From: Thermus sp. 2.9
GTDB taxonomy: Bacteria; Deinococcota; Deinococci; Deinococcales; Thermaceae
NCBI RefSeq assembly: GCF_000794385.1
Contig: NZ_JTJB01000034.1
Location: 1-64,000 of the forward strand
Direction: 5' to 3'
Length of the DNA: 64,000 nucleotides
Below the pieces are notes generated by a model. That model was not told the DNA's origin and did not search any database. It saw only the letters and a list, made by a program, of their open reading frames with translations. Position numbers and translations under genes: made by a program. Positions 1-64,000 of this stretch are shown piece by piece; positions within the stretch are counted from its first letter, which is position 1; each line of letters begins with the position of its first letter.

Positions 1-57
1 TCAGATCCAGGGGATAGGTAGCAACTTGGGTTAAACTTTAAAGCGGAGGTGAAAGGC

Positions 58-249
58 ATGATGGTGAACGAGAGCACCACCGACAGGGTCATCCGCTTCG
101 TTTTGGCCCTGGTTCTCTTCTACTTCGCCTTCCAGTCCGCTTCTCCTTGGAACTGGATTTTGGGGATCGTGGCCGTGGTCCTCCTCTTCACGGCCATCAC
201 CGGCTTCTGCGCCCTGTACAAGGTCTTGGGCATCAGCACCAGGCGGTGA
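58..249 (+). CDS. Small DUF2892-like inner-membrane protein
   Basis: A short protein of about 63 residues with two hydrophobic segments (roughly residues 12-30 and 33-50) separated by a short SPWNWILG turn and a conserved-looking TGFCALYKVLG tail. That pattern (N-terminal DR, two helices, CxLYxxLG end) matches the DUF2892/YgaP C-terminal membrane family. The ATG at 58 was chosen because GGAGGT at 45-50 sits 7 nt upstream; the GTG at 49 overlaps that ribosome site. Its stop overlaps the GTG of the next gene, so the two are probably translated together. Function unknown. Confidence 0.7.
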   Translation: MMVNESTTDRVIRFVLALVLFYFAFQSASPWNWILGIVAVVLLFTAITGFCALYKVLGISTRR

Positions 250-770
250 GCTGGCCCCTCGCCCCAGGGGAGTGGGTCCGGGTGGAGTTTTGGAAGTACC
301 CGGAAGAGGCCCTTCACTACCATTGGGAGGCCCGGGTGGTGGAGGTGCGGCCGGAGGGCGTGCTCACCCTCTTGCCCCAGGGTGGGGTCTTCCACCACGT
401 GGCCAAGGGAAGGTCCCTTGTCCTGGACCACGATGCCTACGTGGCCTTCTTTCCCGGGGCCTGGTACTCCGGGGGCCCCGACGTTCGCCAAGGCAAGGTC
501 TTGGAATACTACTGGAACGTGCAGACCCCGGCGGAGTGGACGGGGAAGGCCTTCCGCCAGTACGACTTGGAGCTGGACGTGAAGTGCCGGGCGGATCACG
601 CCTGCCAGGTGTTTGACCGGGAGGAGTTTTTGGCCAAGCGGCACCTTTACCCGCGCGCTTGGGTGGAGGAGGCGGAAAGGGCAGTGGAGGCCATCTTGCG
701 GCACATGGGCGAGGGGCGTTGGCCGGTCCTGCCCCCGGGGGAGCCCCTTCCTTGGATGGAGCGGATCTAG
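246..770 (+). CDS. DUF402-domain protein
   Basis: 174 residues beginning at a GTG that overlaps the upstream stop (GTGA). The segment YWNVQTPAEW followed by YDLELDVKC and a DxEEF stretch near residues 95-130 is characteristic of the DUF402 fold, a metal-dependent nucleotide phosphatase/RNA-degradation-associated family. It ends in a helix (WVEEAERAVEAIL) and a short tail. It converges on the next gene with a 4-nt overlap. The enzymatic role is inferred from family only. Confidence 0.75.
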   Translation: MSWPLAPGEWVRVEFWKYPEEALHYHWEARVVEVRPEGVLTLLPQGGVFHHVAKGRSLVLDHDAYVAFFPGAWYSGGPDVRQGKVLEYYWNVQTPAEWTGKAFRQYDLELDVKCRADHACQVFDREEFLAKRHLYPRAWVEEAERAVEAILRHMGEGRWPVLPPGEPLPWMERI

Positions 771-1786
771 GGGAAAAAGCGGGGCGGGTTAGCGCTTGGG
801 AGGGCCTCGGTTCCTGGGCCAAAAACCTTTAGGGGAACGAGGGTCTGGCCTTCCAGGTGCCAGTATCCCTCGAGGACCACTTGGTAGAGGAGCCCTTTAA
901 AGAAGCCGTGGAAGCTATCTTCCCAGGTTTCCAGGTTCTGCGCCCGCAGGGGGTAGTTGTGCCAGGCGGGGCCTAGGTAGTAAAGCCAGGGGTCCTCGAG
1001 GACCCGCGTGTCCTCGGGGGAAAGGCCCAAAATGGCGTTGAAATAGCCCCTCAGTCGGCTGGCGGTGAAGAGGAGGTTGAGGTAGGGTTCCTCCAAAGCG
1101 GCCCGTGCCTCCGCCTCCGTGCGGGGGAAGGGCCTCGAGGGGTCCCAAGCCCCAAAGCGCCTAAGCCTTTCCTCCTGCTTGAGGGCGTCTTCCCAGCTCA
1201 TCTGGGCCAGGCCCAAGGTGCGGCTAAAAGGGGCCTGCCCCTGCAGCGACGCTAAGTCCTGGGCGAGGGCGTCCGCCGCCTCCCGCACCCCCCGGGAAAG
1301 CCCCAGGGCCTTGTCCCCGCCGTACTGCTCGTTGTCCACGATGGCCGCCAGCACGCCCGCAGGGATGCGCAAAGCCCCCGCCGCCGCCCGGATCTCCTGG
1401 GCGTGGGGCAGGACGTGGTGGGGAGCGGTGGGGAGGCCACCGAGGTCTACCCTCCGCTGGCGTTGGGCCTGGCCGATGGCTTCTACCCACCGCTGAGCGG
1501 CAAAAAGGGCTTCCTCCGGACTGCTGAAGGCGGATCGCTTTCCCGCCCGTTGGTTGCTCAGTTCCAGGCGCAACAGGCGGTCGTAGGCCCGGGCCGCCTT
1601 TTCCCCCAGAACGAGGTGCAGGCTCGCCTTGTTTTGCAGATGCAGGGCCACAAGCCTTTCCCGAACCGCCTTAGGGTAGGGGAGAAGGGCCCGAAGGTTG
1701 GGGGAAGGGGTGGGTTCGGGGAAGTTGGGTAGGGCGAAAAAAAGTAGGCCTGCCAAGGCCAAGATGAGCCAAGGACCGAAGGGCAT
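767..1786 (-). CDS. Membrane-anchored lysozyme/transglycosylase-like protein
   Basis: 339 residues with a hydrophobic N-terminus (residues 3-20, LILALAGLLFFALP) that should act as a signal anchor or signal peptide, so the rest is outside the membrane. In the middle, GVLAAIVDNEQYGGDKALG followed 35 residues later by LGLAQMS resembles the catalytic Glu and GLxQ motifs of lysozyme-like transglycosylases. The remainder is not recognised. It lies in a leftward run with the NYN gene (7 nt gap). The peptidoglycan role is an inference from these two motifs. Confidence 0.5.
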   Translation of the reverse strand: MPFGPWLILALAGLLFFALPNFPEPTPSPNLRALLPYPKAVRERLVALHLQNKASLHLVLGEKAARAYDRLLRLELSNQRAGKRSAFSSPEEALFAAQRWVEAIGQAQRQRRVDLGGLPTAPHHVLPHAQEIRAAAGALRIPAGVLAAIVDNEQYGGDKALGLSRGVREAADALAQDLASLQGQAPFSRTLGLAQMSWEDALKQEERLRRFGAWDPSRPFPRTEAEARAALEEPYLNLLFTASRLRGYFNAILGLSPEDTRVLEDPWLYYLGPAWHNYPLRAQNLETWEDSFHGFFKGLLYQVVLEGYWHLEGQTLVPLKVFGPGTEALPSANPPRFFP

Positions 1787-1793
1787 GGCCCTT

Positions 1794-2342
1794 TTAGGGC
1801 TTGCCTTCCTCCACCGTGGCGGGGGGTACCTCCACCGTGGCCTCCACGGGATAGCCCACGTAGGTGCGCCGGCCCCCCAGGGTTCTTTCCAGCACTTCCC
1901 GCCACTCGGGCAGGTTAAGGAAGCGGTCCGCCTGGTTGCGGAGCTCCAGGTCGGCGAGCTCGTGGAGGCCCAGGAGGTGGACCTCCTTGCCCATGGCGCG
2001 GAGGGCGGCGAAGGTGTGGGCCAAGTCCCCCGAGCCGCTGGCCACGATGGCCCGGTCCCAGCGGGGGGCGGTGGTGAGAAGATCCGTGGCGATCATGGCC
2101 TCAAACCGGGCCTCCCCCCGGGTCAAGCGGCTTCGCACCGTATAGCCCATAAAGACCAGGGCGTCAATGAAGCGCTGCTGACGCTCGTCCTCCGGGTCGG
2201 TGATGGGCACGTAATAAAAGGCGTTGTAAAGTTGCTCCGGCGTGGCGAACTGGGTGAGCACCCGCCGGTGATCCACGTTCCACCCGAGGCGCTTGGCCGC
2301 CAGGTACATGTAGGAACCATCAATGAAGAGGGCAACCCGCAT
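1794..2342 (-). CDS. NYN-domain (LabA/DUF88-like) putative ribonuclease
   Basis: 182 residues starting MRVALFIDGSYMYLA, the first-strand Asp motif of NYN/PIN-like nucleases, with further acidic sites in DPEDER, ATDLL and SGSGDLAHTF, and VHLLGL strands typical of the LabA/DUF88 family. These proteins are metal-dependent RNases or RNA-binding factors. A TATCAT box lies 8 nt before the ATG, suggesting a leaderless transcript. Substrate not predictable from sequence. Confidence 0.8.
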   Translation of the reverse strand: MRVALFIDGSYMYLAAKRLGWNVDHRRVLTQFATPEQLYNAFYYVPITDPEDERQQRFIDALVFMGYTVRSRLTRGEARFEAMIATDLLTTAPRWDRAIVASGSGDLAHTFAALRAMGKEVHLLGLHELADLELRNQADRFLNLPEWREVLERTLGGRRTYVGYPVEATVEVPPATVEEGKP

Positions 2343-2350
2343 ATGCCCCC

Positions 2351-2356
2351 ATGATA
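2351..2356 (-). promoter_or_regulatory. -10 box (TATCAT) of NYN gene
   Basis: TATCAT on the minus strand lies 8 nt before the ATG of the NYN gene, matching the spacing seen at many leaderless genes in this window. No good -35 was seen. Confidence 0.45.
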
Positions 2357-2367
2357 GGGCAAAAGCG

Positions 2368-2391
2368 CCCCCCAGGGGTGGCCCTGGGGGG
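2368..2391 (-). terminator. Intrinsic terminator downstream of the ferredoxin-NADP reductase
   Basis: A perfect 10-bp stem CCCCCCAGGG/CCCTGGGGGG with a 4-nt loop lies just after the reductase stop. Read on the minus strand it is followed by CGCTTTTG, a short T tract. It separates the reductase from the NYN gene's own promoter. Confidence 0.75.
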
Positions 2392-2399
2392 AGGAGGCT

Positions 2400-3407
2400 T
2401 CAGGCGGGGGATTTCTCCTCCGCCTTTTCTGAAGAGTGCCCCGGGTTCACCTTGAGGGCCGGGTTGGCGTAGGCGGCGGCGTGGTTGGCGGCGATGGCGG
2501 CCTCACCAAACCCCAGGACAATGAGGGGAAGCTTCCCTGGGTAGGTGACAATGTCCCCGCAGGCGTAAACCCCGGGGATGCTGGTGGCCATGGTGGTGTC
2601 CACCTTGATCTTGTTTTTCTCCAACGCTAGGCCCCAGTTGGCCAAGGGCCCCAGCTTGGTGAGGTAACCCGCTAGGATAAGTACGGCGTCCACCTCTAAC
2701 TCCTTTTCCTCCTGGGTTTGGTTGTGGAAGATCACCGCCTTCTTTACCCAAGCTCCCCCTTCTATCCGCCGCACCTCGTAAGGGGTGAGCACGGTGAGCC
2801 TTCCTTCCTCCGCTGCTTGGAAAAGCTCCTTCACGCTGGCCTCGTGGGCCCGGAACTGGGGCCTGCGGTGGATGAGGGTGATCTCCTTGGCGGTCTCCAA
2901 GAGGTTGAGGGCCCAGTCCACGGCGCTATCCCCCCCGCCCACGATGAGGACCCGCTTCCCTTGGAACTCCGCCTTGGTTTTCACCGCGTAATACACCCCT
3001 TTGCCCTCAAGCTCCTTCTCCCCCGGGGCGCCGAGGCGCCTGGGCTCAAACGCCCCCACCCCTGCAGCGATGATGACCGCCTTGGCGGTATAAGTCTGGC
3101 CCAAGGAGGTGGTAACCTTGAAGACATTCCCTTCCCTCTCCAAGGTCTCGGCCCGTTCCCCTAGGTTGTAGATGGGGCTAAAGGGGGCCACCTGCTCCAC
3201 AAGGCCCTTCACTAAGTCCTTGGCGTACACCTTGGGAAAGCCCGCCACATCGTAGATGTACTTTTCCGGGTATAGTGCGGTAAGCTGCCCCCCGGGTTCC
3301 GGCAATGGATCTACAAAGCGGAAGGAAAGCCCCCGCATGCCCACGTAAAAGCCCGCAAAAAGCCCTGCTGGTCCCGCGCCGATGATGATCACGTCTGTGT
3401 GCTCCAT
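2400..3407 (-). CDS. Ferredoxin-NADP(+) reductase, thioredoxin-reductase-like type
   Basis: 335 residues from the ATG at 3407, which has an AGGGAGG ribosome site 5-6 nt upstream. An N-terminal FAD-binding motif ([13 protein letters not shown]), an NADPH-binding motif ([14 protein letters not shown], near residue 160) and a C-terminal FAD motif ([11 protein letters not shown]) give the TrxR-like two-domain flavoprotein fold. The redox CxxC of thioredoxin reductase is absent: the position reads [10 protein letters not shown]. That absence defines the type-2 ferredoxin/flavodoxin-NADP reductases, which shuttle electrons between NADPH and ferredoxin in the cytoplasm. Confidence 0.9.
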
Positions 3408-3426
3408 AAACGCCTCCCTGCCCGCC

Positions 3427-3432
3427 ATTCTA
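3427..3432 (-). promoter_or_regulatory. Candidate -10 (TAGAAT) of the reductase
   Basis: TAGAAT on the minus strand is 19 nt upstream of the ATG at 3407, leaving room for a short leader carrying AGGGAGG. No clear -35. Confidence 0.35.
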
Positions 3433-3456
3433 GGTCGGAACCTCCCAGGCGGTCCC

Positions 3457-4488
3457 TTAGCCTACCTGGAGGACTACCTTGCCAAAGACCCGCCGCTCCT
3501 CCAGGAGCCGGTGTCCCTCCGCGGCCTCCTCCAGGGGCAAGACCTGGCCCACCACGGCCTTCAGCTTGCCCGCTTCCACGAAGCGGAGGATGGGGAAAAG
3601 GCGGCTTTTAGAGGCCATGGTAGACCCCAAAATGGAAAGCTGGCGGAAAAACACGTGGGCGAAGGGTAAGGTCCCCTCGTACCCCGAGGAGGCCCCGGCG
3701 ATGGCGATGCGTCCGCCGTTGGCCGTGGCCTTGATCACCCCTTCAAAGTAAAGGGCGCCGGTATGGTCCACCACCTTGTCCGCCCCCTTGCCCCCGGTGA
3801 GGCGGCGCACCTCCTTAAACCACTCGGGGTGGGTGTAGTTCACCGCCTCGTCCGCCCCCAGTTCCCGGGCTTTCCTGAGCTTTTCCTCGGAACCCGCCGT
3901 GGCGATGACTCGAGCCCCGTGGAGCTTGGCGATCTGGATGGCGGCCACACTCACCCCGCTTCCCGCCGCCATGACGAGCACATCCTCCCCGGGGCGGACC
4001 TGGAGCTTGTCCACCACCATCTGCCAGGCGGTGAGGAAGGTGAGGGGAATGGCCGCCGCCTCCTCAAAGGAGAGGTTTTGGGGTTTTTTGAGGAGGTTCG
4101 CCTCGGGCACCACCAGGTACTCGGCGTACGCCCCCCAGCGGTGCTCCCCCAGGATCTCGTACTTTGGGCAAAGGTTATCCTCCCCTGCCAGGCACCGCTC
4201 GCAGTGGCCGCAGGAAAGGCCGGGGTTCACCACCACTTCGTCCCCCGGCGCGAAGGCCGTGACCCCTGGGCCCACCGCGTCCACCACCCCGCTGGCGTCT
4301 GCGCCCAGCACGTGGGGGAGGGGCAGCTTGGGGCTCGCCACCCCCTTGCGCACCCAGACGTCTAGGTGGTTGAGGGCCGCCGCCTTCACCCGTAAGCGCA
4401 CCTCCTTGGGCCCTGGCTCGGGTGTAGGCACCTCCGCCACCTTGAGCACCTCCGGGCCGCCTCTTGCCTCCATGACCACCGCTTTCAT
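3457..4488 (-). CDS. Zinc-binding MDR-family alcohol dehydrogenase/quinone oxidoreductase
   Basis: 343 residues with a GroES-like N-domain and a Rossmann NAD(P) domain ([19 protein letters not shown] near residue 170). Four cysteines of the structural zinc lobe are present in [15 protein letters not shown]. The position of the usual catalytic-zinc Cys reads [12 protein letters not shown], so there is no Cys ligand and the enzyme may work without catalytic zinc, as quinone-oxidoreductase relatives do. It starts at an ATG preceded by AAGGAGG and is divergent from the peptide-transporter operon. Substrate unknown. Confidence 0.85.
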
Positions 4489-4509
4489 GGCCGCCTCCTT
4501 ATGCAGGGG

Positions 4510-4574
4510 ATTTTTTCACGAACCCCCCCGCTGGTCAAGCGTGCTTGACAGGGGCTAAACGGAACCTGTAGCCT
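4510..4574. promoter_or_regulatory. Divergent promoter region with palindromic -35 pair (ADH / dppA-like)
   Basis: A perfect inverted repeat GTCAAGC-GT-GCTTGAC (4534-4549) contains two back-to-back -35 elements: TTGACA rightward (4545-4550) and TTGACC leftward (4538-4533). About 17-18 nt downstream are weak -10 candidates, TAGCCT (4569-4574, rightward) and AAAAAT (4515-4510, leftward). The palindrome could equally be a regulator site. Confidence 0.55.
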
Positions 4575-4604
4575 TAGCGCCGTAAGGCAAGAGGAGGCGA
4601 GAAT

Positions 4605-6353
4605 ATGAGAAGAGCCCTGGTGTGGATGGCAGGCCTTATCGCCTTGGCTGGCGTGGCCAGCGCCCAGACCTTTGTCTGGCCCCAGAGGTGGACCGTGGCC
4701 AAGCCCTCCGAGGTCAAGCGGGGCGGCACCCTACGGGCGGCGGTGACCTCTGATTTCCGCACCTTCAACCCCTTCATCACCGCCGAGGCGACAAACGTTC
4801 CGGACACTATCTCTCCCTATGGCCTGGTGCGGCGCGACCCCACCACCGGGGACTGGATTCCCTACATGGCGGAGTCCTTCAGCATCAGCCCCAACAAGCT
4901 GGAAATCACCTTTAAAATCCGCCGGGGCATGAAGTGGTCCGACGGCCGCCCCATCACCGCGGACGACTGGATCATGACCTGGCGCATCCACACCGACAAG
5001 GCGGTGGGCTCCAACAGCTACGATTCCTTCTTCATTGACGGGAAGCCCATTACCCTTCGGAAGATTGACGACTACACCCTCCGCTTCACTTACCCGCGGC
5101 CCGACGCCACCGCCTTTTTCGTGGCTGAATTCACCCCCTGGCCCGCCCACATCTTTGGGCCGGTCTACCAGAAAGAAGGGGCCGAGGGCATCAAGAAGAT
5201 GTGGACGCTTAACGAGAAGCCCGAAAACATCGTTTCGGCGGGGCCTTGGCTTGTGGAAAGCTACCGTCCGGGCGAGCGCTTGGTGCTGAAGCGCAACCCG
5301 GCCTTTGGGGAGTGGAACAAGGACGAGGCGGGGAACCCCTTGCCCTACCTGGACCGCTACGAGATCAAGATCGTCAAGGACACCAACGCCCAGCTGGCGG
5401 AGTTCCTGGCGGGCAATATTGACCTGATGGCTCCCTCCACCGTGGACCACATCTCCCAGATCCGCCAGGCCATCCAGCAGGGCCGTCTGGACGCCACCAT
5501 CAAGGTGAACGCCTCCCCGGTGGCCAGCAGCCAGTTCATGGTCTTCAACTGGAACAAAGCCTCCGATCCCTTCAAGCAAAGCCTCTTCCGCTCCGAAAAG
5601 TTCCGCCGGGCCATGAGCCACATCGTGAACCGCCAGGCGGTGGTGGAGATCGTCTACGGCGGTCTGGGCACCCCCATGTACTCCAGCGTCTACCCGGTGC
5701 TCACCCAGTGGGTGAACCCCAAGGTGCCCAAGTACGAGTACAACCCGCAGCAGGCGGCCAAGCTCCTCGCTGAGCTCGGCTTCACCCGGAAGGACCGGGA
5801 GGGGTACCTGGTGGACAGCAAGGGCCGGAGGCTGGAGTTCAACCTCGCCACCAACGCCGGCAACGCCCAGCGGGAGCAGATCGCCAAGCTCATCGTGGAC
5901 GAGGCCAAGAAGGTGGGGGTGAAGGTCAACTTCACCGCCATTGACTTCAACACCCTGGTGGGGCAGCTCCTCTCCTCCGGGCCCGACCGGCCCTTTGACG
6001 CCATCATCATCGGCCTCTCGGGCGGGGACCTGGACTGGCCCTTTGGCTCCAACGTGGTGCCCTGCAAGGGCAACCTGCACATGTGGAACAAGTCGGGCCA
6101 GTGCCTGGATCCCCGGGAAACCCAGCTAGAGGCCCTTTACTCCCGCGGCCGCACCGAGTTGGACTTTAAAAAGCGGCAGGAGATCGGCTACCGCATGCAG
6201 GAGATTGAGGCCCAGCTCCTTCCCGTCATCTACATCGCTGGGCCCAACTACCACCCCGCTTGGAACAACCGCCTGGGCGGGGAGCACCCGGATGCCATCA
6301 TCAGCGCCATCTGGGGCCAGCGGGAGCTGGAGCTTACCTTCATCAAGAAATGA
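4605..6353 (+). CDS. Peptide/dipeptide ABC transporter substrate-binding protein
   Basis: 582 residues of the SBP_bac_5 (OppA/DppA) family, the usual length. A Sec signal peptide (MRRALVWMAGLIALAGVASA, cut before QTF) places it in the periplasm; it has no lipobox Cys, so it is free rather than lipid-anchored. Family signatures include RGGTLRAAVTSDFRTFNPF, the segment YTLRFTYPRPD, and PENIVSAGPWLVESYRPGERL. GAGGAGG precedes the ATG. It is the first gene of a five-gene importer operon and is followed by a strong hairpin that may raise its relative expression. Ligand (oligopeptide or another solute) cannot be fixed from sequence. Confidence 0.92.
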   Translation: MRRALVWMAGLIALAGVASAQTFVWPQRWTVAKPSEVKRGGTLRAAVTSDFRTFNPFITAEATNVPDTISPYGLVRRDPTTGDWIPYMAESFSISPNKLEITFKIRRGMKWSDGRPITADDWIMTWRIHTDKAVGSNSYDSFFIDGKPITLRKIDDYTLRFTYPRPDATAFFVAEFTPWPAHIFGPVYQKEGAEGIKKMWTLNEKPENIVSAGPWLVESYRPGERLVLKRNPAFGEWNKDEAGNPLPYLDRYEIKIVKDTNAQLAEFLAGNIDLMAPSTVDHISQIRQAIQQGRLDATIKVNASPVASSQFMVFNWNKASDPFKQSLFRSEKFRRAMSHIVNRQAVVEIVYGGLGTPMYSSVYPVLTQWVNPKVPKYEYNPQQAAKLLAELGFTRKDREGYLVDSKGRRLEFNLATNAGNAQREQIAKLIVDEAKKVGVKVNFTAIDFNTLVGQLLSSGPDRPFDAIIIGLSGGDLDWPFGSNVVPCKGNLHMWNKSGQCLDPRETQLEALYSRGRTELDFKKRQEIGYRMQEIEAQLLPVIYIAGPNYHPAWNNRLGGEHPDAIISAIWGQRELELTFIKK

Positions 6354-6367
6354 GCTAACCGTGGCGT

Positions 6368-6392
6368 CCCCCGGGGCCAAAGGCCCCGGGGG
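6368..6392 (+). terminator. Strong hairpin between binding protein and permease genes
   Basis: CCCCCGGGGCC, an AAA loop, then GGCCCCGGGGG form an 11-bp perfect stem in the 54-nt gap, followed by TCCTTTGG rather than a clean T run. Probably a partial terminator or mRNA 3'-end stabiliser that lets the binding protein outnumber the membrane subunits. Confidence 0.65.
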
Positions 6393-6407
6393 TCCTTTGG
6401 AAAACCC

Positions 6408-7391
6408 ATGACCGCCTACGTCCTTCGCCGCATCCTCTACCTGATCCCCACCTTTTTCGGGGCCACCTTTCTCGCCTTCCTCATCATCCAAATGGCCCCG
6501 GGGGACTACCTGACCCAGCTGGAGCTAGACCCCAAGGTCACCCCCGAGACCATCGCCAGGCTTCGCGCCCAGTTCGGCCTGGACCGCCCCGTTTACGAGC
6601 AGTACCTCCTTTGGATGAATAACCTCCTGCACCTCAACCTGGGCTATTCCTTCGCCTACCAAGCCCCGGTGCTGGAGGTGATCTGGCCCCGGGTGGTGAA
6701 CTCCATGGTGATCGTTATTCCCTCCACACTTCTCCTTTACCTGGTGGCCATCCCCATTGGGGTCTACGGGGCTGTGCGGCAGTATTCCTTTGGGGATCGG
6801 CTTTTGTCCTTCTTGGCTTATGTGGGGCTTTCCGTGCCCAGCTTCTTCCTGGCCCTCATCGCCATCTATGTGCTTTTGCAGATCAAGTTTCGCACAGGGG
6901 TGCAGGTGTTCCCCGTTTCTGGGATGACCTCCAGCGGCTTTGAGCAGATGCCCCCTTTGCGCCAACTTCTGGACATCGCTTGGCATGCGGTGGTGCCCAT
7001 CCTGGTGGCTGTGGCCAACGACATCGCTGGGCTTTCCCGGCTCATGCGGGGGCAGATGCTGGAGGTGCTGTCCCAGGACTTTATCCGCACCGCTCGGGCC
7101 AAGGGGCTTTCCGAGCGGGTGGTCCTGTACAAGCACGCCTTCCGCAACGCCGTTATCCCTTTTGTGGCCACCCTGGGTGGGCTCCTGCCAAGCCTCATCT
7201 CCGGGGCGGGGTTTGTGGAGGTGGTCATGGCCTGGCCGGGCATTACGCCGTTCTTCTTAGACGCCATCGCCAATCAGGACCTTTACGTCATCGCCGGTTT
7301 CCTCACCGTGAGCCTGGTGCTCCTTATGATCGGCAACCTGATTTCCGACCTGCTTTTGGCCTGGGTGGACCCAAGGATCCGCTATGAATAG
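6408..7391 (+). CDS. Peptide ABC transporter permease (DppB/OppB type)
   Basis: 327 residues with six predicted membrane segments. The N-terminus (YVLRRILYLIPTFFGATFLAFL) and MAPGDYL motif are typical of DppB. The cytoplasmic EAA loop that contacts the ATPases reads ARAKGLSERVVLYKHAFRNAVIP (residues about 225-250), and the C-terminus ends with LLLAWVDPRIRYE, also a DppB hallmark. It pairs with the downstream permease to form the channel. Confidence 0.93.
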   Translation: MTAYVLRRILYLIPTFFGATFLAFLIIQMAPGDYLTQLELDPKVTPETIARLRAQFGLDRPVYEQYLLWMNNLLHLNLGYSFAYQAPVLEVIWPRVVNSMVIVIPSTLLLYLVAIPIGVYGAVRQYSFGDRLLSFLAYVGLSVPSFFLALIAIYVLLQIKFRTGVQVFPVSGMTSSGFEQMPPLRQLLDIAWHAVVPILVAVANDIAGLSRLMRGQMLEVLSQDFIRTARAKGLSERVVLYKHAFRNAVIPFVATLGGLLPSLISGAGFVEVVMAWPGITPFFLDAIANQDLYVIAGFLTVSLVLLMIGNLISDLLLAWVDPRIRYE

Positions 7392-7400
7392 GGGGGTCTT

Positions 7401-8756
7401 GTGGAACGCGCGGCGCCTTCCACTGGCTTAGCCTTGGCTCTTCGCCAGTTCCGCCGCCATCGCTTGGCGGTCTGGGGCGGGCGGATCCTCCTGGTGCTCT
7501 ACCTGATGGCCGCTTTCGCCGGTTTCTTTAGCCCCTACGATCCCAACTACTACGAGCTTTACCCCCCGAAGGGTAACCACCCTCCCACCCGCATCCACTT
7601 CGTGGACCCCGAGACGGGGCGGCTTACCCGTCCCTTTGTCTACGCCACCCGCCGGACCATAGACCCCGTCACCCTCCAACCCCGTTACGAGGAGGACCCT
7701 TCCCAGGGGAAGTTTTACATCCGCTTTTTCGTCCGCACCCCGGATCAGCCCTACACCCTTTTCAAGGTCTTCCGTTCCGATCTGCGGCTTTTTGGGGTGG
7801 ATGCCCCGGGGAAGATTTTCCTGATGGGCACGGACAACTTCGGCCGCGACCTCTTTAGCCGGGTGGTCTACGGCGGCCAGGTTTCCTTGACCATCGGCAT
7901 CCTTTCCGCCTTGGTCTCCTTCGCCCTGGGGCTTTTGCTCGGGGGCATCGCCGGCTATTTTTCCGGAAGGCCCTTTGCCCTTTCTCTGCCCCCCAAGGCC
8001 TGGCGGGGGGTGGGGTGGTTCTTGGGGCCTTTGAGCCTCGCCTTGTGGCTTGGGGTGGCGGGGGGTGCCGTGTTTTTAGCCTGGTCCTTCGCCCGCTTGA
8101 GCCCGGGGCGGGATGCGTTGTCCTTCCTGGTGGACGGGGTGGTGCTCCTCCTTGGGGTGGGTGCGGTTGTCCTCATCCTGCGCCGGGTCTTCCGGGAGCC
8201 TTTGCGGATTGATCCCGATGACCTCATCATGCGCACGGTGGAGATCATCGCCGCCATCCCAAGCCTTTTCCTCCTGATCTCCTTGCGGGCGGTGTTTCCC
8301 ACGAAAATCGATCCCTTGTTCACCTTCTACCTGGTGGTGGGGCTTTTGGGCTTCATCGGCTGGGGGGGGTTGGCCCGGGTGGTGCGGGGCATCGTGCTTT
8401 CCGTGCGGGAGATGGACTACGTGCAAGCGGCCCGGGCCTTGGGGGCTTCGGATGGTCGCATCATCGCCCGGCATGTTCTTCCCGCCACGGCGAGCTACGT
8501 GATCGTGAGCCTATCCCTCACCATCCCCGGCTTTATCCTGGGAGAAAGCGGGCTTTCCTTCTTAGGCCTTGGGGTTACGGAGCCGTACACCAGTTGGGGG
8601 CTCCTGCTCCAGGCGGCGCAACAGGGCGGCTTCGCTTCCTTTACCGACCGCCCTTGGGTGCTTTGGCCTGGGTTTTTCATCTTCCTGGCTGTGCTTTCGT
8701 GGAACTTCCTGGGGGATGGGCTCCGGGACGCCTTGGACCCAAGGAGGAGGCGGTAG
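7401..8756 (+). CDS. Peptide ABC transporter permease (DppC/OppC type) with extra membrane insertion
   Basis: 451 residues from a GTG 9 nt after dppB; DppC proteins are usually about 290-320 residues. The core is conventional: RRHRLAVWGGRILL helix, MGTDNFGRDLFSRVVYGGQVSL entry, EAA loop VQAARALGASDGRIIARHVLP, and GDGLRDALDPR end. Two additions explain the length: an extracytoplasmic loop (residues about 48-125) between TM1 and the core, and about 85 residues (about 188-271) between GYFSGRP and DDLIMRTVE holding two further hydrophobic helices. Confidence 0.9.
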   Translation: MERAAPSTGLALALRQFRRHRLAVWGGRILLVLYLMAAFAGFFSPYDPNYYELYPPKGNHPPTRIHFVDPETGRLTRPFVYATRRTIDPVTLQPRYEEDPSQGKFYIRFFVRTPDQPYTLFKVFRSDLRLFGVDAPGKIFLMGTDNFGRDLFSRVVYGGQVSLTIGILSALVSFALGLLLGGIAGYFSGRPFALSLPPKAWRGVGWFLGPLSLALWLGVAGGAVFLAWSFARLSPGRDALSFLVDGVVLLLGVGAVVLILRRVFREPLRIDPDDLIMRTVEIIAAIPSLFLLISLRAVFPTKIDPLFTFYLVVGLLGFIGWGGLARVVRGIVLSVREMDYVQAARALGASDGRIIARHVLPATASYVIVSLSLTIPGFILGESGLSFLGLGVTEPYTSWGLLLQAAQQGGFASFTDRPWVLWPGFFIFLAVLSWNFLGDGLRDALDPRRRR

Positions 8757-8783
8757 GCTCTTCTCTTTTGACCGGGCATGGCG

Positions 8784-8789
8784 TATAAC
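8784..8789 (+). promoter_or_regulatory. Possible internal -10 (TATAAC) before the ATPase genes
   Basis: TATAAC lies in the 72-nt gap between the permease and ATPase genes. A TTGACC at 8768-8773 is only 10 nt away, too close to be its -35. A secondary promoter for the two ATPase genes is possible but weakly supported. Confidence 0.3.
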
Positions 8790-8828
8790 GGGTGAGGTGT
8801 TTTAAGGGCAGTGCCCGAAGGAGTGCGC

Positions 8829-9848
8829 ATGGACGACAAGCGGCTGCTGGAGGTGAGAGACCTTAAGGTCCACTTCTTCACGGACGATGGCGTGGTGAAG
8901 GCGGTGGACGGGGTGTCCTTCCACGTGGACAAAGGGGAGACCCTGGCGGTGGTGGGGGAGTCGGGCTCGGGGAAGAGCGTGACTTCCTTGGCCATCATGC
9001 GGCTCATTCCCACGCCCCCGGGGCGGATTGTGGGCGGGGAGATCCTCTTCCGGGGGAAGGACGGCCAGGTGCGGGACCTCACCAAGCTCTCCGAGGCGGA
9101 GATGCGGCGCATCCGGGGTAACGACATCGCCATGATCTTCCAGGAACCCATGACGTCCTTGAACCCGGTGTACACGGTGGGGGACCAGATCGCCGAGGCC
9201 ATCATGCTCCACCAGGGGAAAAGCCGGAGGGAGGCCATGGAGCTCGCCGCCCACATGCTGGACCTGGTGGGGATTCCTGAGCCCAAGAAGCGGCTTGCCA
9301 ACTACCCCCACCAGATGTCCGGGGGGATGCGGCAGCGGGTGATGATCGCCATGGCGCTTTCCTGCAACCCTTCGCTTCTCATCGCCGACGAGCCCACCAC
9401 CGCCTTGGACGTGACCATCCAGGCGCAGATCCTGGAGCTGATGAAGAAGCTTCAGGAGGAGATCGGGATGAGCATTCTCTTCATCACCCACAACCTGGGG
9501 GTGGTGGCGGAGATGGCGGACCGGGTGGTGGTGATGTACGCGGGGCGGGCGGTGGAGCAGGCGGACGTGGTGCCGCTTTTCAGGGAACCGCTCCACCCGT
9601 ACACCCGGGGGCTTCTCCACTCGGTGCCCCGGCTGGACCTTGCGGCGGAGCGCAAGGAGCGGTTGGAGGCCATTCCTGGGAACGTGCCGAACCCGCTTTA
9701 CCTGCCTTCTGGTTGCGCCTTCCACCCCCGGTGCAAGCACTACGTGGAGGGGCTTTGCGACCGGGAGGTGCCGCCCTTGGAGGAAGTGGGGGACGGGCGG
9801 CAGGTGCGGTGCGTGCGCTGGCGGGAGATCCGGGAGGTTAGGGCATGA
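8829..9848 (+). CDS. Peptide ABC transporter ATP-binding protein (DppD/OppD type)
   Basis: 339 residues. Walker A is [11 protein letters not shown], the signature [15 protein letters not shown], Walker [13 protein letters not shown], and the C-terminal oligopeptide/dipeptide extension carries the Cys-rich end ([20 protein letters not shown]) usual for DppD. The ATG at 8829 was preferred over the in-frame GTG at 8811 because AAGGAG (8818-8823) is correctly spaced for it. It overlaps the next gene by ATGA, as expected for a heterodimeric ATPase pair. Confidence 0.92.
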
Positions 9849-10822
9849 GCGGGGTCCTGCTGGAGGTCAAGGACCTCAAGAAGCACTTTCCCATCCGGGG
9901 CGGGGTGCTTTCCCGGGTGGTGGGGAGCGTCAAGGCGGTGGACGGGGTTTCCTTCGCCATAAGGCGGGGGGAGGTGTTGGGGCTGGTGGGGGAGTCGGGG
10001 AGCGGCAAGACCACGGTGGGCCGCACCCTGTTGCGCCTCATTGAGCCCACGGGGGGAAGGATCCTTTTTGACGGGGAGGACATCACCGAGCTGCCCAAGG
10101 ACAAGCTAAGGCCCTACCGCCGCCGGATGCAGATCATCTTCCAAGACCCCTTTAGCTCCCTGAACCCGCGGATGACGGTGGGGGACATCATCGCCGAGCC
10201 CCTAGTGATCCACGGGATTGGCAAGACGCCCCAGGAGCGGACCGAGCGGGTGGCGGAGCTCCTAAAGCTCGTGGGGCTTTCTCCCGATCACATGCGCCGC
10301 TACCCCCACGAGTTTTCCGGGGGGCAGAGGCAACGCATCGGCATCGCCCGGGCCCTGGCGGTGGCACCGGAGTTCATCGTGGCGGACGAGCCGGTTTCCG
10401 CCCTGGACGTGTCCATCCAGGCCCAGGTGGTGAACCTTCTCCAGGACCTGAAGGAGGAGCTGGGCCTCACCCTGCTCTTCATCGCCCACGACCTGGCGGT
10501 GGTGGAGTACATCTCCGACCGGGTGGCGGTGATGTACCTGGGCAAGGTGATGGAGATCGCTTCTTCGCGGGAGCTCTACCGCAACCCCAAGCACCCCTAC
10601 ACCGAGGCCTTGCTCTCGGCGGTGCCCATTCCTGACCCCACGGTGAAGCGGGAGCGCATTGTGCTCCAGGGGGATATTCCTTCCCCCATCAACCCCCCTT
10701 CGGGGTGCGTCTTCCGCACCCGTTGCCGCTACGCCCTCCCCGAGTGCGCCCACACCGTGCCCGAACTCAAGGAGGTGGCCCCGGGCCACTACAAGGCCTG
10801 CATCCGGGACGACATTCTTTAA
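9845..10822 (+). CDS. Peptide ABC transporter ATP-binding protein (DppF/OppF type)
   Basis: 325 residues with Walker [14 protein letters not shown]-loop [16 protein letters not shown], signature [15 protein letters not shown], Walker [15 protein letters not shown] and a C-terminal Cys cluster ([16 protein letters not shown]). Translationally coupled to the DppD-type partner (ATGA overlap). It closes the operon; the hairpin at 10840-10862 follows its stop. Confidence 0.93.
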
Positions 10823-10839
10823 AGGGTGTGGCGGGTAGG

Positions 10840-10866
10840 ATACCCCCCTTCGTGGGGGGGTATACT
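10840..10866 (+). promoter_or_regulatory. Hairpin overlapping the leaderless acuB promoter
   Basis: ATACCCCCC (10840-10848) and GGGGGGTAT (10855-10863) form a 9-bp stem over a 6-nt loop. Its right arm runs into TATACT (10861-10866), a good -10 that sits 6 nt before the acuB ATG. The element could end the transporter transcript, act as an operator over the -10, or both. No strong -35 seen. Confidence 0.6.
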
Positions 10867-10872
10867 CTTTTC

Positions 10873-11499
10873 ATGCTGGTCAAAGACGTGATGCGCTCCC
10901 CCGTGGTCACGGTGGGGCCGGAGGCCACGCTGGAGGAGGCGTACCGCCTGCTTTTAGAACGGGGCATCCGCCACCTGCCCGTGGTGGCGGGAGGGCGGCT
11001 TCTTGGCATCATCACCGACCGGGACATTCGCCTGGCCACGAGCCACCTGAACCCTAAGGGGCCATGTCCCACCTGCGCCAGGGTGGAGGAGGTCATGACC
11101 AAGGAGGTGGTCACCGCCCACCCCTTGGACCCCGTGGAGGAGGCGGCCCGGGTGATGCGGGAGCGGAAGATCGGCTCCTTGCCCGTTTTGGAGGACGGCG
11201 GACTCGTGGGGATCGTCACCGGCATAGACCTGCTGGATGCCCTCTTGAAGCTCACCGGGGTCACGGAGCCCTCGGGGCGGCTGGAGGTGCGGCTGCCCGA
11301 TCGGGTGGGGGAGCTCGCCCGGCTCACGGGGTACTTGGCGGGGCGGGGGGTGAACATCCACTCCCTCCTTTCTTACCCGGAGGACGGGGACTTCGTGCGG
11401 GCGGTGGTGCGGGTGAACACCTTGGAAACCCACCTCCTGGCGGAGGGCCTGAGGCGGGAAGGGTTTGACGTGCTTTGGCCGCCCAAGAAGCCATGGTGA
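10873..11499 (+). CDS. acuB: AcuB-like CBS-pair and ACT domain protein
   Basis: 208 residues. Two CBS motifs cover residues 1-130 (MRSPVVTVGPEATLEEAYRLL; VMTKEVVTAHPLDPVEEAARVM), which bind adenine nucleotides. The C-terminal 70 residues (LEVRLPDRVGELARLTGYLAGRGVNIHSL) form an ACT regulatory domain. CBS-CBS-ACT is the AcuB architecture; in Bacillus acuABC controls acetyl-CoA synthetase acetylation. The next gene is AcuC-like and overlaps by ATGGTGA. No AcuA-type acetyltransferase is in the window. The ATG is placed by TATACT 6 nt upstream. Confidence 0.85.
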   Translation: MLVKDVMRSPVVTVGPEATLEEAYRLLLERGIRHLPVVAGGRLLGIITDRDIRLATSHLNPKGPCPTCARVEEVMTKEVVTAHPLDPVEEAARVMRERKIGSLPVLEDGGLVGIVTGIDLLDALLKLTGVTEPSGRLEVRLPDRVGELARLTGYLAGRGVNIHSLLSYPEDGDFVRAVVRVNTLETHLLAEGLRREGFDVLWPPKKPW

Positions 11500-12620
11500 T
11501 CTACCGGGACGAGTACCGCCTTTACAACTTCGGCCCGGATCACCCCTTCTCCCCGGTGCGGCTGGAGATGCTCACCTCCCTCCTCCAGGCCCTGGGGGTG
11601 TGGCGGGCGCCCCTTTTTCCTCCCGAGGCCACCCGGGAGGAGGTGCTTACCGTCCACTCGGAGCGCCTGGTGAGGCGGGTGGAGGCGGCAAGCCGAGGGG
11701 AAAGGGTGCCGGATCTGGAGCACTACGGCCTGGGCACGGGGGACACCCCCGTCTTCCCCGGCATGGAACGGGCGGCAAGGGTCTTGGTGGGGGGGACCCT
11801 CGAGGGGGCGCGGCGCATCCTCGCCGGGGAAAAGCGGGTTTTGCAACTGGGGGGCGGCCTGCACCACGCCCAGTACGACCGGGCCTCGGGGTTTTGCGTG
11901 TACAACGACCTTTCCGTGGCCATCCGCCACCTGACCCGGGCTGGGCTGAGGGTGGCTTACCTGGACATTGACGTCCACCACGGGGACGGGGTGCAGTGGA
12001 TCCACTACGAGGAGAAGGAGGTCCTCACCCTAAGCCTCCACGAGTCCGGCCGCTACCTCTTCCCCGGCACCGGGCACGTGCACGAGGTGGGCCGGGGGGA
12101 AGGGGTGGGGAGGAAGCTCAACCTTCCCCTGGAGCCCTTCACGGAGGACGAAAGCTACCTCGAGGTCTTTGAAACCCTGGTGCCCTGGGCCTTGCGGGCC
12201 TTCCGGCCCGACGTCCTGGTGGTGCAGGCAGGGGCGGACGCCCACTACCTTGACCCCTTGGCGGACCTCCTCCTCACCACCCGGGCCTATGAGAGGCTTT
12301 TCCGCCTGATCCTGGAGTACGCCGAGGCCTACACGGGGGGGCGGGTCCTCATCACCCTGGGGGGTGGGTATAGCCTGGACGGGGCGGTGCGGGTCTGGAC
12401 CCTTCTTTACCACGTCTTCCACGGCCTGCCCTTGCCGGAGCGCCTGCCCGAGGGGTGGCTAAAGGCTTGGGAGGAGCGGCTTGGGCGGCCCCTTACCCCC
12501 ACCCTCCACGACCCGGAGGCGCCTTACCCGGAAATCCCCCGCAGGCCGGAGATTGTGAAGCGCAACCGCCTGACCCTGGAGCGGCTCACAGAGCTTGTCT
12601 CCCCCTACCTGCTAGACTAG
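11493..12620 (+). CDS. acuC: AcuC-like class I histone-deacetylase-family protein
   Basis: 375 residues, standard for AcuC. The zinc amidohydrolase signatures are intact: His dyad in LGGGLHHAQYD, metal ligands in LDIDVHHGDG, the later Asp in QAGADAHYLDPLADL, and the glycine-Tyr loop LGGGYSLDG. It probably removes acyl groups from lysines of metabolic enzymes such as acetyl-CoA synthetase. The ATG at 11493 overlaps the acuB stop; the TTG at 11475 is an unlikely alternative. It is followed within 4 nt by ttuB. Confidence 0.9.
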   Translation: MVIYRDEYRLYNFGPDHPFSPVRLEMLTSLLQALGVWRAPLFPPEATREEVLTVHSERLVRRVEAASRGERVPDLEHYGLGTGDTPVFPGMERAARVLVGGTLEGARRILAGEKRVLQLGGGLHHAQYDRASGFCVYNDLSVAIRHLTRAGLRVAYLDIDVHHGDGVQWIHYEEKEVLTLSLHESGRYLFPGTGHVHEVGRGEGVGRKLNLPLEPFTEDESYLEVFETLVPWALRAFRPDVLVVQAGADAHYLDPLADLLLTTRAYERLFRLILEYAEAYTGGRVLITLGGGYSLDGAVRVWTLLYHVFHGLPLPERLPEGWLKAWEERLGRPLTPTLHDPEAPYPEIPRRPEIVKRNRLTLERLTELVSPYLLD

Positions 12621-12624
12621 CGGG

Positions 12625-12822
12625 GTGAAGGTGGTTTTGCGCCTGCCCGAGCGCAAGGAGGTGGAGGTCCGGGGAAACCGGCCCCTGAAGGAAGTTCTTT
12701 TGGAACTTGGCCTCAACCCGGAGACGGTGGTGGCCATCCGCGAAGAGGAGCTCCTCACCCTGGACCAGGTGGTGGGGGACGAGGAGCGAATAGAGGTGCT
12801 CTCTGCCATCTCGGGAGGCTAG
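12625..12822 (+). CDS. ttuB: TtuB, ubiquitin-like sulfur carrier for tRNA 2-thiolation
   Basis: 65 residues with a beta-grasp pattern and the diagnostic C-terminal Gly-Gly (SAISGG), the site that is adenylated and thiocarboxylated. Nearly the whole sequence (for example VVLRLPERKEVEV and ELGLNPETVVA) agrees with the T. thermophilus protein as I know it. TtuB donates sulfur to 5-methyluridine 54 of tRNA and can also be conjugated to lysines. GTG start 4 nt after acuC; ttuA follows at once. Confidence 0.95.
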   Translation: MKVVLRLPERKEVEVRGNRPLKEVLLELGLNPETVVAIREEELLTLDQVVGDEERIEVLSAISGG

Positions 12823-12823
12823 G

Positions 12824-13789
12824 GTGGTCTGCAAGGTTTGCGGGGAAAAGGCCCAGGTGGAGGTGCGCTCCCGGGGGTTTGCCCTTTGCAAGGCGCACTA
12901 CCTGGACTGGTTCGTGAAGGAAACGGAAAAGGCCATCCGCCGCCACAAGATGCTTTCGCCGGGGGAGCGGGTCTTGGTGGCGGTTTCCGGGGGGAAGGAC
13001 TCCTTGGCCCTGTGGGATGTGCTGAGCCGCCTGGGCTACCAGGCGGTGGGGCTCCACATTGAGCTCGGCATCGGGGAGTATTCCCGGCGGAGCCTCGAGG
13101 TCACGGAGGCCTTCGCCCGGGAAAGGGGCCTCCCGCTTCTGGTGGTGGACCTCAAAGAGGCCTATGGCTTCGGGGTGCCGGAGCTTGCCCAGCTCTCCGG
13201 GCGGGTGGCCTGCTCCGCCTGCGGCCTTTCCAAGCGCTACATCCTGAACCAGGTGGCGGTGGAGGGAGGCTTCCGCGCCGTGGCCACGGGCCACAACCTG
13301 GACGACGAGGCGGCGGTCCTCTTCGGCAACCTCCTAAACCCCCAGGAGGACGCCCTGGTCCGCCAAGGGCCGGTCCTCCCGGAGAAGCCCGGCCTCGCCG
13401 CCCGGGTCAAGCCCTTCTACCGCTTTAGCGAGCGGGAGGTCCTCTCCTACACCCTCCTCCGGGGCATCCGCTACCTGCACGAGGAGTGCCCCAACGCCAA
13501 GGGGGCCAAAAGCCTCCTCTACAAGGAGGCCTTGAACCTGGTGGAGAAGGAGATGCCGGGGGCTAAGCTCCGCTTCCTCGAGGGCTTTCTAGAAAAGGTC
13601 CAACCTCGCCTTCAGGGGGAAGGGGAGGTGGCCCTGAGGGAGTGCCAGCGCTGCGGCTACCCCACCACGGGGGCGGTCTGCTCCTTCTGCCGCATGTGGG
13701 AGGCGGTCTACCGCAAGGCCAAGAAGCGGAGGCTCCTGCCCGAGGAGGCGGTCTTCCACCCCCACGCGGAGCCCACCCGTGCCGGTTGA
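12824..13789 (+). CDS. ttuA: TtuA, tRNA-5-methyluridine(54) 2-sulfurtransferase
   Basis: 321 residues. An N-terminal zinc motif (CKVCGEK and LCKAHY), the PP-loop VAVSGGKDSLA near residue 52, Fe-S cysteines in VACSACGLSK (about residue 130) and EECPNAKG (about residue 222), and a C-terminal zinc motif (CQRCGYPTTGAVCSFC) match the TtuA/Ncs6 family. It adenylates U54 and replaces its 2-oxygen with sulfur from TtuB, which stabilises tRNA at high temperature. Starts one base after the ttuB stop. Confidence 0.96.
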   Translation: MVCKVCGEKAQVEVRSRGFALCKAHYLDWFVKETEKAIRRHKMLSPGERVLVAVSGGKDSLALWDVLSRLGYQAVGLHIELGIGEYSRRSLEVTEAFARERGLPLLVVDLKEAYGFGVPELAQLSGRVACSACGLSKRYILNQVAVEGGFRAVATGHNLDDEAAVLFGNLLNPQEDALVRQGPVLPEKPGLAARVKPFYRFSEREVLSYTLLRGIRYLHEECPNAKGAKSLLYKEALNLVEKEMPGAKLRFLEGFLEKVQPRLQGEGEVALRECQRCGYPTTGAVCSFCRMWEAVYRKAKKRRLLPEEAVFHPHAEPTRAG

Positions 13790-13982
13790 GCCAGGGCTTC
13801 ACCGCCGCCACAAGGGAGGGCTTTACCGGGTCCTTTTCCTGCCCCGCCGCTCGGAAACGGAGGAGCTGGTGGCCTACCAAGCCCTCTACGGGAAGGGCGG
13901 CTGCTGGGCCCGGCCCCTGGCCAGCTGGCTCGCCCCGGTGGAGGGGCGGTGGGTGCCCCGCTTCCCGCCCTGCGAGGGGTGA
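13779..13982 (+). CDS. DUF1653 protein
   Basis: 67 residues overlapping the ttuA 3' end by 11 nt. The pattern HRHxKGGLYxVL, RRSETEELVAYQALYG, and WARPLASW is the DUF1653 signature. Function unknown. The overlap makes it part of the acuB-ttuA transcription unit. Confidence 0.8.
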   Translation: MPVEPGLHRRHKGGLYRVLFLPRRSETEELVAYQALYGKGGCWARPLASWLAPVEGRWVPRFPPCEG

Positions 13983-14019
13983 GGGGCTGGAAGCCCTTCC
14001 ACCCCTGGGCCGGGGGGAA

Positions 14020-14025
14020 TAGACT
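14020..14025 (+). promoter_or_regulatory. -10 (TAGACT) of alpha-glucosidase
   Basis: TAGACT lies 6 nt before the ATG with no room for a ribosome-binding leader, so the mRNA is probably leaderless. The same hexamer serves tRNA-Ser and the helicase palindrome here. Confidence 0.55.
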
Positions 14026-14031
14026 GGGGGC

Positions 14032-15618
14032 ATGTGGTGGAAAGAGGCGGTGATCTACCAGGTTTACCCCCGGAGCTTTCAGGACACGGACGGCGATGGC
14101 ATCGGGGATCTGGAGGGCGTGAGGCGGCGGCTTCCCTACCTCAAGTCCCTGGGGGTGGAGGCCATCTGGCTTTCTCCCTTCTACAAAAGCCCCATGCGGG
14201 ACTTCGGCTACGATGTGGCCGACCACTGCCAGGTGGATCCCATCTTCGGGAGCCTTCAGGACTTTGACCGCCTCCTGCAGGAGGCCCACGCCCTGGGGAT
14301 TAGGGTCCTCGTTGACCTGGTGCCCAACCACACCTCCAACGAGCACCCGTGGTTCTTGGAGTCCCGCGCCTCCCGGAATAGCCCCAAGCGGGACTGGTAC
14401 GTCTGGGCTGACCCTGCCCCGGATGGGGGCCCCCCCAACAACTGGCAGAGCTTTTTCGGTGGCCCCGCCTGGACCCTGGACGAGGCCACGGGCCAGTATT
14501 ACCTCCACCAGTTCCTCCCGGAGCAGCCCGACCTCAACTGGCGCAACCCCGAGGTGCGGGAGGCCATCTACGAGGTGATGCGCTTTTGGCTCCGGCGGGG
14601 AGTGGATGGGTTCCGGGTGGACACCCTTTGGCTTTTGGCCGAGGACCTCCTCCTGCGGGACGAGCCCGGCAATCCCGACTGGCGCCCGGGCATGTGGGAC
14701 CGGGGGCGGCACCTCCACCTCTACACCGAGGACCAGCCGGAGACCTACGCCTACGTGCGGGAGATGCGCTACGTGCTGGACGAGTTTTCCACCCCGGGGC
14801 GGGAGCGGATCATGGTGGGGGAGATCTACCTGCCCTATCCCCAGCTGGTGCGCTACTACCAGGCGGGTTGCCACCTGCCCTTCAACTTCCACCTGATCTT
14901 CCGGGGCCTTCCCGACTGGCGCCCTGAGAACATCGCCCGCATCGTGGAGGAGTACGAGAGCCTCCTCAGGCCCGCGGACTGGCCCAACTGGGTCCTCGGC
15001 AACCACGACCAGCCCCGCCTCGCCTCCCGCCTGGGGGAGGCCCAGGCCAGGGTGGCGGCCATGCTCCTCTTCACCCTGCGGGGCACCCCCACCTGGTACT
15101 ACGGGGACGAGCTCGCCCTCCCCAACGGGGAGATCCCCCCCGAGAAGGTGCAGGACCCGGCCGCTTTAAGGCAAAAGGGGCGCAAGGGGGAGCATGGCCT
15201 TCCCCCGGGCCGCGACCCCGAGCGCACCCCCATGCCCTGGGACGACTCCCCCTACGCCGGTTTTTCCACCACGGAGCCCTGGCTTCCCCTGAACCCCGAC
15301 TGGAAGACCCGAAACGTGGCCGCCCAGGAAAAGGACCCCCGCTCCATGCTCCACCTGGTGCGCCGCCTCATCGCCTTAAGGAAGGACCCGGAGCTCCTCT
15401 ATGGGGCCTACCGCACCTACGTCGCCCAAGGGGGCGTTTACGCCTACCTGAGGGGGGAGGGTTGGATCGTGGCCCTGAACTTCACGGACAAGGAGCGGGC
15501 CCTGGTCCTGCCTCGAGGGGGGCGGGTGGTCCTCTCCACCCACCTGGACCGGGAAGAAGGGGTGGGGGAGCGCCTTCTCCTGCGCCCGGACGAGGGCGTG
15601 GTCCTCCGGTTAGACTGA
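14032..15618 (+). CDS. GH13 alpha-glucosidase / oligo-1,6-glucosidase
   Basis: 528 residues, a complete GH13 enzyme. It opens WWKEAVIYQVYPRSFQDTDGDGIGDL. Catalytic residues are visible: nucleophile Asp197 in GFRVDTLW, acid/base Glu264 in MVGEIY and stabilising Asp326 in GNHDQPR. DLVPNHTSNEHPWF is the region I motif. No signal peptide, so it acts inside the cell on imported maltose-type or isomaltose-type sugars. Linkage preference cannot be settled by eye. Confidence 0.93.
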   Translation: MWWKEAVIYQVYPRSFQDTDGDGIGDLEGVRRRLPYLKSLGVEAIWLSPFYKSPMRDFGYDVADHCQVDPIFGSLQDFDRLLQEAHALGIRVLVDLVPNHTSNEHPWFLESRASRNSPKRDWYVWADPAPDGGPPNNWQSFFGGPAWTLDEATGQYYLHQFLPEQPDLNWRNPEVREAIYEVMRFWLRRGVDGFRVDTLWLLAEDLLLRDEPGNPDWRPGMWDRGRHLHLYTEDQPETYAYVREMRYVLDEFSTPGRERIMVGEIYLPYPQLVRYYQAGCHLPFNFHLIFRGLPDWRPENIARIVEEYESLLRPADWPNWVLGNHDQPRLASRLGEAQARVAAMLLFTLRGTPTWYYGDELALPNGEIPPEKVQDPAALRQKGRKGEHGLPPGRDPERTPMPWDDSPYAGFSTTEPWLPLNPDWKTRNVAAQEKDPRSMLHLVRRLIALRKDPELLYGAYRTYVAQGGVYAYLRGEGWIVALNFTDKERALVLPRGGRVVLSTHLDREEGVGERLLLRPDEGVVLRLD

Positions 15619-15622
15619 GGGC

Positions 15623-16264
15623 GTGGAGGATCCCTTCCAGGGCTTGGCGGAGGCCTACGAGGCTTGGTACGAGACCCCTTTGGGGGCCTACGCCATTGCC
15701 GAGGAGGAGCGGGCGCTATGGGCCTTTCTTCCCCCTGGGGAAAGTCTCCTGGAGGTGGGGGCGGGGACGGGCTACTGGCTCAGGCGCCTTCCCTACCCCA
15801 GGAAGGTGGGGGTGGAGCCCTCGGCGGCCATGCGCCGGGTGGGGATGCGGCGGACCGCCGGGGTGGAGTGGGTGGCCGCCCATGGGGAGGCCTTGCCCTT
15901 TCCCGACGGGGCCTTTGACGTGGTCCTCCTCTTCACCACCCTGGAGTTCGTGGTGGACGTAGAGCGGGCCCTGGCCGAGGCCAGGCGGGTCCTGAGGCGG
16001 GGCGGGGCCCTGGTGGTGGGGATCCTCGAGGCCCTCTCCCCTTGGGCTGCCTTCTACCGCCGCCTGGGGGAAAGGGGGGTCCGCCCCTGGACCCACGCCC
16101 GCTTCCTCGCCCGGGAGGACCTGTTGGCCCTCCTGGGCCCCCCCGAGGCGGAAGGGGGGGTGGTCCACCTGGCCCCGGAGGCCGAACCCCCTTACGCGGA
16201 GGCGGACCGGGCAGGGCGGCGGGCAGGGAACCGCCCTGCCCTATACTTGGGGAGGTGGCGGTGA
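15623..16264 (+). CDS. Class I SAM-dependent methyltransferase
   Basis: 213 residues, GTG start 4 nt after the glucosidase. Motif I is LLEVGAGTGYWL (about residue 40), motif II VGVEPSAAM, and FPDGAFDVVLLFTTLEFV is motif IV; RVLRRGGALVVGI is the post-motif strand. That is the Methyltransf_11 (UbiE/BioC-like) fold. Substrate unknown. Its stop overlaps the start of a second methyltransferase gene. Confidence 0.85.
   Translation: MEDPFQGLAEAYEAWYETPLGAYAIAEEERALWAFLPPGESLLEVGAGTGYWLRRLPYPRKVGVEPSAAMRRVGMRRTAGVEWVAAHGEALPFPDGAFDVVLLFTTLEFVVDVERALAEARRVLRRGGALVVGILEALSPWAAFYRRLGERGVRPWTHARFLAREDLLALLGPPEAEGGVVHLAPEAEPPYAEADRAGRRAGNRPALYLGRWR
16209..16247 (+). repeat. Inverted repeat with adjoining TATACT inside methyltransferase 3' end
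   Basis: GGGCAGGGCGG (16209-16219) and CCGCCCTGCCC (16231-16241) pair perfectly over 11 bp. TATACT follows immediately at 16242-16247, 13 nt before the next GTG. The order hairpin then TATACT repeats what is seen before acuB, so an internal promoter or operator is plausible. Confidence 0.5.
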
Positions 16265-17004
16265 AGGCCCTCTTTGCCCTCTACCCCCTTCTCCAGGGGG
16301 ACTACCGCGCGGTGGAGAAGGCCCTGCAGGCCTTAGAGGGAAGCGGGGTGGACCACCGGGTCTTCCCCACCCATACGGAGCTTTCCGGGGAGGAGGACAA
16401 GGTTTTCGCGGCCCTGCGGGAGGCCTTCCGGAGGGCGGCGGAGGAGGGGGCTGTGGTCTTGTGGGCCCTCCTCACCAACGCCTGCGAGGCCCGGGACCCC
16501 TTCCGCCAGGAGGAGCGGCTTCGCCGCTTTCCCCCTTTGGCCATCGCCCAAAAGGCCCTGGAGGGCATGGAGGCCAAAAGCGCCCTGGACATCGGCACCG
16601 GCACCGGGGTCTTCGCCGAGGCCTTCGCCCGGCTTGGGCTTTTCGCCGTGGGCCTGGACCCGCGGGCGGACCGCCTGGAGGTGGCCCGGGCCAAGGTGAA
16701 GGGGGCGCGGTTCGTGGAGGGAAGGGCGGAAAGCCTTCCCTTTCCCGAGGGGAGCTTTGACCTGGCCTTCTTCGGCCTCTCCCTCCACCACCTAGACCCC
16801 CTTCCCGCCCTAAGGGAGGCGGCGAGGGTGGCCCGGCGGGTGGCGGTGCTGGAGTGGCCCCACCGGGAGGAGGCGGTGGGCCCCCCCTTGGCCCGGCGCC
16901 TCTCCCCGGAGGCCCTGGAGGACCTCTTCCGCCGGGCTTTGGGAAGCCCGCCCCGCCTCCACCTGGAGGCGGATTGGGTGTTGGCCTTGTGGGAAAAGGA
17001 CTAA
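16261..17004 (+). CDS. YkoF-like domain fused to a SAM methyltransferase
   Basis: 247 residues from a GTG overlapping the upstream stop. Residues 1-80 (MKALFALYPLLQGDYRAVEKAL, VFPTHTELSGEEDKVFAALREAF, ALLTNACEA) resemble the YkoF/thiamine-binding (MTH1187-like) ferredoxin fold, known from thiamine/HMP-binding proteins. Residues 95-240 are a class I methyltransferase: motif I ALDIGTGTGVFAEAFA, then AVGLDPRADRL, AESLPFPEGSFDLAFFGLSLHHL. The fusion suggests a methylation step sensed or steered by a small heteroaromatic ligand, an inference only. It is coupled to another methyltransferase upstream. Confidence 0.75.
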   Translation: MKALFALYPLLQGDYRAVEKALQALEGSGVDHRVFPTHTELSGEEDKVFAALREAFRRAAEEGAVVLWALLTNACEARDPFRQEERLRRFPPLAIAQKALEGMEAKSALDIGTGTGVFAEAFARLGLFAVGLDPRADRLEVARAKVKGARFVEGRAESLPFPEGSFDLAFFGLSLHHLDPLPALREAARVARRVAVLEWPHREEAVGPPLARRLSPEALEDLFRRALGSPPRLHLEADWVLALWEKD

Positions 17005-17025
17005 AGGCCCCTTGGGGGGGCCTTT
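17003..17025. terminator. Bidirectional terminator between methyltransferase and tRNA-Leu
   Basis: AAAGGCCCC-TTGG-GGGG...CCTTT makes a stem of about 9 bp with A/T-rich ends in both directions, lying between the methyltransferase stop and the 3' end of the leftward tRNA-Leu. Confidence 0.7.
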
Positions 17026-17112
17026 GGTGCCGGGGGCGGGACTCGAACCCGCACGCCCTCATCGGGCAACAGATTTTGAGTCTGCCGCGTCTACCTGTTC
17101 CGCCACCCCGGC
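17025..17112 (-). tRNA. tRNA-Leu (anticodon CAA)
   Basis: Minus-strand cloverleaf with acceptor GCCGGGG pairing CCCCGGC, discriminator A and encoded CCA. The anticodon arm ends CAGA-CTCAAAA-TCTG, giving CAA; a long class II variable arm (GCCCGATGAGGGC) and T arm GCGGG-TTCGAGT-CCCGC are clear. 88 nt with CCA. Its 5' end lies inside the annotated lnt coding region. Confidence 0.95.
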
Positions 17113-18419
17113 AGACGCACCCTAAGGATAAGGCCAAGGAGGAAAATGGTCAACGCCAGGGCCACCGCCCAATCCCCAAGGCGTACGTAAGGGGTTTTGC
17201 CCTCCTTAAGGGCGTAAGGGGCGAGGAGGAAGCCCTCCTGGTGCGGGGGGATGGCCGCCACCACCCGGCCGAAGGGGTCCACGCTGGCGGTGACGCCGTC
17301 GTTCCCCGCCCTTAGGAGCCAAAGGCCCGTTTCCACCGCCCTAAGCCTTCCCATGGCGAAGTGCTGCCTGCCGCCGAAGGAGGGGCCGTACCAGGCGTCG
17401 TTGGTGAGGAGAACGAGGACCTTAGCCCCCTCCCGGGCGAGGGCCAGGGCCACGGAGGGGAAGGCGGACTCGTAGCAGATGAAGACCCCATAAGGCCCCA
17501 AGGGGGCCACCCGCTTCCCGGGGGTGCGGTCGGCCAGCTCCCCCAGGCCGAAGGCGCGGAAGAAGAAGCCGTAGGCCCCACCCAGAACTTCCCGGAAGGG
17601 GAACCGCTCCCCGAAGGGGACCAGCCGGGTCTTGTCGTAGTGGGCCAGGATCCCTCCCCCTTGGTAGAGCACCGCCCGGTTGGGGCCGAAGAGGTTGAGC
17701 CCGGTGAGGAGGGGGCGGCCTTGGAGGAGGGCGTCCACGGAAGGAGGGATGCGCCACACCGCGGTTTCCGGCCAGACGATGAGGTCCGCCCCCTTTTGGG
17801 CGAGGCCTTCTCCCGTGAGGCGGAGGTAAACGCTTTCGTCCAACTCCCCTTGAGGATCCCACAAGGGGTTGAGGTTGCCCTGGACCAGGAGGGCTTTTTG
17901 CGTCCCCGCCACCTTGGGCAAGGGCAAAAACCAAAGGAGGGCCCAGGGGAGGAGGGCCCATAGGTGCCTCCGGGCAAGCCCGTAGGCGGCGAGGAGGACC
18001 AGGAGGGAGAGGAAATAGACCCCGCCCAGGCTCGCCAGGACCCGGCCCGGGGCTTCCACCAGGGCGTAGCCCAAAAACCCCCAGGGGAAGGCCAGCTCCC
18101 CTTGCTCCGTGAGCCACTCCAGCACCACCCACCCCCCCACCCGCATGAGGGGCGAGGGGGTGAGGGCGAAGAGGAGGCCGAAGGAAAGGGCCTTCACCAG
18201 GACCAGGGGCAAAAAGGGAAGCGCCCCCAGGGGGCCGAAGAGGCTGGCGAAGCTTTGGGGAAGCCAGAGGAGGTGGAGACCCCAGAACCCCACCCCGGCC
18301 AGGAAGCCTTCCCGGAAGCCCCCCCGGAGCAGGAAGGCTAAGGGCAAGGGGGCCAGAAAGCCCAAGGGGAAGGGGGGGAGGGTAAGGGCGAGGGCAAGGC
18401 CCAGGAGGAAGGGGCGCAC
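17091..18419 (-). CDS. lnt: Apolipoprotein N-acyltransferase
   Basis: 442 residues: about six N-terminal membrane segments, a nitrilase-like periplasmic domain (about residues 190-410) and a last helix (WAVALALTIFLLGLIL). The catalytic triad is visible: Glu in IVWPETAVW, Lys in HYDKTRLVPFGE and Cys in FICYESAFPS. It adds the third acyl chain to lipoproteins at the membrane. The start is a GTG. The last seven codons and stop (RLPGWRNR end) lie inside the 5' part of tRNA-Leu on the same strand, so tRNA processing would cut the lnt message. Confidence 0.9.
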   Translation of the reverse strand: MRPFLLGLALALTLPPFPLGFLAPLPLAFLLRGGFREGFLAGVGFWGLHLLWLPQSFASLFGPLGALPFLPLVLVKALSFGLLFALTPSPLMRVGGWVVLEWLTEQGELAFPWGFLGYALVEAPGRVLASLGGVYFLSLLVLLAAYGLARRHLWALLPWALLWFLPLPKVAGTQKALLVQGNLNPLWDPQGELDESVYLRLTGEGLAQKGADLIVWPETAVWRIPPSVDALLQGRPLLTGLNLFGPNRAVLYQGGGILAHYDKTRLVPFGERFPFREVLGGAYGFFFRAFGLGELADRTPGKRVAPLGPYGVFICYESAFPSVALALAREGAKVLVLLTNDAWYGPSFGGRQHFAMGRLRAVETGLWLLRAGNDGVTASVDPFGRVVAAIPPHQEGFLLAPYALKEGKTPYVRLGDWAVALALTIFLLGLILRVRLPGWRNR

Positions 18420-18479
18420 CCTTCCACCATAAGGTTCGTTTGTGAGATTGACCAGGCGGGGCTATGGCAGAATGGTCCC

Positions 18480-19175
18480 ATGCGCCTCGGGGTTCTTTCC
18501 GATATCCACGCCAACCTGCCCGCCCTCGAGGCCGCCCTGGAGGCCCTAAGGGCCGAGGGGGTGGACGAGGTTTTGGTCCTGGGGGACATGGTGGGCTACG
18601 GGCCCCATCCAAGGCAGGTGGTGCGCCGCCTCATGCAGGAGGGGTTTCCCGCCATCGCCGGGGCCTGGGACCTAAGGGTGGCCTATCCCGTGGATGGCGC
18701 CGTTCCCGAGGGCCTGGGCAAAGCTACCTTGGCCTGGACGCGAAGCCAGCTGGGGGAAAGGGAGCTCGCCTACCTCCGCTCCCTGCGCCTTTCCCACCGG
18801 AGGACCTATGGGGCGACCCGCCTCGTGGCCTTCCACGGCAAGCCGGGCCGCCCGGAGGAGCACCTGGACCTCCTGGGCCCGGCCCGGGAGTTCTTAGCCC
18901 TCCTGGAGCGCTTTAGCGCCAAGGTCCTCCTTTTGGGCGGGCGCCACCTGCCCCTCGCCCGGCGGGTGGGGGCGGGGCTCGTGGCGGACCCCGGGAGCGT
19001 GGGGCTAAGCCTCTCTGGGGAATCCGGGGCCGACGCCCTCCTCCTGGACACGGACACCCTCGAGGCCCGCTTCCTCAAGGTCCCCTACGACCTGGGCCCC
19101 GTCCTCTTTGACCTCCGGGCCTGGGGCCTGCCCCCCGCCCTGGAAAAGGTCTACCGCACCGGGCGCTTCCACTAG
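18480..19175 (+). CDS. Calcineurin-like phosphoesterase with degenerate motifs
   Basis: 231 residues starting LGVLSDIHANLPALEAAL, the first metallophosphoesterase motif (DxH), with VLGDMVGYGPHP as the second (GD). The third motif, normally GNHD, reads IAGAWDLRV, and the later GHTH-like site reads LLGGRHLPLAR; FHGKPG is kept. Loss of the Asn/His ligands predicts weakened or absent metal catalysis. Family members (YfcE/MJ0936-like) cleave phosphodiesters. Its 3' end overlaps the antisense queG coding frame by 171 nt. Confidence 0.75.
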   Translation: MRLGVLSDIHANLPALEAALEALRAEGVDEVLVLGDMVGYGPHPRQVVRRLMQEGFPAIAGAWDLRVAYPVDGAVPEGLGKATLAWTRSQLGERELAYLRSLRLSHRRTYGATRLVAFHGKPGRPEEHLDLLGPAREFLALLERFSAKVLLLGGRHLPLARRVGAGLVADPGSVGLSLSGESGADALLLDTDTLEARFLKVPYDLGPVLFDLRAWGLPPALEKVYRTGRFH

Positions 19176-20237
19176 GGCTTGGGCGTCCCGCCGCACCTCG
19201 GGGTCGGGGTCTTTGAAGAAGCCCTCTATGGGCCTTCCCGCCCGGAAGAGGGCGTGGAGGGCGGTGCGGCGCACCAGGGGGCTTGGGTCCAGCGCCGCCT
19301 CCGCCATGAGGTCTTCCCCCAGGCCCAGGTTGGAGAGGACGATGAGGGCGTTGCGGGCCAGCCGGGGCCTTCCCGCCCGCAGGAAGGCGGTTCCGGCGTA
19401 CTTCCTTTGGAAGGCCCGGTGGGAGAGGCGGAAGAAGTCCCAAAGGTCCGGGTGGGCCAGCTCGGGCTCCGGGCGGAAGCCGGGCCACGCCCTTCCGAAC
19501 CGCTCCCAGGGGCAGGCCTCCCCGCAGAGGTCGCAGCCGAAGAGCCAGTCCCCGATCCCGGGCCAGAGGGAGGGGGGAATGAAGCCCTTGTGCTCAATGG
19601 TCAGGTAGCTCACGCAAAGCCGGGCGTCCAGGGTGCCGTCCCCCAGGAGGGCCCCCGTGGGGCAGGCGGGAAGGCAGCGGGCGCAGCGGCCGCAGCGGTT
19701 GGGGTGGAGGGGCGGGGGCTCCACCTCCAAGGAGGTGAGGAGGACGGCCAAGAAGGCGTGGACCCCAAAGGCCTGGGAGAGGAAGTAGCCGCTTCTGCCG
19801 ATCCAGCCCGCCCCCGAGCAGGCGGCTAAGGTGCGCTCGGAAAGGGGCCCGTGGTCCACGTACCCCTTGGCCCACACCCCAAGGTCCTCCGCCACCGCCT
19901 CGAGGCGCCCAAGCTCCTCCCCCAAAGCGAGGTGGTAGTCCCGCGTCCAGGCATAGCGGGCCACCCGGCCCACCCGGAGGCCCCCTGGGGGCTTCCCGGG
20001 GTCAGGGTAGGCGTAGGGGGCGAAGAGGAGGAGGGCGCTTCGGGCCTCGGGAAAGCGGCGCCGGGGGTCAAAGCGCTCCTCCACCCGCCGTTCCAAGTAG
20101 GCCATCCCCCCGTGCCGGCCCCCTTCCAGCCAGGCCTGGAAGCGGGCCTTGGCCGCTTCCGAAGGCGAAAGGGGAGCCCAGGCCACCCCCAGGCCCCGCG
20201 CCCGGGCCGCCTCCTCCAGAAGGGCCTTGGCCTCCAC
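19005..20237 (-). CDS. queG: Epoxyqueuosine reductase QueG
   Basis: 410 residues from a GTG. The cobalamin-binding/catalytic region (GYVDHGPLSERTLAACSGAGWIG, about residues 125-146) and two 4Fe-4S motifs, CGRCARCLPACPTGAL (182-196) and CDLCGEACPWERF (235-247), identify QueG, which reduces epoxyqueuosine to queuosine in tRNA. A HEAT-like tail (LVRRTALHALFRAG, DPEVRRDAQALVEA) is normal for the family. After about residue 355 the frame continues for 55 residues opposite the phosphoesterase gene before a stop, which looks like read-through rather than conserved protein. Confidence 0.92.
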   Translation of the reverse strand: MEAKALLEEAARARGLGVAWAPLSPSEAAKARFQAWLEGGRHGGMAYLERRVEERFDPRRRFPEARSALLLFAPYAYPDPGKPPGGLRVGRVARYAWTRDYHLALGEELGRLEAVAEDLGVWAKGYVDHGPLSERTLAACSGAGWIGRSGYFLSQAFGVHAFLAVLLTSLEVEPPPLHPNRCGRCARCLPACPTGALLGDGTLDARLCVSYLTIEHKGFIPPSLWPGIGDWLFGCDLCGEACPWERFGRAWPGFRPEPELAHPDLWDFFRLSHRAFQRKYAGTAFLRAGRPRLARNALIVLSNLGLGEDLMAEAALDPSPLVRRTALHALFRAGRPIEGFFKDPDPEVRRDAQALVEAPGAVDLFQGGGQAPGPEVKEDGAQVVGDLEEAGLEGVRVQEEGVGPGFPREA

Positions 20238-20247
20238 CCCCTTAGCC

Positions 20248-20253
20248 TATAAT
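20248..20253 (+). promoter_or_regulatory. Consensus -10 (TATAAT) of hom, leaderless
   Basis: TATAAT ends 7 nt before the hom ATG. Only 23 bp separate the hom and queG start codons, so the -35 must lie within queG (TTGGCC at 20227-20232, 15-nt spacer, is a weak candidate). Confidence 0.7.
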
Positions 20254-20260
20254 CCCTTCC

Positions 20261-21265
20261 ATGGAACGGCTCAACCTCGCCCTCCTTGGGGGCGGCACCG
20301 TGGGAAGCGCCTTTTACGCCTTGGTCCAGGAGCGGCGGGAGGAGCTGGCCGCCTTGGGCTTCGCTCCCCGCTTCCTGGGGGTCTTGGTGCGGCACCCCAA
20401 GAAGCCGAGGGCCATCCCGGAAGAACTCCTCCGGGTGGAGCCCTTTGACCTTTTGGAAGCCGACGTGGTGGTGGAGGCCCTCGGGGGGGTGGAGGCGCCC
20501 CTAAAGCTCCTCCTCCCCGCCCTGGAGGCGGGCGTTCCCCTCATCACCGCCAACAAGGCCCTCCTGGCGGAGGCCTGGGAGGCCCTCCGCCCCTTCGCCG
20601 AGGAGGGCCTCATCTACCACGAGGCCAGCGTCATGGCGGGCACCCCCGCCCTCTCCTTTGTGGAAACCCTTAGGGGAAGCGAGGTCCTGGAGCTCCACGG
20701 CATCCTGAACGGCACCACCCTTTACATCCTCCAGGAGATGGAAAAGGGGCGCACCTACGCCGAGGCCCTGGCCGAGGCCCAGCGCCTGGGCTACGCCGAG
20801 GCCGACCCCACCTTGGACGTGGAGGGAATAGACGCCGCCCACAAGCTCACCCTCCTGGCCCGCCTCCTGGTGGACCCCGCCTTCCCCTTTGGGGCGGTGG
20901 AGGCCCGGGGCATCGCCCGCCTCACCCCTGGGCTCCTCCAGGAGGCGGCGGCCCAGGGCAAGCGGGTGCGCCTCCTGGCAAGCCTCTACGGGGAAGGGGG
21001 AAGGTGGCGGGCAAGGGTGGCCCCAAGCCTCCTTCCCCTGGACCACCCCTTAGCCCAAGCCCGGGGGAACGCCCTTTGGGTGAAGACCCGGCCCCTGGGG
21101 GAGGTCTTTGTCACCGGCCCCGGGGCGGGGGGCGGGGCCACGGCCAGCGGGCTCTTCGCCGACCTCCTCCGCCTCCTTTCCGGGGCCCCGGGGCACCTGC
21201 CCGCCCCCCGGGCCAAGCCGCCCTTGGCGGAGGGGAGCCCCTTTCCCGAGGTCTTGACCCGGTAG
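20261..21265 (+). CDS. hom: Homoserine dehydrogenase
   Basis: 334 residues. N-terminal NAD(P) motif LALLGGGTVGSAFY, then VVVEALGGVEAP, catalytic-domain signatures ITANKALLAE, YHEASVMAGTPALS and LNGTTLYILQEME, and DPTLDVEGIDAAHKLTLLA. It lacks the C-terminal ACT domain of longer bacterial forms, so it is the short, probably not threonine-inhibited version. It reduces aspartate semialdehyde to homoserine and is followed by threonine synthase. Confidence 0.95.
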   Translation: MERLNLALLGGGTVGSAFYALVQERREELAALGFAPRFLGVLVRHPKKPRAIPEELLRVEPFDLLEADVVVEALGGVEAPLKLLLPALEAGVPLITANKALLAEAWEALRPFAEEGLIYHEASVMAGTPALSFVETLRGSEVLELHGILNGTTLYILQEMEKGRTYAEALAEAQRLGYAEADPTLDVEGIDAAHKLTLLARLLVDPAFPFGAVEARGIARLTPGLLQEAAAQGKRVRLLASLYGEGGRWRARVAPSLLPLDHPLAQARGNALWVKTRPLGEVFVTGPGAGGGATASGLFADLLRLLSGAPGHLPAPRAKPPLAEGSPFPEVLTR

Positions 21266-21289
21266 CCTCCTCCCTGGGAGCATATCCCC

Positions 21290-22345
21290 ATGCGCCTTCC
21301 CCTCATTGAGCGCTACCGGGCCCACCTGCCCGTCTCGGAGAAGACGCCGGTGATCAGCCTCCTGGAGGGCTCCACCCCCCTAGTTCCCCTCAAGGGCCCC
21401 AAGGAGGCCCGGGAGCGGGGCATCCAGCTTTTCGCCAAGTACGAGGGCCTAAACCCCACGGGAAGCTTCAAGGACCGGGGCATGACCCTGGCGGTGGCCA
21501 AGGCGGTGGAGGCGGGGGCGGAGGCCATCGCCTGCGCCAGCACCGGGAACACCGCCGCCTCGGCCGCCGCCTACGCCGCCCGGGCGGGGATTAAGGCCAT
21601 CGTGGTCCTGCCCGCGGGGTACGTGGCCTTGGGCAAGGTGGCCCAGAGCCTGGTCCACGGGGCCCGCATCGTCCAGGTGGAGGGCAACTTTGACGCGGCC
21701 CTCCGCCTCACCCGGGAGCTCACGGAGCGCTACCCCGTGGCCCTGGTGAACTCCGTGAACCCCTTCCGGCTGGAGGGCCAGAAGACCCTGGCCTTTGAGG
21801 TGGTGGACGAGCTTGGGGATGCCCCCCACTACCACGCCCTTCCCGTGGGCAACGCTGGGAACATCACCGCCCACTGGCAGGGGTATAAGGAATACCGCGC
21901 CCTGGGCAAGGCCAAAAAGCTTCCCAAGATGCTGGGCTTCCAGGCGGCGGGGGCGGCCCCCTTGGTCCTGGGCCGGCCGGTGGAGAAGCCCGAGACCCTG
22001 GCCACCGCCATCCGCATCGGCAACCCGGCGAGCTGGCAGGGGGCGGTGCGGGCCAAGGAGGAGTCGGGAGGGGTCATAGAGGCGGTGACGGACGAGGAGA
22101 TCCTGGCCGCCTACCGCTACCTGGCGGAGGAGGAGGGCCTATTCTGCGAGCCGGCCAGCGCCGCGGCCATGGCCGGGGTGTGGAAGCTCCTTCGGGAAGG
22201 CCGCCTAGAGCCGGGAAGCACCGTGGTCCTCACCCTCACCGGCCACGGCCTCAAGGACCCCGCCACCGCGGAGCGGGTGGCCCGGCTTGACCCCCCGGTG
22301 CCCGCCCGCCTCGAGGCGGTGGCGAAAGCCGCGGGCCTTTGGTAG
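21290..22345 (+). CDS. thrC: Threonine synthase
   Basis: 351 residues, fold type II PLP enzyme of the short class. PLP lysine is Lys61 in NPTGSFKDRGM; the phosphate loop is GNAGNITAHW, and ASTGNTAASAAAYAAR is the substrate Asn region. It converts O-phosphohomoserine to threonine. It lies 24 nt after hom; no homoserine kinase is next to it in this window. Confidence 0.95.
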   Translation: MRLPLIERYRAHLPVSEKTPVISLLEGSTPLVPLKGPKEARERGIQLFAKYEGLNPTGSFKDRGMTLAVAKAVEAGAEAIACASTGNTAASAAAYAARAGIKAIVVLPAGYVALGKVAQSLVHGARIVQVEGNFDAALRLTRELTERYPVALVNSVNPFRLEGQKTLAFEVVDELGDAPHYHALPVGNAGNITAHWQGYKEYRALGKAKKLPKMLGFQAAGAAPLVLGRPVEKPETLATAIRIGNPASWQGAVRAKEESGGVIEAVTDEEILAAYRYLAEEEGLFCEPASAAAMAGVWKLLREGRLEPGSTVVLTLTGHGLKDPATAERVARLDPPVPARLEAVAKAAGLW

Positions 22346-22354
22346 GCTTCGGGT

Positions 22355-22669
22355 ATGCCGGAGGCCAAGCGCGCGCGCAAAAAGGTGCCGGAGCCCTTCC
22401 CCGGGGCCTACTACCTGGCGGGGGCCATCACCATCGCCCTCATGCTCCTCTTCCTGGCCCTGGGGGCGAGCCTGCCCCCGGGGGTGGCGGGGTTTTTGGT
22501 GGCCTTCATCCTGGGCCTCACCGTGAACCCCAAGTACGTGCCCTACTTCCTGGCGGCGGGGGTGTTCTCGGCGGTGATGGGCTTTTTGGGGCGGGAGCCG
22601 CAGGTGGCCTGGGGTGGGGTGGCCCTGGCCCTCTCCCAGCTTTTGGTCCGCCGCCTCGTCCGGGAATGA
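22355..22669 (+). CDS. Hypothetical membrane protein (three helices)
   Basis: 104 residues. A basic N-terminus (PEAKRARKKVPEPFPG) is followed by three hydrophobic segments (about 21-43, 46-64, 68-97). No family recognised. It overlaps the next membrane protein by ATGA, so the two may form a complex. GTVNPKYVPYFL and FLGREPQVAWGG loops look conserved-like but I cannot place them. Confidence 0.6.
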   Translation: MPEAKRARKKVPEPFPGAYYLAGAITIALMLLFLALGASLPPGVAGFLVAFILGLTVNPKYVPYFLAAGVFSAVMGFLGREPQVAWGGVALALSQLLVRRLVRE

Positions 22670-22962
22670 ACCCCACCCGCCTCTCCCAGTCCTTGGCCCT
22701 TTTGGGCGTGGCCCTTTACGTCTACTTTCTCCTCCTGCGCCCGAACCAGGAGGGGATGGCCCTGGCCGTGGGCCTCTTCGTGGGCACCATGGGGGTGGCG
22801 TACGGGGAAAAGCCCTTCCCCGTGCCCTTCTTCCTGGGGCTTTACGGGGTGCTTTTCCTCCTCCAGCTCCTCTTTGGCCACCCTTGGCCTTTCCTCCTGG
22901 GGGGGCTTTTGGGGGTGGGGCTTCCTTACCTCCTTTACCGCTTGCGGAAGCCCGCTAGGTAA
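22666..22962 (+). CDS. Hypothetical membrane protein (four helices)
   Basis: 98 residues with hydrophobic segments at about 8-24, 30-44, 52-68 and 72-90. Starts at an ATG overlapping the previous stop. It converges on another small membrane gene with a 28-nt overlap. Not recognised. Confidence 0.6.
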   Translation: MNPTRLSQSLALLGVALYVYFLLLRPNQEGMALAVGLFVGTMGVAYGEKPFPVPFFLGLYGVLFLLQLLFGHPWPFLLGGLLGVGLPYLLYRLRKPAR

Positions 22963-23273
22963 AGGAGGCTTCCCAGGAGCATCCCCTCCCCCAAGGTGGG
23001 GAGGTAGAGGAGGAACTCCCGCACATCCAGCCGCAGGTAGAGGAGGAGGGGCCAGGGGGTGAGGGCCCAGGCCAGGTCCGGCCTCCCGTAGCCCGCCGCC
23101 AGGAAGAGCCCCGCCCCAAGGCCCCGGAGGTAGGCAAGCCAGCCCGAGCCCAGCTCGTTTTGGTAGACGAAGAAGAGCAGGTTTAGCCAGATTCCCAAAA
23201 CCCAAAGGGGCAGGCGCCTTTCCAGGCGGAAGGCCAGGGCCAGGAGCACGGCGAAGGCCAAAGCCTCAAGCAC
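22935..23273 (-). CDS. Hypothetical membrane protein downstream of the kinase
   Basis: 112 residues from a GTG that overlaps the last codons of the kinase gene (start at 23273, kinase stop at 23266), so translation is likely coupled. Four hydrophobic segments ([68 protein letters not shown]). Not recognised. Confidence 0.6.
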   Translation of the reverse strand: MLEALAFAVLLALAFRLERRLPLWVLGIWLNLLFFVYQNELGSGWLAYLRGLGAGLFLAAGYGRPDLAWALTPWPLLLYLRLDVREFLLYLPTLGEGMLLGSLLYLAGFRKR

Positions 23274-24696
23274 GGCCCACCTCCGCTTGGCCCCGGGCCT
23301 CGAGGTAGGCCACCAGCACCTCAAAGGCCTTTTCCACCGCCTCGTCCAGGTCCTCCCCGGGGATGGTGGGGACGCCCTCCTCCTGGGCCCAGCGGAGGAG
23401 GTGGTCTTGGATGAGGCGGATCTCGGCGAAGTGGGCCAAGTACTTGCCCTTGGGCCGAGCGTGGCCCGTTTCCTTGTCCCGCAGGTGGAAGCGGTCTTGG
23501 TGGAGCTTTTCGTCCTGCAAATAGACCAGCATGGGCACGGTGAGGACCCGGTCCTGGTAGGGATGTTCCAGGTAGCGTGGCACCACGTGCACCCCTTCCA
23601 AGACGATGGAGGTGCCCTCCAAGGCGCTCCTTTCCTGGATGGCCCTAAGGCCCACCGCCACCCGGGCCACCTGGTCCAGGAAGCCCCTCAGGACCCTGGC
23701 CTCGTGGCTTTCCTGGGAAAGCTCGGGCATGAGGGCCTTCCAGGCCTCAAAGGTGGAAAGGTGCAGGGTGGGGAGGAGGTCTTTGGACAAGGAGGCGCGG
23801 AAGACCTCCCGCACGGCGTCCGAGGGGACGATGTGGGTGATGCCCAGGCGGTAGGCCAAGGCCGAGGCCAGGACGCTTTTGCCCACCCCCGTCACCCCCC
23901 CAATAAGGATGTGCACCGGGCGGGCGCTCCGGCGTAGGTGCCTTAGGAGGAGGTAACGCCGGGCCACCTCCTCCCCCGCTTCCTTGAGCAAGGCTTGGTA
24001 GACCCGTTCCCGGAGCTCCGGGCGCCGGATGACCTGGATGCCCGCCCGCCTAAGCGTTCCTTCAATCTCCCGGGCCAGGCGGTAGGCTTGCTCGGGGGAA
24101 AGGCCGATGCCCATGAGGGACTGGGCCAGGATGCCCTTGGAAAAGGGCATGCGGGGTTCACCGCCCTCTTCCTCTACAAAAAGCTCCCCGGCGAAGGCCC
24201 GCCGCTCCAGGTAGCGCCGTTTGGCCGCCTGGCCCTTGATCCGGCCCACCTCCTGCGCCACCACCTCCTCCAGGCGGCGGGCGGAGATCTGCTTAATGCC
24301 CTCATCCCGCAGGCGTTCTTCCACCCTTTTGGCAAGCTCGTGGGCTTCCTTGAGGGAAAGCCCCGCCTCCTCCAGGCTTCGCGCCAGAAGCCCCTTAGAG
24401 AAGGGGCGGCGCCGATGGCCCGCCAGGACCAGGATCTCCTCAAAGGGGAGGGTCTTGCGGGCCAGGGTCTCCGCCGCCTCCTGGCCCAGGACCTTGGCCA
24501 CTTCCTCCAAAAACACCTGGCGGAGGCGACGGGGGGTCACCTCTTTATAGCCTTCCGCCTTGAGCCGCTCCTCCACCGTGTGGGCCAGGGCCTGGGCGGC
24601 CTCGAGGGGCACTCCCAAGGGCAGGAGCGCCTCCACCAATAGCCCCTTGGAGAAGGGCCACCGCCCCCGCTTGAGGCGCACGAAGACCTCGCTCAT
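23266..24696 (-). CDS. 2-phosphoglycerate kinase-like protein with three ATP-cone-like repeats
   Basis: 476 residues. The C-terminal 220 residues form a P-loop kinase: Walker A LIGGVTGVGKSVLASALA (about residue 262), then HIVPSDAVREVFRASLSKDLLPTLHLSTFEAW and EGTSIVLEGVHVVPRYL, as in archaeal 2-phosphoglycerate kinase. The N-terminal 250 residues hold three tandem repeats, each beginning PFSKGLL or PFSKGIL with a following VEERL/EGTL helix and xxRRL helix (from about residues 14, 97 and 183), which look like ATP-cone nucleotide-sensing domains. Archaeal relatives have fewer such repeats as I recall. TATGAT is 8 nt before the ATG. Confidence 0.8.
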   Translation of the reverse strand: MSEVFVRLKRGRWPFSKGLLVEALLPLGVPLEAAQALAHTVEERLKAEGYKEVTPRRLRQVFLEEVAKVLGQEAAETLARKTLPFEEILVLAGHRRRPFSKGLLARSLEEAGLSLKEAHELAKRVEERLRDEGIKQISARRLEEVVAQEVGRIKGQAAKRRYLERRAFAGELFVEEEGGEPRMPFSKGILAQSLMGIGLSPEQAYRLAREIEGTLRRAGIQVIRRPELRERVYQALLKEAGEEVARRYLLLRHLRRSARPVHILIGGVTGVGKSVLASALAYRLGITHIVPSDAVREVFRASLSKDLLPTLHLSTFEAWKALMPELSQESHEARVLRGFLDQVARVAVGLRAIQERSALEGTSIVLEGVHVVPRYLEHPYQDRVLTVPMLVYLQDEKLHQDRFHLRDKETGHARPKGKYLAHFAEIRLIQDHLLRWAQEEGVPTIPGEDLDEAVEKAFEVLVAYLEARGQAEVGRA

Positions 24697-24704
24697 TGCC
24701 TGGC

Positions 24705-24710
24705 ATCATA
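24705..24710 (-). promoter_or_regulatory. -10 (TATGAT) of the kinase gene
   Basis: TATGAT ends 8 nt before the kinase ATG on the minus strand, consistent with a leaderless mRNA. Confidence 0.45.
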
Positions 24711-24737
24711 ACACCTTTCCCTTGGTTATGGGCTTTC

Positions 24738-24767
24738 TTGACACTCCTCCTGGCCTCGTGCTAAGCT
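24738..24767 (+). promoter_or_regulatory. Promoter of the tRNA-Cys/tRNA-Val unit
   Basis: Consensus TTGACA (24738-24743), 18-nt spacer, TAAGCT (24762-24767), then 12 nt to the tRNA-Cys 5' end. The malate synthase promoter uses the same pair with the same spacer. Confidence 0.7.
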
Positions 24768-24779
24768 ACCTTACGGCTT

Positions 24780-24854
<75 letters not shown>

Positions 24855-24861
24855 AAAGCGC

Positions 24862-24938
24862 GGGCGCGTAGCTCAGGTGGCCAGAGCACTACCTTGACAC
24901 GGTAGGGGTCGGTGGTTCAAGTCCACTCGCGCCCACCA
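24862..24938 (+). tRNA. tRNA-Val (anticodon GAC)
   Basis: Acceptor GGGCGCG/CGCGCCC, discriminator A, encoded CCA. Anticodon arm CTACC-TTGACAC-GGTAG gives GAC. T arm TGG-TTCAAGT-CCA. 77 nt, 7 nt after tRNA-Cys, so the pair is one transcript. Confidence 0.97.
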
Positions 24939-24942
24939 GGCC

Positions 24943-24971
24943 AAACCCCTGGGGCAACCCGGGGGTTTTCC
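24943..24971 (+). terminator. Terminator after tRNA-Val
   Basis: AAACCCCTGGG and CCCGGGGGTTTT pair over about 11 bp (one G-T pair) around a GCAA tetraloop-type turn, ending in TTTT. Confidence 0.8.
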
Positions 24972-24998
24972 CTTGGGCGCTTGCGGAGGGCTTCGGGG

Positions 24999-25004
24999 TA
25001 TACT
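24999..25004 (+). promoter_or_regulatory. -10 (TATACT) of the next gene
   Basis: TATACT ends 6 nt before the ATG at 25011, the same arrangement as acuB. Confidence 0.55.
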
Positions 25005-25010
25005 CGGGCC

Positions 25011-25400
25011 ATGAGCGCCGCTCACGAACGCGAGCTATACCAGGCTTGGGTGGAGCTCCTTTCCTGGATGCGGGAGTACGCCGAGGAAAAGGGGGTTCGC
25101 TTTGAAAAGGAGGCGGACTTTCCCGATTTCATCTACCGCATGGAAAGGCCCTATGACCTTCCTACCACCATCATGACGGCCTCCCTCTCCGACGCCTTGG
25201 GGGAGCCCTTCCTCTTGGCCGACGTTTCCCCCCGGCACGCCAAGCTCAAGCGCATCGGCCTTCGCCTGCCCCGGGCCCACATCCACCTCCACGCCCACTA
25301 CGAGCCCGGCAAGGGCCTGGTGACGGGGAAGATCCCCCTCACCAAGGAGCGCTTCTTCGCCCTGGCGGACCGGGCCCGGGAAGCCCTGGCCCTGGCCTAG
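25011..25400 (+). CDS. Conserved-type hypothetical protein, 129 residues
   Basis: A soluble alpha/beta-looking protein without recognised motifs. Notable stretches are the acidic start HERELYQAWVELLSWMREYAEEKG, FPDFIYRMERPYDLPTTIMTASLSDALGEP and a His-rich PRAHIHLHAHYEPGKG that could bind metal or nucleic acid. Start set by TATACT 6 nt upstream. It converges on the thioesterase with a 4-nt overlap. Confidence 0.65.
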   Translation: MSAAHERELYQAWVELLSWMREYAEEKGVRFEKEADFPDFIYRMERPYDLPTTIMTASLSDALGEPFLLADVSPRHAKLKRIGLRLPRAHIHLHAHYEPGKGLVTGKIPLTKERFFALADRAREALALA

Positions 25401-25795
25401 ACCTGGCTGATGGTCCCCTGGGCCAGGGCGATGAGCTGTGGCTCAGGCTCCTCGCTGTAGGCCTCCCCTTGCACCACGGCGAGGCGCTTGCCGGCATGGA
25501 CCACCCGGCCCACGGCCCGAAGCCTTCCCCCCTTGGCGGGGCGGAGGAAGTTCACCTTGAACTCCACGGTGAGGACCTGGGGGCCCAGGGCAAGCCCGCC
25601 GGCGAAGGTGAGGGCGTTATCCAAGAGGGCGCTGATGACCCCGCCGTGGACCACCCCGAGGTGCTGGTAGAACTCGGGCCGCACCTTCAGGGCGAACTCC
25701 ACCATCCCCACCTCCACCCGCACCACCTCCGCCCCCAGGTGCTGGGTGAAGGGCTGGGCTTGGGCCACCTGTTCCGCCAAGGCCTTTAGGTCCAT
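25397..25795 (-). CDS. Hotdog-fold acyl-CoA thioesterase (PaaI-type)
   Basis: 132 residues, standard hotdog length. The signature LGVVHGGVISALLDNALTFAG contains the HGG of the active-site helix, followed by TVEFKVNFLRPAKGG. The family hydrolyses acyl-CoA or phenylacetyl-type CoA esters. The upstream 25801-25826 segment matches, base for base at key parts and in spacing, the region before the acyl-CoA synthetase gene at 42992-43017. Confidence 0.88.
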   Translation of the reverse strand: MDLKALAEQVAQAQPFTQHLGAEVVRVEVGMVEFALKVRPEFYQHLGVVHGGVISALLDNALTFAGGLALGPQVLTVEFKVNFLRPAKGGRLRAVGRVVHAGKRLAVVQGEAYSEEPEPQLIALAQGTISQV

Positions 25796-25800
25796 GGGCC

Positions 25801-25826
25801 ACCTCCTTAGACTTGGTCAAAGTTTA
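25801..25826 (-). promoter_or_regulatory. Fatty-acid-type promoter/operator motif, copy 1
   Basis: On the plus strand ACCTCCTT, six variable bases, then GGTCAAAGTTTA. Read on the minus strand this is TAAACT (possible -10), TTGACC, N6, AAGGAGGT ribosome site. The copy at 42992-43017 has the same order and spacing. Confidence 0.6.
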
Positions 25827-26942
25827 GCCCGCCCCTGCGTGGTCTTCAAGGGCTTCCCAGAGGGCGAGGATGACCGGATGGAGGAGGGAAAAGGTCTTTG
25901 GGGTGGGGCGGAGCCGCGTGCCCTCCAGCTGGAGGAGCCCCGCTTCGGCCAGCTCCTGGGCTTTTCCCCTGAGGAGGGGGAAGAGGGAAAGGCCGCTTCG
26001 CGCCTCCACCTCGGCCAGGTCCACCCCCTCCTTCAGCCTTAGGCCCAGCATGAGGCTTTCCTTGGCGTGCTCCAGGGGGGAGATGGCCTCCTCCTTGGGG
26101 GCTTCCCCGGCGAGCCAGCGGGGGAGGGGGGGGTTGGTGCGCCGCAGGGCGTAAGCCGGGCCCTCCCCCGGGTACTGCCCCGTGGCGGCGGGCCCCAGGG
26201 CGAGCCACAAGCCGGCCCGCCAGTAGACCAGGTTGTGCTGGGCCTCTTCCCCCTTGCGGGCGAAGTTGGAGACCTCGTAGCGCTCTAGGCCCGCTTCCCC
26301 AAGGATGGCCTCGGCCCGCTCCATGGCCCAGGCCTCCCGCTCGGGGTCCTCCTTTAGGCCGAGAAGGGCGAAGGGGGTTCCCTCCTCCACCTGCAAGGTG
26401 TAGGCGGACACGTGCCCCACGCCTAAGGAGGCTGCCTCCTTTAAGTCTTTTTCCACCTCCTGCATGGGCAGGCCCAGGATGAGGTCTAGGGAGACGCGAA
26501 AGCCCGCTTCTAGGGCCATCTCCACCGCCCTTAGGGCACCCTTGCGGCCGTGGGCCCGCCCGAGAAAGCGGAGGACCGCCTCCTGGAAGCTCTGCACCCC
26601 TAAGGAGAGGCGGTTCACCCCAAGCTCCTTTAGGAGCCGAAGGCGGGCGGGGTTCAGGGTGCCGGGGTTGGCCTCGAGGGTCACCTCCGCCCCTTCCGCC
26701 AGGGGCCAGGGGAGGGCCTGGAAGAGGGCCACCAGCTCCCGGTCCCGCAGGTAGCTCGGGGTGCCCCCGCCCAGGTAGAGGGTCTTGAGGGGATGGGGGT
26801 AGCGGGCGTGGAGGAGGGCGGCTTCCTCCCTTAGGCGCTTCAGGTAGGCCTCCACCCACCCGGGCCCCCGGCGCACCACGTGGAAGTCGCAGTAGGGGCA
26901 GAGGGTGGGGCAGAAGGGGACGTGGACGTAGAGGCTCGTCAA
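25824..26942 (-). CDS. hemW: Radical SAM protein HemW (coproporphyrinogen oxidase-like)
   Basis: 372 residues. The radical SAM motif is CPTLCPYCDF (Cys11, 15, 18) right after SLYVHVPF, and LYLGGGTPSYL, VTLEANPGTLN and RLSLGVQSFQ follow in the HemN/HemW order. It lacks the extra Cys (CxxxCxxCxC) of true HemN, which points to HemW, a haem chaperone. It lies 5 nt after the glycerate kinase gene. Confidence 0.9.
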   Translation of the reverse strand: MTSLYVHVPFCPTLCPYCDFHVVRRGPGWVEAYLKRLREEAALLHARYPHPLKTLYLGGGTPSYLRDRELVALFQALPWPLAEGAEVTLEANPGTLNPARLRLLKELGVNRLSLGVQSFQEAVLRFLGRAHGRKGALRAVEMALEAGFRVSLDLILGLPMQEVEKDLKEAASLGVGHVSAYTLQVEEGTPFALLGLKEDPEREAWAMERAEAILGEAGLERYEVSNFARKGEEAQHNLVYWRAGLWLALGPAATGQYPGEGPAYALRRTNPPLPRWLAGEAPKEEAISPLEHAKESLMLGLRLKEGVDLAEVEARSGLSLFPLLRGKAQELAEAGLLQLEGTRLRPTPKTFSLLHPVILALWEALEDHAGAG

Positions 26943-26947
26943 CCCCT

Positions 26948-28168
<1,221 letters not shown>

Positions 28169-28182
28169 CCCGCGCCCACTTG

Positions 28183-29466
28183 TCAAAGCCTGGTCCCCTG
28201 CTTCTCCCCGCTTAAGGGGTCCTTCCCCTCGTAGAGGAGGGCGAGGAGCTCCGCCGTGTGGAGCGCGGGGATGCCTTGGAGGTAGGCGCTGATCTGGGTG
28301 AGGCAGCCGATGTTGCCCGTGACCACCAGGTGGGGCTCCGTGGCCTTAAGGTTTTCCGCCTTGCGCCGGCCCAGGGCCTCGGCGATTTCCGGTTGGAAGA
28401 GGTTGTAGGTGCCGGCGGACCCGCAACAGAGCTCCCACTCCTTGGGCTCCAGGACCTCGAGGCCCGCTGCCCTTAAGAGCCTCCTGGGGGCCTCCCGCAC
28501 CCCTTGGGCGTGGGCCAGGTGGCAGGCGTCGTGGTAGACCACCCTGAGGGGGGTTCTGGGGGGTGGGGGCGGGGTGAAGCCGAGCTCGTCCAGGAGGACG
28601 GTGAGGTCCTTTACCTTGGCCGCCAAGGCCCGGGCCGCCTCCTCCTCGGGCTCCCCCAGGAAGAGGAGGGGGTACTCCTTCATCCCCGAGCCGCAGCCGG
28701 CGGCGTTGCTGACCACGTAGTCCACATCTTGGAAGGCCTTTAGGTTCTTTCGGGCCAGGGCCCTTGCCCCCTCCTTGTCCCCAGCGTGTAGGTTTAAGGC
28801 CCCACAGCAGGCCTGCTCCCGGGCCACCACCACCTCAACCCCGTTTTCCTGGAGAACCCTTATGGTGGCCTGGTTGATGGAGGGCCTGAGCACCCTTTGG
28901 GCGCACCCCAAAAGGAGCCCCACCCGGGCCTTCCTTTCCCCCTTGGCGGGGTAGATCTCTAGGTAGGGGGCTTCCGTGGGAAGGCGCTCGGGGAGGAGGT
29001 CCAAGGGCGCCTTGAGGGGCTTGGGGAGGGGAAGGGGCTTTAAGAGGGGCTTGAGCCGGGTGGCGAGTTCCGCCAGGGGCCGGAAGCGCTCTGGGTGGGG
29101 AAGGGTGCGGAGGAGGGCCAGGCGGTAGACCCTTTCCAGGGGGTAGCGGTGGCGCTTCTCCTCCGTGTGGAGGCGGAAGGTGGCGATGAGCTCGCCGTAG
29201 GGCACCCCGCTCGGGCAGGCGGTGACGCAGGCCTGGCAGGCCAGGCACCGGTCCAGGTAGGGAAGGGCCTCCTCCAGGGGCAGGGCCCCTTCCAGGACCT
29301 CCTTCATGAGGAAGATCCGCCCCCGGGGGGAGTCCATCTCCTCCTGGAGGACCACGTAGGTGGGGCAGGTGGGGAGGCAGAAGCCGCAGTGGACGCAGGC
29401 CTCAATGGCGTGGGCCATCACCTCCCCTTCCTGGCCCAAGGCTTCCACGGGAATGCGGTGCTGCAT
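28183..29466 (-). CDS. glcF: Glycolate oxidase iron-sulfur subunit
   Basis: 427 residues. Two 4Fe-4S motifs near the N-terminus (CVHCGFCLPTCPTYV and CLACQACVTACPSGVPYGE) are followed by two CCG domains (LGCAQRV ... ACCGALNLHAG; YHDACHLAH ... ELCCGSAGTYNL). This is the GlcF/HdrD-type subunit that carries electrons from GlcD/GlcE to the quinone pool. Four nt separate it from glcE. Confidence 0.94.
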   Translation of the reverse strand: MQHRIPVEALGQEGEVMAHAIEACVHCGFCLPTCPTYVVLQEEMDSPRGRIFLMKEVLEGALPLEEALPYLDRCLACQACVTACPSGVPYGELIATFRLHTEEKRHRYPLERVYRLALLRTLPHPERFRPLAELATRLKPLLKPLPLPKPLKAPLDLLPERLPTEAPYLEIYPAKGERKARVGLLLGCAQRVLRPSINQATIRVLQENGVEVVVAREQACCGALNLHAGDKEGARALARKNLKAFQDVDYVVSNAAGCGSGMKEYPLLFLGEPEEEAARALAAKVKDLTVLLDELGFTPPPPPRTPLRVVYHDACHLAHAQGVREAPRRLLRAAGLEVLEPKEWELCCGSAGTYNLFQPEIAEALGRRKAENLKATEPHLVVTGNIGCLTQISAYLQGIPALHTAELLALLYEGKDPLSGEKQGTRL

Positions 29467-29470
29467 GCTC

Positions 29471-30523
29471 TCACCCTAAGGGAAAGCAGCCCCGTGGGTC
29501 CAGGGCCCGTTTCAGCTTGGTGAAGAAGGCTTCAGGGGGCGGTGGGTAAAGGGGGTCTTCCGCCCCTTTGAGGACCAGGTGGGGAAGCCCCGCGCGCCTT
29601 AGGGCCTCTAGCCCTTCGGGGCCCGTGCCGGCGTAGAGGACCTCTCCGCCGTCCAGGTAGCGCCGGGGCCCCAGGGGAAGCCCCTCCAGCCGCGCCACCT
29701 CCTGGGGCTTGGCCGGCACCTTCACCCAGATGGGGCTTCCCTCCAAAAAGCGGAGGTCCCGCACCTCCTCCCAGTGGGCCCCGTCCTCCTCCAGGACCTC
29801 CGTTTGGGCCCCCCCCTGGGCCAGGAGGGCTTTTAGGCCTTCAAGACGGGCCTTTAGGCTTTTGGGAAACCCCCCCAGGCGGAGCTCCAGGGTGGCGGGG
29901 GGGACGAGGTCCAGGGCCAAGAGGTCCAGGGGGAGGAGGCGTAGCCTTTCCAGGGCGGAAAGGGCCTCGTTTAGGCTTGGCATCTTCGCCCGGAGGGTCC
30001 TCGTGGCCCTAGGGTAGGGGAAGACCTTGAAGGAGAGCTCCACCATGACGCCAAAAGCCCCCAAGGAGCCCACCATGAGGCGGTGGAAGGGGAAGCCGGC
30101 GGCGTTTTTCACCACCTTGCCCCCACCCCGCACCACCCTTCCCTCCCCGTCCACGAAGCGCACCCCCAGGAGGAAGTCCCTAAGGCCCCCATAGCGGTGG
30201 CGCAAGGGCCCGGAAAGCCCCGCCGCCACCGTGCCCCCCAGGGTGGCCCCCTTCCCCTTCAGGGGCGGGTGGAAGGGAAGGTACTGCCCGTGGGCCCTTA
30301 GGGCCTCCTCCACCTCGGCGATGGGGGTCCCGGCCCAGGCGGTGAAGACGAACTCCTCCGGGGTGTACTCCAGGATGCCGGAAAGCCCCGAAAGGTTCAG
30401 GCCCACCTCCCCCTCCCGGGGGGCGGAGAGGGCGGGCTTGGTCCCCCCGCCTTTGGGCCTCAAGCGGGGGTAGGCCCGCACCGCCTCCACCACCTCCCCC
30501 AGGGTGCTCGCCCTAACCTCCAT
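29471..30523 (-). CDS. glcE: Glycolate oxidase FAD-binding subunit GlcE
   Basis: 350 residues, a shortened relative of GlcD. The FAD-binding PCMH domain shows [46 protein letters not shown] and [26 protein letters not shown]. Overlaps the glcD 3' end by 11 nt. Confidence 0.92.
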
Positions 30524-31892
30524 GGACCACCTCCGGGAGGACCTTGCCCCGGTTGGCGAGGCCCTTGGGGTCTAGGGCCCGCTTCACCCGTTCCATGGCC
30601 AGGAGGTCCTCCGGGGCGAACATCTCCGGCATGTAGGCCTTCTTCTCCACCCCGATGCCGTGCTCCCCCGTGAGGGAGCCCCCAAGGCGCACGCAGAGCC
30701 TGAGGATCTCCCCAGCCAGGGCCTCCGCCCTTTCCAGCTCCTCGGGCTTCTTGCCGTCGTAGAGGACCAAGGGATGTAGGTTCCCGTCCCCGGCGTGGAA
30801 GACGTTGGCCACCCTGAGCCCGTGGGCCTGGGAGAGCCTTTGGATCTCCCTCAGGGCCTCTCCCAGTCGGCTTCGCGGCACCACCCCGTCCTGGACAAGG
30901 TAGTCGGGGGAAAGCCGGCCCACGGCGCTGAAGGCCGCCTTGCGCCCCTTCCAGATGGCCTGGCGCTCCGCCTCGCTCCCCGCCACCCGCACGGCGTAGG
31001 CCCCGCTTTCCCGGATCACCTCCTCCAAGACCTGGGCCTCCTCCGCCACCTCCTCCTTGGGGCCTTCCAGCTCCACGATGAGGAGGGCCTCCGCCTCCGG
31101 GTAGCCCGCCCTCACCGCCTTTTCCGCCGCCTCTATGGCCAGGCGGTCCATGATCTCCATGGCCCCGGGCAGAAGCCCCCGCCGGATCACCAGGCTCACG
31201 GCGTTCCCCGCCTCCTCTAGGCTCCTGTAAGCGGCGAGGAGGGTGTGGTAGGCCTCGGGCTTGGGAAGGAGCCTTAAGGTGATCTCCACCGCCACCCCCA
31301 AAAGCCCCTCCGTGCCCACGAAGAAGCCGTGGAGGTCGGGTCCCACCCCCTCTAGGCTTTCCCCCCCGAGGCGCACCACCTCCCCCTCCGGGGTCACCAC
31401 CTCGAGGCCCAGGACGTGGTTCGCCGTCATCCCGTACTTCAGGCAGTGGGCCCCCCCGGAGTTGAAGGCCACGTTGCCGCCGATGGTGGAGACGGGTTGG
31501 CTGCTGGGGTCTGGGGCGTAGTAGAGGCCGAAGGGGGCCGCCTGGCGGGAAACCTCCAGGTTCACCACCCCGGGCTCCACCACGGCGATCCGGGCCTTGG
31601 GGTCCAGGCGCAGGATGCGGTTCATGCGGTTTAGGGCGAGGACGATCCCCCCCTCCACGGGCAAGGATCCCCCGCTGAGGCTCGTGCCGCTTCCCCGGGC
31701 CACGAAGGGGACGCCGTGGCGGTGGCAAAGCCGCACCACCGCCACCACCTCCTCCTTGCCCTCGGGCAGGACCACCGCCAAGGGGCGCTTGCGGTAGGCG
31801 GTGAGGGCGTCGGACTCGTAGGGGGCGAGGGCCGCCTCATGGGTGAGGACCCTGCCGGGCAAAAGGGCCTTGAGTTCTTCCAGAAAGCCCAC
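30513..31892 (-). CDS. glcD: Glycolate oxidase catalytic FAD subunit GlcD
   Basis: 459 residues from a GTG preceded by AAGGAGGAAGG. FAD-binding motifs [21 protein letters not shown] and [23 protein letters not shown], and C-terminal FAD-linked oxidase end [20 protein letters not shown]. It oxidises glycolate (or D-lactate) to glyoxylate with GlcE and GlcF. The malate synthase gene is 78 nt upstream in the same direction; that gap holds only a weak GC hairpin. Confidence 0.95.
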
Positions 31893-31970
31893 GGCCTTCC
31901 TCCTTTCCTCCCACTTTAGGGCAGAAGGCGGGGGGAAGTCCCGCCCGCCCTCCCCTTGGCCCTTTGGCCG

Positions 31971-33533
31971 TTAGTCAAGGTACTCGTAGGCCACCAGGGT
32001 GAGGAACTCTATGAACTCCTCGGAGAGGACCAGCTTGTCCAGGATTTCTTCCGCCTCCTTGTAGCGCTCTTTTTCCCGCCCCCCGAGCTTGGCGAGCTCC
32101 TCCTCCTTCACCTTCCGGTAGAGCTCGGGGGTCACGGCGCGGCCGTCTTCCAGCTTGGCCTCCCGGTGGACCCACTGCCAAAGCTGCGCCCGGCTAATCT
32201 CGGCGGTGGCGGCGTCCTCCATGAGGTTGAAGATGGCGGCGGCCCCGTTGCCGAGGAGCCACTGGTTCAGGTACTGCAGGGCCACGGAGATGTTGTTCCT
32301 AAGCCCCGCCTCCGTCACCTTCCCCCCGGGGACCTCAAAGTTGAGGAGGTCCTCCGCCCGCACCTGGACGTCCAGGCGCTTCACGTGCTTCTGGTGGGGT
32401 TTGTCCCCCAGGTGGCGGTCAAAGACCTCTTGGGCCACGGGCACCAGGTCGGGGTGGGCCACCCAGGTGCCGTCAAAGCCCTGGGAGGCCTCCCGCTCCT
32501 TGTCCGCCCGCACCTGCTGGAAGGCCCGCTCGTTCACCTCGGGGTCCTTGCGGCTTGGGATGAAGGCGGCCATGCCGCCGATGGCGTGGGCCTCGTGGAT
32601 GTGGCAGGACCTCACCAGGAGCTCGGTGTAGGCCTTCATGAAGGGCACGGTCATGGTCACCTGGGCCCGGTCGGGGAAGATGGGGGCGGTGGTGGCGAAC
32701 TTCTTGATGCAGCTGAAGATGTAGTCCCAGCGCCCGGCGTTGAGCCCGGCGGCGTGCTCCTTCAGCTCGTAAAGGATCTCCTCCATCTCAAAGGCCGCCA
32801 GGATGGTCTCTATGAGCACCGTGGCCCGGATGGTGCCCCGGGGGATCTTCAGGTAGTCCTGGGCGAAGTTGAAGACCTCGTTCCAGATGCGGGCCTCGAG
32901 GTGGCTTTCCATCTTGGGCAGGTAGAAGTAGGGCCCGCTTCCCCGCCTTAGGAGCTCGTGGGCGTTGTGGAAGAAGTAGAGCCCGAAGTCAAAGAGGCTC
33001 GCCGAGATGGGCTCCCCGTCCACCCGCACGTGCTTTTCCACCAGGTGCCAGCCCCGGGGGCGCACCACCAAGGTGGCGGTCTTCTCCTTAAGCCGGTACT
33101 CCTTGCCCTCGGGGGAGACGAAGTCAATCTGGCGGCGCACGGCGTCGTAAAGGTTCTTCTGCCCCCGGATCACGTTGTCCCAGGTGGGGGAAAGGGCGTC
33201 CTCAAAGTCCGCCATGAAGACCTTGGCCCCGGAGTTCAGGGCGTTGATGATCATCTTGCGGTCCACGGGGCCGGTGATCTCCACCCGGCGGTCCAGAAGG
33301 TCCGGGGGGGCCTCGGCCACCCGCCAGTCCCCGCCCCGGACGAAGGCGGTTTCCTGAAGGAAGTCGGGCTTCTCCCCGGCCTTGTACCGCTCCCAAAGCT
33401 CGTGCCGGCGGGAAAGGAGCGCCTTGCGCACCGGGTTGAACTCCCGGTGCAGGGCCACCACGAACCGCAAGGCCTCTTCCGTGAGCACTTCCCCCAGGAG
33501 GGGATGGTCCTTGGTGATCTCCACGCCCTTCAT
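31971..33533 (-). CDS. aceB: Malate synthase A
   Basis: 520 residues, the length of the A isoform. Signatures: [80 protein letters not shown] and [20 protein letters not shown], the last holding substrate and Mg contacts. It condenses glyoxylate with acetyl-CoA. With GlcDEF downstream it forms a glycolate-to-malate route. Isocitrate lyase is not in the window. Confidence 0.96.
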
Positions 33534-33542
33534 GGTGGCCTG

Positions 33543-33572
33543 AGCTTACGGGGACCGGGGCGGGTTTGTCAA
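33543..33572 (-). promoter_or_regulatory. aceB promoter
   Basis: Minus strand TTGACA (33572-33567), 18-nt spacer, TAAGCT (33548-33543), 9 nt before the ATG. Confidence 0.65.
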
Positions 33573-33584
33573 TAGACGGAATGT

Positions 33585-33603
33585 TTTTTCGTATCTTGAA
33601 AAA
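33585..33603. promoter_or_regulatory. Candidate IclR-family operator
   Basis: Perfect inverted repeat TTTTTC-N7-GAAAAA in the 99-bp divergent gap. It overlaps the iclR -35 and lies 12 bp upstream of the aceB -35, a position suited to autoregulation and control of aceB. Confidence 0.6.
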
Positions 33604-33624
33604 CTGGCGAGGCCGTGCTACCCT
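33596..33624 (+). promoter_or_regulatory. iclR-type regulator promoter
   Basis: TTGAAA (33596-33601), 17-nt spacer, TACCCT (33619-33624), then 8 nt to the ATG. Its -35 sits inside the palindrome. Confidence 0.55.
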
Positions 33625-33632
33625 AAGGCGCC

Positions 33633-34391
33633 ATGCCGAGACCGAGGGAAAAGGGCGCGAGCGAGGTCAAAACCCTAGAGAAGGGGCTTCTTGTACTGGA
33701 GGCCTTGGCGGAGGCCAGGGAGGCGGGGCTTTCCGCCCTGGCCGAGGCCACGGGGCTATCCAAAAGCACCCTTTACCGCCTTCTCCAGACCCTGGTGCGC
33801 CGAGGCTTCGCCGTGGAGGAGGGGGGCGTGTACCGGGTGGGGCCCAAGGCCTTCGCCGTGGGCCAGGCCTACCCCAGGCCCGGCCTCCTCTCGGCGGCGC
33901 GCCCCGAGATGGAGGCCTTGGCGGCGGAAACGGGGGAGAGCGTGAACCTGGCGGTGCCCATGGACGGGGAGGCCCTCTACCTGGACCAGGTGGAGGGAAG
34001 GCAGCTCGTGCGCCTTTTCACCGCCCCGGGGAGCCGGGCTCCCCTCCACGCCACCGGGGTGGGGAAGGTGTTTTTGGCCTACAGGGGGGTGCCGGAGGGC
34101 CTACGCCTCACCCCCTTCACCCCCCACACCAAAACCCGCCTCGAGGAGCTCCTCTTGGAGCTCAAGGAGGTGCGGGCCCAGGGCTATGCCCTGGACAACG
34201 AGGAGAAGGAACTGGGGGTACGGTGCGTGGCCGCCCCCGTCTTCGGCCCCACGGGGGAGGTGGTGGCGGCCATTTCCCTTTCCGCCCCGGCCAGCCGGCT
34301 TTCCCTGGAGGCTGCCCGCCGCCTCGCCCCCCGGGTGAGGGCGGCGGCCCAGGGCGCCTCCTTGCGCCTGGGGTTTTCAGGGGGCGTATAA
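33633..34391 (+). CDS. IclR-family transcriptional regulator
   Basis: 252 residues. N-terminal winged helix (TLEKGLLVLEALA, SALAEATGLSKSTLYRLLQTLVRRGFAVEEGGVYRVG) and IclR effector domain (GESVNLAVPMDGEALYLDQVEG, PLHATGVGKVFLAY, GYALDNEEKELGVRCVAAPVF). Divergent from malate synthase and the glycolate oxidase genes, so it likely senses glyoxylate or a related acid and controls them. Its stop codon overlaps the hspR-like gene's TATAAT. Confidence 0.92.
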   Translation: MPRPREKGASEVKTLEKGLLVLEALAEAREAGLSALAEATGLSKSTLYRLLQTLVRRGFAVEEGGVYRVGPKAFAVGQAYPRPGLLSAARPEMEALAAETGESVNLAVPMDGEALYLDQVEGRQLVRLFTAPGSRAPLHATGVGKVFLAYRGVPEGLRLTPFTPHTKTRLEELLLELKEVRAQGYALDNEEKELGVRCVAAPVFGPTGEVVAAISLSAPASRLSLEAARRLAPRVRAAAQGASLRLGFSGGV

Positions 34392-34392
34392 T
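34387..34392 (+). promoter_or_regulatory. -10 (TATAAT) of the HspR-like gene
   Basis: Consensus TATAAT overlapping the iclR-type stop codon; TTGCGC at 34362-34367 is a possible -35 (19-nt spacer). Start of transcription near 34399 leaves a leader with GGGGGAG. No HAIR-type repeat seen. Confidence 0.55.
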
Positions 34393-34432
34393 GAAAAGGG
34401 TTAGAGTGGTTTAGCAGGGGGAGCTTAAGGCC

Positions 34433-34786
34433 ATGGACAGGGTCACGGACAAGGACCGCCCCGTGTACGTGATCAGCGTGGCGGCGGAGTTGGTGGAGAT
34501 GCACCCGCAGACCCTGAGGCTTTATGAGCGGAAGGGGCTCATCAAGCCGAAGCGGTCTGGGGGTAAGACGCGGCTTTACTCGGAGCGGGACATTGAGAAG
34601 CTAAGGGAGATCCGCCGCTTGACGCAGGAGCTTGGGGTGAATTTGGCGGGGGTGGAGGAGATCATGCGGCTCAGGGCCGAGCTGGAGGCCCTCCAAGCCC
34701 GCTTTGAAGCCGAGGTGGCGCGGCTTCGGCTTCTCCTCCTGGAGGAGGGCAAGGCCTTGGCGGAAGAGGGTAGCATGGGGGCGTGA
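34433..34786 (+). CDS. hspR: HspR-like MerR-family heat-shock repressor
   Basis: 117 residues. [47 protein letters not shown] is the MerR-type winged helix as found in HspR, followed by [19 protein letters not shown] and a coiled coil to the end. HspR represses dnaK and clpB operons through HAIR sites. No chaperone gene is adjacent; instead a peptidase gene is coupled by a GTGA overlap. Confidence 0.85.
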
Positions 34787-36102
34787 AGACCCTTGACCCC
34801 CTACTGGAGTTCCTTTCCATCCCTTCGGTATCCACCGACCCCGCCCGCAAGGAGGAGGTGCGGCGGGCTGCCTTTTGGCTTAAGGAGCGCCTTCAGGCCC
34901 TAGGCTTTGCCGCCGAGCTCCACGAAACCCCCCTCCATCCCATCCTCTACGCCGAGCGGGTGGTGGACGAGGAGGCCCCCACCGTCTTGGTCTACGGCCA
35001 CTACGATGTCCAGCCGGAGGACCCCCTGGAGCTTTGGGAAACCCCGCCCTTTTCCCCGGTGGTGCGGGATGGCCGGATCTACGCCCGGGGCGCATCCGAC
35101 GACAAGGGGCAGCTTTGGGCCCACGTGGCCGCCCTGGAGGGCCTCACCGCCCGGACCAACGTCAAGTTCCTGGTGGAGGGGGAGGAGGAGATCGGAAGCC
35201 CCCACCTCCTCCCCTTCGTGCGGCAGAACCGGGAAAAGCTCCGGGCGGACGTGGTGCTGGTTTCCGACGGGGCCATGTTCGCCCCCGAAACCCCCACCCT
35301 CACCTATGGCCTGAGGGGGCTTTGCTACCTGGAGGTGCGCCTAAAGGGGGCCCGGCGGGACCTGCACTCCGGGGCCTTCGGCGGGGTGGCGCCCAACCCC
35401 ATCCAGGCCCTGGGTTGGCTCCTCGCCCGCCTCAAGGACGAAGGGACGGGGAAGGTGCAGATCCCGGGCTTCTACGAGAAGGTGCGGCCCGTGTCCGAGG
35501 AGGAAAAGCGCCTTTGGCCCTCCTTGGACGAGGAGGCCCTGAAGGGGGAGCTCGGGGTGGAGGTCCTCCCGGGGGAGGAGGGCTACACCCCTTTGGAGCG
35601 GCTTTGGGCCAGGCCCACCCTGGACCCCAACGGCGTGTGGGGCGGCTACCAAGGGGAAGGCTCCAAGACGGTGATCCCCAAGGAGGCGGGGATGAAGCTT
35701 TCCATGCGCCTGGTGCCGGACCAAGACCCCGAGGAGGTGGCGGATCGGACCGAGGCCTACCTCGAGGAGATCCTTCCCCCCGGGTACCGCCTGGAGGTGC
35801 GCCGCCTCCACGGGGGGAAGCCCGTCCTCACCGATCCCTTTAGCCCCCCCATGCGCCTCATGGCCCGGGCCTTGGCGGAGGTCTGGGGCAGGCCCCCCGT
35901 CTACGCCCGGGAAGGGGGGACGATCCCCGTGGTGGCGGAGCTTCAGGAGGCCCTGGGCGCCCCCATCGTCCTCTTGGGCCTGGGGCTTAACGACGACAAC
36001 CTGCACGCCCCCAACGAGAAGTTTGACCTCATCAACCTGGAAAAGGGCATCGCCGCCATAAGGCGCTTCCACGAACTTTTGGCCGAGGAGGGCCTTCAGT
36101 AG
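34783..36102 (+). CDS. M20-family dipeptidase/carboxypeptidase
   Basis: 439 residues. Zinc-site motifs are [22 protein letters not shown] and [13 protein letters not shown]; the dimerisation domain shows [16 protein letters not shown]. That is the CNDP/ArgE-like M20 branch with two-metal peptidase activity on small peptides. GTG start overlapping the hspR-like stop, so it may be heat-responsive. It converges on the next gene with a 7-nt overlap. Confidence 0.9.
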
Positions 36103-36811
36103 GCCCGCTTGAAGATGAGGGCTTCCCCCACCCTCCCGGAAAGGAGGGGCACGGCGGCGCTTTTGGCCACCTGGGCGCAAAAGGGGACGTCCCCCTCCAG
36201 GCCCACCCCCTTCAGGGCCAAGGCGGCGGCGGAGAGGCTTAGGGCCTCCAAGGGGTCCTGGTAGGCCCGCTTCACGGCCAGGGCGATGCGGGCCCCGTCC
36301 TCGGGCTCCACCTCTCCCAAAAGGCCCAGGTACTCCGAGAGGACCCCGGCGGTGTAAAGGTCGTCCAGCCCGGCCCGCCCCTCTTTACCGGCGCAGAGGA
36401 TGGCCACCTCCTCCGTGGCGAGCTCCTTGGCCAGCCGGGCGGCGGCATGGGCGTTGTAGAGGGAGGCCAGGAGGACGTGCTTGGCGGTCTTGGCGGCGGC
36501 GTGGGCCGCCTTGGTGCCGTTGGTGGTGCTCATGACCACCACCTTGCCCCCCACGGGGGCTTCCAGGGCTTCCCGGGGGGAGTTGCCCAGGTCAAACCCG
36601 GGAGGCTTCAGCCCCCCACCTCCCCCGCCAGGACCACGTCCTCGTCCTTAAAGGCCCGGGCCGCCTCGAGGCTATCCACCAGGTAAAGCGCCTCCGCCCC
36701 CGCCTCCAGGAGGCAGGCGGCGGTGGTGGTGGCCCGGATCACGTCCACCACCAGGACCACATCGGGGTACACCACCCCTTCGCTGGGAAGAACGTCCACC
36801 CTGAGGCGCAA
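36096..36811 (-). pseudogene. ComB-like 2-phosphosulfolactate phosphatase, frameshifted
   Basis: Two reading frames make one ComB-family protein. Part one (36811-36608, TTG start with GGGGAGGTG) gives [22 protein letters not shown] and stops after AGEVGG. Part two resumes one base out of frame as [22 protein letters not shown] then [16 protein letters not shown] and runs to 36096. The break is at a run of six C (36612-36617, G on the coding strand); one more base restores a continuous frame. It may be a real loss, a base-calling error, or slippage in the run. It follows the Crp/Fnr gene by 12 nt. Confidence 0.8.
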
Positions 36812-36823
36812 GGCACACCTCCC

Positions 36824-37474
36824 CTAGACCAGGCCGAAGGCCACCTCTTCCAGAAGCCGGAAGTCCTTCACCTCCACCTGCCCTGGGGCCAAGGACAGGA
36901 TCCCCTTCTCCTGCAGGCTGTGCAGGACCCGGGTCACCGTTTCCCGGCTCGCCCCCGCCAGGGCAGCCAGGTCCTGGTGGCGCAGGCGGAAGCGGGGCCC
37001 GTGCCCTTGGCGGTGGAGCTTGAGGAGGGCGTAGGCCACCCGGCTTTGCGCCTCCTCAAAGGCCAAGAGGTCCATCTCCACGTTGAGCTCCCGTAGCCTT
37101 CGGGCCAGGATGCGGGCGAGGTTGTGGGCCAATAGGGGCAGCCGGCGGATAAGGGCGAAGTAGCTCTCCCGGTAGAGGGCGAGGACCTGGGCGTCCTCCT
37201 CCGCCTCGGCGCTGGCGCTCCGTTCCCCCCCGTCCAGGAGGCTCATCTCCCCGAAGACCTCCCCGGGGCCCAGAAAGCCTAGGGTCTTCTCCTGCCCCCC
37301 CAGGTGGGTGCGGTAAAGCCGCACCCGCCCCGCCTCCACCAGGTATAAGGCCTGGCCCAGGTCCCCCTGTTGGAAGATGGTCTTCCCTTGGGGGAAGAAA
37401 AGGGGCTGGAAGTAGGAGCGGGCGAGCGCTGCCTCCTCCGGCGTCAGGTCCTGGAACAAGGGGCTTCCCCGCAT
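36824..37474 (-). CDS. Crp/Fnr-family transcriptional regulator
   Basis: 216 residues. Cyclic-nucleotide-binding domain (about 5-115: FFPQGKTIFQQGDLGQALYLVEAGRVRLYR, FGEMSLLDGGERSASAEA) and C-terminal winged helix (RLRHQDLAALAGASRETVTRVLHSLQEKGIL). It has no Fe-S cysteines at the N-terminus, so it is not an oxygen-sensing Fnr. The PGEVFGEMSLLDGGERSASA stretch keeps the Glu and Arg that contact cAMP in CRP, so cyclic-nucleotide binding is possible. Confidence 0.9.
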   Translation of the reverse strand: MRGSPLFQDLTPEEAALARSYFQPLFFPQGKTIFQQGDLGQALYLVEAGRVRLYRTHLGGQEKTLGFLGPGEVFGEMSLLDGGERSASAEAEEDAQVLALYRESYFALIRRLPLLAHNLARILARRLRELNVEMDLLAFEEAQSRVAYALLKLHRQGHGPRFRLRHQDLAALAGASRETVTRVLHSLQEKGILSLAPGQVEVKDFRLLEEVAFGLV

Positions 37475-37481
37475 CGGTCCT

Positions 37482-37487
37482 ACTCTA
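37482..37487 (-). promoter_or_regulatory. -10 (TAGAGT) of the Crp/Fnr gene
   Basis: TAGAGT on the minus strand ends 7 nt before the ATG; leaderless-type spacing. Confidence 0.45.
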
Positions 37488-37522
37488 ACCGAGCCTTCAT
37501 CTTTTGCCTAGAGGATGAGAGG

Positions 37523-38152
37523 GTGCGCCCGGTCCTCGAGGTCCAAAACCTCGGCTTCGCCTACGCCAACGGCCCTCTTTTCCAAGGGCTCTCCTTCCGG
37601 TTGGAACCCGGGGAGGCCCTCGCTGTGCTTGGGCCCTCGGGAAGTGGCAAAACCACCCTTCTCCACCTCCTTGCCGGGCTTCTTCCCTTGCAGGAGGGGG
37701 AGGTCCTGTGGGAGGGAACGCCCATCCGGGGCCTTAGGGAGGAGGCCCTGGCCCGGCGCCGGCTTCGCTTTTTGGGCCTCGTTTTCCAGCACCACTTCCT
37801 TTTGCCCGAGCTCACCGCCTTGGAGAACGTCCTCGCCCCCGGGTACCTGGTGGGACGGGTGGACCGGGCTTGGGCCTTTGCCCTTTTGGAGCGCCTGGGG
37901 CTTGGGGCGCGGGCGGGCTTTCTTCCCCAAAGGCTTTCCGGGGGGGAGCGCCAGCGGGTGGCGGTGGCCCGGGCCCTTTACCCGAGGCCTAGGCTCCTCC
38001 TGGCGGACGAGCCCACGGCGAGCCTGGACCGCCGCCAGGCCCGGGAGGTCCTCGCCCTCATGCGGGCGCTTTGCCAGGAGGTGGGCGCCGCCTTGGTCCT
38101 GGCCACCCACGACGAGGGCCTGGTGGAAGGGCTTCCCGCCCTCAGGCTGTAG
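37523..38152 (+). CDS. LolD/MacB-type ABC ATPase
   Basis: 209 residues from a GTG with GAGGATGAGAG upstream. Walker A LGPSGSGKTTLLHLL, LVFQHHFLLPELTALENV, signature RLSGGERQRVAVARAL and Walker B LLADEPTASLD match LolD/FtsE-type exporters. No FtsX/LolC-type permease lies beside it, so its partner is encoded elsewhere. Divergent from the Crp/Fnr gene (48-bp gap). Confidence 0.88.
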   Translation: MRPVLEVQNLGFAYANGPLFQGLSFRLEPGEALAVLGPSGSGKTTLLHLLAGLLPLQEGEVLWEGTPIRGLREEALARRRLRFLGLVFQHHFLLPELTALENVLAPGYLVGRVDRAWAFALLERLGLGARAGFLPQRLSGGERQRVAVARALYPRPRLLLADEPTASLDRRQAREVLALMRALCQEVGAALVLATHDEGLVEGLPALRL

Positions 38153-38158
38153 TATCCT
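38153..38158 (+). promoter_or_regulatory. -10 (TATCCT) of the nucleoside phosphorylase
   Basis: TATCCT ends 8 nt before the ATG, directly after the upstream stop codon. Confidence 0.45.
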
Positions 38159-38166
38159 TAGGCGGT

Positions 38167-38874
38167 ATGAGTCCCATCCACGTGCGGGGCAAACCGGGGG
38201 ACGTGGCGCAAAGGGTTCTCCTCCCCGGGGACCCCGGCCGGGCGGAATGGATCGCCAAAACCTTCTTGGAAGACCCCGTGGTTTACAACACCCACCGGGG
38301 GCTTTTGGGCTACACCGGGCGCTACCGGGGGGTGCCCGTTTCCGTGCAGACCACGGGGATGGGGGCTCCCTCCGCCAGCATCGTGGCGGAGGAGCTCATC
38401 CAGCTTGGGGCCCGGGTCCTCCTGCGGGTGGGCACCTGCGGGGCGGTGGACAACGCCTTGGCCCCGGGGGACCTGGTCATCCCCCAGGGGGCGGTGCCCT
38501 TGGACGGAGCTACCCGCCAGTACCTCGGGGGGCTTCCCTACGCCCCCGTGCCCGACCCCTTCCTCTTCCGCGCCCTTTGGGCCAAGGCGGAGGAGCGGGA
38601 CTACCCCCACCACGTGGGCCTGGTGGCCACGGAGGACGCCTTTTACGCCACCACCCTCGAGGCGGCCCGCGCCTGGAGCCGCTTTGGGGTTTTGGCCTTT
38701 GAGATGGAGGCGAGCGCCCTCTTCCTCCTGGGCCGGATGCGGGGGGTGAAGGCGGGGGCCATCCTGGCGGTTTCCAACCGCATCGGCGACCCCGAGCTGG
38801 CGCCTGCCGAGGTGCTCCAGGAAGGCATCCGGCGCATGGTGGAGGTGGCGCTTCTCGCCCTTTTGGAGGTGTAG
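38167..38874 (+). CDS. deoD: Purine nucleoside phosphorylase (DeoD type)
   Basis: 235 residues of the hexameric NP-I family. VLLPGDPGRAEWIA holds the phosphate-site Gly/Arg, GMGAPSASIVAEELIQLGA and RVGTCGAV the core, and FEMEASALFLL the ribose-binding Glu/Met; SNRIGDP replaces the usual SDxL base-contact loop, an Asn-for-Asp change linked to 6-oxopurine preference in Thermus enzymes. It splits purine nucleosides with phosphate for salvage. Confidence 0.9.
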   Translation: MSPIHVRGKPGDVAQRVLLPGDPGRAEWIAKTFLEDPVVYNTHRGLLGYTGRYRGVPVSVQTTGMGAPSASIVAEELIQLGARVLLRVGTCGAVDNALAPGDLVIPQGAVPLDGATRQYLGGLPYAPVPDPFLFRALWAKAEERDYPHHVGLVATEDAFYATTLEAARAWSRFGVLAFEMEASALFLLGRMRGVKAGAILAVSNRIGDPELAPAEVLQEGIRRMVEVALLALLEV

Positions 38875-38875
38875 C

Positions 38876-39691
38876 ATGGACCACGAGCACGAGCACGAGT
38901 TCATCCTGGAGATCCCCGAGTTCCAGCACCTCTCCTACGAGGTGGAGGGGAACATCGCCCTGGTGACCCTAAGGCGGCCCGAGGCCCTAAACGCCCTTTC
39001 CCGCGAGGTCTTGGAGGAGCTCGCCCAGGTGGCGGAGGTGATCCACCAAGACCCCGAGGCCCGGGTGGCCATCTTCACGGGGGAGGGAAGGGCCTTCGCC
39101 GCCGGGGCGGACCTCAAGGAGATCGCCGCCCTCAAGGATCCCTTCATGGCCCGGGAGTACGCCCTTTTGGGCCAGCAGGTCTTCGCCGAGATCGCCGCTT
39201 TGCCCATCCCCACCATCGCCGCCATCCACGGCTACGCCCTGGGGGGCGGGCTGGAGCTGGCCCTGGCGTGCGACCTCCGGGTGGCGGCCAAGGGGGCCAA
39301 GCTCGGCCTTCCCGAGGTGGGTCTCGGGCTCATCCCCGGCTTTGGGGGCACCCAGCGCCTGCCCCGCCTCATCGGCCGGGGGCGGGCCTTGGACCTCATC
39401 TTCACCGGGCGGCACGTGGAGGCGGAGGAGGCCCTCATGCTGGGCCTCGTCAACCGGGTGGGGGAGGACGCCCTGGAGGAGGCCAAGAAGCTCGCCCAGA
39501 AGATCCTCAAAAACGCCCCCATCGCCCTGGCCCTGGCCAAGGAGAGCGTGGTGCGGGGCGAGGGGCTAGACCTGGCGGAGGCCTTGGAGATTGAGGCGGA
39601 CCTCTTCGGCTACGCCGCCGCCACCGAGGACATGAAGGAGGGGGTGAGGGCCTTCCTGGAAAAGCGGGCGCCGGAGTTCAAGGGGGAGTGA
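38876..39691 (+). CDS. Enoyl-CoA hydratase/isomerase family protein
   Basis: 271 residues. Crotonase core: LRRPEALNALS, oxyanion-hole segments FAAGADLKEIA and IHGYALGGGLELALACDLRVA, and LPEVGLGLIPGFGGTQRLPRLIG with the catalytic Glu pair. An unusual N-terminal tail MDHEHEHEFILEIPEF (alternating His/Glu) precedes the core and could bind metal. GGAGGTG precedes the ATG, just after deoD. Confidence 0.92.
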   Translation: MDHEHEHEFILEIPEFQHLSYEVEGNIALVTLRRPEALNALSREVLEELAQVAEVIHQDPEARVAIFTGEGRAFAAGADLKEIAALKDPFMAREYALLGQQVFAEIAALPIPTIAAIHGYALGGGLELALACDLRVAAKGAKLGLPEVGLGLIPGFGGTQRLPRLIGRGRALDLIFTGRHVEAEEALMLGLVNRVGEDALEEAKKLAQKILKNAPIALALAKESVVRGEGLDLAEALEIEADLFGYAAATEDMKEGVRAFLEKRAPEFKGE

Positions 39692-39735
39692 GTTCCTTTC
39701 CCTCGCCAGGGCCCGGTGTAAGGTGAGGGGTGCGC

Positions 39736-40611
39736 ATGACGGGAGAACGCGTGGTCCACGTAGCTAGCCCCAAGGCCAAGCTCTACGCCGAGGCCGACCA
39801 GGCCATCCGGGAGCGCCTGAAGCCCTTTCCCAAGGCCCTTAGGGCCTACGAGCTCCTGATCCAGGACCCGGAGGCCCGGGCCGGTTGGAACATGGCCAAC
39901 TACATCACCATGCGCAAGCTGGGCTACAACGACCACGGCCGGGTCCACGCCCTCCTCACCGGGGCGGCGGGCGTGGCCATTTTGGGCCTTCTGGCCGAGG
40001 CGGGGGTGCGGCTGGACACCCTTGAGTCGGGGGCGGGGGATCTGGAGGACGCCTACGTGGTGGTCCTCCTCTCCACCATGCTCCACGACCTGGGCAACCA
40101 GGTGCACCGGGACCACCACGAGGCCTTCGGGGTGAGCCTGGCCCTCCCCATCCTGAACCGCATCCTGGAGAGGATCTACCCCGACCCCGAGCAGCGCACC
40201 GCCCTCCGGGCCCTCATGCTCCACAGCATCTACAGCCACGACCTCTCCCCCGAGCCCCTCACCATAGAGGCGGGCATCACCGCGGTGGCGGACGGCACGG
40301 ACATCACCAAGGGCCGGGGGCGGAAGGCCTTCGCCCTGGGGAGCATAGACATCCACTCCATCAGCGCCCTGGCGGTGGACGAGGTGCGGATCCTGAAGGG
40401 CGAAAAGGTCCCGGTGGAGATCCAGGTGACCATGAACAACTCGGCGGGGATCTTCCAGGTGGAGGAAACCCTCACCAAGAAGGTCCTAAAGAGCCCCTTG
40501 CGCCCCTACGTCACCGTGGTGGCCATGACCGAGCCCAACGGGTCCCAGGACCAGCGGATCGTCCACCGGGTGCGCCTGCACGAGACGGAAGACCGCTTCG
40601 TCCTGGACTAG
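39736..40611 (+). CDS. HD-domain phosphohydrolase
   Basis: 291 residues. Conserved LTGAAGVAILGLLAEAG, STMLHDLGNQVHRDHHEAF (the HD pair) and later TAVADGTDITKGRGRKAF and IHSISALAVDEVRI. Resembles archaeal/Thermus HD proteins acting on nucleotides. ATG at 39736 preferred to GTG at 39730 because of the AGGTGAGGGG spacing. Converges on the DUF2267 gene (4-nt overlap). Confidence 0.8.
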   Translation: MTGERVVHVASPKAKLYAEADQAIRERLKPFPKALRAYELLIQDPEARAGWNMANYITMRKLGYNDHGRVHALLTGAAGVAILGLLAEAGVRLDTLESGAGDLEDAYVVVLLSTMLHDLGNQVHRDHHEAFGVSLALPILNRILERIYPDPEQRTALRALMLHSIYSHDLSPEPLTIEAGITAVADGTDITKGRGRKAFALGSIDIHSISALAVDEVRILKGEKVPVEIQVTMNNSAGIFQVEETLTKKVLKSPLRPYVTVVAMTEPNGSQDQRIVHRVRLHETEDRFVLD

Positions 40612-41045
40612 CTTGCCGGCCAAAGCTCGCGGAGCTCCTTGGGCAGGAGCTGGCGCACGTCCTGGATCTCGCCCTCCGACACCTTTTGCCGCAGGACCTT
40701 GAACACCGCCCGGGCCGCTCCTTCCGGGTCCACCGCCACCCCGGAAGGGGTTTTGAGCTCCCGGGCCACGTGGGCCAGGAACTCCTCCTTGTGCCGCTCC
40801 TTAAGGGGTTTACCCGTGGGGTCCCAGCCCTCGTAGTAGATGCCCCGGATGAGCATAGGGAGTTGCGCCCCGAGCTGGGCCACCTCCTCCACGGGCAGGC
40901 GGTCCCGGAGGGCGTGGAGGACGGCCCGAAGGGCCATGTAAGCCCGGTGACGGTCCTCCGTGCCCAGCTCCTCCATGATGGCCTTGAGCCAGGTGTGGGT
41001 TTTGTGGAGGGTGGCGTCAAAGACCTCCAGACCGGTGGCGCTCAT
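40608..41045 (-). CDS. DUF2267 protein
   Basis: 145 residues. FDATLHKTHTWLKAIMEELG, AYMALRAVLHALRDRLPVEEVAQLGAQLPMLIRGIYYEGW and GEIQDVRQLLPKELRELW are the DUF2267 pattern (two helical repeats). Function unknown. Confidence 0.85.
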   Translation of the reverse strand: MSATGLEVFDATLHKTHTWLKAIMEELGTEDRHRAYMALRAVLHALRDRLPVEEVAQLGAQLPMLIRGIYYEGWDPTGKPLKERHKEEFLAHVARELKTPSGVAVDPEGAARAVFKVLRQKVSEGEIQDVRQLLPKELRELWPAS

Positions 41046-41125
41046 ACCCCTTCACCCCCCTTACCTTTAGCCTATCCCTTGAGCGGAGGCGTGTAAAGGA
41101 GGTGGCGCTTTCGGAAGGAAGGTGG

Positions 41126-41332
41126 CTATTCCTCCAGGCGGAACCCCACCTCCAACACCACCTGGTACTCCTTCACCCCCTCCGGGCCGATGGTGCCCCG
41201 GATCTCCTTGACCTCAAACCAGTCCAGGTGACGAAGGGTTTTCTGCGCCCGCTCCAAGGCGGTTTGGATGGCGCCCTCGAGGCCTTCCCCGCTCGTCCCC
41301 ACCAGCTCCACCTTCTTGTAGACTTTGCCCAT
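41126..41332 (-). CDS. Dodecin (flavin/CoA storage protein)
   Basis: 68 residues: VYKKVELVGTSGEGLEGAIQTALERAQKTLRHLDWFEVKEIRG and the closing strand EYQVVLEVGFRLEE. The Trp in the LDWFEV strand is the residue that stacks on bound flavin. Forms dodecameric hollow spheres that buffer FMN and, in Thermus, coenzyme A. Confidence 0.95.
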   Translation of the reverse strand: MGKVYKKVELVGTSGEGLEGAIQTALERAQKTLRHLDWFEVKEIRGTIGPEGVKEYQVVLEVGFRLEE

Positions 41333-41341
41333 TTTCCTATT

Positions 41342-42988
41342 CTACCGCCTTTGCCCCACCTCCTTGGTGAGTTCCCGCTTGAGGATCTTCCCCACGCTGG
41401 ACTTGGGGAGGCTATCGCGGAAGGCGATGATGCGGGGCACCTTGTAGGCGGCGAGGTTTTGGCGGCAGAAGGCCTCAATATCCTTTTCCGTCACCTTGCC
41501 CCTGTACTCGGGTTTTAGGACGAGGAAGGCGGCCACGGTCTCGCCGCGGTAGGGGTCGGGGACGCCCACCACGGCGGCCTCCTGGACGGCTTCGTGCTGG
41601 TAGAGGACCTCTTCCACCTCGCGGGGGTAGATGTTGTAGCCCCCGGCGATGATCAAGTCCTTTTTGCGGTCCACGATGTAGAAGTAGCCGTCTTCGTCCA
41701 TGCGGGCCATGTCGCCGGTGTAGAGCCAGCCGTCCCTGAGGGCCTTTTGGGTTTCCTCGGGGCGGTTCCAGTAGCCTTTCATGACGTTGGGGCCCTTGAC
41801 GATGAGCTCGCCCACCTCGCCCGGGGGCACCTCCCGCCCCTCCGCGTCCACCACCTTCGCCTCCACCCCCGGGAAGGGGAGGCCCACGCTCCCGAGCTTT
41901 CTCGGGCCGTGGAGGGGGTTGCAGTGGGTCACGGGGCTGGCCTCGGTGAGGCCGTAGCCCTCCACCAGCTTGGCCCCGGTGAGGGCCATGAAGCGCTCCG
42001 CCACCTCGAGGGGCAAGGGGGCGGAGCCGGAGATGCAGGCCCGGACGCTTCTTAAGTTCCGCTTCTCAATCCCGGGGAAGTTGTTGAAGGCCACGTACAG
42101 GGTGGGCACCCCCGGGAAAAGGCTTACCTGGTGCTTCTCAATGGCCTCCACGATGGGCCCGATCTCGGGGCGGGGGAGGAGGACCAGCTTGGCCGCCCCC
42201 AGGAGGGCCAGGTTCATGGCCACGGTCATGCCGTAGACGTGGAAGAAGGGGATGGCCCCCAAGACCACCTCCTCCCCTTCCCGGAAGTCGGGGATCCAGG
42301 AGCGCACCTGCAGGGCGTTGGCGGAGAGGTTCCGGTGGGTGAGCATGGCCCCCTTGGCCACCCCGGTGGTGCCCCCGGTGTACTGCAAAAGGGCCAGGTC
42401 GTCCAGGTTAAGGGGCACGGGGTTGGGGGTGCCGGACTTGAGGAAGCGCCGCCAGGGGATGCCCTCGAGGGTTTTGGGCCACTGCCCCTTGCGCTTGAGC
42501 AGGAGGGGGTAGAGGAGGTTCTTGGGAAAAGGGAGGTAGTCCTGGATGCCCGTGCGCACCAGGATGCGCACGGGAACTTCTTCCTTCACCTCTTGGTAGC
42601 GGGGAAGGAGCTGGTCCAGGATGACCAAGGCCTTGGCCCCGGAGTCCTGAAGCTGGTGCCTGAGCTCCCGGGGGGTGTACATGGGGTTGGTGTTCACCGC
42701 CACGCCCCCCGCCAGGAGGGCGCCGAAGAAGGCCACCACGAACTGGGGGGAGTTGGGGAGCATGATGGCCACCCGGTCCCCCGGCTTCACCCCCGCCTCC
42801 TGCAGGCCCTTGGCGAAGGCCTCCACCTCCCGCCACAAGGCGGCGTAGGAAATACTTCGCCCCAGGAACGCCAAGGCCACCTTGTCTGGGTAGCGGCGGG
42901 CGTTTTCCCGCAGGGCCTCGGTCAAAAGCCGGGGCGCGGGGGCCTCCTTGGGGACCCCAGGATCGTAGTGTGCGTACCAAGGATGCAT
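41342..42988 (-). CDS. Long-chain fatty acid-CoA ligase
   Basis: 548 residues of the ANL superfamily. P-loop LLQYTGGTTGVAKGAMLTHRN, adenine motif GYGLTEASPVTHCNPL, YTGDMARMDEDGYFYIVDRKKDLIIAGGYNIYP linker and the C-terminal catalytic Lys in LPKSSVGKILKREL. Close in layout to the structurally known Thermus long-chain enzyme. It activates fatty acids for beta-oxidation. It shares an upstream motif with the thioesterase at 25.8 kb. Confidence 0.93.
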   Translation of the reverse strand: MHPWYAHYDPGVPKEAPAPRLLTEALRENARRYPDKVALAFLGRSISYAALWREVEAFAKGLQEAGVKPGDRVAIMLPNSPQFVVAFFGALLAGGVAVNTNPMYTPRELRHQLQDSGAKALVILDQLLPRYQEVKEEVPVRILVRTGIQDYLPFPKNLLYPLLLKRKGQWPKTLEGIPWRRFLKSGTPNPVPLNLDDLALLQYTGGTTGVAKGAMLTHRNLSANALQVRSWIPDFREGEEVVLGAIPFFHVYGMTVAMNLALLGAAKLVLLPRPEIGPIVEAIEKHQVSLFPGVPTLYVAFNNFPGIEKRNLRSVRACISGSAPLPLEVAERFMALTGAKLVEGYGLTEASPVTHCNPLHGPRKLGSVGLPFPGVEAKVVDAEGREVPPGEVGELIVKGPNVMKGYWNRPEETQKALRDGWLYTGDMARMDEDGYFYIVDRKKDLIIAGGYNIYPREVEEVLYQHEAVQEAAVVGVPDPYRGETVAAFLVLKPEYRGKVTEKDIEAFCRQNLAAYKVPRIIAFRDSLPKSSVGKILKRELTKEVGQRR

Positions 42989-42991
42989 GGC

Positions 42992-43017
42992 ACCTCCTTG
43001 AACCGGGTCAAAGTTTA
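42992..43017 (-). promoter_or_regulatory. Fatty-acid-type promoter/operator motif, copy 2
   Basis: Plus strand ACCTCCTT, N6, GGTCAAAGTTTA. The near-palindrome TTGAACCGGGTCAA (42998-43011; 12 of 14 positions symmetric) suggests a dimeric repressor site over the transcription start. Confidence 0.6.
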
Positions 43018-43046
43018 CCCCCCGTTCCCCATCCGGGCAAGGGGCC

Positions 43047-44000
43047 CTAGACCCGGAAGTAGCGGTAGGGGGGGCCTTCCCGGCCCACCAGGCCCTCCGC
43101 CCGCAGGTACTCCAGGTGGGCCAGGGTTTCGGCGAAGGCGAAGCGGCGCCCGGCGGCGTCCAAATCCTGGGGGAAGAGGAGCAGGGAAAGCTCCCAAGCG
43201 TTCTTGGGGCCTTCCAGGTGGGCCAGGAGGCTTTGCAGACGCTCCTCGTGGTGGGCGAGAAGCTCCTTGGCCCGCTTCCGAACGTCCCGGATGGGGCCGA
43301 AGTGCCCCGTGTGGGCCACCTGGGCGGGGAGTTCGGCCAGGCGCTTGAGGGAGTCCAGGAAGTCCTTTAGGGGGTTTTCCCGGGTGTAGGCCCAAAGGCC
43401 CACGTTGGGGGAGACGTGGTCCAAAAGGGCGTCCCCCGCCAAAAGCACCCCCTCTTCCTCCAGGTAAAAGGCCACGTGCCCGTCGGCGTGGCCCGGGGTC
43501 CAGAGGACCCGAAGCCTTCTCCCCCCCACCTCCAGGACCTCCCTGTCCCTAAGGGGCACGGGGTTTTGCGGCGGGTGGACCCTCTCGCGGGTTTTGGCCA
43601 TGGTTTCCCGGATGCCCAGAAGGGCCTCCTCGGGGGTGCCGTGCTCCCGGAAAAGCCGCCAGGAGGCTTCCTCAAAGGCCTCCGGGACGAGCCAGAAGCG
43701 GTGGCCCCGGCCGAGCTCCTCCTCGTGGAGGAAGACCCGGGCCCCAAGCCCTTCAAAGAAACCGGAAAGCCCATAGTGGTCGGGGTGGTGGTGGGTGAGG
43801 AGCACCGTCTTGATGTCCTGGAAGCAAAGGCCGAGCTCCGCCAAATAAAGCTCCAGGCTTCCCCGGGCGGTGCGGGTGTCCAAGGCGGTGTCCAGAAGGG
43901 CCACCTCCCCGTCCCCCCGGAGGAGGTAGAGGTTCACCGCCTTCAAGGGGTAGGGGATGGGCACGGGCAGGAGGAAGACCCCGGGCAGGATCTCCTTCAT
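43047..44000 (-). CDS. Metallo-beta-lactamase-fold hydrolase
   Basis: 317 residues. Metal motifs: THHHPDHYGLSG, WTPGHADGHVAFY, AGDALLDHVSPNVG and a later AHTGHFGP. The C-terminal helical domain (residues about 240-317, NAWELSLLLFPQDLDAAG) is typical of the LACTB2-like and glyoxalase-II-related group. Overlaps the upstream phosphohexomutase-like gene by 4 nt. Confidence 0.88.
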   Translation of the reverse strand: MKEILPGVFLLPVPIPYPLKAVNLYLLRGDGEVALLDTALDTRTARGSLELYLAELGLCFQDIKTVLLTHHHPDHYGLSGFFEGLGARVFLHEEELGRGHRFWLVPEAFEEASWRLFREHGTPEEALLGIRETMAKTRERVHPPQNPVPLRDREVLEVGGRRLRVLWTPGHADGHVAFYLEEEGVLLAGDALLDHVSPNVGLWAYTRENPLKDFLDSLKRLAELPAQVAHTGHFGPIRDVRKRAKELLAHHEERLQSLLAHLEGPKNAWELSLLLFPQDLDAAGRRFAFAETLAHLEYLRAEGLVGREGPPYRYFRV

Positions 44001-44887
44001 AGGAGGGCCCCCAGGAGGAGGAGGGCGGCGAGGAAGGGGTCGGGTTCCTTAAGGTGCCAGGGGAAGCGGAAGCCCCCTTCCCCGTCCCCTTCCACCGCCT
44101 TACCGCCCAGAACTTCCTTCAGGTGCCCCAGGGTGGCCTCGTCCCCCAAGGGCTCCCCGCCGGGGAGGTAGACCCTTAGGCGGCAGGCGTCCCCGTCCAG
44201 GGCCAGGCCCAGGGTGGGGGGCTCTTGGGCCTTGAGGAGGACCTGGAGGGTTTTTAGGTGTTCCGGCTTTGGGTCTGGGTCCACCCCGTAGAAGAGGGGG
44301 TGGGGGAGGGGGTGGAGTTCCCGGAGTTCCGCCTCGAGGCCAAGGAGCCTCCACACCCCGGGCAAGACCCCGCCTCCCGCTCCCCCCATGGCGTCCAGGT
44401 AGACCACGCCCTTTTTCTTGGGCACCTCTCCGGCGCTTTGCGCCAGGTGCCCCATATAAGCCTTCTTGACCTCCAGGGGGGCGAAGCGCCCCCGGGCCTC
44501 CGGGGGGGTTAGGAAGGGCACCGCCTCCCCGGGAAGGGGTTTTCCGGGCCCCAGGCGGAGCTTGACCCCCTGGAAGCGGGCGGGCCTGCGCCCGGCGGTG
44601 AGGTAAAGCCCCGCCGCCTCCTGCCTCTCCAAGGCGAAGCCGAAAAGGGGAAGGGGAGAAGGCCCGGGAAGGAGGAAGGTCTCCAGGCCCAAGGCGGAAA
44701 GCACCCCCGCCGCCTCCTCCGCCATCTCCCGGGCCAGGAAGCGGGCGTCGTGGCCCACCACAACCCGTCCTATGCCTTCCTCCTTCAGTCGCTCGCCAAA
44801 CCCCGCCGCCAAGCGTGCCAAAGTGGCGAAGGTGAAGTCCCGGGCGAGTTCGCCCAAGAAGCCCTCCTGCGTGGGACGAAGCTCCAT
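43997..44887 (-). CDS. Degenerate phosphohexomutase-like protein
   Basis: 296 residues against about 450 in active phosphomanno/glucomutases. The fold is recognisable (VVVGHDARFLAREMAEEAAGVLSALGL; GVVYLDAMGGAGG), but the catalytic TASHNP loop reads TAGRRPARFQGVK, with the Ser lost, and the Mg loop DGDADR reads DGDACRLRV. The C-terminal domain is missing. It is therefore probably not a mutase; a sugar-phosphate sensor or partner of the coupled hydrolase is possible. Starts 7 nt from a TAGACT box in a palindrome. Confidence 0.7.
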   Translation of the reverse strand: MELRPTQEGFLGELARDFTFATLARLAAGFGERLKEEGIGRVVVGHDARFLAREMAEEAAGVLSALGLETFLLPGPSPLPLFGFALERQEAAGLYLTAGRRPARFQGVKLRLGPGKPLPGEAVPFLTPPEARGRFAPLEVKKAYMGHLAQSAGEVPKKKGVVYLDAMGGAGGGVLPGVWRLLGLEAELRELHPLPHPLFYGVDPDPKPEHLKTLQVLLKAQEPPTLGLALDGDACRLRVYLPGGEPLGDEATLGHLKEVLGGKAVEGDGEGGFRFPWHLKEPDPFLAALLLLGALL

Positions 44888-44893
44888 GTCCTA

Positions 44894-44915
44894 GAGTCTA
44901 CCGCGTGGTAGACTC
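44894..44915. promoter_or_regulatory. Palindromic bidirectional leaderless promoter
   Basis: GAGTCTACC-GCGT-GGTAGACTC is a perfect 9-bp-arm palindrome. Each arm contains a TAGACT -10 (44909-44914 rightward; 44900-44895 leftward), and each box ends exactly 7 nt from its start codon (GTG 44922; ATG 44887). Confidence 0.65.
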
Positions 44916-44921
44916 CACCCC

Positions 44922-47000
44922 GTGGACGAGGCCCTCCTCTCCTCCTTGAACGAGGCCCAGCGCCAGGCGGTCCTCCACTTCCAAGGCCCCGCCTTGGTGG
45001 TGGCGGGGGCTGGGAGCGGCAAGACCCGCACCGTGGTCCACCGGGTGGCCTACCTCATCGCCCACCGGGGCGTCTACCCCACGGAGATTCTGGCGGTCAC
45101 CTTCACCAACAAGGCGGCGGAGGAGATGCGGGAGCGGCTCAAGGGCATGGTGAGGGGGGCGGGGGAGGTCTGGGTTTCCACCTTCCACGCCGCCGCCTTG
45201 CGCATCCTCCGCGTGTACGGGGAGCGGGTGGGCCTGAAGCCGGGCTTCGTGGTCTACGACGAGGACGACCAGACCGCCCTCCTCAAGGAGGTCCTGAAGG
45301 AGCTCGGCCTTTCCGCCAAGCCGGGGCCCATCAAGGCCCTCTTGGACCGGGCCAAAAACCGAGGAGAGCCGCCCGAGGCCCTCTTGGCGGAACTTCCCGA
45401 GTACTACGCCGGACTTTCCCGGAGGAGGCTTTTGGACGTCTTTTTCCGCTACCAGGAGGCCCTAAAGGCCCAAGGGGCCTTGGACTTCGGGGACATCCTC
45501 CTTTACGCCCTGAGGCTTTTGGAGGAGGACCAGGAGGTGCTCGCCCGGGTGCGCAAGCGGGCCCGCTTCATCCACGTGGACGAGTACCAGGACACAAACC
45601 CCGTGCAGTACCGCTTCACCAAGCTCCTGGCCGGGGAGGAGGCCAACCTCATGGCCGTGGGGGACCCGGACCAGGGCATCTACTCCTTCCGGGCGGCGGA
45701 CATCAAGAACATCCTCCAGTTCACGGCAGACTTCCCCGGGGCCAAGGTCTACCGCCTGGAGGAGAACTACCGCTCCACCGAGGCCATCTTGCGCTTCGCC
45801 AACGCCGTGATCGTCAAAAACGCCCTGCGCCTGGAAAAGACCCTGCGCCCGGTGAAGCGGGGCGGGGAGCCCGTGCGGCTTTTCCGGGCCAAGGACGCCC
45901 GGGAGGAGGCCCGCTTCGTGGCGGAGGAGATCCTGCGCCTGGGGCCCCCTTTTGACCGCATCGCCGTCCTCTACCGCACCAACGCCCAAAGCCGCCTCCT
46001 GGAGCAGGCTTTGGCGGGCCGGGGCGTTGGGGCGCGGGTGGTGGGCGGGGTGGGCTTCTTTGAGCGGGCGGAGGTGAAGGACCTCCTGGCCTACGCCCGC
46101 CTGGCCCTGAACCCCCTGGACAGCGTGAGCCTGAAGCGCATCCTGAACACCCCGCCCCGGGGCATCGGCCCGGCCACGGTGGAGAAGGTGGCCCGCCTGG
46201 CCCAGGAGAAGGGCCTTCCCCTCTTTGAGGCCCTGAAGCGGGCGGAGCTTCTACCCCGCCCCGAGCCCGTGCGCCACTTCGTGGCCTTGATGGAAGAGCT
46301 CATGGACCTGGCCTTTGGCCCCGCGGAGGCCTTTTTCCGCCATCTCCTTCAGGCCACCGACTACCCCGCCTACCTCAGGGAGGCCTACCCCGAGGACCAC
46401 GAGGACCGCCTGGAGAACGTGGAGGAGCTCCTGCGGGCGGCCAAGGAGGCGGAAAGCCTCCTGGACTTCCTGGATAAGGTGGCCCTCACCGCCCGGGCGG
46501 AGGAGCCGGCGGGGGCGGAGGGGAAGGTTTTCCTCATGACGCTCCACAACGCCAAGGGTCTGGAGTTCCCCGTGGTGTTCCTCGTGGGGGTGGAGGAGGG
46601 GCTTCTGCCCCACCGGAACTCCCTGAACACCCTCGAGGCCCTGGAGGAGGAGCGCCGCCTCTTCTACGTGGGGGTGACCCGGGCCCAGGAAAGGCTTTAC
46701 CTCTCCTACGCCGAGGAGCGGGAGGTCTACGGCCGCCTGGAGGCCACCCGGCCAAGCCGCTTCCTGGAGGAGGTGGAAGAAGGTCTCTACCAGGAGTACG
46801 ACCCCTACCGAAGCCCAAGGCCCGTCCCTCCGTCGCACCGGCCCAAGCCCGGGGCCTTCAAGGGGGGGGAGAAGGTGGTCCACCCCCGCTTCGGCCCGGG
46901 CACGGTGGTGGCGGCCTCGGGGGACGAGGTGACGGTGCACTTTGAGGGGGTGGGGCTTAAGCGCCTTTCCCTCAAGTACGCCGACCTGCGCCCCGCCTAG
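44922..47000 (+). CDS. UvrD/PcrA-type SF1A DNA helicase
   Basis: 692 residues from a GTG. Q motif LNEAQRQAVLHF, Walker A VVAGAGSGKTRTVVHRVAYL, motif II VDEYQDTNPVQYRF, motif III VGDPDQGIYSFRAAD, motif IV YRLEENYRSTEAIL, motif V VFLMTLHNAKGLEFPVVFLVG and motif VI ERRLFYVGVTRAQERLYLSYA are all intact. The C-terminal GGEKVVHPRFGPGTVVA is the RNA-polymerase-binding Tudor-like element of PcrA/UvrD. Acts in repair and transcription-coupled processes. Confidence 0.95.
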   Translation: MDEALLSSLNEAQRQAVLHFQGPALVVAGAGSGKTRTVVHRVAYLIAHRGVYPTEILAVTFTNKAAEEMRERLKGMVRGAGEVWVSTFHAAALRILRVYGERVGLKPGFVVYDEDDQTALLKEVLKELGLSAKPGPIKALLDRAKNRGEPPEALLAELPEYYAGLSRRRLLDVFFRYQEALKAQGALDFGDILLYALRLLEEDQEVLARVRKRARFIHVDEYQDTNPVQYRFTKLLAGEEANLMAVGDPDQGIYSFRAADIKNILQFTADFPGAKVYRLEENYRSTEAILRFANAVIVKNALRLEKTLRPVKRGGEPVRLFRAKDAREEARFVAEEILRLGPPFDRIAVLYRTNAQSRLLEQALAGRGVGARVVGGVGFFERAEVKDLLAYARLALNPLDSVSLKRILNTPPRGIGPATVEKVARLAQEKGLPLFEALKRAELLPRPEPVRHFVALMEELMDLAFGPAEAFFRHLLQATDYPAYLREAYPEDHEDRLENVEELLRAAKEAESLLDFLDKVALTARAEEPAGAEGKVFLMTLHNAKGLEFPVVFLVGVEEGLLPHRNSLNTLEALEEERRLFYVGVTRAQERLYLSYAEEREVYGRLEATRPSRFLEEVEEGLYQEYDPYRSPRPVPPSHRPKPGAFKGGEKVVHPRFGPGTVVAASGDEVTVHFEGVGLKRLSLKYADLRPA

Positions 47001-47010
47001 GAGGTGGCCC

Positions 47011-47724
47011 GTGTGGCCCCCTTACCACAAGACCCGCCCCTTGCCCTTCCTCCACCGGGGGAATGCCGCCTTCTTTGACCCGTTGGTGGCGGAGGTGGCG
47101 TCCTTGCGCCTGCCCCTTTTCCCCTACCCCGTGGAGGCGGAGAACACCTGGGCCCTCCTCCCCTGCCTTGTGCCCCTGGGGCTTGCCGGGATGGTCCTGG
47201 CGGAGGGCCTTCCCCCCCCGGAGGGGATGCGCCTGGAGGCGGAGGCGGAGATGGCGGGCCTGGTGGACCTGGTGGCCGTGGGGGTGGGGGGACCCGTGGG
47301 CCAGTACACGGAGGGGGTGGCCTTGGAGCGCTTCCTAGCCGCCCACTTTCCCGGGGCCAAGGCGCTTTGGCTTGGCCCCTTGCGCCCCTCCTTGGCCCCC
47401 TTCCTCCGCCCCTTGGCCCAGGTTTCCGTGGCGGCGCCGAGCTTCGCCGAAGGGGACGCCTTCCTCGCCCGCCTGCCGCAAAGGGCCCGGGGACACGTGG
47501 CCTTGAGGCGGGAGGAGGTGGAGGCCCTGGCCTTGCGGTCCGACCTCCTCCTCTACGCCGGGGGCGGTCTTCCCCTGGGGCTCCTCCAACCCTTCCACGC
47601 CCTTTTGGCCCTGGCGCCTGTGGACCGGAATGTCCACGAGCGGGTCCAGGTGGTGTATTCCCGGGAGGAGCTTTGGGCGGAGCGGGTGAAGGCGGTCTTA
47701 GGGGCGCTTGGCTACCCCCCTTGA
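47011..47724 (+). CDS. Uncharacterised protein, faintly shikimate-dehydrogenase-like
   Basis: 237 residues from a GTG 11 nt after the helicase, with AGGAGGTG upstream. The order of a VGVGGPVGQYTEGVALERFL segment, then a strand GAKALWLGPLR, then LLLYAGGGLPLG near the C-terminus, vaguely follows shikimate dehydrogenases (GxxxGxNTDxxGF then GAGG), but the substrate Lys and the dinucleotide GxGG motif are not seen. I treat function as unknown. No membrane segments. Confidence 0.55.
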   Translation: MWPPYHKTRPLPFLHRGNAAFFDPLVAEVASLRLPLFPYPVEAENTWALLPCLVPLGLAGMVLAEGLPPPEGMRLEAEAEMAGLVDLVAVGVGGPVGQYTEGVALERFLAAHFPGAKALWLGPLRPSLAPFLRPLAQVSVAAPSFAEGDAFLARLPQRARGHVALRREEVEALALRSDLLLYAGGGLPLGLLQPFHALLALAPVDRNVHERVQVVYSREELWAERVKAVLGALGYPP

Positions 47725-47738
47725 TACCCTAGGGGTAT
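47724..47738 (+). promoter_or_regulatory. Palindrome with TACCCT -10 before pxpA
   Basis: ATACCC-TAG-GGGTAT. TACCCT (47725-47730) ends 6 nt before the ATG at 47737, so the palindrome covers both the -10 and the start codon. Confidence 0.45.
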
Positions 47739-48507
47739 GGGGCGTTGGGTGGACCTGAACGCGGACGCGGGGGAGTCCTACGGGGTCTATACCTACGGGC
47801 ACGACCGGGAGCTTTTCCCCTTGGTGACCTCGGTGAACCTGGCCTGCGGCTTCCACGGGGGAAGCCCTTTGCGCATGCGGGAGGCGGTGGCCCTGGCCAA
47901 GGCCCATGGGGTGGCGGTGGGGGCCCACCCCGGCTTCCCCGACCTGGTGGGGTTTGGCCGGCGGGAGATGGCCTTGGGCCCGGAGGAGGTCTACGCCGAC
48001 GTGCTTTACCAGATCGGGGCCCTTTACGCCTTCCTGAAGGCGGAGGGGCTTCCCCTCCACCACGTGAAGCCCCACGGGGCCCTTTACCTCAAGGCTTGCC
48101 GGGACCGGGAGACGGCCCGGGCCATCGCCGAGGCGGTGCGGGCCTTTGACCCGGAGGTGCCCCTCGTGGTCCTCCCCGGGACGGTCTACGAGGAGGAGGC
48201 GAGGCGCGCCGGGCTTAGGGTGGTCCTCGAGGCCTTCCCCGAGCGGGCCTATCTCAAGAACGGTCAGCTTGCCCCCCGCTCCCTTCCGGGCTCCTGGATC
48301 ACCGACCCAAGGGAGGCGGCCCGGCGGGCGGTGCGCATGGTCCTGGAAGGGAAGGTGGAGGCCCTGGACGGAGGAGAGGTGGCGGTGCGGGCGGACACCC
48401 TTTGCATTCATGGGGATAACCCCAACGCCCCCCAGGTGGCCCAGGCGGTGCGGGCGGCTTTGGAGGCGGCGGGGGTGGCGGTGCGGGCGTTTGGCTTGGG
48501 GGTGTAG
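47737..48507 (+). CDS. pxpA: 5-oxoprolinase subunit A (LamB/YcsF family)
   Basis: 256 residues. VDLNADAGESYGVYTYGHDRELFPLVTSVNLACGFHGG is the family start, followed by AHPGFPDLVGFGRREM, VKPHGALY and DTLCIHGDNPNAPQVAQAVRAAL. Together with PxpB/PxpC it opens 5-oxoproline with ATP; the other subunits are not adjacent here. Confidence 0.93.
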   Translation: MGRWVDLNADAGESYGVYTYGHDRELFPLVTSVNLACGFHGGSPLRMREAVALAKAHGVAVGAHPGFPDLVGFGRREMALGPEEVYADVLYQIGALYAFLKAEGLPLHHVKPHGALYLKACRDRETARAIAEAVRAFDPEVPLVVLPGTVYEEEARRAGLRVVLEAFPERAYLKNGQLAPRSLPGSWITDPREAARRAVRMVLEGKVEALDGGEVAVRADTLCIHGDNPNAPQVAQAVRAALEAAGVAVRAFGLGV

Positions 48508-48518
48508 GGGCTTAAGAT
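48491..48518 (+). promoter_or_regulatory. Candidate promoter of the polysaccharide operon
   Basis: TTGGCT (48491-48496), 16-nt spacer, TAAGAT (48513-48518) at the end of pxpA. It would start a leader of about 175 nt. Confidence 0.45.
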
Positions 48519-48700
48519 ATGGAGGGTGGGGGGCCTCGAGGGCCATCCGCCATAAGGATGGGGAAGCCATGAGGCGCAGGGCGATGACCGGTGCCGGCTA
48601 CCTAACCTGGGGAGGCAACCTGGGTCCATCTAGCGGAAGGAACTGTCGGGAAGCCATTTTCCTACTTTCGTGAGGTTGTGGTGTGGAAAGGAGTAGATAT
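48519..48700 (+). other. Structured, gene-free leader before the polysaccharide operon
   Basis: The only sizeable non-coding stretch in this part of the window. It contains GGCCTCGAGGGCC, a hairpin CCATCC-GCCATAA-GGATGG (48543-48561), GCC-ATGA-GGC (48566-48575), CCGG-TG-CCGG, a direct repeat AACCTGGG (48604-48611, 48617-48624) and a repeat of GGGAAGCCAT (48561-48570; 48648-48657). No ORF of note. A segment GGGGAAGCC ... GATGACC ... GCCGG ... ACC recalls the 3' side of cobalamin riboswitches, but the rest of that aptamer is not seen. Candidate regulatory RNA, unassigned. Confidence 0.4.
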
Positions 48701-49966
48701 GTGGGCAAGGTTCTAAGCTTCATCCGTTACTCCCGGGTGGGAAGAAACCTCCTTTACCTTTACTTGGTTCAGGGTGCCAATTATCTTTTCCCCTTGCTCA
48801 CCCTTCCTTACTTGACCCGCACTTTGGGGCCACAAGGGTTTGGGCTTTTAGCGGTGGGGCAGTCTATGGCGCTTTATTTGCAACTTTTGGTGGAGTACGG
48901 CTTTTCCTTTTCGGGCACCCGGGAGGTGGCGCGGCACCGAGAGGACCCGGGAGCCTTAGCCCGCATTTTTTCAGGGGTTTTGGCGGCCAAGCTTTTTCTC
49001 CTCCTTCCCGCCTTTTTGCTTGCCTTGACAGCGCTTTACCTGCCTGTCCTTCGCGGTCGGGAGGATGTGGTCTTTTCTGCCTTCTTTTGGGCTGCCGCCT
49101 GGGGCCTGAGCCCGCTGTGGGTTTTCCAGGGGTTGGAGCGGATGCGGGAAGTGGCCCTTTTGGAGGTCCTTACCCGCGGGTTGGCCACCATGGGGGTTTT
49201 CCTCCTCGTTCGGGCTCCCGAGCAGGCATACCTACCCCTTTTTTTGAACGGAGTGGGGGCTTTGGCGGCGAGTGGTTTGGGGTTCTTTTGGCTTTCCCGC
49301 CACATTCCTTTGCGGCGGCCCTCCCTGAGGGAGGGTTTGTTGTTCTTGGCTATGGGTAAGGACCTTTTTTCCTTTCGGGTGGCTGTGAGCCTCTATACGG
49401 CAGCGAACCCTTTGATTCTTAGCTTCTTTGCGTCCCCTTCTCAGGTGGGGCTGTACGCGGGTGCGGAGCGGCTTACCAAGGCGGTTTTGGGGATGGTGGA
49501 GCCATTCAACCGGGCCTTTTTTCCACGGTTTTCCCACGAGGTGGGCCGGGACACCCGGGGCGCGGGTAGGATGGCCACGCTGGTCTTTGCCCTCATGGTG
49601 GGTTTTGCCATGGGCGGAGCTTTCTTCCTTTGGTTTGTAAGCCCATGGGTGGTGCACATCCTTTTGGGGCCGGGCTATGAGGGAGCGGTGCCGATCATGC
49701 GCATCCTAGTGCTTCTCCTTCCCCTGATTGCGGCCTCCAGTCTCCTAGGCCTCCAGTGGATGCTGGCCTGGAAGATGGACCGGGCCTTCAACGCCATCAT
49801 TGTGGTCGCGGGGTTTCTAAACCTCCTCTTGGCCACGGCGCTTAGCCACCTAGGGGGTGCTTCGGGGCTTGCCTGGGCGGTGGTCTTGGTGGAGGCCTTT
49901 GTGACGGGGGGGATGGTCTGGTACCTTCATAGATTGGGGCGCCTACCCTGGGAGGTGGCCCGGTGA
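48701..49966 (+). CDS. Wzx-type oligosaccharide flippase
   Basis: 421 residues with about 12 hydrophobic segments, MOP superfamily. The N-terminus NLLYLYLVQGANYLFPLLTLPYLTRTLGPQGFGLLAVGQS is the RfbX/Wzx hallmark. The GTG at 48701 was chosen because AAAGGAG (48687-48693) lies 7 nt upstream; GTG 48683 has no such site. It flips lipid-linked repeat units across the membrane. First gene of the polysaccharide cluster. Confidence 0.9.
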   Translation: MGKVLSFIRYSRVGRNLLYLYLVQGANYLFPLLTLPYLTRTLGPQGFGLLAVGQSMALYLQLLVEYGFSFSGTREVARHREDPGALARIFSGVLAAKLFLLLPAFLLALTALYLPVLRGREDVVFSAFFWAAAWGLSPLWVFQGLERMREVALLEVLTRGLATMGVFLLVRAPEQAYLPLFLNGVGALAASGLGFFWLSRHIPLRRPSLREGLLFLAMGKDLFSFRVAVSLYTAANPLILSFFASPSQVGLYAGAERLTKAVLGMVEPFNRAFFPRFSHEVGRDTRGAGRMATLVFALMVGFAMGGAFFLWFVSPWVVHILLGPGYEGAVPIMRILVLLLPLIAASSLLGLQWMLAWKMDRAFNAIIVVAGFLNLLLATALSHLGGASGLAWAVVLVEAFVTGGMVWYLHRLGRLPWEVAR

Positions 49967-51084
49967 GGGTGGACTACCTAATCGTGGGTGCAGGCTTTAC
50001 CGGCGCCACCTTGGCGGAGCGGATCGCCAGTGAACTTGGTAAGCGGGTTTTGGTGGTGGACCGCAGGGGCCACATCGGGGGTAACGCCTACGACGAGCAC
50101 GACGAACGGGGTGTTTTGGTACACCGCTACGGCCCCCACATCTTCCACACGCAGAGCAGGAAGGTCTTTGAGTACCTCTCCCGCTTTACCGAGTGGCGGC
50201 CCTACTTCCACCGGGTGCGGGCGGTGGTGGAGGGGAAGGAGATCCCCCTGCCCTTCAGCCTGGCCTCCCTGCGGGCCCTCTTCTCTGAGCGGGTGGCGGA
50301 CCGGCTAGAGGAGAAGCTTATGGCCCGGTTTGGCTACGGGGCCCGGGTGCCCATCCTGCGCCTGAGGGAGGAGGAAGACCCCGATTTGCGGTTCTTGGCG
50401 GACTACGTGTACCGGAACGTCTTTGAAGGGTACACCTTAAAGCAGTGGGGAATGCGGCCGGAGGAGCTTTCTCCCTCGGTGACGGCGCGGGTGCCGGTTT
50501 TGGTGAGCTACGACACCCGCTACTTCCAGGACACCTACCAAGCCATGCCCAAGGAGGGGTACACGGCGCTCTTCCGGCGGATGCTCTCCCACCCCAACAT
50601 CAAGGTCCTCCTTCAAGCGGACTGGCGGGAGGTGGAGGGGGAGGTGCGGTACCGGTACCTCATTTACACCGGGCCCATAGACGAGTTCTTCGGCTACCTT
50701 CATGGACCCTTGCCGTACCGCTCTCTGCGGTTCCGACTAGAGGGGCAGCCGATACCTTGGGCCCAGGAGGTGGGTACGTTGAACTACCCCAACGAGCACG
50801 CCTACACCCGGGTGACGGAGTTCAAGCACCTCACGGGGCAGGCCTACCTGCCCCACACCACCCTGTGCTACGAGTACCCCGAAGGCTACGAGCCTGGGCG
50901 GAACGAGCCCTACTACCCAGTGCCCAAGGAGGAAAACGAGGCGCGGTACCAGCTTTACTTGGAGGAGGCGAAGAAGCTCAAGGGGGTATACTTTGCCGGG
51001 CGTCTGGGGGACTACCGCTACTACAACATGGACCAGGCGGTGGCCAGGGCTCTGAAGCTTTTTGAGGAGGTGGCGCGTGGATAG
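49963..51084 (+). CDS. glf: UDP-galactopyranose mutase
   Basis: 373 residues. FAD motif YLIVGAGFTGATLAERIA, then GHIGGNAYDEHDERGVLVHRYGPHIFHT, the UGM signature, and a C-terminal GRLGDYRYYNMDQAVARAL. Catalyses UDP-Galp to UDP-Galf, implying galactofuranose in the polymer. GTGA overlap with wzx, and the following GT2 gene overlaps its stop. Confidence 0.95.
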   Translation: MRVDYLIVGAGFTGATLAERIASELGKRVLVVDRRGHIGGNAYDEHDERGVLVHRYGPHIFHTQSRKVFEYLSRFTEWRPYFHRVRAVVEGKEIPLPFSLASLRALFSERVADRLEEKLMARFGYGARVPILRLREEEDPDLRFLADYVYRNVFEGYTLKQWGMRPEELSPSVTARVPVLVSYDTRYFQDTYQAMPKEGYTALFRRMLSHPNIKVLLQADWREVEGEVRYRYLIYTGPIDEFFGYLHGPLPYRSLRFRLEGQPIPWAQEVGTLNYPNEHAYTRVTEFKHLTGQAYLPHTTLCYEYPEGYEPGRNEPYYPVPKEENEARYQLYLEEAKKLKGVYFAGRLGDYRYYNMDQAVARALKLFEEVARG

Positions 51085-51978
51085 GGTCTGCGCGGTGATC
51101 GTCACGCATAACCGTAAGGAGCTTCTAAGGGAGTGCCTGCGGGCGGTGCTTGCCCAGACTCGGCCCGTGGACCACATCTTGGTGGTGGACAACGCCTCCA
51201 CGGACGGGACGGCGGATATGCTCCGGGAGGAGTTCTCGCAGGTGGAGGTCTTGAGGCTCCTGAAAACCAGGGCGGGGCTGGGGGCTTCCACGAGGGAATG
51301 AAGCGGGCGTATGAGCTCGGATACGAGTGGATGTGGTTGATGGATGATGATGCTTTGCCGAGTAGGACCGCATTGGAAGAACTGCTTCTCTTTTCAGAAG
51401 AAGCGGATGTTGTGGCACCTGGTCTCGTGAACAGGGCGGGTGTTGTTTATGGAGCAGGTAACTACTTTTTGGGTTATAGACCCCTACGGGTTCCTTTTAT
51501 CTTGAAAGATGCGAGGTATGCTGTCCCCGTGCAGTTGGTTTCTTTTGTGGGGCCCTTGATAAGTCGGCGGGTTGTTGAAAGCGTAGGTTTTCCCAGAGTT
51601 GAGTTTTTTATTTGGGCAGATGATTGGGAGTATTTCTTGCGAGTTCATTTGCAGGGGATGCGCACGCTATGGACCCCTTGTGCAGTTGTGTTCCACGAGT
51701 ATGGAGGTGAGTTTTTCAAAGTCAAGCGGTTTGGTTGGACGAGCATCCGTCCTAAACAACCTGCTTGGAAGTATTATTATAGTACAAGAAATACTTGGGT
51801 GATGCTAGGTTTGTTTCCCCCCTTTCGCCGATATCTGGAGCGGCTAGTTTATTTGGTCTACACGGTGAGATGGATGTTGGGTGACGTACTTTTTGAGAAA
51901 AACTATATGGAGCGTTGTTTTTATCGGGTTAGAGGCCTGTGGGACGGTATCTGGGGGCGTCTTGGTAGAATTGTCTGA
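51077..51978 (+). pseudogene. GT2 (galactofuranosyltransferase-like) gene with a single-base frameshift
   Basis: Begins VCAVIVTHNRKELLRECLRAVLAQTRPVDHILVVDNASTDGTADML, then leaves frame near 51259. Downstream the other frame supplies ENQGGAGGFHEGMKRAYELGYEWMWLMDDDALPS (DDD metal site) and continues to 51978. Adding one C to CTCC (51257-51260) gives RLPENQGGAGGFHEG, the standard sequence of Galf transferases of the GlfT type, so one base is missing. Real inactivation, phase variation or sequence error. It overlaps glf, fitting a role in using UDP-Galf. Confidence 0.85.
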
Positions 51979-51998
51979 GTTGAGAGGAAAGAAGTGCG

Positions 51999-53111
51999 AT
52001 GACTAGAAGAATCGCCGTTTTTCTTCCTAGCTTAGATGGGGGAGGCGCGGAGCGAGTTACCTTGACCTTAGGGCAGGGGTTAGTGCAGCGGGGTTATCAG
52101 GTAGACCTCGTTTTGGCTTCAGCTAAAGGGGTATTTCTATCCGATTTTCCGGAAGGATTGAGGTTAGTTGACTTGAAAGCATCCCGAGTGCTGAAAGCCT
52201 TGATACCACTTGGGAAGTATTTAGTTAGAGAGAAAGTTGACGTCTTGCTTTCTGCTTTAAGTCATAGCAATATTATAGCCTTGCTTGCGAAAACCGTATT
52301 TGGGCTTCCTATACGCATTGTGGTTGCAGAACACACTGCTGTGATCCCAAGTCTTCGTGGGGCTAGAACTCTTCGTGAGAGGATGGTCCCTTCTTTAATC
52401 CGGCTTCTTTATCGTAAGGCTGACGCAGTGGTTGCAGTTTCGGAGGGGGTTGCTCAGGAGCTGATAGAAAATTTTGGATTAGACGCAGATAAGGTTAAGG
52501 TTATTTATAATCCAATAAGCGTTGAGGAGATTTTGAGGAAAAGCCAAGAATTTCTGGATCACCCCTGGTTTAAACCTGGCGAACCCCCAGTAGTTCTTGG
52601 TGTTGGTCGTCTGGTTGAAGAAAAAGATTTTTATCTACTTATCAAGGCTTTTGCTCGGCTGCGTAGAAAGCACAAGGCGCGGCTGGTGATCTTGGGAGAA
52701 GGGGCGGAACGTGCTAAGCTACAGGAACTTGTTCATGAGCTGGGTGTCGAGACGGACGTTTCTCTTATTGGCTTTGTTAATAACCCATATCCCTTTATGC
52801 GTCTGGCTAAGGTTGTCGCCTTAAGCTCAAGGTGGGAGGCTCTCCCGACAGTTCTGATAGAAGCAATGGTTTTGGGGAAAGAAATTGTTGCCACAGATTG
52901 TCCGTACGGTCCGAGGGAAATTTTGGAGGATGGCAGATGGGGTTACTTGGTGCCTGTTGGAAATGAGGAAGAGCTTGCTAAGGCTTTGGCTAAGGCCTTG
53001 TATAACTTCCGAAGTGAGGAGGAGGTAAATAGAATGAGGGCCTCGGTTGAAGAGCGCTTTTCTTTGGAAAAAATAGTAGCTAATTATGAAGAGGTGCTTC
53101 TGGGCAACTAG
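51999..53111 (+). CDS. GT4-family glycosyltransferase
   Basis: 370 residues, GT-B fold. N-terminal LPSLDGGGAERVTLTLGQGLVQRG, central VVLGVGRLVEEKDFYLLIKAFARLRRKHKARLVILGEGAE, and C-terminal SLIGFVNNPYPFMRLAKVVALSSRWEALPTVLIEAMVLG with the nucleotide-contact Glu region. Codon third positions are much richer in A/T than those of flanking core genes. Sugar and linkage unknown. Confidence 0.9.
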   Translation: MTRRIAVFLPSLDGGGAERVTLTLGQGLVQRGYQVDLVLASAKGVFLSDFPEGLRLVDLKASRVLKALIPLGKYLVREKVDVLLSALSHSNIIALLAKTVFGLPIRIVVAEHTAVIPSLRGARTLRERMVPSLIRLLYRKADAVVAVSEGVAQELIENFGLDADKVKVIYNPISVEEILRKSQEFLDHPWFKPGEPPVVLGVGRLVEEKDFYLLIKAFARLRRKHKARLVILGEGAERAKLQELVHELGVETDVSLIGFVNNPYPFMRLAKVVALSSRWEALPTVLIEAMVLGKEIVATDCPYGPREILEDGRWGYLVPVGNEEELAKALAKALYNFRSEEEVNRMRASVEERFSLEKIVANYEEVLLGN

Positions 53112-53842
53112 ATAGGTTTGCTAGTGGAAGATGGCAACATGCGCTTGCTTAAAGTAACCACTGGTTTAGCCCAAGGTGGGGCAGAAAATCAGCTGGTGCA
53201 ACTTGCTATTCGCTTGAGGCAGCGGGGGTGGGAAGTGGTTGTAGTGTCTATGCTACCTCCCGCAGCATACGCTGATGTCTTAAAGGAAGCGGGGGTCTAC
53301 GTGCATTCGCTTAACATGGTAAGGGGCTGCCCGGATCCTCGGGGAGTGTCAAAGTTGGCGGGCATAATTCGCCATTTTGGTTCCCATGTGATTCATAGCC
53401 ATATGGTACATGCTAACCTGTTGGCCCGCATAACACGCCTTCTAGCCCCTGTTCCTGTCTTGATTTCCACGGTGCATAGCACTCTGGAGATTGGCCGCTT
53501 TTTCAAGAACGAGGCCAGCACACATTTAGCTTACCGATTAACAGATCGGTTAGCCGATGCAACCACATTTGTATCACAAAATAGCATGAGGCGTTTTTTA
53601 CAACGCAAGGCTGTAAGGCCGGAAAAGGCCACCTATATTCCTAACGGAGTTGATACCCAGCGCTTGCTCCTCGAGTGGCTACAAGACAGGTTAAACGCCG
53701 CGAGTTGGCTCTTGAGGAGGGGGAATTCGTCTGGCTTGCAGTGGGCAGGTTGGAGGAAGCGAAGGACTACCCTACTCTCCTAGAAGCATTCTCTTTGCTG
53801 GTTAATGACTTGTTAGTTAATGAACAGAGGGTTACTCTCTTA

Positions 53843-53858
53843 GAGGCTGTCGTAAAAG
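53843..53858 (+). repeat. Left terminal inverted repeat
   Basis: GAGGCTGTCGTAAAAG, perfect complement of the right end. Confidence 0.95.
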
Positions 53859-53875
53859 GGTGGTATTCTTGAGGG

Positions 53876-54717
53876 ATGAGCTCTAGACGATCTTACCCCA
53901 GCGACCTCAGCGATGCGGAGTGGGCCCTCCTGGAGCCCCTCATCCCAGCCCCCAAGCCCGGCGGCCGACCCGCCAAGGTGCCGAGGAGAGAAATCGTTAA
54001 CGCCATCCTTTACGTCCTGGAAAACGGCATCAAGTGGCGGGCTATGCCCCATGACTTGCCCCACTGGTCCACCGTCTACCACTACTTCCGCAAGTGGCAG
54101 AAGGAAGGCATTTGGGAGAAGGCCGTCCAAGCCCTGGCCCGCCAGGACCGGGAGCGAGAAGGGAGGCAAGCTTCGCCCAGCGCTCTGGTGATGGATAGCC
54201 AGTCCGTCAAGACCACGGAAAAAGGGGGCCCCGAGGGCACGACGGGGCGAAAAAGGTCAAGGGGAGAAAGCGCCAAATCTTGACGGACACGGGGGGTCGC
54301 TTGCTGAAGGCCTTCGTGCACCCGGCCAACGAGCACGATAAGCGGGGTGGGGAGGCCTTGCTCCTGGGGATGGACCTCTCCCTTTGGCCAAGGGTGCGGA
54401 AGCTCTTTGTGGACTGGGGGTACAGGGGCCTCAAGGGGCTCGCTTCTTCCCTGGGGCTGGAGCTTGAGGTGGTGGCCCGTCCCTACGCGGGGGTGCGTGG
54501 GGTCTGGGTGCGGGAGGGGGAGGAGGCGCCGGAGCTTCCGCGGGAGAGGGGGTTCAAGCCCTTGCCCAAGCGGTGGGTGGTGGAGCGGACCTTCGCCTGG
54601 CTTGGGCGGAATCGGCGGCTTGCCAAGGACTACGAAGCTAACCCTCGGGTGAGCGAGGCCTGGGTGTATCTGGGCATGCTACGCTTGTTGGTGAAGCGGC
54701 TGGCTAGGGCCGCGTAG
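53876..54717 (+). CDS. IS5-family transposase in two frames (probable -1 frameshift)
   Basis: OrfA (53876-54283) starts YPSDLSDAEWALLEPLIPAP, the DUF4096 helix-turn-helix, and reaches the first catalytic Asp in LVMDSQSVKT. The -1 frame holds the rest: DTGGRLLKAFVHPANEHD, second Asp in LFVDWGYRGLKG and Glu in RWVVERTFAWLGRNRRLAKDYE. The frames overlap around CGAAAAAGG (54248-54256); a -1 slip on AAA there gives KKVKGRKRQIL. Fused length about 280 residues. Programmed frameshifting is common in this IS group; a missing C in CCCC (near 54230) would also explain it. Confidence 0.88.
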
Positions 54718-54731
54718 CTGGCCGTGGAGGA

Positions 54732-54747
54732 CTTTTACGACAGCCTC
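54732..54747 (-). repeat. Right terminal inverted repeat
   Basis: CTTTTACGACAGCCTC, reverse complement of the left repeat. Confidence 0.95.
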
Positions 54748-55241
54748 TTAATCGTAGGTCAAGGCAGCTTGGAAGGAGTACTCAGGAGGCTTATTGCAAA
54801 GCACAGGTTGGAAGATAAGGTCTTTCTTCTTGGTTCTCGTAGCGATGTGCCCGAGCTGATGAATATGGCGGATGCCTATGTAATGTCTTCGGCTTGGGAA
54901 GGGATGCCAATGGTTCTTCTTGAGGCCCATGCGAGTGGTTTGCCGGTTGTGGCAACAAAAGTGGGTGGCAATCCAGAGGTAGTACGTGATGGTGTTAGCG
55001 GTTTTTTAGTTCCTCCGGGAGATGCCCCGGCTTTGGCTAGGGCTATGTACCGACTAATGATGTTAACACCTACTGAAAGAGAGGACATGGGTGCACGCGG
55101 TCGGCGTTGGGTTGAGGAAGCGTTTTCTTTTGAGAAAGTGATAAAAGAGTGGGAGAATTTATACCTTAAGCTGCTTCGATCCAAAGCGATAATTTAAGGG
55201 CAGCATGGCGGTGGCATAAGTGAAAAGAGTTTGGGGGCTTT

Positions 55242-56465
55242 ATGATTTTTGAGAAAGCGTGTCTGAAAAAGAGGGGTGATGATGTATCTTTTCTTTGTTG
55301 GGCTTGGTTCGTGGTGGCTTTTGGAGTTCGCTTTATTGCGTTGGTCGTGACGCACTTCTATTCTACAGATGTTGGGTTGGGTGGCTTTAATCCCTTATTT
55401 TCAGGACATGACGATCGCTTATACTACGAAATATCTCTTCGGCTTCTCAACGGTGAAGCGGTACCTTCATTGCCAAATCTATACCCGCTAATTCTCGCTG
55501 TTCTCTTTCATGTTTGGGGTCCGAGCTTATTCTTTGGCAAACTTATAAATGTTCTTGCTGGCGCTTTGGGGGTAGGGATTGCTGTTTGTATTGCCGAACG
55601 GCTAACCGTGACAAAACAGCCCAGGTGGTCGTTATTTCGCCCAGGCAACGTGGCAGGGCTATTTTTAAGCTTGTACCCGTCTGCTGTATTTTACAGCACT
55701 CAGCTTTTAAAAGATGCTTCTGTATGGCTTCTCGGGTTCCTGGGACTCTATTTGATTATAAGATTGGTCACAAATCCTTGTGTAGCCTATTATTTAGGCC
55801 TTGGCATGGTGGTGGCCCTTCTGTGGTTCTTTCGTCCTTATGTTGCCTTAGCGCTAGTAGGAGCCTTAGGTTTATACATTCTTTTTCGGGGAACCGGGCT
55901 TAGAAATTTGGTAGTGCTGGGTGTACTCTTTCTTGTTATTCCCTGGCTTCTTGGGTGGGGGCCTTTCGGTTGGAAGTACCTAAGCCCGCTCCTTAGCCCC
56001 GAACGATTAGCGCGTTTCCGTGCGGAAGTGTATGGGATAGGGGGAAGTTCCTTGGGGATAGAATTGGACCCCACCCATCCTTTTCGTTTTTTACTTGGCT
56101 GGCTATATAGCTCGGCTACGGTGTTCCTGGGTCCTTTTCCATGGCAGGTGGACGGGCTGATGGAAGCGATCGCCTTTCTAGAGGTTATCTATATATGGCC
56201 CCTTGTGGCGGTTTGGTTGCTAGGCCTTCGTCACCTAAGGAACCCGGGACCGCCGGAACTCTTGCTCCTATTCGCGCTGATCTTAGGCTTTGGAATAGGG
56301 ATTTTCAGCGACAACCTTGGGGCTAACACCCGCCTTCGGCTCTTGGTGTGGGGTGCTCTTATAATCTATGCGGCGGTGCGATTGGGAGGAAGCGGTGCGG
56401 ATACTCTACCTCATCACCCGAGCCGAGCCGGGGGGAGCCCAGATGCACCTTCTGGAACTCCTTAG
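55242..56465 (+). CDS. Polytopic membrane protein, PMT/ArnT-like glycosyltransferase or polymerase
   Basis: 407 residues with about ten hydrophobic segments. An early periplasmic-side GHDDRLYYEISLRLLNGEAVPSLPNLYPLILAVLF resembles the Asp-containing first loop of lipid-linked-sugar transferases (PMT_2/GT39-GT83). It could instead be the cluster's Wzy polymerase, which is otherwise missing. A/T-rich. The last 24 residues (GGSGADTLPHHPSRAGG...) overlap the next gene in another frame and look non-conserved. Confidence 0.7.
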   Translation: MIFEKACLKKRGDDVSFLCWAWFVVAFGVRFIALVVTHFYSTDVGLGGFNPLFSGHDDRLYYEISLRLLNGEAVPSLPNLYPLILAVLFHVWGPSLFFGKLINVLAGALGVGIAVCIAERLTVTKQPRWSLFRPGNVAGLFLSLYPSAVFYSTQLLKDASVWLLGFLGLYLIIRLVTNPCVAYYLGLGMVVALLWFFRPYVALALVGALGLYILFRGTGLRNLVVLGVLFLVIPWLLGWGPFGWKYLSPLLSPERLARFRAEVYGIGGSSLGIELDPTHPFRFLLGWLYSSATVFLGPFPWQVDGLMEAIAFLEVIYIWPLVAVWLLGLRHLRNPGPPELLLLFALILGFGIGIFSDNLGANTRLRLLVWGALIIYAAVRLGGSGADTLPHHPSRAGGSPDAPSGTP

Positions 56466-57519
56466 AGCTTTTCGGGGCAAGGCCGATCTTCATCTGGCTG
56501 TAGGGCAGGACCGCGAAGATTTCTTGGTGAAGGCTGCCCAAGAACTCGGGGTGAAGACTTACCTTCTTCGCCACATGGTTCAACCTATAAAGCCTAGCTC
56601 GGATTGGCGGGGGCTTAGGGAGGTAACGGAGTTAATTGGGAGGTTGCGCCCTGATTTGGTTCACGCCCACTCCTCCAAGGCGGGTTTCCTAGGCCGGCTT
56701 GCGGCGAGGAGGCTAGGGGTAAAAAGTGTCTTTACTGCCCATGGATGGGCGTTTACCGATGGAGTGGGCCCCGCGCGGAGGACTTTGGCGCTCACCTTGG
56801 AGCGCTTGGCGGGCCGAGCCGGGGACCTGGTCCTGGCTGTGTCCGAGAGAGACCGGGAGCTTGCCCTGCGCTACCGGGTGGTTCCCCCAGAGAGAATTCG
56901 GGTCGTGTGGAACGGGGTTCCGGACACCCTTTTGCGGGCTGATCCGGCCCGCGATCCGCCCAGGATTGTCATGGTGGGGCGGTTTGCTCCCCCAAAAGAC
57001 CACGCTCTCGTGCTGAAGGCCCTTGCGGGGTTAAGGGAGCTTCCTTGGTACTTAGACCTGGTGGGCCAAGGGCCTCTTTTGCCTGAGGTACAGGCCTTGG
57101 CGGAACGTTTGGGTTTGGGGGAGCGGGTTCGTTTCCTTGGGAAGCGGTTGGATGTGGACCGGATCCTGGCCGACGCCCAGGTTTTTGTCCTAGCTTCTAA
57201 TTGGGAGGGATTACCCCTTTCGGTGCTAGAAGCTATGCGGGCTGGGCTTCCCGTGGTGGCGAGCGATGTGGGGGGTGTGCGGGAGGCTGTGCTAGAGGGC
57301 AGGACAGGTTTCCTGGTACCCCGGGGAGATATAGTGCTTCTACGGGAACGCCTTGCCCTGTTACTTCAGGATCCAGGCCTGAGGGTTGCGCTAGGGGGGG
57401 AGGGGCGGAGGAGGTATGAGGCCCACTTCACCCTGGATAGGATGCTTCGCGAGGTTTGGGCAGCCTACGAGGAACTGGGAGCAAGGCGTTCATCCCCTTT
57501 TCAGGGACCTATAGGGTAG
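56395..57519 (+). CDS. GT4-family glycosyltransferase
   Basis: 374 residues from GTG 56395, placed by GGGAGGA just upstream and because RILYLITRAEPGGAQMHLLELLRAF is the canonical N-terminus. Then VHAHSSKAGFLGRLAARRLGVKSVFTAHGWAF, VVWNGVPDTLLRADPARDPPRIVMVGRFAPPKDHALVLKAL and LASNWEGLPLSVLEAMRAGLPVVASDVGGVREAV. Base composition returns toward GC-rich. Overlaps the previous gene by 71 nt. Confidence 0.9.
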   Translation: MRILYLITRAEPGGAQMHLLELLRAFRGKADLHLAVGQDREDFLVKAAQELGVKTYLLRHMVQPIKPSSDWRGLREVTELIGRLRPDLVHAHSSKAGFLGRLAARRLGVKSVFTAHGWAFTDGVGPARRTLALTLERLAGRAGDLVLAVSERDRELALRYRVVPPERIRVVWNGVPDTLLRADPARDPPRIVMVGRFAPPKDHALVLKALAGLRELPWYLDLVGQGPLLPEVQALAERLGLGERVRFLGKRLDVDRILADAQVFVLASNWEGLPLSVLEAMRAGLPVVASDVGGVREAVLEGRTGFLVPRGDIVLLRERLALLLQDPGLRVALGGEGRRRYEAHFTLDRMLREVWAAYEELGARRSSPFQGPIG

Positions 57520-57520
57520 C

Positions 57521-58765
57521 ATGGAGGCTATGGGCGTGTTGGAGTTAAGGTTGCCCTACAGGCTTATCAAACCCAGGAATTGGCCCAGTCCCTGGCTCGC
57601 CCTGGGCTTACTTCCTGCGCTTTTGGCGGGCGTTTTCTTCTTCGGCTTACCCCCGTGGGGGGTAGAGGTGAGTACGCTGGTGTTCCTCACCGCCTTGGCT
57701 CACCTCCTGGCTTTTTTCGCCACGGACCGAATGGCCCGCTATCCCGGGAAAGAGTCCTGGGGCCTGGCTGCTTTTAACCTTTTCCTCTTTACTCTTCTTT
57801 TAGTGGCGGTCTTGGCTCTAGGCAGACTTTACTACTCCCGGGCTTATCTCCTAGGGGCTACCCTGGCTGCCTTTCCCCTCTTGATGTTCTACTTAAACCG
57901 CATACCTCCCGTGCGGCTTGCCTTGATCCCCGGTGGGGTGGCAGACTGGCTGCAGGTTCATCTTAAGGAGGGGCTCTTGCCTATGGCTTATTTGGATGAG
58001 GTGGAAGGAGTGGTGGCGGACCTCCACCACCTGGATCCGAAGGCCTTACCCCTTTTAGCGGAGGCTTCCTTAAGGGGTATACCCATCCTTCATGCGGCGA
58101 GTGTGTACGAAGGGTACACGGGCAGGGTGCCCTTAGGACCGAACTTCAACGAGGGGCTCATGGCCCTGGCAGAGACGGACCGAGGGCTTTACCCTTGGTT
58201 CAAGCGGGTATGGGAAGTGGGTTTGGTCTTGGTTTGCTCCCCCCTGCTCCTTATCTTGGGGCTCGTGGTGGCCCTCTTGGTCTATTTGGACCTTGGGCGG
58301 CCCGTGATCTTTGCTCAGGAACGTGTGGGGTTGGGTGGGCGCCCTTTTAGGGCTTACAAGTTTCGCACCATGCGGGGTGCGCCACGGGAAGGGGTGTATG
58401 CTGGGGCGGAGGAAACCCGGATAACCCCATTGGGCCGGTTTTTGCGGCGCTACCGCTTGGACGAGTTGCCCCAGTTCTGGAATGTGGTAAAGGGAGACAT
58501 GAACTTGATCGGCCCAAGGCCGGAACAACGGGTATTGGCGGAGGTGTACGCCAAGGAGATCCCTCTTTATCCTTTACGCCATGCCGTGCGCCCGGGGCTT
58601 ACGGGGTGGGCCCAGGTGCAGCAGGGATACGCGGAAGGGGTGGAGGGGACTCAGGTAAAGCTTAGCTATGACCTTTACTACATCAAGCATCTCTCCTTTT
58701 GGCTGGACCTTCGGATACTTGTGAAAACCCTTTGGGTCATTGGAACTGGCTTCGGGGCGCGTTGA
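57521..58765 (+). CDS. WbaP/WcaJ-type undecaprenyl-phosphate sugar phosphotransferase
   Basis: 414 residues. Four N-terminal membrane segments (to about residue 125), a soluble linker, a re-entrant hydrophobic helix (VGLVLVCSPLLLILGLVVALLVYLDLG) and the catalytic domain: PVIFAQERVGLGGRPFRAYKFRTM, RYRLDELPQFWNVVKGDMNLIGPRPE, VRPGLTGWAQVQ. It puts the first sugar-phosphate on undecaprenyl phosphate. Confidence 0.93.
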   Translation: MEAMGVLELRLPYRLIKPRNWPSPWLALGLLPALLAGVFFFGLPPWGVEVSTLVFLTALAHLLAFFATDRMARYPGKESWGLAAFNLFLFTLLLVAVLALGRLYYSRAYLLGATLAAFPLLMFYLNRIPPVRLALIPGGVADWLQVHLKEGLLPMAYLDEVEGVVADLHHLDPKALPLLAEASLRGIPILHAASVYEGYTGRVPLGPNFNEGLMALAETDRGLYPWFKRVWEVGLVLVCSPLLLILGLVVALLVYLDLGRPVIFAQERVGLGGRPFRAYKFRTMRGAPREGVYAGAEETRITPLGRFLRRYRLDELPQFWNVVKGDMNLIGPRPEQRVLAEVYAKEIPLYPLRHAVRPGLTGWAQVQQGYAEGVEGTQVKLSYDLYYIKHLSFWLDLRILVKTLWVIGTGFGAR

Positions 58766-58774
58766 GAGTTAGGT

Positions 58775-59563
58775 ATGAATGGTGAGCCGGAGGTGACGCT
58801 TTTGGACCTCCTTAGGGCCTTGCGGCGAAGTTGGCGCTGGCTCTTAGGGGGCGGTTTAGTGCTAGGAGCGTTGGTGGGATGGGCTAGTACCCTTTTACCG
58901 CCCCGCTACGTTAGCGAGGTGGTGTTTCGGATTAGTGGTGAAAGTGAAAATGCAGAGAAGGCGTTTTTAGAAACAAGGATCTTGTGGCAAGAGGCTGGGG
59001 GTTGGCTTTTTCCCCATCCGGTTTTGTTTCCGTGGTCGGATTGGGTTAAGGCTTCCCTAGCCAGCGGCGAGGGGTTTGATGCGGCATTTCAGAATGGGCT
59101 GGTACGCGTATCCGGTTATGGGCGGACTCCTGAGGGGGCGCGAAGGAGAGCCCTCGAGGCCTATGAGCTCGTCAAGAAAAGGCTAAAGGAGAAGGTAAGG
59201 GCCTTTTGGCAAGGCTACCTTCGCGGCGAGGAGATGGTCCTCTACCGAGGGGTGCGGGATTTGGAGCAGGCCCTTCGGGTGTTGGCTCAGGAGGACCGCG
59301 ATCCCTCTTTGCGCCAGCGACTTGGTACCATGGTCTCGCTCATGGAACTTCGGCTTCGGCAGTTGAAGGGCTATCAGGAGGATAAGGCCTTGGACGCATT
59401 GGCGGAGGAAACCATGGCCTCGAGCCTCGTGCTCCTGCAACCTGCGCAAACGCCTAAGGAGCCCTCAAAGCATCCACCTTTGCGGTATGGTGCGGTGGCG
59501 GCCCTGACCTTCTGGTTGTTTGCAAGTCTTTTTGTGTTCCTGAGAGAGCTTTTCCGAAGCTAA
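58775..59563 (+). CDS. Wzz-type polysaccharide chain-length determinant
   Basis: 262 residues. Two membrane helices bracket a coiled periplasmic part: TLLDLLRALRRSWRWLLGGGLVLGALVGWASTLLPPRYVSEVVF at the N-terminus and YGAVAALTFWLFASLFVFLRELF at the end, with KEPSKHPP just before TM2, the Pro-rich Wzz motif. No kinase domain. Last gene of the cluster, followed by a terminator. Confidence 0.85.
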   Translation: MNGEPEVTLLDLLRALRRSWRWLLGGGLVLGALVGWASTLLPPRYVSEVVFRISGESENAEKAFLETRILWQEAGGWLFPHPVLFPWSDWVKASLASGEGFDAAFQNGLVRVSGYGRTPEGARRRALEAYELVKKRLKEKVRAFWQGYLRGEEMVLYRGVRDLEQALRVLAQEDRDPSLRQRLGTMVSLMELRLRQLKGYQEDKALDALAEETMASSLVLLQPAQTPKEPSKHPPLRYGAVAALTFWLFASLFVFLRELFRS

Positions 59564-59588
59564 AACCCCGGCCTTGGGGCCGGGGTTT
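59562..59588. terminator. Terminator between wzz and tRNA-Ser
   Basis: AAAACCCCGGCC-TTGG-GGCCGGGGTTT, about 11-bp stem ending in T/A runs, suitable for both converging transcripts. Confidence 0.85.
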
Positions 59589-59589
59589 G

Positions 59590-59683
59590 TGGCGGAGAGG
59601 GCGGGATTCGAACCCGCGAGGCAGGTTTAAGCCCGCCTACACGATTTCCAGTCGTGTCCCTTCAGCCGCTCGGGCACCTCTCC
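59590..59683 (-). tRNA. tRNA-Ser (anticodon GGA)
   Basis: Minus strand, acceptor GGAGAGG/CCTCTCC, discriminator G, encoded CCA. Anticodon arm ACGA-CTGGAAA-TCGT gives GGA; long variable arm AGGCGGGC-TTAA-ACCTGCCT; T arm GCGGG-TTCGAAT-CCCGC. 94 nt. Confidence 0.97.
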
Positions 59684-59697
59684 AAGCGCCGACCTTG

Positions 59698-59726
59698 AGT
59701 CTAGCAAGGCCCATTCCTAGCGTCAA
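59698..59726 (-). promoter_or_regulatory. tRNA-Ser promoter
   Basis: TTGACG, exactly 17 nt, TAGACT, then 14 nt to the tRNA 5' end. The clearest promoter in the window. Confidence 0.85.
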
Positions 59727-59727
59727 G

Positions 59728-59733
59728 TAATCT
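59728..59733 (+). promoter_or_regulatory. -10 (TAATCT) of the nucleotidyltransferase
   Basis: TAATCT ends 7 nt before the GTG at 59741; it abuts the divergent tRNA-Ser -35. Confidence 0.45.
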
Positions 59734-59740
59734 TAAAGGC

Positions 59741-62224
59741 GTGCGGGTGGTGGTGGCCCACGAGAACCTGGACTTTGATGCCCTGGGCTCCATGGTCCTG
59801 GCGGGGAAGCTTTTCCCGGGAAGCCTCCTCGCCCTGGTGGGGGGCCTCGAGGGTCCCCTGAAGGACCTCGCGCCCCTTCTGGAGGACCGCTTGGACCTGG
59901 TGCCCGCCGCCGAGATCTCCCTGGACAAGGTGTCCGAGGTGGTCCTGGTGGACAACGCCCGCCCCGAGCGCATCGGGCCCTTCAAGGCCTTGGTGGGGAA
60001 GGTTCCCTTCCTGGTCTTTGACCACCACCCCAAGGCCCCGGGGGACGTGCCCGCCGTGGGGGGGAGGGTGCAGGCGGTGGGGGCCACGGTTAGCCTTCTC
60101 CTTCCCCTCCTCCTGGAGCGGGGGCTCAGCCTCACCCCCTTGGAGGCCACCTTGGCCTACGCCGGGGTGTGGGAGGACACGGGGGGGTTTAGCTTCCCGT
60201 CCACCACGGCCCTGGATCTGGAGGCGGGGCGGCTTCTTCTGGAGATGGGGGCGGAGGCTTGGCGGGTGAGGGAGTGGGTTAGGCCCCACCTCTCCGAGGA
60301 GGCCCGAAGCGTCTTAAAGGCCCTCCTTAGGAGCGCCCGGGTGGTGGAAAGGGAGGGCTTCCGCCTCCTCGTGGCGGAGGCCAAGGAGGAGGGGTACGTG
60401 CCCGCCCTGGCTCCCTTGGCCCACACCCTCTTGGACCTCCACGAGGCGGAAGGGGTGCTCCTGGTGCTCCGCCTGGGGAAGGAAACCCTCCTCATCGCCC
60501 GGAGCAAGGCCCGGCTGGACGTGGCCCACTGGTTGGGGGAGGTGGGGGGCGGGGGGCATCCCCGGGCGGCCTTCGCCCGGGTGCGGGGGGTTAAGGGGGC
60601 GGTGCGGCGCCTCCTCCAAAGCCTTCTCCGGTACCTGGAGCCGGAGCCCACCCTGGGCGAGGCCATGACCGCCCCCGTGGAAACCCTAGCCCCCACCTCG
60701 GTGAGGGAGGCCCTCCGCCTTTTGGAGGAGAGGGGCTACGGGGCCATGCCCGTGGTGGTGCCCGGGGGGGAAGGGGTGAGGGTCTTGGGCTTAGCCCGAC
60801 GGCGGGACCTAAAAAAGGCGGAGCGTCTGGGCCTGGGGGACCACCCCGTGGAGGGGTTTTTGGCCCGGGCCGTGGTCCTACCCCCGCAAACGCCCCTTTC
60901 GCAGGTGTTGCCGTACCTGAAGGAGGGTGGGGGGCGGGTGTTGGTGGGCGGGCGGGTGGGGGAGGGATGGCGGCTCCTTGGCATCTTCACCCGCACGGAC
61001 CTTTACCGCAAGCGGCCCATGGGGGGCGGTGGGGAGGAAAAGCCCCTTGGGGAGAGGATTTTGGAAGCCCTGCCCGAGGGGGCCCGACGGGTTTTGCTGG
61101 CCCTCAAGGAGGCCTTTCCCCAAGGTCTCTACCTGGTGGGAGGGGCGGTGCGGGACGCCCTTTTGCTGCGCTCGGGGCCGGACATAGACCTGGTCCTGGA
61201 GCCGGGGGCCCGGGTGGAGGCGGTGGCCCGTTTCTTGGTGGAGCGCTTTGGGGGAAGCTTCGCCCTTCACTACGCCTTTGGGACGGGACGGGTGCGGCTT
61301 CCCTTCGGCCTGGTGGTGGACCTGGCGGAAAGCCGGGAGGAGGTCTACCCCTATCCCGGGGCGCTGCCCCAGGTGCGCCCGGCCCCCATCGCGAAGGACC
61401 TGGAGCGGCGGGACTACACGGTGAACGCCATGGCCCTTTCCCTGGCCACCGGGGAGCTTTTGGACCCGTATGGGGGGCTAAAGGACCTGGAGGCCCGCCT
61501 CCTCCGCCCCCTCCACCCCCTTTCCTTCGTGGAAGACCCAAGCCGCATCGTGCGGGGGGCGCGCCTTGCGGCGAGGCTTTCCTTCCGTTTCGCCGAGGAG
61601 GCCCTAAAGGCCTTGCCCCCGGCCCTGTTGCCCGAGGTGCTCAAGACGGCGAGCCGAAGCCGCCTAAAGGACGAGCTCCTCCTCACCCTAAAGGAGGAGA
61701 CCTTTTACCAAGCCCTGGCCCTTCTGGAAGGGCTCAGCGCCCTGAAGCCCCTTTACGGGCTTGCCCTGCCTCCGGAGGAGCCCTTTGGGAGGCTTCGCCC
61801 TTCGCCGGAGGAGGATCAGGAGCGCCACCTGGTGGAAAGCAGGCTTCTCGTCCTCCTTTATTTCCAAGAAGAACCCCTGGCCCGGGCGGAGACCCTGGGC
61901 CTTCCCAAGCGGGTCCAGGAAGGGCTTTCCCTCCTCCTACGGGCCGGGCGGGGGGAGGAGGTGGAGCGGGAGGCTTTGGCCAAGGAACCCCTAAAGGGCG
62001 CCTTCCTTGCCCTCTTTCCCGAGCGGGCCCAGTGGCTTTTGCAAAGGCCCAGGATCCTCCGGGGCCGGGACCTTTTGGAGCTTGGCTTGAAGCCAGGGCC
62101 CAAGGTGGGGGAGATCCTCCGCCGGGTGGCGGAGGCCCGGGCCCGGGGCGAGGTAAAGACCTTTGAGGAGGAGCTTGAGCTTGCCCGTAAACTGGTGGGG
62201 GATGGGACTCTTTCCGCTCCTTAA
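59741..62224 (+). CDS. tRNA nucleotidyltransferase (CCA/A-adding) fused to DHH and CBS domains
   Basis: 827 residues in three parts. DHH phosphoesterase (1-300): NLDFDALGSMVLAGKL, VVLVDNARPER, FDHHPKAPGDVP, and GGGGHPRAAFA of DHHA1. CBS pair (about 305-420): EAMTAPVETLAPTSVREAL and VEGFLARAVVLPPQTPLSQVL. Class II nucleotidyltransferase (about 450-827): YLVGGAVRDALLLRSGPDIDLVLE with the catalytic DxD, RRDYTVNAMALS and VEDPSRIVRGARLAARLSF. The four tRNAs in this window encode CCA, so repair is the likely role. Confidence 0.92.
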   Translation: MRVVVAHENLDFDALGSMVLAGKLFPGSLLALVGGLEGPLKDLAPLLEDRLDLVPAAEISLDKVSEVVLVDNARPERIGPFKALVGKVPFLVFDHHPKAPGDVPAVGGRVQAVGATVSLLLPLLLERGLSLTPLEATLAYAGVWEDTGGFSFPSTTALDLEAGRLLLEMGAEAWRVREWVRPHLSEEARSVLKALLRSARVVEREGFRLLVAEAKEEGYVPALAPLAHTLLDLHEAEGVLLVLRLGKETLLIARSKARLDVAHWLGEVGGGGHPRAAFARVRGVKGAVRRLLQSLLRYLEPEPTLGEAMTAPVETLAPTSVREALRLLEERGYGAMPVVVPGGEGVRVLGLARRRDLKKAERLGLGDHPVEGFLARAVVLPPQTPLSQVLPYLKEGGGRVLVGGRVGEGWRLLGIFTRTDLYRKRPMGGGGEEKPLGERILEALPEGARRVLLALKEAFPQGLYLVGGAVRDALLLRSGPDIDLVLEPGARVEAVARFLVERFGGSFALHYAFGTGRVRLPFGLVVDLAESREEVYPYPGALPQVRPAPIAKDLERRDYTVNAMALSLATGELLDPYGGLKDLEARLLRPLHPLSFVEDPSRIVRGARLAARLSFRFAEEALKALPPALLPEVLKTASRSRLKDELLLTLKEETFYQALALLEGLSALKPLYGLALPPEEPFGRLRPSPEEDQERHLVESRLLVLLYFQEEPLARAETLGLPKRVQEGLSLLLRAGRGEEVEREALAKEPLKGAFLALFPERAQWLLQRPRILRGRDLLELGLKPGPKVGEILRRVAEARARGEVKTFEEELELARKLVGDGTLSAP

Positions 62225-62807
62225 CGACCCGCCGGTTTTCGTTTTGGCCTTCCTCCTGGGGGCCTTGGGCCTCATGCTCCACAACCTCTTCCAGGCCTGG
62301 CTCGCCCACCGCTACGGGGAGGTGGCCCCCAGGCGCTACGGCTTTCTTTCCCTGGACCCCCGGGTTCACCTCGAGCCCTTGGGCCTGGTCCTCCTGGTCC
62401 TTTTGGGCTTCGGCTGGCCCCGCTTCGTGCCCACGGGGCTTCCCGGGCGGAAGGGAGCTTGGGTAGCCCTCATGGGGCCCTTGGGCTTTTTTGTGGCCGC
62501 TTTCCTATACGGGCTTTTGGCCCGCTTCCTCCCGTACCCTTTTGGCGAGGGTTTCATGGTGGGGGAACAGCTAATGCTCCTTCACGCCGCCATCTATCTT
62601 TTTCCCGTACCGCCCTTGGACGGGGCCAAGGCCCTTTACGCCGTGGGCGGGCCGGAGGCGCGGCGGTTTTTGGACCAGCTGGCTGGCTACGGGCCCCTGG
62701 GCTTTATCCTCGTCTTCTTAGTCCTCTCCTACACCGGGGTGACGGGCGCGGTGGTCCAGGGGCTTGGGGGCCTCCTGGGCACCCTCTACCGGGCGCTTGG
62801 CTTATGA
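62202..62807 (+). CDS. Site-2-protease-like membrane protein with degenerate HExxH
   Basis: 201 residues, about six membrane segments, overlapping the upstream gene by 23 nt. The layout matches the downstream M50-like protein: a first conserved helix LGLMLHNLFQAWLAHRYGEV where HExxH should be (HNLFQ: the Glu and second His are lost), a following YGFLSLDPRVHLEPLGLVLLVLLGFGWPRFVP and LFPVPPLDGAKAL with the third metal Asp. Probably catalytically dead; a partner or regulator of the next gene (ATGA overlap). Confidence 0.8.
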   Translation: MGLFPLLNDPPVFVLAFLLGALGLMLHNLFQAWLAHRYGEVAPRRYGFLSLDPRVHLEPLGLVLLVLLGFGWPRFVPTGLPGRKGAWVALMGPLGFFVAAFLYGLLARFLPYPFGEGFMVGEQLMLLHAAIYLFPVPPLDGAKALYAVGGPEARRFLDQLAGYGPLGFILVFLVLSYTGVTGAVVQGLGGLLGTLYRALGL

Positions 62808-63463
62808 TTGCCCTGCTGGAGCAAGACCCCCTGGCCTTTTTCCTGGCCTTTTTTGCCCTCCTCCTAAGCCTCGCCCTGCACGAGTGGGGGCACGCCTACG
62901 CCGCCTTCCGCTTTGGGGACCCCACGGCCGAACGCTTGGGCCGGCTCACCCTGAATCCCTTAAAGCACCTGGATCCCTGGGGCACCCTGCTCCTCCTTCT
63001 GGTGGGCTTTGGTTGGGCCAAACCGGTGCCCATAAACCCCGTGGCCTTTCGCGCTTACCGGTTCGGCCTTTTCGTGGTTTCGGTGGCGGGAATCGTCCTA
63101 AACCTTTTCCTCGCCGTGCTCTTTGCCCTCTTGGTGCGAGGGTTTTTTGCTCTAGACCCTTGGGCGGTGGCCCTGGCCTTCCGGGGGGAGGGGGGTGGGG
63201 TGGTGGGGGTCTTGGCGCTGGCCTCTTTTTACGCCAGCTCCATCAACCTGGTCCTGGCGGTCTTCAACCTCCTGCCCATCCCGCCTTTGGACGGGTCCAA
63301 GATCCTGCAAAGCCTCCTGCCCCTTTCCTGGCACCCCCTTCTTTGGCGGCTGGAGCAGTACGCCTGGCTTTCCTTTCTCCTCCTCCTCACCGTGCTCCGG
63401 GGACCGGTGCAGGAGGTCTTGCGCTGGGCGCGGCGGGTGTTTTTCGTGTTTTTCTTCGGCTAA
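62804..63463 (+). CDS. Site-2-protease-like (M50) intramembrane metalloprotease
   Basis: 219 residues. Zinc motif [18 protein letters not shown], then [35 protein letters not shown] and [14 protein letters not shown] with the third ligand Asp. No PDZ domain, the compact YwhC/SpoIVFB-like type. Substrate unknown; possibly an anti-sigma factor or a signal-peptide remnant. Confidence 0.9.
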
Positions 63464-63466
63464 ACT
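63461..63466 (+). promoter_or_regulatory. -10 (TAAACT) of the small membrane gene
   Basis: TAAACT begins at the upstream stop codon and ends 6 nt before the ATG. Confidence 0.45.
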
Positions 63467-63472
63467 TCCCCC

Positions 63473-63691
63473 ATGCGGGTCCTGAGCCTGGTCCTCGTGG
63501 TCTTGGCCTTGCTCCTCCTCTTTCCCGCCCTCCTGCCCCTTTTGGGTTGGCTCAACTGGATGGTCCTGCCCTTAGCCCTTCTGGGGGCGGGGCTTGGGGT
63601 GTTGAGCGGGGAGGAGCGGGCGTTCAAGCTGGGCCTTTTGGTCATGGCGGTTTCCGCTTTACGCCTCCTTTTGGGCGGGGGCCTCCTCTAG
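63473..63691 (+). CDS. Small hydrophobic membrane protein
   Basis: 72 residues, three hydrophobic stretches (about 3-25, 28-44, 50-70) and almost no polar loop except SGEERAFK. Not recognised. Converges on the nfo-like gene with a 33-nt overlap. Confidence 0.6.
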   Translation: MRVLSLVLVVLALLLLFPALLPLLGWLNWMVLPLALLGAGLGVLSGEERAFKLGLLVMAVSALRLLLGGGLL

Positions 63692-64000
63692 CCAGGCGCG
63701 GAGGACCTTAAGGTTCCGGGCGTCTTCTTCCGGGCTCCTTGGGGTTTCCAGAAGGAAGAGGCGGCCTTCTAGCCGGGGGTCTAGGAAGACGCCCTTTAGC
63801 CCTTCGCCGATTTCCCCCTGAAGGAGGTGGGCGTGGTGGTCTACATGGCGGCCTAGCCCCCCCACGGAGTCGTTCAGGTGGACCACGGGCACCCGGTCCA
63901 GGCCCACGGCCCGGTCCAAGAGGGTGAGAACGCCCTCAGGATTTTCCCGCACGTCGTAGCCGGCGGCGAAGGCGTGGCAGGTGTCCAGGCAGACCCCTAA
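63659..64000 (-). CDS. nfo: Endonuclease IV, C-terminal part (start lies beyond the window)
   Basis: The frame is open to the window edge; 113 codons are visible. VCLDTCHAFAAGYDVR, VHLNDSVGGLGRHVDHHAHLLQGEIG and LETPRSPEEDARNLKVLRAW are zinc-site segments of the apurinic endonuclease TIM barrel (VLLDTCHxFAAGYD; HLNDS; HxHxxxGxG). Cuts DNA at abasic sites. The N-terminal half is not visible. Confidence 0.93.
   Translation of the reverse strand, partial: LGVCLDTCHAFAAGYDVRENPEGVLTLLDRAVGLDRVPVVHLNDSVGGLGRHVDHHAHLLQGEIGEGLKGVFLDPRLEGRLFLLETPRSPEEDARNLKVLRAWLEEAPAQKEA

Follow-up and report, generated by a model that had tools for sequence, protein, structure and literature searches.

The Fusion Gene and Its Surroundings

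The locus lies in a stretch of 64,000 nucleotides from Thermus sp. 2.9 (the window, to which all coordinates below refer), and its features are as follows:

15623..16264, forward strand: stand-alone methyltransferase, orthologue of TT1324 (PDB 2gs9) by phmmer, proposed partner of the fusion protein
16209-16219/16231-16241, forward strand: 11-bp inverted repeat, clear in the window, judged not conserved
16242-16247, forward strand: TATACT, resembling a −10 element, separated by 7 nt from the start at 16255 and located inside the upstream open reading frame
16255..17004, forward strand: fusion gene joining a YkoF-like domain to a class I SAM methyltransferase in an open frame of 249 aa, with orthologues 73-90% identical
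16261..16488, forward strand: YkoF/MTH1187-like βαββαβ domain, residues 3-78 of the 249-aa reading, from Pfam, the AlphaFold2 model, and structural matches
16489..16566, forward strand: linker, residues 79-104, with conserved DPFR and RF.P motifs
16567..17001, forward strand: residues 105-249, forming a class I SAM-dependent methyltransferase domain, from Methyltransf_11, structural matches, and the SAM motif
17028..17112, reverse strand: tRNA gene bounding the locus, from an Rfam tRNA match (a tRNA-Leu CAA stands at the equivalent place in relatives according to ARAGORN)

The start used earlier, 16261, gives an open frame at 16261-17004 on the forward strand (247 aa). Because an ATG is found two codons upstream of this position in 21 of the 22 Thermus orthologues (one codon upstream in L020), and the window itself has a GTG there, the gene is probably better read from 16255. 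The TGA stop of the upstream gene, at 16262-16264, overlaps the fusion gene by 10 nt when read from 16255 and by 4 nt when read from 16261.

The N-terminal 90 residues match Ykof (PF07615; E 1.5e-6, 29 bits) above the Pfam gathering cutoff of 21, and Thiamine_BP (PF01910; E 2.6e-6, 27.7 bits) above the cutoff of 24.9, with residues 3-64 being the stretch that passes the cutoffs for both families; when the whole fusion protein is searched, the PF01910 match becomes marginal (25.0 bits against 24.9). The PF07615 cutoff is reached in 20 of the 22 Thermus genomes that carry the fusion. In a phmmer search of solved structures, the first match of this domain is Bacillus subtilis YkoF (1s99/1sbr, E 1.5e-6; PF07615), with which it shares an F-[AS]-L-Y-P start and the βαββαβ fold. 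However, B. subtilis YkoF is a tandem of two such domains with no enzyme attached, whereas the Thermus protein has one YkoF domain, the only PF07615 match in its genome, fused to a methyltransferase.

Downstream of this domain, linker residues D81, P82, F83, R84, R88, R91, F92, and P94 are invariant among 21 Thermus sequences, residues 109-193 match Methyltransf_11 (E 1e-19), and the SAM motif LD.GTGTG is invariant among the Thermus orthologues. From its sequence and modeled structure, the enzyme half is a class I SAM methyltransferase, with a Rossmann-like core and a GxGxG SAM motif, and is predicted to bind SAM and transfer methyl groups.

The TATACT element, to which the earlier note had drawn attention, is present and is kept in all 22 of 22 orthologues. 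Its conservation fixes two Leu codons of the upstream frame as CTA/TTA and TTG/TTA, and these are uncommon choices (CTA plus TTA account for ~6%, and TTG plus TTA for ~10%, of Leu codons there). In Deinococcus-Thermus, leaderless genes are marked by TANNNT at ~12 bp upstream (PMC3160421), and the TATACT sequence is consistent with a leaderless promoter of its own for the fusion gene; as the relatives are close, its conservation is suggestive. The hairpin that had been described alongside it exists in the window as an inverted repeat, but most of the relatives checked fold no better than shuffled sequences, and as a conserved signal the hairpin is ruled out on these folding energies.

Predicted Structure of the N-Terminal Domain

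The AlphaFold2 model of the whole protein shows a βαββαβ domain followed by a class I methyltransferase, with Z scores of 16-18 to many class I methyltransferases. The shallow alignments behind the models (21 and 24 rows) are a weak point. The top Foldseek match of the whole model is an Aquifex aeolicus methyltransferase (3dh0), to which the sequence alignment extends past the core into a W....E..GPP stretch; 3dh0 has no YkoF domain and is named only as a SAM-dependent methyltransferase. As methyltransferases filled the list of structural matches, so that the YkoF part did not show, the domain was modeled alone, from an alignment that included four YkoF repeats. The resulting model (pLDDT 84) again has the βαββαβ arrangement, and its top seven structural matches are all MTH1187/DUF77/TM0486 proteins (VIA-align Z 10.9-12.8), while unrelated ferredoxin-like folds follow at Z 9.6 and below, and YkoF 1sbr lies at 8.0.

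The domain is thus predicted to have a ferredoxin-like βαββαβ fold with its best structural match in the MTH1187/YkoF superfamily. This comparison of the modeled N-terminal region with YkoF and MTH1187 had been proposed in the earlier note, which had read the first ~80 residues as a YkoF/MTH1187 fold followed by a complete class I methyltransferase in one covalent protein. Both halves of that reading hold: the N-terminal assignment through the two Pfam models, the phmmer match to YkoF, and the domain-only model, the methyltransferase through Methyltransf_11 and its structural matches, and the covalent fusion through Pfam, phmmer, and the modeled structure together. The possibility that the N-terminal domain is a mere methyltransferase lid is ruled out by the domain-only model and its structural matches.

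While the closest structures to the Thermus domain are the single-domain MTH1187/DUF77/TM0486 proteins (PF01910; 1lxn, 1vk8, 2ibo, 1yqh), the domain falls outside their clade. In the domain tree, the DUF77 rows form a clade of their own (100/100), and the Thermus domain is placed on the YkoF side (82/93), with weak deep support within the YkoF family. Relatives of the YkoF type that are encoded beside a methyltransferase in other genera (see below) share an N-[AVS]-C ending with the Thermus domain (SNACP vs TNACE). The loop before the third strand, in contrast, reads M-[SG]-[ST] in most relatives, paired and DUF77 proteins alike, and T-H-[TS] in all Thermus orthologues.

The Upstream Methyltransferase and Gene Pairing Outside Thermus

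The methyltransferase encoded upstream matches 2gs9 over its full length (phmmer E 2.7e-105, residues 3-213 on 1-211), with TM1293 (PDB 1vlm) being the next solved relative (E 3.3e-23). TT1324 was deposited as a hypothetical protein, and its gene is tandem and overlapping with the fusion in Thermus. It is the upstream gene that is its orthologue, whereas the fused methyltransferase domain belongs outside the TT1324 family: in the methyltransferase tree, the fused domains form their own group across an 84/91 branch from the TT1324-like enzymes, while partner enzymes from outside Thermus group with Thermus TT1324, with the deep forks weakly supported. In PADLOC, nothing came up beyond a match to mads_2 of a generic methyltransferase kind. 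We note that in L010 and L016, the TT1324-like gene before the fusion appears frameshifted, possibly through sequencing error.

Outside Thermus, stand-alone YkoF-type genes mostly abut a methyltransferase gene resembling the one upstream of the Thermus fusion. A profile built from the TT1324 proteins of Thermus found a TT1324-family neighbor at 10 of the 14 loci with a single-domain YkoF-type gene, in 8 of 12 genera, frequently overlapping, and at 0 of about 15 DUF77-type loci (12 genera). This difference corresponds to a Fisher p of 5e-5 by locus and 0.0013 by genus, where the counts are small, we sorted the loci into classes from sequence and tree, and the DUF77 counts were entered by hand. 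Within the sequence searched around these loci, which comprised 246 kb of wide flanks as well as short flanks (just 1.5 kb at some loci), every match scoring 50 bits or more is the YkoF-adjacent gene itself. Four YkoF-type loci (G323, G366, G460, G461) gave no TT1324-family neighbor, G460 and G461 on short flanks only. The paired YkoF-like proteins are ~80-110 aa long, encoded as a separate gene beside the TT1324-like gene, and the pairing spans at least three phyla other than that of Thermus.

Such gene adjacency shows a functional linkage rather than a complex. The upstream methyltransferase, which the earlier note mentioned in passing, appears to be the conserved partner. The ancestral unit was likely a TT1324-like methyltransferase with a YkoF-like partner, and Thermus would have attached a second methyltransferase to the partner.

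The other neighbors of the paired loci (radical SAM, Nitro_FeMo-Co, MinD-type ATPase, flagellar genes, and others) show no recurrence beyond the pair. Two loci are worth describing individually. At L114:174-743 (G442), an extra methyltransferase with a weak match to the fused domain lies directly upstream of the TT1324-like and YkoF genes, in a three-gene arrangement. At L106:6081-10063 (G337), the YkoF pair lies among Nitro_FeMo-Co and ferredoxin-MinD ATPase genes, and a glycine-rich MPGGDRTGPLG protein found at this pair also occurs near the unpaired YkoF gene of G323 (L079).

Distribution, Selection, and Losses

Of the 27 Thermus genomes, 22 carry the full fusion, which the remaining genera of the family lack; across the phylum it is confined to Thermus, and ordinary tandem YkoF genes occur in two genomes. 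In both of these, an ABC ATPase gene adjoins the tandem, as does TenA in the one that was scanned. The wider PF07615 searches outside Thermus returned YkoF genes as stand-alone frames only, and 684 genome searches (many of them repeats, and a sample rather than proof of absence) brought up no further fusion of a YkoF domain with a methyltransferase. A scan of genome contigs gave Thermus loci only, plasmid records gave methyltransferase cores with no YkoF-domain match, and, in the literature searched, no title or abstract among the papers naming both YkoF and a methyltransferase dealt with such a fusion.

The two halves of the fusion are under similar purifying selection (dN/dS 0.24 in the YkoF part, 0.22 in the core of the methyltransferase). 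Since the Thermus orthologues are close relatives, they do not count as so many independent events.

Five Thermus genomes lack an intact fusion, one of which (G043) is only 65% complete, while the other four are well assembled. G025 and G031 have an empty site between an alpha-amylase-family gene and tRNA-Leu, G040 retains ~60 codons of the TT1324-like methyltransferase, and G032 carries a frameshifted chimera of the two methyltransferases from which the YkoF part is absent. In these four genomes, the TT1324 gene and the fusion are missing or disrupted together, which could stem from single deletions spanning neighboring genes, and the locus is dispensable in Thermus. The G032 chimera (L028, contig C15) takes its N-terminal half from the TT1324-like gene and its C-terminal half from the fusion.

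This dispensability, together with the restriction to Thermus among the sampled genomes, is what might be expected if a YkoF gene had simply become joined to an unrelated methyltransferase by chance, with no functional meaning to the join. We consider such an origin very improbable, as the full-length frame is kept in 22 species-level genomes with invariant linker positions and the dN/dS of the YkoF part given above, and as the YkoF relatives are tied to methyltransferases elsewhere as well.

Proposed Role of the YkoF-like Domain

Taking these observations together, the reading we favor, and consider on balance probable, is that the gene product, a domain of the YkoF/MTH1187 superfamily joined to a class I SAM methyltransferase, works with the upstream TT1324-type methyltransferase, the YkoF-like part being the partner subunit of the latter enzyme. 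We infer the partner role because elsewhere the YkoF-like part is a separate protein encoded beside a TT1324-like gene. In a physical complex of this kind, the YkoF-like subunit would pair through its ferredoxin-like sheet, and its small-ligand pocket may deliver a substrate to, or sense an effector for, the methyltransferase; the Thermus partner, having gained a second methyltransferase domain, would give rise to a two-methyltransferase assembly on a YkoF core.

An alternative role would be that of a bare oligomerization module, which would have lost ligand binding and would hold the methyltransferases together. In favor of this role, domains of the YkoF superfamily form wider oligomers through their sheets. 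The two repeats of YkoF likewise associate through their sheets (PMC3779223), and the otherwise conserved loop is altered in Thermus. However, polar residues T39, H40, E42, T74, N75, and C77 are invariant among 21 Thermus sequences, and the paired proteins of other genera retain the N and C. Such conservation fits a pocket no less well than an interface alone, and we regard a purely structural role as rather unlikely.

The earlier note had pointed to a thiamine-like or pyrimidine compound as substrate or effector. On this view, the YkoF domain would bind thiamine, HMP, or a related pyrimidine, which the fused enzyme could methylate or by which it could be controlled. YkoF 1sbr is listed as a thiamin complex, TM0486 binds thiamin according to a work cited in PMC6393860, and the Thermus domain passes both PF07615 and PF01910. 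Yet T-H-[TS] replaces the M-[SG]-[ST] loop of most relatives, and no thiamine gene was found among the scanned neighbors of the fusion or, by eye and with Pfam, beside the paired loci elsewhere. Furthermore, ThiC is found both in genomes that carry the fusion and in genomes that lack it: all but one of the 27 Thermus genomes have ThiC (26 in total; the one without it is 65% complete), including all four well-assembled genomes without an intact fusion. ThiC therefore does not track the fusion, and a thiamine link by co-occurrence is ruled out. Thiamine is a possible but unsupported ligand, and methylation of, or control by, thiamine or a related pyrimidine appears doubtful. Among candidate substrates, a heterocycle of the thiamine-like or aminopyrimidine kind would receive a similarly low weighting from us. 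The T. thermophilus thiamine operon is described as being without a thi element (PMC3084264). In G039 (C1:1328365-1329623), ThiC appears split into two pieces.

Extending the partner-subunit reading beyond Thermus, we tentatively propose, at slightly less than even confidence, an undescribed but widespread two-protein system, in which a TT1324-type enzyme, together with a YkoF-like subunit that binds a ligand, would act on a small heterocyclic metabolite, and which would have become a double methyltransferase by fusion in Thermus. YkoF/MTH1187 proteins have so far been known as stand-alone proteins that bind thiamin or have no assigned function. The pairing and the Thermus fusion tie a distinct YkoF branch to one methyltransferase family, which provides a function to look for in both; TT1324, with a solved structure (2gs9) and no assigned function, now has a candidate partner, and the ligand could be sought in the fusion, a single protein from a thermophile.

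Other Features of the Window

Elsewhere in the window, positions 12625-13789 contain a 65-aa open reading frame with no Pfam match and, after it, a PP-loop protein showing a LIM match of the TtuA type; the two are possibly a TtuB-TtuA tRNA thiolation pair.

Follow-up and report, generated by a model that had tools for sequence, protein, structure and literature searches.

The 64,000-nucleotide stretch of Thermus sp. 2.9 analysed here (contig NZ_JTJB01000034.1, hereafter the window) encodes a protein in which three tandem domains of predicted ATP-cone fold precede a single P-loop kinase domain. The kinase already carries a curated name, and its unusual domain architecture is real and extends across the phylum Deinococcota. 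The reading we favour, and hold to be probable, is that the protein is an ATP-dependent 2-phosphoglycerate kinase (2-PGK) making 2,3-bisphosphoglycerate (2,3-BPG), with the three ATP-cone-fold domains as a regulatory or assembly module. The reaction would run from 2-phosphoglycerate and ATP to 2,3-BPG and ADP, its chemistry being done by the C-terminal NMP-kinase-like P-loop domain. The features concerned, with the evidence for each, are as follows:

23266..24696, minus strand: whole gene, starting with ATG, for a predicted triple-cone 2-phosphoglycerate kinase of 476 aa (NF008994/PRK12337, COG2074 type)
24445..24690, minus strand: cone 1, residues 3-84, predicted ATP-cone fold, PFSKG at residues 14-18 (Pfam, repeat alignment, model, own clade across Deinococcota)
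24187..24444, minus strand: cone 2, residues 85-170, predicted ATP-cone fold, PFSKG at residues 98-102 (Pfam, repeat alignment, model, tree)
23929..24186, minus strand: cone 3, residues 171-256, predicted ATP-cone fold, PFSKG at residues 184-188 (Pfam, fold match with Z up to 12.1, contact columns, tree)
23287..23928, minus strand: kinase domain, residues 257-470, predicted NMP-kinase/gluconokinase-like P-loop fold (model, fold search, conserved residues)
23875..23901, minus strand: Walker A motif GGVTGVGKS, residues 266-274 (sequence)
22935..23324, minus strand: short hydrophobic ORF overlapping the 3' end of the kinase gene, maybe co-transcribed (homologue downstream in 22 fetched loci)

The initial annotation had described three ATP-cone-like repeats, each headed by PFSKG(L/I)L, before one P-loop kinase, and this layout was confirmed by Pfam, pairwise repeat alignment, modelling and fold search. 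The heads lie at residues 14-20, 98-104 and 184-190, and the single P-loop, GGVTGVGKS, is intact. A Pfam scan of the ORF matched the ATP-cone family PF03477 at E 1.5e-21, with three stretches each passing alone and a score of 77.2 against a gathering cut-off of 25.8 bits, which establishes family membership; no P-loop family exceeded its cut-off in the same scan. Repeat detection, suggested there as a check, was run as pairwise alignment against 1000 shuffles for each pair and upheld the three repeats: with identities of 33/72, 32/71 and 31/83, the alignments gave z = 20.8, 17.2 and 14.5, a likeness far above chance.

Searches of the PDB by sequence returned chance-level matches only, both with the kinase, for which a solved relative was not found, and with a profile of these cones, which did not retrieve ATP-cone chains; the fold was therefore settled through structure prediction. 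AlphaFold2 modelled the whole protein from a 63-row alignment with a mean pLDDT of 94.6 and a pTM of 0.75. Since all listed rows of the whole-model fold search fell on the kinase domain, the cones were folded on their own (40 rows, mean pLDDT 92.0, pTM 0.67). In each modelled repeat, helices follow a beta hairpin or a pair of strands, and the leading Foldseek matches of the cones model are ATP-cones, namely 5im3 (E 1.6e-4), 5olk, 9a6n, 7p37 and 9fxk. VIA-align gave Z of 12.1 to 9a6n, 12.0 to 5im3, 11.9 to 5olk and 11.0 to 7p37, the best matches being the ATP-cones of NrdA, NrdR, NrdB and NrdD. These alignments span model residues 169/170-258 (rmsd 2.0-3.1) and thus recover the fold directly for cone 3, while for cones 1 and 2 it follows from homology to cone 3 and from Pfam. 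The kinase domain matches gluconate and NMP kinases in Foldseek, with a VIA-align Z of 16.0 to 3t61 and of 13-15 for the next rows, which comprise gluconate, NMP and other small-molecule kinases. AlphaFold predictions for 2-PGK are reported as inaccurate in a passage of a review (PMC11058618); confidence is high for the model of the Thermus protein, which is nevertheless a prediction.

The assignment as a 2-phosphoglycerate-kinase-type kinase, also made initially, was borne out by the NCBIfam equivalog NF008994 (PRK12337, "2-phosphoglycerate kinase"), which scored 683.7 bits against a cut-off of 603. The match is of full length (residues 3-471, model positions 6-477 of 492) and, together with the repeats, indicates that the architecture is real and already has a family name, NF008994 being a curated name for a predicted function. 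The Thermus protein belongs to this family and shows no structural difference from it. It also passes the archaeal single-cone model NF003259 (373.6 bits against 343). The archaeal enzymes of this model (PRK04220, Methanothermus fervidus type) are alike in the kinase domain, the adjacent cone and the conserved residues; they differ in having one cone where Thermus has three, and several have the Walker A Lys replaced by Thr or Ser (7 archaeal rows among those listed).

The triplet is not a local oddity of the Thermus locus. NF008994 matched 61/61 close relatives and 85 of 86 Deinococcota genomes picked at a completeness of at least 90%, the sole exception being a genome with 9% contamination (G082). 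Two of the matches are partial: the G036 copy (L028) ends at a contig edge, and the G077 copy is very probably also cut, as its frame, at 313 aa, is as long as that of L067, a copy starting at a contig end. All 83 uncut Deinococcota copies are triple-cone, covering the model from position 9 or lower to at least 472, and the Deinobacterium chartae control genome likewise exceeds the cut-off. With a purpose-built cone HMM, three cones were counted in 35 of 38 kinase ORFs in the Deinococcota loci L001-L038, the others being L028, cut by the contig end, and the cone-less paralogues L030 and L031.

Outside the phylum, the kinase is found with a single cone. Named genome contigs among the best 80 of 324 relatives comprised 58 three-cone and 22 one-cone kinases by the cone HMM, the latter made up of L067 (a Trueperaceae copy cut at the contig end), L105 (titled Thermococci archaeon) and 20 bacteria. 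Eighteen of these 20 bear Actinobacterial titles (Thermoleophilia, Gaiellales, Actinomycetes, Actinobacteria, Actinomycetota); of the two without such a title, L068 groups inside the Actinobacterial rows in the tree, from which the other, L075, was left out. In the class of the Thermoleophilia bacterium L096 (genome G112), the kinase was a strong match (E below 1e-50) in 90/199 genomes, always starting at model position 140 or later and thus without cones 1 and 2; 12 further genomes of the class with weak local matches only (E 2.8e-8 to 7e-4) were not counted. Among archaea, 25 of 150 genomes pass the NF003259 cut-off, and all 20 fetched loci are one-cone. No kinase was found in viral contigs, and the plasmid search returned one distant kinase-only match, on a Deinococcus plasmid. 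In a 2005 comparison of Thermus and Deinococcus, COG2074 is placed among 14 COGs common to archaea or eukaryotes and no other bacteria (PMC1274311); the Actinobacteriota kinases extend that distribution.

Phylogenetic analysis suggests how the triplet arose. A tree built from cone 3 together with the kinase puts the 41 Deinococcota rows on one side of a branch with support 98/95 and the archaea in a weakly supported group (90/92), with the Actinobacteriota in between, among which L117 stands apart on a long branch. In a tree of single cone units (80 columns, SH-aLRT support only), the cone 1 copies of all sampled families form one group (97), as do the cone 2 copies (95), and the single cones form another (83), which cone 3 adjoins. 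Judged from these trees, cone 3 is the counterpart of the single cone in archaeal and actinobacterial relatives. The simplest history would be that one ancestral cone was tripled once, before the sampled Deinococcota families split; cone 3 would then be ancestral and common to archaea and Actinobacteriota, and cones 1 and 2 would be duplicates older than that split. Among the 41 Deinococcota, mean pairwise identity is 0.501 in the kinase domain, 0.493 in cone 3, 0.400 in cone 2 and 0.367 in cone 1, and in the Trueperaceae-type rows (f3) cones 1 and 2 have a degraded PFSKG, a pattern which slow decay would also fit.

The usual use of the kinase product is known from methanogens. In Methanothermus fervidus, 2-PGK makes 2,3-BPG and cyclic 2,3-diphosphoglycerate (cDPG) synthetase (cDPGS) cyclises it, and cDPG is described as exclusive to hyperthermophilic methanogens (PMC10690619). 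The solute, made from the kinase product by the usual partner enzyme, protects against heat. In 20 of 21 single-cone loci (best 80 of 324 relatives, L067 left out), the gene directly upstream of the kinase encodes a cDPGS homologue; the exception, L117, begins at a contig edge. The L096 homologue aligns with the solved M. fervidus enzyme (8ork) along 454 residues, at E 1.3e-118. E45, K46, K145, R146, T150, D208, E305, T353 and E404, which the same source names for substrate, Mg or ADP binding (PMC10690619), fall on invariant columns of a ten-row alignment (A4), in which they were placed by hand and P335 could not be placed.

A model built from this alignment, which matched 6/6 positive controls, detected cDPGS in 94/199 genomes from the G112 class, among them each of the 90 that have the kinase, and strongly in 19/150 archaeal genomes, all 19 of them with the kinase (one weak archaeal match, G452, was not counted). 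Actinobacteriota probably carry a bacterial cDPG operon. Within Deinococcota, by contrast with the methanogens in which 2-PGK feeds cDPG synthetase, the model found cDPGS in 0/111 genomes, the host genome included. A strict rule by which three cones would mean no cDPGS was rejected, as six of the 25 archaeal genomes with a single-cone kinase over the NF003259 cut-off also come without cDPGS; these six indicate in turn that the kinase is not bound to cDPG synthesis. The job of the enzyme in Thermus had been called unclear at the outset, and the question is now sharper: the cDPG route was not found in the host genome or in the 111 Deinococcota genomes, so that 2,3-BPG itself, or the product of a further enzyme acting on it, should be the end point.

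Conserved residues support, without proving, 2-phosphoglycerate as the likeliest substrate. The comparison set held 22 single-cone kinases, of which 12 Actinobacterial and 6 archaeal ones belong to cDPGS-accompanied groups (one of the 12, L117, starts at a contig edge with the upstream gene out of view) and 4 are archaeal without cDPGS; the residues compared were polar positions conserved in at least 90% of these 2-PGKs. D293, R296, R300, S314, R356, E360, E367, H399, R406, R414, Y419 and R427 are identical in 41/41 Deinococcota, and H370 is retained in 38/41. Since the residues of the cDPGS-linked kinases are almost all kept, the product would most likely be free 2,3-BPG.

Two other accounts of the kinase were weighed against this one. 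A changed substrate, such as an inositol phosphate, a phosphomevalonate or a sugar-acid phosphate, would be in keeping with the lack of any detected cDPGS in Deinococcota to use 2,3-BPG, with the lack of a conserved operon partner at the kinase loci, and with the other substrates of the wider family: mevalonate 3-phosphate, by the NCBIfam name of NF008996, and inositol monophosphate, proposed for the rice homologue LPA1 (PMC4844318), a proposal which makes substrate shifts possible in the wider family. We regard it as unlikely, given that the mevalonate-3-phosphate 5-kinase model (PRK12339/NF008996), whose P-loop kinase is related and which covers the kinase part only, scores 87.7 bits, far below its cut-off of 250, and that the 2-PGK residues are kept in the 41 Deinococcota, while 12 paralogous kinases of the archaeal set (cone-less or deviant) differ at R283, L307, E360, R414 and Y419. 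The other account, in which 2,3-BPG is supplied to prime cofactor-dependent phosphoglycerate mutase (dPGM), fits two genomes of genus g4 (G061 and G065) in which dPGM is strongly matched (407 and 402 bits), the cofactor-independent mutase apgM has no match, and the triple-cone kinase is retained. The host genome, on the other side, carries apgM, at 383.1 bits for a cut-off of 320, and its best dPGM match, at 53.3 bits, stays below the cut-off of 81.7; across the 111 genomes apgM passes in 59 and dPGM in only 7, while the kinase is near universal. The kinase does not follow the mutase type, so priming cannot be its general role, and this account is highly improbable.

Gene neighbourhood was set aside as a clue to function. 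When neighbouring ORFs were clustered, and named by eye from sequence, the partners varied by family (S41-type peptidase, ABC transporter, aldo/keto reductase, small membrane ORF). The commonest neighbours, hom in 28 and thrC in 31 fetched loci, are convergent to the kinase (three of the 28 hom matches are distant and lie in Actinobacterial loci), and no function could be read from them. In 22 fetched loci a homologue of the short hydrophobic ORF at 22935..23324, which has no Pfam match, lies downstream of the kinase and on its strand. The glycerate kinase gene pointed out near the kinase in the first reading does have a homologue near it in six fetched loci, all Thermus (L034, L036, L052, L053, L082, L098); many other loci had flanks too short to show it, and it was not found in the Thermus loci L033 and L035 despite about 5 kb of upstream flank. 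With so few loci, the neighbour is weak evidence of a joint pathway.

As for the cones, the initial annotation saw in them a possible ATP/dATP energy-charge sensor, and the known nucleotide contacts speak against it. The published description of Streptomyces coelicolor NrdR has K50 and R51 of the hairpin binding the phosphates, adenine recognised by E56 and by main-chain atoms of the following loop, and binding weakened by mutation at V48, K50, E56 or K62 (PMC9110341). The NrdR of the Thermus host genome shows this contact pattern (VVKRDGRKEPFNPDK). The K62 and E56 positions were read in 41 Deinococcota and 22 single-cone relatives from alignment columns anchored on the shared P-F. At the K62 position, cone 3 has I, V or L in 41/41 Deinococcota, as have the single-cone relatives in 22/22; cone 2 has Lys in 3/41, and no Lys is among the residues listed for cone 1, which cover 40/41 rows. 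Where NrdR has E56, cone 1 carries W, Y, R, V, F, M or H, while the residues of cone 3 are L, V, F, M, A, T and W; Glu stands there in 0/41 for each of these two cones and in 6/41 for cone 2. Because the hairpin varies in length and its register is uncertain, K50 and R51 were scored by motif instead of by column, [KR][KR]xG occurring in 0/41 for cone 1, 2/41 for cone 2 and 1/41 for cone 3. By sequence comparison, neither the three cones nor the single-cone relatives have the known contact residues, so their absence is common to all of the 2-PGK family sampled and not a loss specific to Thermus.

What the cones do keep is a segment of their own. P-F/Y-S-K/R-G is conserved in cone 3 and the single cones, with Ser and Gly in 41/41 and 22/22, and it occupies the loop and the first turn of the helix that serve adenine recognition in known ATP-cones. 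This location, along with the ATP-cone fold, found directly in cone 3 and through homology in the other two, speaks for cones acting as ATP/dATP sensors that adjust the kinase to energy charge in the manner of ribonucleotide reductase or NrdR. That reading nevertheless appears improbable, and the sequence lends it no support: besides the missing counterparts of K50, R51, E56 and K62, Pfam aligns cones 2 and 3 from profile positions 8-10 onward, past the KRDG hairpin, while the host NrdR is matched from position 2, and hhalign of the cones against that NrdR gave a probability of 3.3%, a relation barely detectable by sequence, in line with the failure of the cone profile to retrieve ATP-cone chains. 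The missing contacts weaken the energy-charge reading; nucleotide binding of another kind may still occur. At the other extreme, the cones could be ligand-free inert spacers, or modules of thermostability or oligomerisation, as the lost contacts and the lower conservation of cones 1 and 2 relative to cone 3 would allow. To this we give only a small chance, since the retained P-F-S-(K/R)-G segment of cone 3 and the single cones, and the presence of three cones in each of the 83 uncut copies, point to a site under selection. In the account preferred here the cones most likely serve regulation or assembly and, with the phosphate- and adenine-contacting side chains absent, would probably have a different ligand, a new mode of nucleotide binding, or a role in oligomerisation alone.

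Fold and Pfam membership (PF03477) link the cones of the Thermus protein to those of ribonucleotide reductase and NrdR, from which they differ in the unconserved nucleotide contacts. The top Foldseek match of the cones model, Pseudomonas aeruginosa NrdA (5im3), is a dATP complex whose tandem cones, like those of Thermus, stand N-terminal to the catalytic domain, the latter being unrelated to the Thermus kinase. The ATP-cone of archaeal 2-PGK is said to have been noted by Aravind, Wolf and Koonin in 2000. Lehmacher and Hensel (1994) and Aravind, Wolf and Koonin (2000), the latter on the ATP-cone, are cited together in the reference list of one paper, through which 2-phosphoglycerate kinase and the ATP-cone both appear in it. 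The open-access literature searched yielded neither an account of the triple-cone architecture nor one of a bacterial cDPG operon, nor an assay of a triple-cone member; nothing in it joined cyclic diphosphoglycerate synthetase with Actinobacteria save one article on ammonia-oxidising archaea, whose content is archaeal (PMC7554672).

Taken as a whole, it is possible, though we advance it tentatively, that Deinococcota run a conserved 2,3-BPG synthase without a cDPG pathway, under a three-cone sensor whose ligand chemistry is unlike that of characterised ATP-cones, and that cDPG is also made by Actinobacteriota through a 2-PGK-cDPGS operon. Production of cDPG would then be predicted for Actinobacteriota, represented here mostly by metagenome assemblies, for an extremolyte described as exclusive to hyperthermophilic methanogens. 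Should the cones bind something other than ATP or dATP, the ATP-cone would be a more general ligand-sensing fold, reaching beyond the nucleotide switch it has long been taken for. The presence of the kinase in nearly every sampled member of the phylum, with no consumer of its product found, implies a core metabolic or regulatory step yet to be assigned, for which Thermus thermophilus offers a tractable system. The testable question thus raised is what use Deinococcota make of 2,3-bisphosphoglycerate; if the proposal is true, it would be a new one, as a signal, allosteric effector or precursor, across a whole bacterial phylum.

Two genes of the window near that for the triple-cone 2-phosphoglycerate kinase (2-PGK) were noted:

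22935-23324, minus strand: short hydrophobic ORF that shares its strand with the kinase gene and overlaps that gene's end
24912-25400, plus strand: NADH-quinone oxidoreductase subunit, Nqo15 type (PF11497, 202 bits)

The short ORF had no match in a Pfam search, and in 22 of the fetched loci a homologue of it follows the kinase gene. The Nqo15-type gene adjoins two tRNA genes; its translation probably begins not at the listed GTG but at a Met further downstream.

Kinase-only paralogues, devoid of cones, are encoded in two Deinococcota genomes, and a search of plasmids returned one distant match, to the kinase part only, from Deinococcus sp. QL22. In the Deinococcota genus g4, genomes G061 and G065 differ from most of the genus in having a strong match to cofactor-dependent phosphoglycerate mutase and none to the cofactor-independent enzyme (apgM) in the profile search, yet the triple-cone kinase is retained in both.

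L030:2582-3496, minus strand: cone-less 2-PGK paralogue
L031:2374-3144, minus strand: cone-less 2-PGK paralogue
G061:C5:46722-47456 (L193): cofactor-dependent mutase
G065:C110:26302-27036 (L194): cofactor-dependent mutase

In archaeal 2-PGK at seven loci (L142, L145, L146, L148, L149, L157 and L159), Thr or Ser replaces the Walker A Lys (GVGTS or GVGSS). Some of the genomes concerned also encode cyclic-2,3-diphosphoglycerate (cDPG) synthetase, so the substitution presumably occurs in active enzymes. Separately, similar-looking proteins sharing ELRGHIIDSLI near the start adjoin archaeal 2-PGK in three genomes:

L184:8408-9673
L188:4680-5990
L189:4589-5860

Among the best 80 of 324 relatives, on named genome contigs, the gene immediately preceding single-cone 2-PGK encodes a cDPG synthetase in a Thermoleophilia locus (L096:1970-3379) and in 19 further loci, from Actinobacteriota and one archaeon. 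The named active-site residues of the synthetase are conserved, and the actinobacterial pair is probably a bacterial cDPG operon. PMC10690619 describes cDPG as confined to hyperthermophilic methanogens; such an operon, if true, would fall outside them.
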